In this document: one piece after another, positions 1 through 28,706 of the stretch
Layout of the letters: every line of letters starts with the position of its first letter
Numbering within the stretch: the stretch's first letter is position 1
From: a virus
Virus record (IMG/VR): IMGVR_UViG_3300008267_001965
Coordinates: 1-28,706 of that record
Strand: one strand, 5' to 3'
DNA: 28,706 nucleotides
The notes under the pieces: generated by a model
The model's input: the letters and a program-made list of their open reading frames with translations, nothing else
Database searches by the model: none
What the model was told of the DNA's origin: nothing
Made by a program: the position numbers and the translations under genes

Positions 1-1
1 C

Positions 2-2197
2 CATGACGCTATTTTCAACCTAGACAAAACAGGTGGTGGTGCAAACATTGCTCTTGGTTCAGTATATGTACAGTATAACTTCCAAGAAAATGACGACACA
101 GCAGATACAACACCCCGTGTAGCAGAATTCAAAGCATGGCGTAGAGCTGCAATTGGTGCAACGTCAGTAAGATCTGTAAAAATTACAACTGGTACACTTA
201 CTACTGGTACAGATTATGTCTTTACTATAGCAGAATCATTAGTTGGACAGGCTGCATTGTCTAATCAAAATGCTATTCAATTCGAAGCAGCTGGCGATGC
301 ATCTGATGCAGAAACTATTGCTACTGTAATCAATGCTGGTGGATTTGTAAATATCACAGCAGAAGTTGACAGTCAGAATCGTTTAATAATTAAACACGCC
401 AAGGGCGGAGAAATTAGATTTAGCGATGGCCTAAACGCTCCAATGAACGCACTAGCACTTTCAAGCTCATATCAATATGAGCCAAGTGAAGGTAATTTTG
501 GTGAAGGTACTGAATGGATCCAATTGGCTCCAGTAGGACAAACTGATTCCGACTATGTGGCCAGTAACTGGGTACCACTAGTGTACATTAGTTCATCAGA
601 TAATCCAGGTAGCCTTGCAGAAGACGGTACATTATGGTATAGCAGTGTAGTTGACGAAGTTGACGTTATGATTCATGACGGTGACAAGTGGGTCGGCTAT
701 AAGAGCCCAACAAGCCCATACTTTGCAGAAGGCACTGATCCAGCAGGACCAATCGTAGCTGCCACAGCTCCAGAAAAACAAAGCGATGGCACAGCTCTTG
801 AAACTGGTGACCTATGGATTGATACCAGCGACATTGAGAATTATCCAACAATTTACAAATACGATTCAGACTTGCTAAACAAGCCAGTTAAAGATCGTTG
901 GGTACTAGTAGACAAAACCGATCAGTCAACAGACGAAGGTATTTTATTTGCAGATGCACGCCTTGGAACAGACGGCGGTACTGCTGATAATGCACCAACA
1001 GGCACTATCGAAGAACTACTCACAAGCAACTTTGTAGACTTTGACGCACCAGATCCAGCACTATATCCAAAGGGTATGTTGTTATGGAATCTACGCCGTT
1101 CAGGATTCAACGTTAAGAAATTTAAACAGGGTTACATTGACACTACAGCAGACAACACAAGATTCAATGCTCCAGTAGGTGAATCAATGGCTGCATACTA
1201 CCCACATCGTTGGGTAACAGAAAGTGCTAATAACCCAGACGGAAGCGGAAGCTTTGGTCGTCAAGCACAGCGCAAAGTAGTTGTACAATCTTTACAAGCG
1301 TTAGTGAACAGCAATCAACAAATTCGTGACGAAGAAAGTCGCGTGTTTAACTTAATTGCTTGCCCAGGATATCCTGAACTAATTGGCGAGTTAATTAGCT
1401 TAAACTACGATCGTGGACTAACAGCGTTTATCGTTGGTGATACACCAGCAAGATTAACACCAGACGCTACTAGTTTGAACAGATGGGGCACTAACCAACG
1501 TTTAGCCCTTGAAGACAACGATCAAGGTGCAGTAAGTTATGATGAGTACATGGCTATGTTCTATCCATGGGGCTTTACTAGCGACAATGCAGGAAACAAC
1601 GTAGTTGTTCCACCAAGTCATATGATGTTAAGAACTATTGCTCTTAACGACCAAGTTGCTTATCCATGGTTTGCACCAGCTGGTCTACGTCGCGGTGGTA
1701 TTACTAATGCTACAGCAGTTGGATATGTTGATGCAGAAGGTGAATTTAAATCAGTTGCCCTAAACAACGGACAACGCGATACACTTTATGAATCAAAGAT
1801 TAATCCAATCACATTCTTTACAGGCAGCGGTTTAGTAAACTACGGTCAACGCACTAGAGCTAAAGCAGCCAGCGCACTTGATCGTATCAACGTAGCTCGT
1901 TTGGTTATTTACTTACGTAGACAATTGAACGCACTAGCTAAACCATACGTGTTTGAACCAAACGATAAGATCACTAGAGATGAAATCAAAGGTGCTGTCG
2001 ATTCATTAATGTTAGAACTAGTTGGACAACGTGCTCTCTATGATTACCTAGTAGTCTGTGACGAAAGCAACAACACTCCTGCTAGAGTTGACAGAAATGA
2101 ACTTTGGGTTGATGTAGCTGTTGAACCTGTAAAAGCAGTGGAATTTATTTACATTCCATTACGCTTAAAGAATACCGGTGAAATAGCAGGTCTATAA
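2..2197 (+). CDS. 18: Tail sheath protein gp18 (5' partial)
   Basis: Contractile tail sheath subunit, which polymerises around the tail tube and drives injection on contraction. The frame is open from base 2, so the gene is cut by the window edge; the first in-frame TTG at 257 is not a credible start. The last third is typical of T4-like sheaths: a stretch around PKGMLLWNLRRSGFNVKK, then CPGYPEL, a segment with VPPSHMMLRTIALND, PWFAPAGLRRGG, INPITFFTGSGLVNYGQR and a C-terminus rich in VARLVIYLRRQL. The middle carries a long insertion (about nt 600-1050) with two LW-containing modules (DGTLWYSS and GDLWIDTS) that resemble modules in the fibre genes of this window. It is followed after 15 nt by gp19, with an AGAGGA ribosome site at about 2199-2204. 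Identification is by family memory of conserved sheath sequence; confidence is high. Confidence 0.93.
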   Translation, partial: HDAIFNLDKTGGGANIALGSVYVQYNFQENDDTADTTPRVAEFKAWRRAAIGATSVRSVKITTGTLTTGTDYVFTIAESLVGQAALSNQNAIQFEAAGDASDAETIATVINAGGFVNITAEVDSQNRLIIKHAKGGEIRFSDGLNAPMNALALSSSYQYEPSEGNFGEGTEWIQLAPVGQTDSDYVASNWVPLVYISSSDNPGSLAEDGTLWYSSVVDEVDVMIHDGDKWVGYKSPTSPYFAEGTDPAGPIVAATAPEKQSDGTALETGDLWIDTSDIENYPTIYKYDSDLLNKPVKDRWVLVDKTDQSTDEGILFADARLGTDGGTADNAPTGTIEELLTSNFVDFDAPDPALYPKGMLLWNLRRSGFNVKKFKQGYIDTTADNTRFNAPVGESMAAYYPHRWVTESANNPDGSGSFGRQAQRKVVVQSLQALVNSNQQIRDEESRVFNLIACPGYPELIGELISLNYDRGLTAFIVGDTPARLTPDATSLNRWGTNQRLALEDNDQGAVSYDEYMAMFYPWGFTSDNAGNNVVVPPSHMMLRTIALNDQVAYPWFAPAGLRRGGITNATAVGYVDAEGEFKSVALNNGQRDTLYESKINPITFFTGSGLVNYGQRTRAKAASALDRINVARLVIYLRRQLNALAKPYVFEPNDKITRDEIKGAVDSLMLELVGQRALYDYLVVCDESNNTPARVDRNELWVDVAVEPVKAVEFIYIPLRLKNTGEIAGL

Positions 2198-2212
2198 TAA
2201 GAGGATATTAAT

Positions 2213-2833
2213 ATGTCAATTTCAACATTAACCAAATTCACAGTACCATTAGACGGTGCTCAGTCACAAGGTTTGCTAATGCCAAAACTCAAGTATCGCT
2301 TCCGCGTTACTTTGCTAGGTTTTGGGTTAGCATCATCAACAGCAGAGTTAACTAAACAAGTTGCTGATGTAACAAGACCTACTATAGCATTTGATCCAAT
2401 TACTGTTGATGTATATAACAGCCGTGTTTACCTAGCAGGTAAACACACATGGTCACCAATTACATTAAACGTTCGTGACGATGTAACTGGCGCAACACAG
2501 AAAATTGTTGGTGAGCAATTACAGAAACAATTTGATTTTTACGAGCAAGCTTCAGCAGCAGCTGGTATCGACTATAAATTTCAAACTAAAATTGAAATTC
2601 TTGACGGTGGTAACGGCAATCAGGCAGTTGGTATTCTAGAAACATGGGAACTTTATGGTTGCTATCTAGAAAACGTTAACTATCAGAATTTAAGCTACAG
2701 CGAAAATGCTCCTGTAACTATTCAGATGAGTATCAAGTACGACAATGCAATTCAGAAACCAGATAATTCACCATTAGCTGGCGTTGGAACAAGCTTCAGT
2801 CGTTCAGTAAGCACAAACGCTACAGGCGCTTAA
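2213..2833 (+). CDS. 19: Tail tube protein gp19
   Basis: Major subunit of the inner tail tube through which DNA passes. The 206-aa length and sequence fit the T4 gp19 family (T4 gp19 is about 163 aa). Recognisable segments are MPKLKYRFRVTLLGFG near the N-terminus, DVTRPTIAFDPITVDVYNS, a central ITLNVRDDVTGA strand region, and ILETWELYGCYLENVNYQ before a serine-rich tail. ATG 2213 is preceded by AGAGGA at good spacing. It is co-transcribed with gp18 and closed by a strong terminator 3 nt after the stop codon. Sheath followed by tube is the usual T4-like order. Confidence 0.93.
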   Translation: MSISTLTKFTVPLDGAQSQGLLMPKLKYRFRVTLLGFGLASSTAELTKQVADVTRPTIAFDPITVDVYNSRVYLAGKHTWSPITLNVRDDVTGATQKIVGEQLQKQFDFYEQASAAAGIDYKFQTKIEILDGGNGNQAVGILETWELYGCYLENVNYQNLSYSENAPVTIQMSIKYDNAIQKPDNSPLAGVGTSFSRSVSTNATGA

Positions 2834-2835
2834 TA

Positions 2836-2862
2836 AAAAGCCCACGCTGAGTGGGCTTTTTT
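2836..2862 (+). terminator. Rho-independent terminator after gp19
   Basis: A perfect 10-bp stem AAAAGCCCAC / GTGGGCTTTT (2836-2845 with 2851-2860) has loop GCTGA and runs into TTTTTT. It lies directly after the gp19 stop and closes the sheath-tube transcript. Confidence 0.92.
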
Positions 2863-2897
2863 GTGACTATCTATTAAGTACGTAGTTAATATCGAAC

Positions 2898-2905
2898 GAT
2901 AAATA
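2898..2905 (+). promoter_or_regulatory. T4-type late promoter, leaderless geometry
   Basis: GATAAATA is one base from the T4 late -10 consensus TATAAATA. It is followed by exactly 5 nt (TTATT) and the ATG at 2911, so the predicted start of transcription is the A of the start codon. No Shine-Dalgarno sequence lies between the box and the ATG. Confidence 0.75.
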
Positions 2906-2910
2906 TTATT

Positions 2911-4011
2911 ATGCCAACACCAGTTCAATATGGAGTAAGACAACCCGGAGAACCTGTTCTTCGAGATTTCCAACACGCTTCTCGATTATATCGAGAAAGT
3001 GATCTTCGTCTTGCCCCTAAAACAAAATTTCTCTATCACGTAGTTTTTAATATTAATTCTAATGCCCTTAAAAATTTAGGATTTAAATATCGACATCAAA
3101 ATGAAATTAACATGCTGGTTAAATCAGCTGAATTACCTAAATTTACAATACAGTCTGAAACACTAAATCAATACAACAGAAAAAAAGTTGTACAAAGTAA
3201 AATTGATTATCAGCCAGTGACTTTACGATTCCATGATGATAACTACGGTGTAGTAGGACAGTTATGGTATAACTATTATAACTACTATTACGGCGATACC
3301 GGCGCAGCAGATACTATTGGTGCTTACAATAGAAATGCTATGAAAGCTAAAAGTCACCTTAAAGGAAGTTTTGGTCTAGATAACAATAGTACTGTGCCAT
3401 TTTTTACAAGTATAGTAATTTATCAACTTGCTAAAAAAGCATGGTACGGATATAAATTAATTAATCCGTTGATAACAGCGTGGAATCACGATACACTTGA
3501 TTCAGCCAGTAGTCAGCCTGGGGAACAGGCAATGACATTAGCCTATGAAGCTGTGGCCTACGAAACTGGTAGAGTAAGAAACGGAATTCCCAATGGATTC
3601 AGTCAAGAGCACTACGATCAAACACCTAGCCCTTATGCTTCAGATCCTAGGGCAAGAAGAGCAGCCGCAGATCCTGTAGCACTTGGTGGCGGCACAAGTA
3701 TTTTTGGCAATGCCAGCAGCATATTAAGTGGAGTAAGTTCTGTGCTAGGTGCTATGGCAAATCCTAACACATTTACAAACCCTGCCGCATTTATAAGTAC
3801 AGCTATTACAGCAGTTAACACATATCAAAATGCAAAAAATCTCACAAGAGAAGGCGCAATAAATCAAGTCACTGGTGCTGTGCTAACGGGAGTAAATGCT
3901 GCTGCTCAAGTTGGTTTAAGCGGACAACCAAATGTAAGTTTTCCAGTACCAGGCGCATCACAGTCAACTCCTGCAAAGGCAGTAAGTATTTTTGGTCCAC
4001 AAGGCAGATAA
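2911..4011 (+). CDS. Tail-tube-like baseplate protein (gp54/gp48-type)
   Basis: A 366-aa protein whose N-terminal half looks like a tail-tube fold: FLYHVVFNINSNAL, then MLVKSAELPKFTIQSETLNQ and YNRKKVVQSKIDYQPVTLRF, followed by a Tyr-rich YNYYNYYYGD stretch. In T4, the tube initiator gp54 (about 320 aa) and tube cap gp48 (about 364 aa) carry gp19-like domains at the baseplate-tube junction, so this is likely one of those roles; I cannot decide which. The C-terminal third is Ala/Gly/Ser-rich with hydrophobic stretches (SSILSGVSSVLGAMANP) and could be a flexible or tape-contacting tail. It has its own late promoter and its stop (4009-4011) is 1 nt before the next ATG. Confidence 0.7.
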   Translation: MPTPVQYGVRQPGEPVLRDFQHASRLYRESDLRLAPKTKFLYHVVFNINSNALKNLGFKYRHQNEINMLVKSAELPKFTIQSETLNQYNRKKVVQSKIDYQPVTLRFHDDNYGVVGQLWYNYYNYYYGDTGAADTIGAYNRNAMKAKSHLKGSFGLDNNSTVPFFTSIVIYQLAKKAWYGYKLINPLITAWNHDTLDSASSQPGEQAMTLAYEAVAYETGRVRNGIPNGFSQEHYDQTPSPYASDPRARRAAADPVALGGGTSIFGNASSILSGVSSVLGAMANPNTFTNPAAFISTAITAVNTYQNAKNLTREGAINQVTGAVLTGVNAAAQVGLSGQPNVSFPVPGASQSTPAKAVSIFGPQGR

Positions 4012-4012
4012 C

Positions 4013-4390
4013 ATGTCAGACGTTACTAGTAATATTCCAACAGAAGCTACAGAAGATAGTAGTACAGAAGTCAAAACATTTTTTGACAAATATTTTGTTA
4101 ATCAAATAAGTTTTCCTGCAAGCCAAGTAGACGCTGTAGTAGGTTTTTTCTTAAAACGAGGGTTTGGGGAAGAAGCTGCTAGAAGTACTGGCATTGTATT
4201 AATGAATCAGGCTAAAGTTGATAACATAAATGTTTTTAAACTATTAGACAGTCTCAAAGGACTTAATGATGTACAGCTCAGTACTATTGTAAGTCAAGTT
4301 CTTAATTCTTATCGTGAAAAAACCAGCATTTTAGGTTTTAAGTTTACTTCAGATAATGACGCTCTAGAAAGCAGAAATATTAAACCATGA
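4013..4390 (+). CDS. Small conserved phage protein, unknown function
   Basis: 125 aa starting at ATG 4013 (MSDVTSNIPTEA). The longer reading from 3992 would overlap the upstream gene by 20 nt and is not preferred. After an acidic N-terminus there is a helical core, FFDKYFVNQISFPASQVDAV then VVGFFLKRGFGEEAA and NVFKLLDSLKGLNDVQL, ending near ESRNIKP. I believe similar proteins occur in marine T4-like phages beside head or tail genes, but I know no function. It lies between the tube-like baseplate protein and gp4 and overlaps gp4 by 4 nt (ATGA), so a virion assembly role is likely by position only. Confidence 0.75.
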   Translation: MSDVTSNIPTEATEDSSTEVKTFFDKYFVNQISFPASQVDAVVGFFLKRGFGEEAARSTGIVLMNQAKVDNINVFKLLDSLKGLNDVQLSTIVSQVLNSYREKTSILGFKFTSDNDALESRNIKP

Positions 4391-4824
4391 GCAGATTTGC
4401 ATCAGGAAAATATCAACTTCAGAATCCAGAAAAATATGTAGGGAAAAAAAGTCCAACATATCGTAGTAGCTGGGAATTGGCCTTTATGCGTTTTTGCGAT
4501 ACGCACGGTAGTGTTCAAAAATGGGCCAGCGAATCAATAGCAATACCTTATCGTTGCCCAATTACTGCTCGACAAACAGTATACATACCAGACTTCTTTT
4601 TACAGTATCTTGACAAAAATAGTCAAATACACACAGAGCTAATAGAAGTTAAACCACAGAATCAAACGTTAAGAGAAAAAGTAGGCAAAAGCAAACACAA
4701 TCAAATTGAGTATGCTAGAAATGTTGCTAAATGGCGTGCCGCACAGACTTGGTGCAAAGCACAGGGTATAAAATTTAGAGTAATCAACGAAAATGAAATT
4801 TTCCACAATGGTGGAAAAAGATAA
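4387..4824 (+). CDS. 4: Head completion protein gp4 (gp50)
   Basis: 145 aa, matching the T4 gp4 head-completion family, which has a TnsA/Holliday-resolvase-like nuclease fold. It acts after packaging to make heads competent for tail joining. Visible features are YQLQNPEKYVGKKSPTYRSS, then SWELAFMRFCD, KWASESIAIPY, the strand YIPDFFLQYL (PDF core) and ELIEVKPQ (ExK core), in the order E...PDF...ExK expected for this nuclease fold. The start ATG overlaps the previous stop. The final codons overlap the late promoter of gp16. Confidence 0.85.
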   Translation: MSRFASGKYQLQNPEKYVGKKSPTYRSSWELAFMRFCDTHGSVQKWASESIAIPYRCPITARQTVYIPDFFLQYLDKNSQIHTELIEVKPQNQTLREKVGKSKHNQIEYARNVAKWRAAQTWCKAQGIKFRVINENEIFHNGGKR

Positions 4825-4827
4825 GTA
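4820..4827 (+). promoter_or_regulatory. Late-promoter-like box, leaderless geometry, gp16
   Basis: GATAAGTA is followed by 5 nt (GTTGT) and ATG 4833, the same spacing as at 2898, 6867 and 8316. It overlaps the gp4 stop codon. No ribosome-binding site separates it from the ATG. It has two departures from TATAAATA, so it is weaker than its fellows. Confidence 0.55.
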
Positions 4828-4832
4828 GTTGT

Positions 4833-5321
4833 ATGACTAAAAAACTCGAAGAATTGCTCAATTTGCCCGAAAACAAGAAAATGGTAAATGATGCGGAAAA
4901 ACTTGCTGAAAAAAATGCAGTAGCCCAGCAATCACAACCGTTATTACGGGAACTATCAGAATTTGACAAAATATCAGCAGCCTTGCCACAGGTAAAGGGA
5001 CTTGGTGATATTGCCGATGGCGAACTCGATGCATTGGCTCAACGTGCTACAGATGCCTATGATGATCTAATGGATCTGGGTATGAATGTAGAAGCACGTT
5101 ATAGCGGACGTATATTTGAAGTTGCAGGCACTATGCTTAAAAATGCCATAGATGCTAAAAGTGCAAAGTTAGACAAGAAACTTAAGATGATCGAACTACA
5201 GCTTAAAAAACAACAATTAGATCAAAAAGCTGGCGATGAAACTCTCACAGTACATGGTGAAGGTGTGATTATATCTGATCGCAATAGTCTAATTGAAAAA
5301 CTTAAAAATATGAATAAATAA
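4833..5321 (+). CDS. 16: Terminase small subunit gp16
   Basis: 162 aa, close to the 164 aa of T4 gp16. The small terminase forms a ring that recognises the concatemer and stimulates the gp17 ATPase. The sequence is mostly helical: an N-terminal segment, a central region with YSGRIFEVAGTMLKNAIDAK and a long charged coiled coil AKLDKKLKMIELQLKKQQL, then a DRNSLIEKLKN C-terminal tail. This layout of central coiled coil plus C-terminal tail fits gp16. Two genes and a terminator separate it from gp17, unlike T4, where 16 and 17 are adjacent. Confidence 0.8.
   Translation: MTKKLEELLNLPENKKMVNDAEKLAEKNAVAQQSQPLLRELSEFDKISAALPQVKGLGDIADGELDALAQRATDAYDDLMDLGMNVEARYSGRIFEVAGTMLKNAIDAKSAKLDKKLKMIELQLKKQQLDQKAGDETLTVHGEGVIISDRNSLIEKLKNMNK
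5313..5320 (+). promoter_or_regulatory. Late promoter, leadered geometry
   Basis: AATAAATA overlaps the 3' end of gp16 and is followed by an AT stretch, a TAGGAT ribosome-site-like sequence (about 5327-5332) and ATG 5340, 20 nt after the box. This is the leadered class, like 19690 and 24892. Confidence 0.65.
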
Positions 5322-5339
5322 TATATTAGGATTTAAGCC

Positions 5340-5954
5340 ATGAAATTATTCAGTCAATACCTTAAAGAAAATCAAGACACTAAAAAGTATGTCTTTAAAA
5401 TAAAAGTTGCTGGTGATCTTCCTGAGCATTGTGAAGATGTTATGGAAGCCGCATTACAAAAATATCAAGTAAGTAAATTTACCAAAGGTAAAAGCACTCC
5501 TATTCAAGCAACATTAATTGATTTTCCAGAAATAAAAAATTCGTCAATGACAGTTTTTGAAACTGAATTAGATTATCCTACTACCAGTGCAGTATTAGCA
5601 GAATTGTTAGCTAGCTCTACTGGTATAAGTAGATCTTGCATTCGTGTAAGAACACCAATAGAAGAAGCAAACATGGCTGTTGAAACAGAAGAAGATAATC
5701 CTACTTCTATTTTAACTCAAGATTACCCTAAAGAAAATAATCAAAATTTAGTAGGCGAAAAATACATTAGCGGGTTTTTAAAAGACCTAGCAAAACAACG
5801 AAAAGAAAGTCAACCTACACAATACAAAGGTGTAAACGAAAAATTATTAGCTAAATCATTGCACAAAGAAAAAGCAACTGAAATGGCCAAAACTGGCCCT
5901 GCTCATAGTTTACTCAAGGGTCTAACAGGTAACCCTGACCCAAGAAAAGGATAA
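5340..5954 (+). CDS. Putative internal head protein with capsid-targeting N-terminus
   Basis: 204 aa. The first ten residues, MKLFSQYLKE, closely resemble the capsid targeting sequence of T4 internal proteins (of the type MKTYQEFIAE), which directs them into the prohead core and is cut by protease gp21 after L/I-x-E. Cleavage here would fall after LKE (residues 8-10). The rest begins with an alternating-strand domain (KYVFKIKVAGDLPEHCEDV, YPTTSAVLAELLAS) and ends in a Lys-rich, Gln-rich tail (KESQPTQYKGVNEKLL), suiting a DNA-contacting core protein. Similar unassigned proteins occur, I believe, in marine T4-like phages. It has its own late promoter and a TAGGAT site, and lies between gp16 and gp17. 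The targeting role is inference. Confidence 0.65.
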   Translation: MKLFSQYLKENQDTKKYVFKIKVAGDLPEHCEDVMEAALQKYQVSKFTKGKSTPIQATLIDFPEIKNSSMTVFETELDYPTTSAVLAELLASSTGISRSCIRVRTPIEEANMAVETEEDNPTSILTQDYPKENNQNLVGEKYISGFLKDLAKQRKESQPTQYKGVNEKLLAKSLHKEKATEMAKTGPAHSLLKGLTGNPDPRKG

Positions 5955-5958
5955 TAAT

Positions 5959-6822
5959 ATGAATTTTAATGAACTAATGAGAAAGATGGTCGAATTGGAT
6001 CAGCCAACTACTGAACGAGCAACAGGCGGACGACCTGGCATTAACGCACTCACAGGTCAACCGGCAGCACCGGCAGCACCAGGACCTGATCATCTCGCTG
6101 AACCCCCAGAAAGAGCTCCAATGGCGCCAGGAGCACCAAATATTCTAGCAAACAAAACTAGAATGCCTGACCCAGCAGCCGCTGCCAGAGCACAACGTGG
6201 AGCAATGGCAAACGATCTTGCTAATCAAGAACAACCAAAAGAAGGCAATGCTTTTAGCGGTGCATTAGATGCTGCTCGAGATTCTGGTCAATCTGAATTT
6301 GAAGTTGACGGACAAACTTTTAAAGTTAAAGAAGACGATGTAGATGAGTGTGGCATGCCTGGAATGGCAAATATGCCTGGCGGTATGATGGGCATGAGAA
6401 ATGGCACTCCTCCACAGGCAGATTCTATCAGTGCTAACGTCAGCATGAACGCACAAGGCGCCGGTGGTATTAAAAACCTAATGGATATCTTAAAAAATAT
6501 CGAAGATGGTAATACCAGCAGTGACAGTGACGACATGGAAGATCCTGCAATCCTTATTAAGAAAATGCAACACCCATTTATGGGCGGAGATGATAAAGGA
6601 CCAGGCCAAAAAATAATTGGACAAGAGGAACTTGCTAATTCTCCAGACGAAATGTATGCAGACACTGGTGCAGTCACAGGAACAGGTGACGATCTACACG
6701 GTAATGCTAGCAGAGGTAATCAAGGCGATCGCTACGACGGATATGCGCCTCGAGGTGTTACAGCAATGGAAGGTCTAGTGCAACGTTTGTCAAATTTATA
6801 CAACGAAGTTAAATCTCGTTGA
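5959..6822 (+). CDS. Low-complexity virion-associated protein
   Basis: 287 aa, unknown function. The N-terminus (MNFNELMRKMVELD) is a short amphipathic helix that could also be a capsid-targeting/gp21-type signal. Residues about 25-65 are Pro/Ala-rich repeats (QPAAPAAPGPDHLAEPPERA), and about 125-150 are Met/Gly-rich (MPGMANMPGGMMGMRNG). Most of the remainder is predicted disordered and acidic, with a C-terminal helix (GVTAMEGLVQRLSNLYNEVK). AAGGA lies about 8 nt upstream of ATG 5959; the stop of the previous gene is 4 nt away, so the two are coupled. It is closed by the terminator at 6839. A head-interior or scaffold-associated role is inferred from position and composition only. Confidence 0.7.
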   Translation: MNFNELMRKMVELDQPTTERATGGRPGINALTGQPAAPAAPGPDHLAEPPERAPMAPGAPNILANKTRMPDPAAAARAQRGAMANDLANQEQPKEGNAFSGALDAARDSGQSEFEVDGQTFKVKEDDVDECGMPGMANMPGGMMGMRNGTPPQADSISANVSMNAQGAGGIKNLMDILKNIEDGNTSSDSDDMEDPAILIKKMQHPFMGGDDKGPGQKIIGQEELANSPDEMYADTGAVTGTGDDLHGNASRGNQGDRYDGYAPRGVTAMEGLVQRLSNLYNEVKSR

Positions 6823-6838
6823 TTAAATTTGTAATTTC

Positions 6839-6864
6839 AAAAGCGGGCTTTTGCCCGCTTTTTT
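6839..6864 (+). terminator. Rho-independent terminator before gp17
   Basis: A perfect 10-bp stem AAAAGCGGGC / GCCCGCTTTT (6839-6848 with 6853-6862) has loop TTTT and continues into T residues. It ends the gp16/head-protein transcript just upstream of the gp17 promoter. Confidence 0.93.
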
Positions 6865-6866
6865 GT

Positions 6867-6874
6867 TGTAAATA
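6867..6874 (+). promoter_or_regulatory. Late-promoter-like box, leaderless geometry, gp17
   Basis: TGTAAATA is followed by 5 nt (ATCAT) and ATG 6880. It sits immediately after the terminator, where a new promoter is required for gp17. No Shine-Dalgarno sequence is present. Confidence 0.6.
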
Positions 6875-6879
6875 ATCAT

Positions 6880-7437
6880 ATGCCAACAAAATCGTTAGAT
6901 GGAGTTTTAACTAAAAAAGCTCACACCAAAGAAACGTTTACAGAACAACAAATTGAAGATTTGTTAGCCTGTAGCAACGACGACGGATATCACTATTTTA
7001 CTCAAAAGTTTTTTTACATACAGCATCCTGTAAAAGGTAAACTACTTTTTGAACCTTTTGAATTTCAAACTAGATTATTAGACGCATACCACGGACATAG
7101 ATTTAATGTAAACATGTTACCACGTCAGATGGGCAAGACTACCTGTGCGGCAGGTTACTTGCTGTGGTATGCAATGTTTCATCCAGATCAAACTGTGTTA
7201 ATTTCAGCTCACAAGTTTACAGGTTCTCAAGAAATTATGCAGCGTATTCGTTATGCATATGAATTATGCCCTGATCATATACGCTGTGGTGTAGTCAACT
7301 ATAACAAAGGGAGTATTGAATTTGATAACGGATCACGCATTGTCTCTACAACTACTACTGGCAATACAGGCCGCGGTATGTCTATCTCCTTACTATACTG
7401 TGATGAGTTTGCATTTGTTACAAGAAACTGGTATTAA
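6880..7437 (+). CDS. 17: Terminase large subunit gp17, N-terminal ATPase fragment
   Basis: N-terminal part of the packaging motor ATPase-nuclease. Residues 81-87 (PRQMGKT) are the Walker A motif and residues 171-176 (LLYCDE) the Walker B with catalytic Glu, followed by the family signature FAFV (177-180). After FAFV (nt 7419) the frame runs only TRNWY and stops at 7435-7437. In relatives, roughly 50-60 more residues follow, including the coupling motif (TTTPNG / TSTPN type), before the segment that resumes here at about 7421 in another frame. The block is absent from the window, so this is an internal deletion that also breaks the frame. As read, it would give a 185-aa truncated ATPase. It is either a real broken gene or an assembly error. 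Confidence 0.85.
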   Translation: MPTKSLDGVLTKKAHTKETFTEQQIEDLLACSNDDGYHYFTQKFFYIQHPVKGKLLFEPFEFQTRLLDAYHGHRFNVNMLPRQMGKTTCAAGYLLWYAMFHPDQTVLISAHKFTGSQEIMQRIRYAYELCPDHIRCGVVNYNKGSIEFDNGSRIVSTTTTGNTGRGMSISLLYCDEFAFVTRNWY

Positions 7438-8317
7438 TGGCTTCTTTCCATTTACCTGTAAGTGGAGTGAGCATCCTGATAGAGACGAAGTATGGGAACG
7501 TGCAGAGCGTGGTCGTATTGGTGAAGAACGATTTCGTCGTGAATATAATTGCGAATTCTTGATCTATGACGAAACACTGGTCAGCAGTATTAAACTGTCT
7601 GAATTAGAAGGAATTGAGCCTATTCAACGAGTAGGTCAAACCCGTTGGTATAAAAAATTAAACAAAGAAAGCATATATGCCATTACATTAGATCCTAGTC
7701 TAGGAACAGGCGGCAACAATGCTGCCATAGAAGTATTTGAATTACCTAGTTTCACACAGGTTGCAGAATGGCAGCACAATCTTACTCCTATACAAGGACA
7801 AATTAAAATACTACGTGAAATACTAAAGTATATTAATGATTTTATGGGTGAAGACAATCCTAACAGCATCTATTGGACTATTGAAAATAACACAGTAGGC
7901 GAAGCAGGGTTAGTATGCATACGAGATATTGGAGAAGAGAATTTTCCAGGACTATTCGTCAGCGAACCTGTGCGTAAAGGACACGTTCGTAAATTCCGTA
8001 AAGGGTTTAACACTACACACGGTTCAAAAATTGCTGCCGCAGCTAGATTAAAACATCTAATAGAAACTAATAAAATGACTATCTACAGCAGGCCTTTGAT
8101 TTCAGAGCTTAAAACGTTTATTGCACACGGTGTAAGTTTTAAAGCTAAAAACGAAGAACAAGACGACCTAGTCAGTGCTTGTTTATTGCTAGTTCGCATG
8201 AGTCAAGTGTTAGGGGATTGGGATCAGCGGGTCTACGCTACTATTAACAGCAGCGATTTTGTTAGCGAAGAAGATATTGACATGCCAATGCCTATTTTTA
8301 TTTCCACAAACATGTGA
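7421..8317 (+). CDS. 17: Terminase large subunit gp17, C-terminal nuclease fragment
   Basis: About 298 residues that continue gp17 in frame +2 after the break. It begins QETGINGFFPF, then SEHPDRDEVWERAERGRIGEE and FRREYNCEFLIYDET, then the RNase H-like nuclease domain with its three acidic sites: ITLDPSLG (Asp, counterpart of T4 D401), YWTIENNTVG (Glu, counterpart of T4 E458) and EEQDDLVSA (Asp, counterpart of T4 D542). The nuclease is intact. The open frame extends upstream to 7316 (TTG), but the sequence before 7421 is only the N-terminal fragment read out of frame. No promoter or ribosome site serves this fragment, so it would not be made unless the break is an artefact. The stop overlaps the next late promoter. 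Confidence 0.85.
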   Translation, partial: QETGINGFFPFTCKWSEHPDRDEVWERAERGRIGEERFRREYNCEFLIYDETLVSSIKLSELEGIEPIQRVGQTRWYKKLNKESIYAITLDPSLGTGGNNAAIEVFELPSFTQVAEWQHNLTPIQGQIKILREILKYINDFMGEDNPNSIYWTIENNTVGEAGLVCIRDIGEENFPGLFVSEPVRKGHVRKFRKGFNTTHGSKIAAAARLKHLIETNKMTIYSRPLISELKTFIAHGVSFKAKNEEQDDLVSACLLLVRMSQVLGDWDQRVYATINSSDFVSEEDIDMPMPIFISTNM

Positions 8318-8323
8318 TAAATA
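8316..8323 (+). promoter_or_regulatory. T4-type late promoter, leaderless geometry
   Basis: GATAAATA overlaps the gp17 stop and is followed by 5 nt (CGATT) and ATG 8329. It has the same box and spacing as 2898. Confidence 0.7.
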
Positions 8324-8328
8324 CGATT

Positions 8329-8832
8329 ATGAATAAAAATCTAAATTTAATTGCTAAAGAGTTATTTGCTAAAATTCGCACTTCTTTTCCAGAGATTTCA
8401 CTTAAGGATGAAGAAAGCGAGACCACAGGTAAACCTTCAGAGGCTAGATTCTTTGATTTTGACTACGCAACAGATGGGCATAATTTAGGAAGAATTACGA
8501 TCCACCTTGCAGGAAAAGATGCAGACGAGGACGGCGATAAAGACGGACTTACAGTTATCTATTCGAATGCCATTGTAGACAAAGAATCTGATTATACAAA
8601 AAAGAAATTTTACGAATTCTTAAAAGAACTTCGAGAATTTGCAAAACAAAAATTATTAAATTTTGATACACGAGACATTTCAAAAAGTAATTTAGAAAAA
8701 AGAGATTACGACTTTTTATCCAAAAAATCCGGAGACGGCAACATGACCGAAAGCAAACTATATGGCACAAGCAAAACTAGTTTTCAACAGTTTGGCGAAT
8801 CAAAAATTATTGTAAAAGTTACGTATGTTTAA
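8329..8832 (+). CDS. Virion-associated protein, N-terminal part (probably split gene)
   Basis: 167 aa from ATG 8329, chosen because the late promoter is spaced to it; the GTG at 8314 would lie inside the promoter. The sequence has a folded N-terminal domain (LIAKELFAKIRTSFPEISL, FFDFDYATDGHNLGRI) and a segment KFYEFLKELREFAKQKLLNF, then SNLEKRDYDFLSKKSGDGN and ESKLYGTSKTSFQQFGESKI. From memory of marine T4-like phages, this domain continues beyond KIIVK into a longer protein. Here the frame ends abruptly in VTYV, and the downstream gene begins in another frame with what looks like the continuation (KLRMFKGYVERN). I therefore read 8329-10087 as one gene with an internal deletion. Function is unknown, probably structural. 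Confidence 0.7.
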   Translation: MNKNLNLIAKELFAKIRTSFPEISLKDEESETTGKPSEARFFDFDYATDGHNLGRITIHLAGKDADEDGDKDGLTVIYSNAIVDKESDYTKKKFYEFLKELREFAKQKLLNFDTRDISKSNLEKRDYDFLSKKSGDGNMTESKLYGTSKTSFQQFGESKIIVKVTYV

Positions 8833-10087
8833 AGGATATGTTGAACGTAATCCTATGGTCAGTGAAGCAATGAGCTCAGTAAACTTTAAAGTGTTAGAGC
8901 GTATTGATCAAGTTAAGAAAGAAATTTTTAGCTTACAAAATTCTAATCATTACGAACAATTTGCTGAAGGATTTGAAGAACAATCAGCAAAAGAAATACC
9001 TGAAGAAATTATGAACGATTGGATTGATCGTTTAACTATTCGTACATTTAATGAAGAACTTAAAAATGTATTTCCCTATATTTTTAACCTAGTAGACGAA
9101 AGCGATATCCCAGTTAAAAATTTAACCATTGAAGATTTAATGGATGAGGAAGAAAAAGAAGAAGAAAAAGACAATCGTAAAGAAGTTAAAGAATTTGATC
9201 AGTACGAATCATATCTTAACAATATTGTCGAAGGATCTTCAGATATATTCAGTGACGACCAGGACAAGCAAGACGAAGCTATCGAAAAACTTAATCAACT
9301 AGTGTCGCAACCGTTTCCAGTTGGAACAGACGGAAACAATGCTATTGAAAGTTTAACTGGCGTTATTGAAGACGACGAGTTAATGGAAGTATTAAAAGAA
9401 TTAGCAGATATTAGTCCAGACCAAGATGTACGAGATATTCTCAAAGACTATATCGAAATTAAAGATAAAGAAAATGGCACAGACGTGTTAAGTAAAATTA
9501 ATTTTGAAGAAACACCAGCTGAGCCAGAAACTCCTGCTGAACCAACTGCCGAGCCAGCTCCTGCTGAACCAGTAGCTACTGAACCAGCACCAGCTCCTGC
9601 CGAGCCAGCTACACCACCGGCAACTCCTCCAGTAGCAGAAGAAAAAGAAGATCCTCCATTTGACGGTCCTTACAAAAAGAAGGGCGACGACAAAGATCAG
9701 TTTGGTAATACTATCAAACACAAGGCACGCCATTTAGCCAAAAAAGGAATGGCTGATGCTATTAAGAAAGCAAAAAAAGCTGGCGCTACAGCAGAAACTA
9801 TTATTCGTATTGCTGGTAAAGAAATGACATTAGGCGAAGCTATTACCAAAGCAGGCATGAGAGTCGAAGACGTATTTGGTAACAAAGCAGATGAATTAAT
9901 TGAATTTGTTAAAAGTATGTACAATGCCGAAGAAGGCACTTTTCCAAAAGGAGAAGAAGGTGTTAAGATTGCCTGTGAGAAAAAGTTTGGCGACAGCGCA
10001 GGACCAATTGCTGAAAAAGTAATTGCTAAACTAACTAGTTTGGGCGAAATGTCTAGAATGAAGAAGCTTGCCGGTTTGAGCAATTAA
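8825..10087 (+). CDS. Large acidic virion-associated protein, C-terminal part
   Basis: 420 aa, overlapping the previous frame by 8 nt. In this frame, codons before the ATG read K-L-R, giving KLRMFKGYVERNPMVSEAMS, which I remember as internal sequence in related phages, so ATG 8825 is probably not the native start. The protein is rich in Glu/Asp: a helical domain (PEEIMNDWIDRLTIRTFNEE), an acidic stretch MDEEEKEEEKD, FPVGTDGNNAIESLTGVIED, then a Pro/Glu/Ala repeat (about residues 225-275, PAEP units), and a basic C-terminal domain (KHKARHLAKKGMADAIKKAK, MSRMKKLAGLSN). It ends before a strong terminator. Function is unknown. A capsid or internal virion role is inferred from position after gp17. 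Confidence 0.75.
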   Translation: MFKGYVERNPMVSEAMSSVNFKVLERIDQVKKEIFSLQNSNHYEQFAEGFEEQSAKEIPEEIMNDWIDRLTIRTFNEELKNVFPYIFNLVDESDIPVKNLTIEDLMDEEEKEEEKDNRKEVKEFDQYESYLNNIVEGSSDIFSDDQDKQDEAIEKLNQLVSQPFPVGTDGNNAIESLTGVIEDDELMEVLKELADISPDQDVRDILKDYIEIKDKENGTDVLSKINFEETPAEPETPAEPTAEPAPAEPVATEPAPAPAEPATPPATPPVAEEKEDPPFDGPYKKKGDDKDQFGNTIKHKARHLAKKGMADAIKKAKKAGATAETIIRIAGKEMTLGEAITKAGMRVEDVFGNKADELIEFVKSMYNAEEGTFPKGEEGVKIACEKKFGDSAGPIAEKVIAKLTSLGEMSRMKKLAGLSN

Positions 10088-10125
10088 GTCATAATTTAGG
10101 CAAGATTTCTCTTGCAAACATAAAT

Positions 10126-10159
10126 AAAAACGCATACAATAACATGTATGCGTTTTTTT
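10126..10159 (+). terminator. Rho-independent terminator upstream of gp32
   Basis: A 12-bp perfect stem AAAAACGCATAC / GTATGCGTTTTT (10126-10137 with 10146-10157), with a further A-T pair possible, has a small loop and a run of seven T. It separates the structural module from the gp32 replication module. Confidence 0.93.
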
Positions 10160-10176
10160 GTTGAAGTGGTTTCAAC
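10160..10176 (+). promoter_or_regulatory. Hairpin in the gp32 5' leader
   Basis: GTTGAA / TTCAAC with loop GTGGT lies about 43 nt before the gp32 ATG and is followed by AU-rich, unstructured sequence up to an AGGAG site (10207-10211). T4 gp32 represses its own translation by nucleating on a leader pseudoknot at about this distance and spreading over an unstructured leader. I could not find the second pairing needed for a true pseudoknot here. Confidence 0.4.
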
Positions 10177-10218
10177 AAATAAAGGCAACTATAAAAGGCT
10201 AACAATAGGAGAAAAATT

Positions 10219-11196
10219 ATGGCATCTTTAGCTGAAATTCGTGCAAAACTTAAAGAACAGGAATCACGTGGTTCCGACAACAATCAACGTTCAGGCGGTG
10301 ATAATTCAATTTATCCGTTCTGGAATCTCAAAGAAGGACAAGAGGCAGTAGTTCGCTTTTTGCCTGACGGCAACACAGACAACACCTTTTTCTGGGTAGA
10401 ACGTGCAATGATTAAATTGCCGTTTGCAGGTATCAAAGGTGAAACTGACTCAAAGCAAACTATCGTTAATGTTCCCTGCGTAGAAATGTATGGCGAAACA
10501 TGCCCAATCCTCTCAGAGGTTCGTGGCTGGTTCAAAGATCCTGCATTAGAAGACATGGGTCGTAAGTACTGGAAGAAACGCAGTTACATTTTCCAAGGTT
10601 TTGTTGTTGAAGACGGTTTGAAAGAAGATAGCAAACCAGAAAACTCTATTCGTAGATTTATCATTGGCCCACAGATCTTCCAATTGATCCGCGGTGCATT
10701 GTTAGATCCAGAAATGGACAATCTCCCTACAGACGCTATTCACGGCGTTGACTTTAAACTCATTAAGACTAGCAAAGGTGGTTACGCAGACTACTCTACT
10801 TCGAAGTGGAGCCGTCGTGAGCGTCCATTGAGCGATGTTGAGCAAGAAGCACTTAATGCTCACGGTCTTTACAATCTCAAAGACTTCTTGCCCAAGAAGC
10901 CTAGCGATGTTGAAGTTAAAGTTATCAAAGAAATGTTTGAAGCATCTGTTGATGGCGAACCATTTGATATGGAACGTTGGGGTCAATACTTCAAACCAGC
11001 AGGTATGAGTCAGGCAACGGGTGATCCTGTAGCCAAAGCTACTCGTACAGCCGCTCCGGCTCCTGCAGATGATTTTGACGAAGAAGCGGCACCAGTTGCA
11101 AAGAGCGCACCTGCTCCAGCTGCCGAATCTAAAACTACTCCTAGTGGTAGCGCACAAGACATCCTTGCGATGATTCGCAACCGCAACAAGCAATAA
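10219..11196 (+). CDS. 32: Single-stranded DNA-binding protein gp32
   Basis: 325 aa, close to T4 gp32 (301 aa). It coats ssDNA in replication and recombination and contacts UvsX, UvsY and the polymerase. The N-terminal basic segment (LAEIRAKLKEQ) corresponds to the cooperativity domain. The OB core shows SIYPFWNLKEGQEAVVRFLP, VERAMIKLPFAGIKG, YWKKRSYIFQGFV and FQLIRGALLD. The C-terminus is an Ala/Pro/Asp/Glu linker ending AQDILAMIRNRNKQ, the usual protein-protein arm. The zinc region has only VPCVEMYGETCP (two Cys) where T4 has His-Cys-Cys-Cys, so zinc binding is doubtful. The start is set by AGGAG 8 nt upstream. It is the first gene of the recombination block. Confidence 0.94.
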   Translation: MASLAEIRAKLKEQESRGSDNNQRSGGDNSIYPFWNLKEGQEAVVRFLPDGNTDNTFFWVERAMIKLPFAGIKGETDSKQTIVNVPCVEMYGETCPILSEVRGWFKDPALEDMGRKYWKKRSYIFQGFVVEDGLKEDSKPENSIRRFIIGPQIFQLIRGALLDPEMDNLPTDAIHGVDFKLIKTSKGGYADYSTSKWSRRERPLSDVEQEALNAHGLYNLKDFLPKKPSDVEVKVIKEMFEASVDGEPFDMERWGQYFKPAGMSQATGDPVAKATRTAAPAPADDFDEEAAPVAKSAPAPAAESKTTPSGSAQDILAMIRNRNKQ

Positions 11197-11202
11197 AAAT
11201 AA

Positions 11203-11239
11203 GGCTCGGGTCTTAAGATATAATTCTTATGCCCGAGCT
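11203..11239 (+). other. Intercistronic hairpin between gp32 and the small ORF
   Basis: GCTCGGG (11204-11210) pairs with CCCGAGC (11232-11238), with an inner TAAGA/TCTTA pairing and apical loop TATAAT. No T-run follows on the plus strand, so it is not a plus-strand terminator; an A-rich tract precedes it, which makes it terminator-like only for minus-strand transcription. It may instead be an RNA processing or 3'-end stability element for gp32 mRNA. Confidence 0.5.
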
Positions 11240-11262
11240 CTCACCATTTAAGGAGAATAACT

Positions 11263-11454
11263 ATGGCTAAATTAAGCAAACTAGCAAAGGTGAATGAATC
11301 AATTACTATCAATCGTTACGACAATGCTTGGATGGTAGAAATTGGTGGACGTGATAAGAAAGAAGATTGGAAAAACACAAAGACTGTTTGTAATACAGAA
11401 GAAGAACTAATCGCTTTAATTAAAGAATACAATAATATGGAGTTAGATCAATAA
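11263..11454 (+). CDS. Small conserved protein upstream of uvsX
   Basis: 63 aa, unknown function. It begins MAKLSKLAKVNESITINRYD and has a central NAWMVEIGGRDKKEDW, ending in an acidic helix EEELIALIKEYNNM. The pattern suggests a small strand-helix fold. AAGGAG (11250-11255) is a strong ribosome site and the stop shares a base with the uvsX ATG (TAATG), so the two are translationally coupled. I recall similar small ORFs beside uvsX in marine T4-like phages, with no assigned role. Confidence 0.8.
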   Translation: MAKLSKLAKVNESITINRYDNAWMVEIGGRDKKEDWKNTKTVCNTEEELIALIKEYNNMELDQ

Positions 11455-12371
11455 TGGCCTCTAAAGCATTTGACTTATCAAAATTCCGTAAGACTTTAAC
11501 AAAGAGTATTGACGGACTAGGTGTTGGTTTCAATGATCCTACAGATTGGGTCAGTACAGGTAACTATGCCTTAAATTATCTTATCAGCAGTGACTTTAAC
11601 AAAGGTGTTCCATTGGGTAAAGTTACTGTGTTTGCCGGAGAATCAGGTGCAGGTAAAAGTTTTATCTGTTCCGGCAATCTAATTAGAAACGCACAGAAAC
11701 AAGGTATCTATGTTGTGTTAGTTGACAGCGAAAATGCTCTTGATCAAAGTTGGTTAGAAGCACTAGGTGTTGATACCAGTGAAGATAAACTGCTTAAACT
11801 GAACATGGCAATGATTGACGATGTTGCTAAAACAGTTAACGAGTTTATGAAAGAATACAAAACAATGGAGGACCGACCAAAGGTTCTTTTTGTCATTGAC
11901 TCATTGGGTATGTTGTTGACTCCTACAGACGTTAATCAGTTCGAAGCAGGCGATTTGAAAGGTGACATGGGTCGTAAGCCTAAAGCACTGACAGCACTAG
12001 TTCGTAACTGTGTTAATATGTTTGGCAGTTATAATGTTGGATTAGTATGTACTAATCACACATACGCTAGTCAAGATATGTTCGATCCAGATGACAAAAT
12101 CTCAGGCGGCCAGGGTTTTGTGTACGCAAGTTCTATCGTGGTTGCTATGAAGAAGTTGAAGTTGAAAGAAGACGAAGACGGTAACAAAATTTCAGAAGTT
12201 AAAGGCATTCGTGCTGCCTGTAAAATCATGAAAACACGTTATGCCAAGCCGTTTGAGAGCGTACAAATTAAGATTCCATATGAAACAGGTATGAATCCTT
12301 ATAGCGGTCTTGTTGATTTGTTTGAAGCAAAAGGTTTCTTCTTAAATACGCAGGGTCGAACACAGAACTAA
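11454..12371 (+). CDS. uvsX: Recombinase UvsX (RecA family), frameshifted near C-terminus
   Basis: ATP-dependent strand-exchange recombinase of recombination-dependent replication. The reading frame gives 305 aa. Walker A is GESGAGKS (residues 62-69), Walker B is KVLFVIDS (about 143-150), and RecA-type motifs VCTNHTYASQ and ISGGQGFVYASSIVVAMKK are present. The frame ends NTQGRTQN. The next 130 nt in frame +2 encode the expected C-terminus (YAGSNTELKLYRKEWERN, DGCLDTVMVDF), so one base is missing in the AAA run at about 12344-12346. Adding one A gives a continuous protein of about 349 aa, ending at 12502. The loss affects only the C-terminal part. It is most simply a homopolymer sequencing error; a real truncation is possible. 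Confidence 0.93.
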   Translation: MASKAFDLSKFRKTLTKSIDGLGVGFNDPTDWVSTGNYALNYLISSDFNKGVPLGKVTVFAGESGAGKSFICSGNLIRNAQKQGIYVVLVDSENALDQSWLEALGVDTSEDKLLKLNMAMIDDVAKTVNEFMKEYKTMEDRPKVLFVIDSLGMLLTPTDVNQFEAGDLKGDMGRKPKALTALVRNCVNMFGSYNVGLVCTNHTYASQDMFDPDDKISGGQGFVYASSIVVAMKKLKLKEDEDGNKISEVKGIRAACKIMKTRYAKPFESVQIKIPYETGMNPYSGLVDLFEAKGFFLNTQGRTQN

Positions 12372-12502
12372 AGTTATATCGTAAAGAATGGGAACGAAAT
12401 GAAGACGGATGTCTTGATACCGTAATGGTAGACTTTAGTAATAATCCTGTAGTAAAATCTGAAATCGATCTTGAAACTGGAGAAATCTTAAATCATGAAT
12501 GA
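12347..12502 (+). pseudogene. uvsX: Displaced C-terminal end of uvsX
   Basis: Frame +2 continuation of uvsX after the 1-nt lesion: YAGSNTELKLYRKEWERN, then EDGCLDTVMVDFSNNP and SEIDLETGEILNHE, with stop TGA at 12500-12502. Charged Y/F-RK-x-W followed by DGCLD is the usual C-terminal pattern of marine phage UvsX. It has no start codon or ribosome site of its own and overlaps the following ATG (12495) by 8 nt, the same overlap style used elsewhere in this operon. Confidence 0.8.
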
Positions 12503-12743
12503 AAATCAAATTGCTGATATTTGGATGTTATTTAAAGAATATGCTGACAAGAAAACTCACGAGGCACTGGCAGAACGGTACATAGACCTGCTGGCAGACC
12601 ACGGAGTAAGTGATAAAACACTTGAGTCAGCAGTGGGCTTTGATGAAACGTTAGATGAAGCTGTTGAATACTATCTTGATCAGGACACTGAAGAAGGTTA
12701 CGAAGAAGAAGACAACTGGGACTTTGACGAGGACGAAGATTAA
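12495..12743 (+). CDS. Small acidic conserved protein downstream of uvsX
   Basis: 82 aa, unknown function. It has an N-terminal helical part (NQIADIWMLFKEYADKK) and AERYIDLLADHGVSDKTLES, then a very acidic tail, EEGYEEEDNWDFDEDED. Such tails often imitate nucleic acid or contact basic partners. The start overlaps the restored uvsX C-terminus, and the stop overlaps the next ATG (TAATG), so translation is coupled between two recombination genes. A recombination accessory role is positional inference. Confidence 0.8.
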   Translation: MNENQIADIWMLFKEYADKKTHEALAERYIDLLADHGVSDKTLESAVGFDETLDEAVEYYLDQDTEEGYEEEDNWDFDEDED

Positions 12744-13198
12744 TGGGTTGGTATTCAAAAGTATCGAAAGATATTTCAAATATTCCAGAGGCTATTGCAT
12801 ATTTTGAAGCAGAATTGCAAGAAGCACGAAATGATAGCCGCATAGCGGGTAATATTGAAAAGGCCTCGGCTAGTATGCCAGGCATAGTAGAATTACGATT
12901 CGGGCAACTTCAAGAAATTGAAGCAATTTTGGAATATTTGAACATTGAGTTACGCAGATTGCGTAGTTCTTTGTTTAGAAAATACCTAGAAACTTATCAA
13001 CGTGCTCTTACATCACGAGATGTTGAAAAATATGTCGATGGCGAGTCAGATGTCGTTGATATGGAAAAAATTATCAATGAATTTGCCCTGTTAAGAAACA
13101 AATGGTTAGGTATAACCAAAAGTTTAGACATTAAACAGTGGCAATTAAGCAACATTATCAAGCTTCGAGTGGCAGGTATGGAAGATGCAACCATCTAA
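12743..13198 (+). CDS. UvsY-like recombination mediator (tentative)
   Basis: 151 aa, nearly all helical: ELRFGQLQEIEAILEYLNIE then RRLRSSLFRKYLETYQRALT, RDVEKYVDGESDVVDMEKII and a C-terminal QLSNIIKLRVAGMEDA. T4 UvsY (137 aa) loads UvsX on gp32-covered ssDNA and has the same general layout: basic helical N-terminal part, then a long helical oligomerisation region. It sits two genes after uvsX in a coupled operon. Direct sequence similarity to T4 UvsY is not obvious by eye, so the name rests on size, fold pattern and neighbours. It overlaps the next gene by 14 nt. Confidence 0.5.
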   Translation: MGWYSKVSKDISNIPEAIAYFEAELQEARNDSRIAGNIEKASASMPGIVELRFGQLQEIEAILEYLNIELRRLRSSLFRKYLETYQRALTSRDVEKYVDGESDVVDMEKIINEFALLRNKWLGITKSLDIKQWQLSNIIKLRVAGMEDATI

Positions 13199-13955
13199 TC
13201 AAATTGTTTTAGTAACTGGTGGGTTTGATCCGTTACATTCAGGCCATATCGCCTATTTTAAGGCCGCTCGTCAGCTTGGTAACATGTTGATTGTTGGTCT
13301 TAACAGTGACGAATGGCTTGAACGTAAGAAAGGTCGTGCCTTTATGCCATGGAATGAGCGGCTATGTGTGATCAACAACCTTTCTATGGTAGATGAGGTC
13401 TACACGTTCAATGACGAAGACGGCTCTGCCAAGCATTTCATTGAACAAGTTCGAGCTCATTATCCTGATAGTAAGATTATATTCGCCAATGGCGGGGATA
13501 GAACTGAAAAAAATATTCCAGAGATGGATGTCAATGATACAAACATTGAATTTGTATTTGGAGTCGGCGGTATAGACAAAAAGAATTCAAGCTCTTGGAT
13601 TTTAGAAGAATGGAAGGCTCCTAAAACTGAAAGAACTTGGGGATATTATAGAATTTTACATGATGTTCCCGGAACTAAAGTTAAAGAACTTACTGTGATG
13701 CCAGGACAGTCATTAAGTTTACAACGTCACCGGCATCGACAAGAGCTATGGCATGTTACTTCTGGTCGTTGTTTAGTAGATCAACGGATGCCAGGTGGAT
13801 ACGCATTGCCTACTCTTGAGTTAACCCCACTCAAACAGCTAGTTATTCCAAAAAATGACTGGCATCGTATATACAATCCATTTGAGGAACCTTGCAAAAT
13901 TGTAGAAATACAATATGGTGAAAAATGTGAAGAAGAAGATATTGAAAGATCATGA
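13185..13955 (+). CDS. Cytidylyltransferase-cupin fusion protein
   Basis: 256 aa with two joined domains. Residues about 8-140 form a nucleotidyltransferase of the TagD/RfaE type: GGFDPLHSGHIAYFKAA contains the HxGH nucleotide motif, then NSDEWLERKKGR, and a second signature around NSSSWILEE. Residues about 150-250 form a cupin barrel like the C-terminal domain of mannose-6-phosphate isomerases: TWGYYRILHDVPGTKVKEL, PGQSLSLQRHRHRQELWHV (His-rich metal site) and IPKNDWHRIYNP. Together they could activate a sugar or polyol phosphate as a CDP or similar derivative and bind or epimerise the sugar. The substrate is not readable. It lies in a replication operon by overlap with both neighbours, so it is transcribed with uvsX/uvsW. 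Confidence 0.82.
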   Translation: MQPSNQIVLVTGGFDPLHSGHIAYFKAARQLGNMLIVGLNSDEWLERKKGRAFMPWNERLCVINNLSMVDEVYTFNDEDGSAKHFIEQVRAHYPDSKIIFANGGDRTEKNIPEMDVNDTNIEFVFGVGGIDKKNSSSWILEEWKAPKTERTWGYYRILHDVPGTKVKELTVMPGQSLSLQRHRHRQELWHVTSGRCLVDQRMPGGYALPTLELTPLKQLVIPKNDWHRIYNPFEEPCKIVEIQYGEKCEEEDIERS

Positions 13956-15130
13956 TAGTTCACCTTGATACTGTCCTTAAAAAAGTTGCCACAGAGGTAA
14001 AAGCAAATAATTTGCAATTTCCTCACAAAGATAAACGAATTTTATTGAGTATAAGCAATCAAATTGACCAAGGTCAGTTTTTAACTGAAAATCAGGCCAA
14101 GCTAACATTAAAAATCTTTAAAGAAAACATACCCGAAATTAAAAAAATTGAATCAACCATTGAGTCTATTATTGAGACAAACAGTTGGTCAAAGATTTTT
14201 CGACTAATACAAAAAGTTCGTAAAATTTACCTGTCTACCGAAGGCGAAAATACCGTATGTATTGAATTTACCTACGACAAACGCCTTAAAGAAAAATTAA
14301 TTTCTCTGAGTCATCAAGTGCAGGGACAAATTTCTGCCATCGGCGCTCGAGTATATGGTGTTAGTTACACGGAAAAAAATATACATACCCTTGTAGGTCA
14401 TTTTTTAAGGGAAGATTTTGAAATAGATGACAAAATTTTGAATTTTTACTATGAGATTGACAAACTGTTAACTAGTAAGAATAATAATTTTGATATTTTT
14501 AAAACAGAAAACGAAAATTTTAAAAAAATTATTGAATCAAAAGTTGGACCAATATCATCAGCAAATGCTATCAAACTCAATGACCAAAAAATTCGGTATC
14601 AGTACCAAATTTTTGAAGAAATTGCGGCCACTACACTTACAGAAAAAATTGCAGTAAGAAAAAATACAAAAATTTTTATTGACGAATCTAAAGTTTTGTT
14701 AGAGGATGTGCTACAATCTTTAAAAGAACTTGACCGACTGCCTATCCTTTGTATACTCGAAGGACATACACCAAAGGTCAACAAAAAAACACTGGATTTT
14801 TTGCATAACGCACTAAAATTCCATAATCTCACTGACAACGTTGGAATCTATTTTCGATTTGATAAAACTGAAGATAATGTGAATTTTAATTCGTCTGTAG
14901 CTGACTATCAATTTAATAAAGATTTAAACGACCAAACAATAGTAGCTGGTATAGCTAACAATAAATTGCCAAAATTCTTCTTAAAATCTCCATGGAAGCC
15001 AAAAACTGTAATTAGTTTCACAAATAATTTTAAAAATAACAAAAGTGCTGTATACTGTACAGATGTTGATCTTGTTATCTATTATACAGATAAAGTACTG
15101 TTAACTGGAGATGTTGATGTCATCGTGTAA
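13952..15130 (+). CDS. Unknown conserved protein upstream of uvsW
   Basis: 392 aa, not recognised. It is Lys/Ile/Asn-rich, with no membrane segment or known motif. The N-terminal half is helical (VLKKVATEVKANNL, ESTIESIIETNSWSKIF). A central part has EKIAVRKNTKIFIDESKVLL, and the C-terminal third reads like an alternating strand-helix domain (LPILCILEGHTP, NVGIYFRFDKTEDNVNF, TVISFTNNFKNNKSAVYC, DVDLVIYYTDKVLL). It overlaps both the fusion protein (ATGA) and uvsW (by up to 20 nt), so it is tightly coupled to the helicase. A partner function with UvsW is positional inference only. Confidence 0.75.
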   Translation: MIVHLDTVLKKVATEVKANNLQFPHKDKRILLSISNQIDQGQFLTENQAKLTLKIFKENIPEIKKIESTIESIIETNSWSKIFRLIQKVRKIYLSTEGENTVCIEFTYDKRLKEKLISLSHQVQGQISAIGARVYGVSYTEKNIHTLVGHFLREDFEIDDKILNFYYEIDKLLTSKNNNFDIFKTENENFKKIIESKVGPISSANAIKLNDQKIRYQYQIFEEIAATTLTEKIAVRKNTKIFIDESKVLLEDVLQSLKELDRLPILCILEGHTPKVNKKTLDFLHNALKFHNLTDNVGIYFRFDKTEDNVNFNSSVADYQFNKDLNDQTIVAGIANNKLPKFFLKSPWKPKTVISFTNNFKNNKSAVYCTDVDLVIYYTDKVLLTGDVDVIV

Positions 15131-16577
15131 GCTCGTTATAAGAGACGAAGTAAACATTAAAATAGAAGGGCTCCCGGTGGAAATTCGTAGAAAGCTGAGT
15201 AATGCCTTTAAGTACGAAATTCCATACGCTAGATACCACCCTGCATATAAACTAGGCAGGTGGGATGGTAGTGTTACGCTGTTTGGTATGGGTGGAAATG
15301 GTTACATTAACCAGTTGCCCCGCATATTGGAAATACTGGAAAAAAGCGGTGTCGAAGTTGAAGAAATTGAAGATTTAAGAAATAGCGTAGCACTAAAATT
15401 TCCAGAAGTTACAGAAGAATTCTGGGGAGATCAATGCTGGCCAGCCGGACATAGATTTGCTGGACAGCCCATTCGTCTGCGAGACGATCAGGTTGAAGTG
15501 GTTAATAATTTTCTTAAAAATCCACAGGCATTACAAGAAGTTGCTACTGGTGCAGGCAAAACAATTATGACTGCTACTTTGGCAAAATTATGTGAACCTT
15601 TTGGTCGAACAATCACTATTGTTCCTAATAAAAGTCTAGTAGAACAAACAGAAGAAGACTTTATCAACGTAGGGCTTGATGTTGGTGTGTACTATGGTGA
15701 TCGTAAAGATCTCAATAAAACACACACAATTTGTACATGGCAAAGTCTTAATATTCTTGACAAGAAATCAAAGAATATGGAGCATGACATTGTATCACTG
15801 GCAGAATTTTTAGAAGGTGTACAAACTGTTGTTGTAGACGAAGTTCATCAGGCCAAAGCAGAAGTTTTAAAGAATTTATTAACACAGAATATGTGTAATG
15901 CACCCATTCGTTGGGGATTAACAGGTACTGTACCCAAAGAAGCCTTTGAATTTGAAAGTATTTTTGCCAGCATTGGTCCAGTAGTAGGCCGTGTCAGTGC
16001 TAAAGAACTTCAGGACAAAGGAGTACTTGCTCAATGTCATGTAAATGTGTTACAATTAGTAGATATTCCAGAGTTTAGAAGTTATGCAGAAGAAAACAAA
16101 TATCTTGTCACTGATGAAGACAGAATGATTTACATCAGTAACTTGATCAAGGATGTTGCTAAAACTGGCAATACACTTGTACTAGTAAATCGTATTGAAT
16201 CAGGCAAGTTTTTAACTAATGAGATTCCAGATAGTGTGTTCATATCTGGTGCAGTAAAAACAACAGATAGAAAAGAAGAATATGACGAAGTTAAAACAAG
16301 TGACAACAAGATTATTGTGGCGACTTATGGTGTGGCCGCTGTGGGTATTAATATCCCTAGGATTTTTAATCTGGTTCTTCTGGAGTCCGGAAAGAGCTTT
16401 ACAAGAGTTATACAAAGCATTGGGCGAGGTATTAGAAAAGCTGAAGATAAAGACTTTGTCCAAATCTGGGACATCACGTCAACCTGCAAATACGCGAAAC
16501 GACATTTAACTGAAAGAAAGAAATTTTATAAGGAAGCAAAATACCCATTTACATTAGAAAAAGTAAAATGGGATTGA
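15111..16577 (+). CDS. uvsW: RNA-DNA/branch-migration helicase UvsW
   Basis: 488 aa SF2 helicase matching T4 UvsW, which unwinds R-loops and stalled forks and switches replication from origin- to recombination-dependent. The N-terminal UvsW-type domain shows YARYHPAYKLGRWDGSVTLF. Helicase motifs are Walker A ATGAGKT (145-151), motif II DEVH (244-247), motif III LTGTV, then YGVAAVGINIP and motif VI QSIGRGIRK. The C-terminus FYKEAKYPFTLEKVKW is typical. The start is ATG 15111, or ATG 15117 two codons later (MSSCKLVIRDE). No own promoter is seen; it is translated by overlap with the preceding gene. Confidence 0.92.
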   Translation: MLMSSCKLVIRDEVNIKIEGLPVEIRRKLSNAFKYEIPYARYHPAYKLGRWDGSVTLFGMGGNGYINQLPRILEILEKSGVEVEEIEDLRNSVALKFPEVTEEFWGDQCWPAGHRFAGQPIRLRDDQVEVVNNFLKNPQALQEVATGAGKTIMTATLAKLCEPFGRTITIVPNKSLVEQTEEDFINVGLDVGVYYGDRKDLNKTHTICTWQSLNILDKKSKNMEHDIVSLAEFLEGVQTVVVDEVHQAKAEVLKNLLTQNMCNAPIRWGLTGTVPKEAFEFESIFASIGPVVGRVSAKELQDKGVLAQCHVNVLQLVDIPEFRSYAEENKYLVTDEDRMIYISNLIKDVAKTGNTLVLVNRIESGKFLTNEIPDSVFISGAVKTTDRKEEYDEVKTSDNKIIVATYGVAAVGINIPRIFNLVLLESGKSFTRVIQSIGRGIRKAEDKDFVQIWDITSTCKYAKRHLTERKKFYKEAKYPFTLEKVKWD

Positions 16578-16602
16578 CAATCTGAATAGATTGTTGTATT
16601 AT
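16574..16602 (+). promoter_or_regulatory. Host-type sigma70 promoter with overlapping inverted repeats
   Basis: TTGACA (16574-16579), 17-nt spacer, TATTAT (16597-16602), one base off the -10 consensus. Transcription should start about 7 nt after the -10, on or beside ATG 16609. The spacer is filled by inverted repeat ACAATCT-GAAT-AGATTGT (16577-16594), and a second one, GTTGT...ACAAC, straddles the -10 (16593-16608), an operator-like arrangement. It overlaps the uvsW stop. Confidence 0.65.
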
Positions 16603-16608
16603 AACAAC

Positions 16609-17115
16609 ATGATGATACTTACATTAGACAATATACCCTTTGATTTAAATAATCTTCCAGAGGAAGTTGACGACAATATGCGATTTGCTGTGTTAGATAA
16701 CAGTAGTCCGCAAGAGCCTGATTTCTTTTTTCAACCCTTGATATTTTTAGAAAGCTTTAACAGTCCTGCAATGGTCTTAAAAATAGGCGACGACGAAGTT
16801 ACTATGCCTATTGATTGGAGTATAGCTGTAGGAGATAGTCAAAGTAGTTGTGATATAGAAATATTATCTTTAACTAGTTTAAACGATCGTGGATTTGAAG
16901 CATTATGTTTTAATCCGTTGAGTAGTTTTAGAGTAGAATTTAAACCTATTGAAATAGTAAATTTCTACAACGATGTTAAATGGTATTTTCCTAAAATGAA
17001 AAATAGTCAGCTATTAGCTGTGCCATTAAACAATAAACCTAAAGCACTTTGTACTTATTTTGTTAAAGAAATTTCTCGTCAAAACGAATTAATAGATTTA
17101 TCAAAATTGCTGTAA
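16609..17115 (+). CDS. Unknown protein after uvsW, possibly leaderless
   Basis: 168 aa from ATG 16609 (or 167 from 16612). The TTG at 16591 lies inside the promoter and is rejected. The sequence is strand-rich: MILTLDNIPFDLNNLPEEVD, then FFFQPLIFLESFNSPAMVLK, DDEVTMPIDWSIAVGDSQ, LSSFRVEFKPIEIVNFYNDV and KNSQLLAVPLNNKPKALCTY. The Trp/Phe-rich core with a closing helix suggests a compact beta domain. It has no Shine-Dalgarno, but a strong promoter places its 5' end at the start codon. Function is unknown, although I recall similar proteins beside uvsW in marine T4-like phages. Confidence 0.75.
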   Translation: MMILTLDNIPFDLNNLPEEVDDNMRFAVLDNSSPQEPDFFFQPLIFLESFNSPAMVLKIGDDEVTMPIDWSIAVGDSQSSCDIEILSLTSLNDRGFEALCFNPLSSFRVEFKPIEIVNFYNDVKWYFPKMKNSQLLAVPLNNKPKALCTYFVKEISRQNELIDLSKLL

Positions 17116-17117
17116 AA

Positions 17118-17402
17118 ATGGGAACACTCAAACCAGGTGCGACATATATCTACGAGCGCAACGGTGAAGAAATATACGCTCGAGAGATAGGATCAACGGA
17201 ACGTAAATTGATTGGATATCAATACGAAAAAGAAATTGATCCCCGCACTCCGGATGGTCGTCCATTATACGAACACTTAAGAGAAGATAAACTATGGGGC
17301 GAAATTCGTCGAGCTGCTCCCTCCAATCCTGCTTTACAAAAGGCCCTTGATCGTGCTATACTAATATATAAAATGACAAAAGACTATGAGCGAAAAAATT
17401 GA
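17118..17402 (+). CDS. Small conserved basic protein
   Basis: 94 aa, unknown function. It has an N-terminal strand pair (LKPGATYIYERNGEEIYARE), then RKLIGYQYEKEIDPRTPDGR and a helical C-terminus (EIRRAAPSNPALQKALDRAI, YKMTKDYERKN). It begins 2 nt after the previous stop and overlaps the gp62-like gene by 17 nt, so it is part of the same coupled operon. Confidence 0.75.
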   Translation: MGTLKPGATYIYERNGEEIYAREIGSTERKLIGYQYEKEIDPRTPDGRPLYEHLREDKLWGEIRRAAPSNPALQKALDRAILIYKMTKDYERKN

Positions 17403-17859
17403 ACTAAAAGACAAACTAGCCGCTGTTGATCTTGGGGCTAAAAATCTGTGGGATGACATTACCGACGATCAAAGAAAGTCATTGAAAAGTGAACTGTTTA
17501 TCCTTAACAGATATATTAGTAATGTCAAAGGCCAATCAAGAGAACTGCAAGAGCATTTTGTATTGACCGTTAATGAATTTTTTAACAAACATTGGAACAC
17601 CTTACAAAAGCATCCTAAATTACAATGGCAATTACTGTGTATGTGTAGTCATGAAAGCAGGAAGATCTTTTTCCATGAATGGATAGGTTTTAAAAGAAAA
17701 AAAGCAGATACTAAAAGATTGAAATTTTTATTAGAACTCTATCCAAGTAAAAAACAAGATGAACTAGAATTGTTATCCGAACTAATGACTTTAAAAGAAA
17801 TAAAAGATCTAGCTCGACAACATGGTTATGAAGACAAAGAAATTGAAAAACTGTTTTGA
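17386..17859 (+). CDS. 62: Clamp-loader small subunit, gp62-like (tentative)
   Basis: 157 aa. T4 gp62 (187 aa) is the small clamp-loader subunit that, with gp44, loads sliding clamp gp45 onto DNA. This protein shows the same plan: FILNRYISNV (as INRGLS in T4), a helical middle with FFNKHWNTLQKHPKLQWQLL, a basic block FKRKKADTKRLKFLLELYP and a closing EIKDLARQHGYEDKEIEKLF, similar to the T4-like C-terminal helix. The similarity is of pattern rather than long identity, so the name is moderate. The helicase and the polymerase-like protein nearby fit a replication role. Confidence 0.55.
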   Translation: MSEKIELKDKLAAVDLGAKNLWDDITDDQRKSLKSELFILNRYISNVKGQSRELQEHFVLTVNEFFNKHWNTLQKHPKLQWQLLCMCSHESRKIFFHEWIGFKRKKADTKRLKFLLELYPSKKQDELELLSELMTLKEIKDLARQHGYEDKEIEKLF

Positions 17860-17866
17860 GTTAAAA

Positions 17867-18553
17867 GTGAACAAAGAAAAACCATTTACTTGTCAATACT
17901 GCGGGCATGGTTATACTAAAGAAAGCACACTTATAACGCATGTCTGTGAACAGAAACGAAGACATCTAGCGGCCACAGAAAAGCATGTGTTGATTGGTTT
18001 TAGAACTTTTATCAGATTCTTTCAACTAACACAAAATGCCAAACAAGATAAGACCTACAGCGAATTTGCAAAAAGTCCTTATTATAATGCATTTGTAAAA
18101 TTTGGTAGTTTTGTCAGTAATGTAAATCCTTTATATCCAGATCATTTTATTGACTGGATTGTAAAAAGCGGAGTTAAATTAGATCATTGGTGCCGCGATG
18201 CACTCTATGAAAAATATGTGTTAGAACTTATCCACGCAGAACATGCAGAAGTGGCACTAGAACGCAGTATAAAAACTATGGACACTTGGGCTGAAAACAA
18301 TAACAGCGTGTGGAATCATTATTTTAAATACGTAAGCCCTAACAGGGCAACATTTGATATTAAAGACGGTAAGATAAGCCCGTGGTTGATACTTAATTGT
18401 CAAACAGGCAAAGATCTATTAGCATCTATGTCTGATGAACAGCTAGCATCGATAAGTAGTATTATAGACCCCCAGGTATGGGTAAAAAGATTTAAAAACG
18501 AAAAGTATAATCTTGGTCTAGTCAAGGATGTAGTCAGGGAGGCTAGCTTATGA
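17867..18553 (+). CDS. Zinc-finger protein of unknown function
   Basis: About 228 aa. I choose GTG 17867 (reading MNKEKPFTCQYCGHGY), 8 nt past the gp62-like stop; the longer start at 17822 would overlap it by 38 nt. A C2H2-like zinc finger lies at the extreme N-terminus: FTCQYCGHGYTKESTLITHV then C (Cys-x2-Cys ... His-x-Cys). The rest is helical and aromatic (FRTFIRFFQLTQNA, EFAKSPYYNAFVKFGSFV, PDHFIDWIVKSGVKLDHW, VWNHYFKYVSPNRATFD, DGKISPWLILNC). I recall homologous N-terminal-finger proteins in marine T4-like phages but know no function; a DNA- or mRNA-binding replication accessory is a guess. The stop overlaps the next ATG (ATGA). Confidence 0.75.
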   Translation: MNKEKPFTCQYCGHGYTKESTLITHVCEQKRRHLAATEKHVLIGFRTFIRFFQLTQNAKQDKTYSEFAKSPYYNAFVKFGSFVSNVNPLYPDHFIDWIVKSGVKLDHWCRDALYEKYVLELIHAEHAEVALERSIKTMDTWAENNNSVWNHYFKYVSPNRATFDIKDGKISPWLILNCQTGKDLLASMSDEQLASISSIIDPQVWVKRFKNEKYNLGLVKDVVREASL

Positions 18554-18735
18554 GTCCTAACGTTGAAAATGATAACGAACAAAATCTTAATTTAGAAGTT
18601 ATTGTAAGCGAAGATGACAAAACTGTTTATGTAAAACTAACAGGGTTTGATGACATAGAATCTGCTGACGAATACGCTATGTATCTAGTAGATAAGCTAC
18701 CACTAATGTTGTTTGAATCACAGGTAATGCACTAA
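18550..18735 (+). CDS. Small acidic protein upstream of Pol III-like gene
   Basis: 61 aa, unknown function. It is acidic, with a strand region LNLEVIVSEDDKTVYVKLTG followed by a helix SADEYAMYLVDKLPLMLFES. It overlaps both neighbours (ATGA upstream, TAATG downstream), so it is translated together with the zinc-finger and Pol III-like proteins. Small proteins of this kind often form a complex with the neighbour, but nothing here proves it. Confidence 0.75.
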   Translation: MSPNVENDNEQNLNLEVIVSEDDKTVYVKLTGFDDIESADEYAMYLVDKLPLMLFESQVMH

Positions 18736-19313
18736 TGCCAGATATTGATATAGATTTTGCAGACAGACAAAAGGTGCTAGATGTAGTTAAACACATCAAA
18801 GCATCTCGTTTAGAAAACAATAAACTTGTTCCGCATAATACTGGAGTTTACGCACAGGAAATACCAGTAAATCCTATATCAAATTACTCAACTTTAGATT
18901 ATAAAGAAGCTGAGTATCGTAGATATTTTAAAGTAGATTTGCTCAACGTAAGCTTGTATAAAGATATAAGCAGTGAAGAGCATCTTAAAAATTTAATGGA
19001 GACTGAACCATTATGGGATCTTTTACAACAAGAGGAATTTACAAATCTATTATTTCATTTGAATGGCCATGGTGCAATTCTGAAGAAAACTTGCCCTACT
19101 TCAGTGGAAGAATTAGCTGCCGTCCTGGCAATGATACGCCCAGCAAAGAGACATTTGATTGGGGAGAGCTGGACTACGATAATGAAGGAAGTCTGGATCC
19201 CTCCAGAGACTGGTGAGTACTACTTTAAAAAAGCACACGCTGTGGCCTACGCAATGGCTGTGATTGTGCAGATGAACTTAATCTGTGAGCAGATCAGCTA
19301 CGGGTTTAGTTAA
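18735..19313 (+). CDS. Miniature DNA polymerase III alpha-like protein
   Basis: 192 aa carrying, in order, the landmarks of the C-family polymerase (bacterial Pol III alpha) palm and fingers. PDIDIDF at residues 2-8 matches the PDxDxDF motif that holds two catalytic Asp in E. coli alpha (D401/D403). HNTGVYAQ at 34-41 aligns with HAAGVVIA. YFKVDLLNVSLYKDI at about 64-78 aligns with the VKFDFLGLRTLT segment that holds the third Asp (D555). ELAAVLAMIRPAKR at about 126-139 aligns with ALVALFRPGPL, and YFKKAHAVAYA at 163-173 aligns with the FNKSHAAAYA motif. The PHP domain and the large C-terminal half are absent. The alignment is by eye. The known alpha subunit exceeds 1100 aa, so this is a compact palm-like remnant or a new use of the fold. 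I believe relatives occur in marine T4-like phages as unassigned proteins. Confidence 0.78.
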   Translation: MPDIDIDFADRQKVLDVVKHIKASRLENNKLVPHNTGVYAQEIPVNPISNYSTLDYKEAEYRRYFKVDLLNVSLYKDISSEEHLKNLMETEPLWDLLQQEEFTNLLFHLNGHGAILKKTCPTSVEELAAVLAMIRPAKRHLIGESWTTIMKEVWIPPETGEYYFKKAHAVAYAMAVIVQMNLICEQISYGFS

Positions 19314-19690
19314 CGACTAGTTGGTTTTCGCACCAACTGTACGCTCTTTCTTTTAATACGTTTAAGGGACAGGTTCATAAGATTTACCACTGGCCCTAGT
19401 ATAATTCTCACATCTTTACTGTTAAACGTTTTTATAATATACCTAAACGGTTCTATTTCTTTTCTTAAGAAGATATTAATAGGAACTTGACGGTTACTTT
19501 CCCACCACCAAATTTCTCCCAGCTCAAGAAGCAGGGTTTTTTCATCAGTTGTACGTACTGCTTCCAGGTCGTAAAAGCTTGTAACGTGCTGATCTTGGTT
19601 GATTATTATTCCCACGTACTCATTCTCTCCGTAATTAAGTACACTGATAAAGGGCAGTTGTTGTTCGATGTTATCTCTTAATTTAACCAT
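19310..19690 (-). CDS. Conserved minus-strand phage protein, unknown
   Basis: 126 aa from ATG at 19690 (MVKLRDNIEQQLPF); a longer start at 19720 would run through the promoter and into the next gene, so it is rejected. Signature segments are VGIIINQDQHVTSFYDLEAV, LGEIWWWESNRQVPINIFL, KTFNSKDVRIILGPVVNL and KRIKRKSVQLVRKP, and the basic C-terminus may bind nucleic acid. The rare WWW run and INIFL block make chance coding unlikely. It is the only convincing minus-strand gene of the window, converging on the Pol III-like gene with a 4-nt stop overlap (TTAA). Its upstream box TATACGTA plus 5 nt gives leaderless geometry. Confidence 0.78.
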   Translation of the reverse strand: MVKLRDNIEQQLPFISVLNYGENEYVGIIINQDQHVTSFYDLEAVRTTDEKTLLLELGEIWWWESNRQVPINIFLRKEIEPFRYIIKTFNSKDVRIILGPVVNLMNLSLKRIKRKSVQLVRKPTSR

Positions 19691-19703
19691 ATAAATACGT
19701 ATA
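19690..19703. promoter_or_regulatory. Divergent late promoter pair
   Basis: Plus strand: TATAAATA (19690-19697, perfect T4 late consensus), then TATAGGGA and ATG 19715. Minus strand: TATACGTA (19696-19703 read in reverse), then 5 nt and ATG at 19690. The two boxes overlap by 2 bp, so only one polymerase can probably occupy the site at a time. The plus-strand box is strong evidence; the minus box has one mismatch to TATAAGTA and two to TATAAATA and is tentative. Confidence 0.7.
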
Positions 19704-19714
19704 GGGACTTCCAA

Positions 19715-20572
19715 ATGCAAAAAATTTCATGTTATTTATATCCAAACAAAATCAATCTAGTTGCAGATGTGGCTTTATATCCTGTGAGGTGGAAAATCGT
19801 GTATCAAAATAAAATTAAAATTGATGTTAAGAATTCAGATCAAAAGCGTATAAGCCTATCTGGAATGACACTAAAAATGACTGTCACAGATGTAAAAGGT
19901 GCGTTATTACTCACAACAGATGTGGTAAATTCTTTAACAACTCAAGGGTTAGCAACAGTTAATCTAACTGCCGACGCCTTAAAAGGAGTTAATCCCCAAT
20001 TCTTAAAATTTACCATATATCGAGTAAATCCAGACACTACTAGAACTGTACTGTACGCTGACACTCAATTTGGGGCAGAAGGGCTTATGGAATTAGTCGG
20101 TGCTGCATTCCCCCAAGCAGGGTCAACAATACCAGAAAAAATACCTTCAAGATACATAACAAGATTCTATGGAATTACCAATACTGACATGGGTAATGTC
20201 TTATTAGGAACCACAGTTTATTACAGCGATGCTGTAGAAATAACTAGACCCAATTTCTTAAAAGCAGAAGTAGAAGAATACCTTACTATGGAATTTTCTT
20301 TTAAAGATCTAGTAGGATCTGTTATCGTAGAGTGGACCAAAGATGCAGTTGTAAGTGCTGGAACTACTTGGGAAACCATTGAGACTTTTAATGTAACAAC
20401 AATGAATGATGTGGTTACAAAGACATACGAATTTCCTACATATCGAAGAGATTATAACTGGGCAAGGGTTAAATATCAAAAGAGCGGAACAAATACTGGT
20501 AGTATCAATGCTGTAATAGTAACATTTGATGATATTTCCGGCGAGCTTGTTTTAGATGGCGGCGGAGCATAA
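19715..20572 (+). CDS. Virion structural protein, fibre/baseplate type
   Basis: 285 aa. It begins MQKISCYLYPNKINLVADVA, a start I have seen on marine T4-like virion proteins. The N-terminal domain is strand-rich (NSDQKRISLSGMTLKMTVTD) like baseplate or upper-fibre proteins. The middle has TRFYGITNTDMGNVLLGTTV, and the C-terminus is SINAVIVTFDDISGELVLDG ending in Gly-Gly-Ala. It is expressed from the perfect late promoter at 19690 with an AGGGA site. Its 3' end (GGCGGAGCAT) is repeated at the end of the gene at 24916, and both are followed directly by a fibre gene, so it is probably an attachment partner of the fibre. The role is inferred. Confidence 0.72.
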   Translation: MQKISCYLYPNKINLVADVALYPVRWKIVYQNKIKIDVKNSDQKRISLSGMTLKMTVTDVKGALLLTTDVVNSLTTQGLATVNLTADALKGVNPQFLKFTIYRVNPDTTRTVLYADTQFGAEGLMELVGAAFPQAGSTIPEKIPSRYITRFYGITNTDMGNVLLGTTVYYSDAVEITRPNFLKAEVEEYLTMEFSFKDLVGSVIVEWTKDAVVSAGTTWETIETFNVTTMNDVVTKTYEFPTYRRDYNWARVKYQKSGTNTGSINAVIVTFDDISGELVLDGGGA

Positions 20573-20625
20573 TAATGACTGTAAGAATACTATTAAGAAG
20601 AGATATAGCATCGGTTTGGGCTAGC
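20561..20625 (+). repeat. Duplicated fibre junction, copy 1
   Basis: GGCGGAGCATAATA then ATGAC at the stop of gene 19715 and start of the collagen-like fibre, continuing through the conserved RI-x-LRRD coding region. It matches copy 2 at 25108, where gene 24916 ends and the propeller fibre begins. Confidence 0.7.
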
Positions 20626-23600
20626 GTTAACCCTGTATTGCGAGAGGGCGAAGCAGCTTACGAAATTGATACTAATCGAATAAAAATTGGAGACGGGGAA
20701 ACTCCGTGGAACAATTTACCCTATGCGCTTTCTGGTGCTTCGGGATCAATCGGTTCGACAGGGCCTGCAGGCCCGCAAGGACCACAGGGAGTTGCAGGAC
20801 CAACAGGACCAACAGGCCCTAAAGGAGATACTGGACTTACTGGACCTTCAGGACCAATAGGAAGTCAGGGACCACAGGGACTTAAAGGGGATAAAGGAGA
20901 AACTGGAGCCACTGGAGCACAGGGACTACCTGGACTACCTGGACAGCAAGGACCACAAGGAGATCCTGGACTGCAAGGTGAAAAAGGTGATACTGGTGCC
21001 GCTGGCCCACAAGGACCGCAAGGTGTTACAGGTCCACAGGGGCTTAAAGGAGATAAAGGTGATCGTGGAGAAAGAGGTCTTACTGGGGCACAAGGTCCTG
21101 CAGGTGAAACTGGACCTGCAGGCGCTACAGGATCACAAGGGCCAAGAGGAATTACAGGCCCACAGGGATCACAAGGAGTACAAGGAGCCACTGGACCACA
21201 AGGACCACGAGGACTCACTGGTTTAACTGGGGCTACTGGGGCTACTGGGGCTACTGGGGCTACAGGATCACAAGGACCACGAGGATTTACAGGGGAGACT
21301 GGTGCTACCGGACCAAAAGGCGATACTGGAGCACAAGGACCAAAAGGCGATACTGGAAATACAGGACCAGCTGGTGCTACAGGGGCGCAGGGACCTAAAG
21401 GCGATAAAGGCGATACCGGTGATACAGGAGCACAGGGCCCAGCCGGCGCAGACGGAACTAGCGTTAAATTAAAAGGTGCTGTTGCAACTTTTGAAAATCT
21501 TCCTCTTATTGGAAATACGCTTGGTGATTTATATGTTGTTACTGCATCAGGTGATGGCTATGTTTGGGACGGTAATAGTTGGGAAAATGCTGGACCTATT
21601 AGAGGACCACAAGGTGCCGAAGGACCACAGGGCCCACAAGGAATTCCTGGTACAAACGGAACTAATGGTGCCGATGCTCTATGGAACTTTACTGGTGCTT
21701 ACGATAACGTTGCCAGTTATGCTATAGGAGATGTTGTTACCTATGGTGGAGAGACTTGGTATAGAATAGATGCTAACTTCGGTGAAGGTGGCGATATTCC
21801 AGTAGAAGGAACCTTCTGGACCAAGATAGCACAAAAGGGTGCTGATGGCGCCACAGGATCCGGTATAACAGGTTGGACTGTTGGCGCTGGCAATCATTTA
21901 CTGCCAGATACAGATAACCTACAAGACATTGGTTCGCCAGGTGCTCGTGTACGACACATTTATGTGGGTCCAGGTTCTGTCACTATTGGCGGTAGTGTCA
22001 TTACAGAATCTATGACAGGCAAACTGGTATTACCAGGTGTTACCCGTGCTACAACTTTGTTTGCCGACGAAATAGAAGAAACAGCAGATCAAACATATGT
22101 GTTTGGTGGCACACCGTTTGTCACTGACTCCTACGACTACAGCATTCGTTCTGGGGCTATAACAGCTCCAGATGGTTACGTTAAAGCAGAATATAGTGTG
22201 GGTCGTTTAGACGACGACGGATATATTGGTAGTATCGGTATTGTTGAGCAGGGTATATGGACAGAGGCCATTGCTGATATTAACCGACGTAATTTAATGT
22301 ATGCCTATGTAGGCCCTGACATTAACGAAACATTCGATGTCAGCAATTGGGTACAGATTCCTTTTATCGTCAGCCCTAAAGCCAATGACGTTGAGTATGA
22401 TTTTGAAGGTGCTGATTTAGGTTCGTTTACTTTTGATAGTAATGTATTAAGTGTAAACAGTGGCACAGATATCTACATTGAAACATACGAAACTGGCGGC
22501 GATGGTGAAAGCAAATTAGTATTAAAGCCACAAGAGGATGATGACGGCGACAATCCAACTCGCATAGAAGGTTCCTACGGTGTAGGCATTTGGACCAATA
22601 ACACTGACAGTGATAACATACATAAATGGTTGTTTGGCTCAAACGGTGATCTAAAACTACCAGCAGGTGGCGACATTGTTGACAGCAGTGGTACTAGTGT
22701 ATTAGGAGGCAGTGGCGGAAGCACAGACAAATTAGTCAATGGTGAACACGAAGTAGTATTAGATTCTAGTGGTCACTTAACTGCTCCCGGCGATATTGTT
22801 GTTGGCGGCGTTGATGGCGGACATTTTGTCATAGATGGTACTGACGGTGATAACACCAGTGTTCGTTGGTACAATATGCCTAGTAATGAAGACCACAGCA
22901 TCATCAGAACCTTTACCGGCAATCCAGATGATGAAACAGAACTAAATCGAGGTCGAATTCAACTAGCCTGGCAAGACAGTGATCGCAGCGGCCTACGAAT
23001 TGGTTCATATGATCGCAGTAATGATGGCAATGAAGAAAATGTTGTTACACACGAATGGACCTTCCAAGGGGACGGTGGATTACGATTCCCAGATGACACA
23101 GTTCAAACTACTGCCTATACTGGCGGCAGTGGAAGTAGCACAGTAGCACGTCAAGACACAGCACCAAGTGCCAGCAACGGCACACTATGGTTTAACACCG
23201 TAGAAGGTAGACTATACATAAAGTATAACGATCAGTGGGTTGATGCGGCACCTTTAGTTCAACCCCCACCAGACACCGATCTTGATGTTGTATCTATTAC
23301 ATTCCCAGATGCCACAGTTCAAACCACAGCATATCCTGGAGCAAGCAATAAAATAGTCAATGGCGATTACGAAGTTGTTTTAGATCAAGACGGTGTTTTA
23401 AACTTGCCACGTAATGGTGCTATACGCAATTTAAGCGGCTCTTACGATGTTAACGTTGTTGGTGCTGGCCCTAATGGGTTTGCTCAACTACAGTGGACCA
23501 CACTAGCAGGCGCGGCAGAAGCCAACCCCAATGACACTGACGAACTCCTACACTGGTTATATATTGAAGAACCTGGTGTCTTTATTGAAACTAATAAAAA

Positions 23601-24885
23601 CGGCACAGGTAGCTCATACGAATGGCTGTTTAAAACAGATGGCAGTTTAATGATCCCATATCAGCATGTCAGCAATAGAGCAGGCACTAGCGATGCGTTA
23701 GTGTTTAGTCGCAACGGATCAACACAAAAAGCCATCGCAACGCAGCCGGGAACAGCAGACACTAACACAGTTGGTAGATTGGTTATTGCCGGTGGCGATA
23801 GTTATCAAGAACCCAACTCAAACGAATGGTTTGGCGAAGGTGGCGACATTTATATATGGCCAGGTCGCGGCGCCAACGGCGGTGACATCAAACTTGATGC
23901 TGGAGAGTCGTATGGACTTAACGGTGAAGAAGGCGGCTGGATCAAAATGCGAGCCGGCGATAGTACTAGTGGCAACGGTGGCTATTTAGAATTAACCGGC
24001 GGATCAGCAAGCGGTACAGGTAAAATAGGCGGAGATATTACTCTTACAGCAGGGTCAGGCTCAGCCTACGGTAAGGTTAGAATAACTTCAAACAGTAACA
24101 ACTGGGACTTTGGCATAGATGGCAGTACAATATTTCCAAATGCTAAAATAAAAGGTTATTGCTTTACTGCTACTAATGCAGTTTTCAATTATCTACCGCA
24201 ACAGGGTTCGTTCATGTATACCGATAGCCCTATACTACGATTAATCTCAACAATAGGTGGCGCTTGGTATATTAAAGGTCCTGGACTAGTAGGTTGGAAG
24301 CAGATAACCTCTGTACAAGATAACGGCGGTGTAGCACTAATTGTACGCATTGGAAATGGAAACACTCCATTAGAAGATGGATCAGAGTTCCACAGTGGAG
24401 GATACTTACCAGATAGCCCAGATCTCGTTTATACTATTAGTCAGTATCTTGACCTTGATGTACAAGTTGCTGATAAAACTTGGACGTTTGACAAAGACGG
24501 TGATTTACAATTACCAGCAGGCGGTGACATCAAGAACAGCAGTGGTGTTAGTGTATTAACTGGCAATCAAGGACAAGAAAACTATCTATACAATGGTATT
24601 GATACCACCAAGACTATCACTACAGTTAATTTTAGTGTATTATACTGCACTCCTGCTGCTGGATATACAGGAAGTGATACTCATACAGTAGTGTTGCCCG
24701 CAGGCACATCTGGACAGAGATTGGCAATTATCAATAACTCTAGTAATTGTCAATTGACTCTTGATTTAGGTTATCCGTGGACGTGGTATGTGGCTACCAG
24801 TGGCAAGGCTGAGTTAATATATGTAGTTGATCCATACGGCGGCGGCGATTGGATCATTATGTATGGCGCGGCACAGACGCCTTAA
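20575..24885 (+). CDS. Long collagen-like tail fibre protein
   Basis: 1436 aa. Residues 1-50 form an Mtd-type N-terminal domain (VRILLRRDIASVWASVNPVL, TNRIKIGDGETPWNNLPYA), then an uninterrupted collagen-like stretch of 81 Gly-x-y triplets (residues 54-296) and a short second one (8 triplets, about 344-367). After that come repeated fibre modules: LPAGGDIVDSSGTSVLGG and LPAGGDIKNSSGVSVLTG; PDDTVQTTAYTGG and PDATVQTTAYPGA; KLVNGEHEVVLDSSGHL and KIVNGDYEVVLDQDGVL. Gly/Asp/Asn-rich beta sequence fills the rest (EGGDIYIWPGRGANGGDIKL), and the C-terminus is VDPYGGGDWIIMYGAAQTP. This is a trimeric receptor-binding fibre or adhesin; the host receptor cannot be read from sequence. It starts 2 nt after the previous stop, so it is coupled. 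Confidence 0.9.
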   Translation: MTVRILLRRDIASVWASVNPVLREGEAAYEIDTNRIKIGDGETPWNNLPYALSGASGSIGSTGPAGPQGPQGVAGPTGPTGPKGDTGLTGPSGPIGSQGPQGLKGDKGETGATGAQGLPGLPGQQGPQGDPGLQGEKGDTGAAGPQGPQGVTGPQGLKGDKGDRGERGLTGAQGPAGETGPAGATGSQGPRGITGPQGSQGVQGATGPQGPRGLTGLTGATGATGATGATGSQGPRGFTGETGATGPKGDTGAQGPKGDTGNTGPAGATGAQGPKGDKGDTGDTGAQGPAGADGTSVKLKGAVATFENLPLIGNTLGDLYVVTASGDGYVWDGNSWENAGPIRGPQGAEGPQGPQGIPGTNGTNGADALWNFTGAYDNVASYAIGDVVTYGGETWYRIDANFGEGGDIPVEGTFWTKIAQKGADGATGSGITGWTVGAGNHLLPDTDNLQDIGSPGARVRHIYVGPGSVTIGGSVITESMTGKLVLPGVTRATTLFADEIEETADQTYVFGGTPFVTDSYDYSIRSGAITAPDGYVKAEYSVGRLDDDGYIGSIGIVEQGIWTEAIADINRRNLMYAYVGPDINETFDVSNWVQIPFIVSPKANDVEYDFEGADLGSFTFDSNVLSVNSGTDIYIETYETGGDGESKLVLKPQEDDDGDNPTRIEGSYGVGIWTNNTDSDNIHKWLFGSNGDLKLPAGGDIVDSSGTSVLGGSGGSTDKLVNGEHEVVLDSSGHLTAPGDIVVGGVDGGHFVIDGTDGDNTSVRWYNMPSNEDHSIIRTFTGNPDDETELNRGRIQLAWQDSDRSGLRIGSYDRSNDGNEENVVTHEWTFQGDGGLRFPDDTVQTTAYTGGSGSSTVARQDTAPSASNGTLWFNTVEGRLYIKYNDQWVDAAPLVQPPPDTDLDVVSITFPDATVQTTAYPGASNKIVNGDYEVVLDQDGVLNLPRNGAIRNLSGSYDVNVVGAGPNGFAQLQWTTLAGAAEANPNDTDELLHWLYIEEPGVFIETNKNGTGSSYEWLFKTDGSLMIPYQHVSNRAGTSDALVFSRNGSTQKAIATQPGTADTNTVGRLVIAGGDSYQEPNSNEWFGEGGDIYIWPGRGANGGDIKLDAGESYGLNGEEGGWIKMRAGDSTSGNGGYLELTGGSASGTGKIGGDITLTAGSGSAYGKVRITSNSNNWDFGIDGSTIFPNAKIKGYCFTATNAVFNYLPQQGSFMYTDSPILRLISTIGGAWYIKGPGLVGWKQITSVQDNGGVALIVRIGNGNTPLEDGSEFHSGGYLPDSPDLVYTISQYLDLDVQVADKTWTFDKDGDLQLPAGGDIKNSSGVSVLTGNQGQENYLYNGIDTTKTITTVNFSVLYCTPAAGYTGSDTHTVVLPAGTSGQRLAIINNSSNCQLTLDLGYPWTWYVATSGKAELIYVVDPYGGGDWIIMYGAAQTP
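20734..21462 (+). repeat. Collagen-like Gly-x-y repeat (81 triplets)
   Basis: I counted 81 consecutive Gly-x-y triplets with no interruption. GPQ, GPK, GDT, GAT, GPR and GAQ dominate, giving near-periodic 9-nt DNA with GGACC/GGTCC-like words. The 9-nt unit GGCTACTGG is repeated three times exactly plus a degenerate fourth copy at 21231-21266, the most likely site of slippage. The opposite strand is open over this region only because of the repeat composition. Confidence 0.93.
22661..24565 (+). repeat. Dispersed direct repeats inside the collagen-like fibre gene
   Basis: Three imperfect repeat pairs fall between 22661 and 24565. They are the LPAGGDI...SGxSVL segment (about 22661-22712 and 24515-24563), the VNGxxEVVLD segment (about 22731-22775 and 23351-23396), and the PDxTVQTTAY segment (about 23088-23125 and 23303-23340). 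They mark repeated fibre modules and are possible recombination targets. Confidence 0.75.
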
Positions 24886-24891
24886 GAAACC

Positions 24892-24899
24892 GATAAATA
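24892..24899 (+). promoter_or_regulatory. Late promoter, leadered geometry
   Basis: GATAAATA, then TCAAT, AGGAC (ribosome-site-like) and ATG 24916, 17 nt after the box, the same layout as 19690. It lies after the stop of the collagen-like fibre. Confidence 0.7.
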
Positions 24900-24915
24900 T
24901 CAATAGGACACAACG

Positions 24916-25119
24916 ATGGCAATAACATTTCCAACAGAGCCCACACTAGGGCAAGAATACGTAGCAGATAACTCTGCTACTTATCAATGGACGGGTAGCC
25001 GCTGGAGCACACAAGTTCCATGGGTTAACGGCAGATCACAATATGTGGCGGTTGGCGGGGTTGCTGACCAAACTTACAATGAAGATTTAGATAACACCCT
25101 CGGTGGAGGCGGAGCATAA
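24916..25119 (+). CDS. Small fibre-associated structural protein
   Basis: 67 aa. It has one short beta module, PTEPTLGQEYVADNSATYQW then TGSRWSTQVPW, like the LW modules of the fibre and sheath proteins, and the tail YNEDLDNTLGGGGA. The C-terminal GGGA and the DNA around the stop repeat those of the gene at 19715, each directly followed by an Mtd-type fibre gene. It is probably a small connector or capping subunit. Function is inferred only. Confidence 0.72.
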   Translation: MAITFPTEPTLGQEYVADNSATYQWTGSRWSTQVPWVNGRSQYVAVGGVADQTYNEDLDNTLGGGGA

Positions 25120-25172
25120 TATGACAACTAGAATTAAACTACGTAGAGATACAGCAGCCAATTGGACCACAG
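25108..25172 (+). repeat. Duplicated fibre junction, copy 2
   Basis: GGCGGAGCATAAT then ATGAC, then the Mtd-type N-terminal coding region. It matches copy 1 at 20561. Confidence 0.7.
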
Positions 25173-28100
25173 CAAATCCAATTTTAGCCGCAGGTGAACC
25201 AGGCCTAGAATCAGACACTGGCAAAATCAAGTATGGTGACGGTGTTAGCCGTTGGAACCTACTTGAACACACTGGCGGTGATACGCTGATCAACGAAGGT
25301 GCTATCACAGTTCAAACTGGTGATGCTGATCGTTGGTTTGTTCGCTTACGCAAAGAAGATGATGGTGGTCCATACGACTTGAGCGGTGTTAAAGTTCACA
25401 GCACAAACTACGACAGTGACGGCAATGTGTTGATCATAGCAGATTTCAGTTTTGAAGCTACTTATGGCCTAGCAGTATTCAAGTTTACTCCAGCAGGTGA
25501 GTTAGTTTGGAAACAGACTGTGGGTCCTGCCAACACCTACGGAACAGGCAGTGATAACTCCGTGGTTGACGGTGATGACAATCTTGTATTCACACTGAAT
25601 CAAGACAACAACATAGCAGTTGTGGTCAAGATAAATGGAGCCACAGGTGCTGTAATGTTCAGTAACACTATAGACTTTGGAGTAGGCTATAGTCTTTGTG
25701 CTATTGGTCTTGACAGCAATGAAAACATCATCATTGGTGGAAACATTGCGGGTGTAGAACAAAATATAGCATTCGTGGCCAAACTAAACACAGATGCTAC
25801 CACTATTACTTGGCAGAAGCTCCTAATAGGCGACAGCAGTGACTCCTACATACTTGGACTAGCCGTTGACTTTAACGATGATATTGTTGTTACTGGTACT
25901 GCTGAAGTAGGTATTACGGTAAACGGCGGCTTCACCATTGTCAATGCGATGTTAGTGGCCAAAGTAACCAGTGCTGGTAATCTAGCCTGGCAAAAGACTG
26001 TGGCCCTTGAAAACGAAACTCCTGGCGGTATAGCCGCTGGTCTGAGTCTTGACAGCATTGGTAACATTTATGTCACAGGTTCCTACTATGTTGATAACCC
26101 AACTGCTGATAATGGCCCAGGGCCAGAGAAAAAGAGCAATACTGTTGTGATATTTAAAATGACTGCTCTAGGTGCTATAGTATGGGATCGAAGAGTTGGT
26201 CCTGGTCCTTGCTCATGGGTAGGCGTCAGCACAGCAGTGGGCGATGACGGCGACTTATATCTATACGCTGGCACCTACGAACTTAATCCATTAAGCAATG
26301 TTGAAGGCGGTGATGCGGGGTATTACACCACTCGTTTGGTCTTGGCTCGCTATAACAAAACAACAGGTGCTGTGATTTGGCAAAGTTATTTTGACAATCC
26401 TCTAGCACAAGACATGCCAGGCGAAACAGGAGATAACGGACCCTTTGGTTCTGTCAGCACAGACCTAATGACAGTAAAGGGCAATAAGATTCTTATTGGT
26501 GGTTCAGTGAGATTTGGTCAAAGTGATCAGGATCTCAACAGTCCTTGGGGTAACGGCAAATACTTTAATCAAGGTTTTATAGCACAGTTTGACACTGATG
26601 CCACCAAGTTCTCAGCAGAAGGTTGGGAATTAAAGACCAGTCGTATTCCAGGCCTGTTGACCAACACATTGGTAGCCTCTAATGGCCCGTTGGCACTTAC
26701 TACTGACATCATTGATATAATCACCGATGGATCAGCAACTGTTGGAGTCACTGACGCCGACATCAGCGTAAGACGTACGGCCAGCAAGGTTAACACTTGG
26801 ACGTTCGGCAAGGACGGTACACTAACTGCTCCAGTAGACGGCAACATCAAGTTACAACAAACACAGTTGGGCTTTGCCGCAATGTATGGTCAGATGAATC
26901 AAAGCACTGACGATGGCATTTGGTATAACAGCGTGTGCCACGACGCAGAAGGCAATGCCTACACACTAGGTGCCAATAACTGGACCAGCAATAAAGCACA
27001 CATTCAAAAGTTCAGTCCAGAAGGCAACTTGCTATGGAATCGTGAACTACGCAGTGGCAGTGGTGCTAGTTTTGATGTAACTTCAGACGGTTCAACTTAT
27101 ACTGGTGCTATTGTAAATTCAACTGGCGGCGGATACAAGGTAGGTGACAAGATTGTTATTAGAGGCAGCGATCTCAGTGGTAGCGACGGTCTTAACAGTC
27201 TAATTTTAGAAGTGGCAACTATTAGTAATGCTTACGATTATGTAGGCGCAGTGGAAACTGTTGTTGTGGTAAGCGGAGTGGTAGCACTCAATGTGCCAGA
27301 AACTTGGATCAATGTACGAGACTCTTACGAAGACGCATACTGTACTCCAGTGGCAATGGCCTTTGATCCAGCGACTGGCAACATTGCTGTGTTAGTTGAA
27401 ACCCCAACATATAACGGTGATACACTTGACGCTGAGTGGACAGAGGCTGTTGTTCTAATGATAGACTCAGGTTCGGGTGCTGTTGTCAAGTCATTTACAC
27501 TGTCAGATGAAGGTGACATTTACGGCTATGACATCGCAGTCAGTGCCACAGGTAAGCCAGCAGTTGTTGGTCAAAAGTTTAACGAATACGCAGAATACGG
27601 TGCTATTACTCCATTAGCTGGCAGCGGCGTAGATGTTCTATGGGTGTCCAAAACAGACATTGACTCTGAACACTTCCCAGGTGAAGCAGGTAGTAACATC
27701 GGCGACTGGTGGGTCACTGGAAGTGGTATTACCGATCAAGTTCAGGCTGTAGATGTAAACTATTACTATAATGTACCAGTGTCAGCAGGAGTCCAGACAG
27801 GTTCTGGATTGGTTGTAGATGTAACTGTAGCCGGCGGAGCCTATACACTTATCGCTACCAATGGTACAGGCACAGGCTACAAAGACTATCAAAAGTTTAG
27901 AATCTTTGGTAATCTACTGGGCGGCGTTGACGGTGTTAACGACCTAACATTTAAGGTTGGAGTGGACGGCAGTGGTACTCCTAATGTTGTTACTAGCATT
28001 GAAGGTACGCCCACAGGCAGCGACAGAACTGTAACTGAATTAACACCAGTTAAAGTTCCTGGTTCGGGTGCTGGCGTAACAGTTCGATTTAGCCCTACAG

Positions 28101-28706
28101 ACGGTACTTTTCAAACTCACGATCTTATTCAAGGTGGTGATAACTACTTGGTAGGCGATACTATCATTATTCCTGGAACAGCACTTGCTGGTGGCCAGGC
28201 TCCTGCCAATAATATAATATTCACAGTTGTTTCTGTTAGCTCAGGCAGCGCAGGTAGTATTACTAGTATTTCTTATACCAGTGGCGCACATCCATCAACA
28301 CACTTGAGTATTGAAACTGACGACAATGTAAACTTTGCTGCTGAAGAAACATTTGCTATCAAACAGAATCTAGGTGGCGAAGCATTTATTTGGACTCCAG
28401 ACTTTACCAAGGCCATTGGCGCTAACACTAACGATCAATTCAACGGTGTGGTATGGGATTCAACTGGTGCTAATGTCTATGCTGTGGGTTCAGGACGCTA
28501 TGAGGTTAACTATGACCAAGGATTGGTTGTCAAGTACAGTTCAACCGGCACACTGGTAGCCAGCAAGTATATCAATAACAATCTAGGCAACAACAGTGCT
28601 ACCAAAGGAACAGTTGCTCTAATGGCTGACAACAGCATTGTAGTAGTTCACCAAATGTATAACGATGACCGAGATGAAACTGACGAAGTATTGGTCACCA
28701 AGTTAG
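25121..28706 (+). CDS. Giant beta-propeller-like tail fibre protein (3' partial)
   Basis: Open from ATG 25121 past the window end, at least 1195 aa with no stop. Residues 1-50 are an Mtd-type N-terminal domain (TRIKLRRDTAANWTTANPIL, KIKYGDGVSRWNLLEH). Residues about 85-500 are repeats of blade type, each with a DxxGNIYVTG-like strand and an end such as VFKFTPAGELVWKQTV, FVAKLNTDATTITWQKLL, VAKVTSAGNLAWQKTV, VIFKMTALGAIVWDRRV and LARYNKTTGAVIWQSYF. This resembles beta-propeller (SBBP/PQQ-like) repeats. A fibre core segment VNTWTFGKDGTLTAPVDG follows, then a second propeller-like half starting WYNSVCHDAEGNAYTLG. Three copies of a G-Y-x-VGD-x-I-x-I module are inserted. It starts 2 nt after the previous stop. 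It is a likely adhesin or receptor-binding fibre. Confidence 0.88.
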   Translation, partial: MTTRIKLRRDTAANWTTANPILAAGEPGLESDTGKIKYGDGVSRWNLLEHTGGDTLINEGAITVQTGDADRWFVRLRKEDDGGPYDLSGVKVHSTNYDSDGNVLIIADFSFEATYGLAVFKFTPAGELVWKQTVGPANTYGTGSDNSVVDGDDNLVFTLNQDNNIAVVVKINGATGAVMFSNTIDFGVGYSLCAIGLDSNENIIIGGNIAGVEQNIAFVAKLNTDATTITWQKLLIGDSSDSYILGLAVDFNDDIVVTGTAEVGITVNGGFTIVNAMLVAKVTSAGNLAWQKTVALENETPGGIAAGLSLDSIGNIYVTGSYYVDNPTADNGPGPEKKSNTVVIFKMTALGAIVWDRRVGPGPCSWVGVSTAVGDDGDLYLYAGTYELNPLSNVEGGDAGYYTTRLVLARYNKTTGAVIWQSYFDNPLAQDMPGETGDNGPFGSVSTDLMTVKGNKILIGGSVRFGQSDQDLNSPWGNGKYFNQGFIAQFDTDATKFSAEGWELKTSRIPGLLTNTLVASNGPLALTTDIIDIITDGSATVGVTDADISVRRTASKVNTWTFGKDGTLTAPVDGNIKLQQTQLGFAAMYGQMNQSTDDGIWYNSVCHDAEGNAYTLGANNWTSNKAHIQKFSPEGNLLWNRELRSGSGASFDVTSDGSTYTGAIVNSTGGGYKVGDKIVIRGSDLSGSDGLNSLILEVATISNAYDYVGAVETVVVVSGVVALNVPETWINVRDSYEDAYCTPVAMAFDPATGNIAVLVETPTYNGDTLDAEWTEAVVLMIDSGSGAVVKSFTLSDEGDIYGYDIAVSATGKPAVVGQKFNEYAEYGAITPLAGSGVDVLWVSKTDIDSEHFPGEAGSNIGDWWVTGSGITDQVQAVDVNYYYNVPVSAGVQTGSGLVVDVTVAGGAYTLIATNGTGTGYKDYQKFRIFGNLLGGVDGVNDLTFKVGVDGSGTPNVVTSIEGTPTGSDRTVTELTPVKVPGSGAGVTVRFSPTDGTFQTHDLIQGGDNYLVGDTIIIPGTALAGGQAPANNIIFTVVSVSSGSAGSITSISYTSGAHPSTHLSIETDDNVNFAAEETFAIKQNLGGEAFIWTPDFTKAIGANTNDQFNGVVWDSTGANVYAVGSGRYEVNYDQGLVVKYSSTGTLVASKYINNNLGNNSATKGTVALMADNSIVVVHQMYNDDRDETDEVLVTKL
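27124..28255 (+). repeat. Three-copy G-Y-VGD-I-I-G module in the propeller fibre
   Basis: Copies at about 27124-27230 (GGYKVGDKIVIRGSDLSG), 27862-27965 (GTGYKDYQKFRIFGNLLGG) and 28132-28255 (GDNYLVGDTIIIPGTALAGG). Each is followed by an N-x-L/I-x-F/L-x-V strand. The copies differ enough that they are an old duplication and not recent slippage. Confidence 0.6.

Follow-up and report, generated by a model that had tools for sequence, protein, structure and literature searches.

Late promoters that may begin messages on the start codon in uncultured relatives of bacteriophage T4

Can a T4-type late message begin on its own start codon? The question is raised by a 28.7 kb fragment (28,706 nt; the whole stretch analysed, here termed the window) of an uncultured T4-related myovirus, which is probably a jumbo phage. 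The textbook picture of T4 late transcription is of mRNAs led by Shine–Dalgarno (SD) sequences. In the window, four plus-strand genes are preceded by a T4-like late box, exactly five nucleotides (N5) and then ATG. The boxes are GATAAATA at 2898..2905 (spacer TTATT, ATG 2911), GATAAGTA at 4820..4827 (GTTGT, ATG 4833), TGTAAATA at 6867..6874 (ATCAT, ATG 6880) and GATAAATA again at 8316..8323 (CGATT, ATG 8329). The base at −1 is T at 4/4 of these sites. No SD-like motif occurs in the 5-nt spacer at any of them, and a gap of N4–6 leaves no room for one at a functional distance.

An earlier note, made from the sequence alone, had claimed these four sites and had argued that chance poorly explains their constant spacing. 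Both claims held: all four sites are at the positions given, they are real gene starts, and they are far above chance. The window contains 5 matches to RTAARTA-N5-ATG, whereas dinucleotide shuffles predict 0.59 and none of them gave 5, and when only the approximately 27 gene starts are considered, four box-N5-ATG arrangements are seen against 0.018 expected (P ~3e-9). The fifth match, on the minus strand at 16608–16622, is at no gene start and is dismissed as chance. Separately, a CATAAATA box is found at 10119–10126, just 5′ of a terminator-like hairpin (CGCATACA..TGTATGCG) and T-run that lie downstream of the 8825–10087 gene; no gene start is within its reach.

The four ATGs open frames of 366, 162, 185 and 167 aa (gene starts throughout are mechanical ORF calls), and all four genes are predicted to be leaderless. 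The first, tube2 (2911..4011, plus strand), is a second tail-tube-like structural gene (phrog_13438, tail tube, E=6.6e-15). The second (4833..5321, plus strand) is a gp16-like terminase small subunit, based on a weak match to phrog_445 (E=2e-6), and its box shares bases with the stop codon of the preceding head-closure gene. The third encodes the N-terminal part of the gp17 large terminase (6880..7437, plus strand; phrog_5989, E=3.5e-45). The C-terminal part continues in a different frame (7316..8317, plus strand), as the gp17 frame is broken in this contig. The fourth, p8329 (8329..8832, plus strand), is the 5′ portion of a gene for a virion structural protein, and its box overlaps the gp17 stop codon. 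The window p8329 protein has no family match itself; a longer orthologue (L103:16578-18665) matches phrog_13484, virion structural (E=1.3e-13). Location before late genes, i.e. those for virion and packaging proteins, is a criterion for T4-type late promoters, and it is met here.

The frame interruptions can be located by comparison with two near-identical contigs, L006 and L007, where gp17 has 530 aa and the gene after it 655 aa. Relative to these, gp17 lacks ~155 nt between window positions 7419 and 7420, and p8329 is short by ~120–207 nt between 8816 and 8817; a local deletion or misassembly has broken both frames. Early gp17 stops are also present in two relatives, at L008 9668 (161 codons) and G001 120269 (89 codons). 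The window gp17 shows 60–100% identity to 80 contigs of IMG/VR, including one of 383 kb, and at best ~50% identity to cultured phages, among which PA5oct and its kin rank first.

The arrangement is conserved. In 80 relatives, a box at N4–6 is kept at orthologous starts of tube2 (41/42), gp16 (56/58), gp17 (58/69) and p8329 (61/73), and in several of the gp17 and p8329 exceptions the box position is taken by TTAAATA or CTAAATA. What is kept is the box and its distance to the ATG, mostly N5 and more rarely N4 or N6, whereas all spacer bases but the last are free to vary. In the same genomes an N4–6 box is almost never present before gp19, gp32, uvsX and the two genes between tube2 and gp16 (hyp4013 and gp4). 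ATAAATA stands at N4–6 before an ORF start in 47 of 212 boxes, compared with 0–3 for non-overlapping permuted 7-mers; among 21 permutations of ATAAATA, high scores were obtained only for those that overlap the box itself. The earlier note had named a lack of N5 enrichment in relatives as refuting its idea; the idea passed this test by both orthologue and permutation counts. When PA5oct gp17 was used to retrieve another 80 loci (the second set), these yielded 75 distinct N5 contexts, 12 N4, 13 N6 and 32 N7, all without an SD-like motif, plus a further mode at N17–27 in which most have one. Overall, the box-at-start pattern was found in ~160 relatives. Of IMG/VR matches to TATAAATA-N5-ATGAAAA and TATAAATA-N9-ATGAAAA, an ORF was opened by 76/121 at N5 and 53/121 at N9; the numbers of matches at the two spacings are not comparable.

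It should be pointed out that the N5 class is only one of two architectures. Omitted from the earlier note were three window late boxes with ordinary leaders, all on the plus strand: AATAAATA at 5313..5320 (N19 with AGGA, ATG 5340), TATAAATA at 19690..19697 (N17 with AGGG, ATG 19715) and GATAAATA at 24892..24899 (N16 with AGGA, ATG 24916). Orthologues of the 5340 gene (p5340) have a box at N18–19 with an AGGA-like motif in 52/63 cases, and the two architectures therefore exist side by side. A spacing census, in which ATAAATA boxes of eight larger contigs were scored by the first ORF start, gave 47 boxes at N4–6, with an SD-like 4-mer between box and ATG in 0, followed by 9 at N7–13, 63 at N14–25 (53 with an SD-like motif) and 24 at N26–40. 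The corresponding counts are 0/28, 2, 12 and 14 in T4, 0/20, 0, 4 and 16 in the stretch of CBB analysed, and 2, 2, 16 and 13 in PA5oct. Box spacing is thus bimodal, with a tight N4–6 mode devoid of SD motifs and an N14–30 mode that mostly has them; T4 and CBB have only the second. Start codons are similarly biased in the two classes: 131 ATG, 3 GTG and 0 TTG at N4–6, and 135 ATG, 4 TTG, 2 CTG and 0 GTG among leadered genes.

Orthologues shift between the two spacing modes. The head-tail adaptor Ad2 has its box at N4–5 in G003, G004 and G008, and at N15 with GGAG/GGAGA in G001 and G002; p5340 has N5 in G003 and G008 and N18 in most others. A rule that leaderless genes are those of low-copy proteins is not claimed, as baseplate wedge genes of G001 are found in both classes and gp23 was not located.

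Evidence on where transcription starts comes from the base composition around the ATG. Bacterial RNA polymerase prefers to start at a purine (+1) that is preceded by a pyrimidine (−1). Of 206 distinct N5 sites, 99% have a pyrimidine at −1 (T 88%, C 11%), versus 48% (T 30%, C 18%; A 46%) at 515 SD genes of the same genomes (Fisher 3e-48, a value that ignores kinship). Since the loci are related, raw P values overstate independence, and it is for this reason that the second-set test and a family-level test were made. With one count per gene family, a pyrimidine is found at −1 in 33/33 (P = 3e-11), although this answers the question of kinship only in part. At N8 sites, the pyrimidine-A step remains at box+5/6 in 83%, which would give a 3-nt leader; the step thus tracks the box and not only the ATG, as a transcription start should. 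At N7 sites a step is present at box+4/5 in 72%, and an ATG-adjacent pyrimidine is frequent too, so that the N7 sites are ambiguous. In leadered promoters the signature at box+5/6 is weak (27%), which indicates that their starts are less fixed. As a side observation, a sub-class of N7–N8 sites in the second set (e.g. L457, L462, L473, L483 and L504) has ACT-like triplets before the ATG, suggestive of 3-nt leaders.

Terminators provide a second line of evidence. A rho-independent terminator at 6841..6864 (plus strand) has a T-run that stops a few nucleotides 5′ of the window gp17 box, and a hairpin with T-run ends 1–3 nt before the box in 28/32 distinct gp17 upstream sequences. The stretch from terminator to ATG is <20 nt and is mostly filled by the box. 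As the terminator abuts the box, the simplest view is that gp17 RNA starts within this stretch. A similar rho-independent, terminator-like hairpin and T-run (AAAAGCCCAC...GTGGGCTTTTTT; 2836..2862, plus strand), read from the sequence, lies 3′ of gp19 and 5′ of the 2911 promoter.

The box itself is an TATAAATA-like 8-bp sequence with the consensus G/A/T-ATAAATA. The T at −13 is poorly conserved, as it is in other T4-like phages (PMC1524935). No −35 element was detected: information upstream of the box, profiled back to −32 from the ATG, is ≤0.40 bit. T4 late promoters likewise lack a −35 element (PMC2988020). Genes for a gp55-family sigma (phrog_12791) are present in G001, G002 and G003, which are the three largest relatives, as well as in PA5oct, Atu_ph07, CBB and Phosso. 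None was found in five shorter contigs (G004–G008), which are fragments, and one would not be expected in a stretch as short as the window. A search for gp45 via phrog_223 gave no match in the jumbo phages, nor in the controls, and is uninformative.

The reading that best accounts for these data, to which we assign a probability of ~0.88, is that gp55-type late promoters are set on the start codon and give rise to leaderless late mRNAs. The box, fixed spacing, initiator, lack of SD, terminator adjacency and presence of a gp55-family sigma in relatives are shown. The start of transcription in vivo and leaderless translation are inferred, and no RNA 5′ ends or ribosome profiling data were found. 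In the proposed mechanism, the phage late sigma on host RNA polymerase would recognize NATAAATA without a −35 element, and RNA would start 5–6 nt 3′ of the box, at the pyrimidine-A step. In the first architecture the starting A would be the A of the start codon, and the resulting leaderless mRNAs, encoding gp16, gp17, the tail-tube-like protein and the virion structural protein, would be recognized by ribosomes through the 5′-terminal AUG. In the second, within the same genomes, a box 14–30 nt upstream would yield a short leader with an SD motif. The earlier note had placed +1 on the A of ATG and inferred leaderless translation of late mRNAs, including those of both terminase subunits. The first proposal is supported by spacing, the T4 rule and the initiator, with no 5′ ends mapped, and the second by comparison; both remain inferences.

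Among other explanations, the one that survives best, though it appears unlikely, is a near-leaderless message, made from a genuine late promoter but begun 1–5 nt before the ATG, with a very short leader that lacks an SD. In its favour, N7 and N8 sites have a further pyrimidine-A step, 3 nt 5′ of the ATG (in the 72% and 83% given above), and some genes might thus have 3-nt leaders. Against it, the step at N5 sites coincides with the ATG in 99%, no other step is so conserved, and the A of ATG is where +1 should fall by the T4 rule (PMC1524935). Much weaker is the proposal that ribosomes read these genes on leadered polycistronic RNA, with the box and its spacing acting as a translational or termination-reinitiation element. 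The overlap or adjoining of box and upstream stop codon in gp16 and p8329 speaks for this. However, a terminator precedes gp17 (28/32 distinct upstreams) and the window tube2, the same box is found elsewhere at N14–30 with an SD, which would be unexpected of such an element, and the −1 pyrimidine is a transcription-start signature that SD genes do not show. Chance in an A+T-rich genome, for which the A+T-rich box and the one minus-strand match at no gene start might be cited, is all but excluded by shuffles, permutations, orthologue conservation and the independent second set.

How do start-codon promoters compare with known systems? T4 late promoters (gp55/gp33/gp45) have the same 8-bp box, TATAAATA, at −13 to −6 (PMC1524935) and no conserved −35; the distance to the inferred +1 is the same, a gp55-family sigma is present (here in relatives), and late virion and packaging genes are served. 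They differ in that 0/28 T4 boxes are at N4–6, T4 late mRNAs have leaders and SD sequences, and the −13 base is T in T4 but mostly G here. The Thermus phage phiYS40 has a temporal class of leaderless middle/late mRNAs (PMC3594737, citing Sevostyanova 2007); however, its promoters and host are different, it has no T4-type late system, and leaderless genes are common in Thermus. In Deinococcus-Thermus, experiments show a −10 box a few base pairs from the start codon, with fixed spacing and leaderless mRNA (PMC12340547), but a cellular sigma factor and a TANNNT motif are involved and no phage late genes. In the jumbo phages CBB and GAP32, structural genes are preceded by ATAAATA and a gp55-like sigma is present (PMC5259590), although CBB is leadered and its analysed stretch has no ATAAATA box at N4–6.

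No report of T4-type late promoters set on the start codon was found in the open-access literature searched, where an older report may have been missed, and a 2026 jumbo-phage review does not mention leaderless messages. Phage leaderless late mRNAs and T4 late promoters are known separately; what is likely to be new is their combination as a conserved second architecture.

Whether ribosomal proteins contribute is a matter of speculation. Al-Shayeb et al. (PMC7162821) noted that SD motifs are rare in huge phages with possible S1, and these SD-poor phages could conceivably overlap with the leaderless pattern. For predicted Bacteroidetes phages, a connection between phage bS21 and the expression of late genes has been made (PMC9723584). 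Genes for bS21 are present in four large genomes (G001:10787-10945, G009:232992-233144, G010:111767-111931 and PA5oct 170985–171143). A shifted IF2/IF3 balance in the host is a criterion for a leaderless programme of the phiYS40 kind; a phage IF3 was searched for and none found. As a specific marker of leaderless genomes bS21 is ruled out, since PA5oct has it yet has mostly leadered genes, and a causal link from bS21 to leaderless translation is no more than an idea. A search of a bacterial genome collection for relatives, as a clue to the host, found none, and the hosts are unknown.

PA5oct (NC_071039) is a cultured relative in which the start-codon prediction is directly testable. Two of its virion genes, both confirmed by mass spectrometry, have a box at N5 with T as the −1 base. 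The head maturation protease gene (84079) has GATAAGTA-TAAGT-ATG, and a gene for a structural protein (144985) has TATAAATA-CGTGT-ATG. Of practical use, box-N5-YATG is a sequence rule by which the start codons of phage genes from metagenomes can be corrected.

A bolder reading, which can be offered only as a possibility, is that one late promoter in two registers constitutes a translation switch, producing leaderless mRNA when set at the start codon and SD-led mRNA when 14–30 nt away, with genes that jump between registers and bS21 perhaps helping infected ribosomes to read one class. If true, the switch would be a trait of giant T4 relatives from lakes and other environments. On the main reading, if it is true, many environmental relatives of T4 begin core late messages on AUG, and gp16, gp17 and several virion proteins would be made via a 70S/leaderless route during takeover of the host translation machinery.
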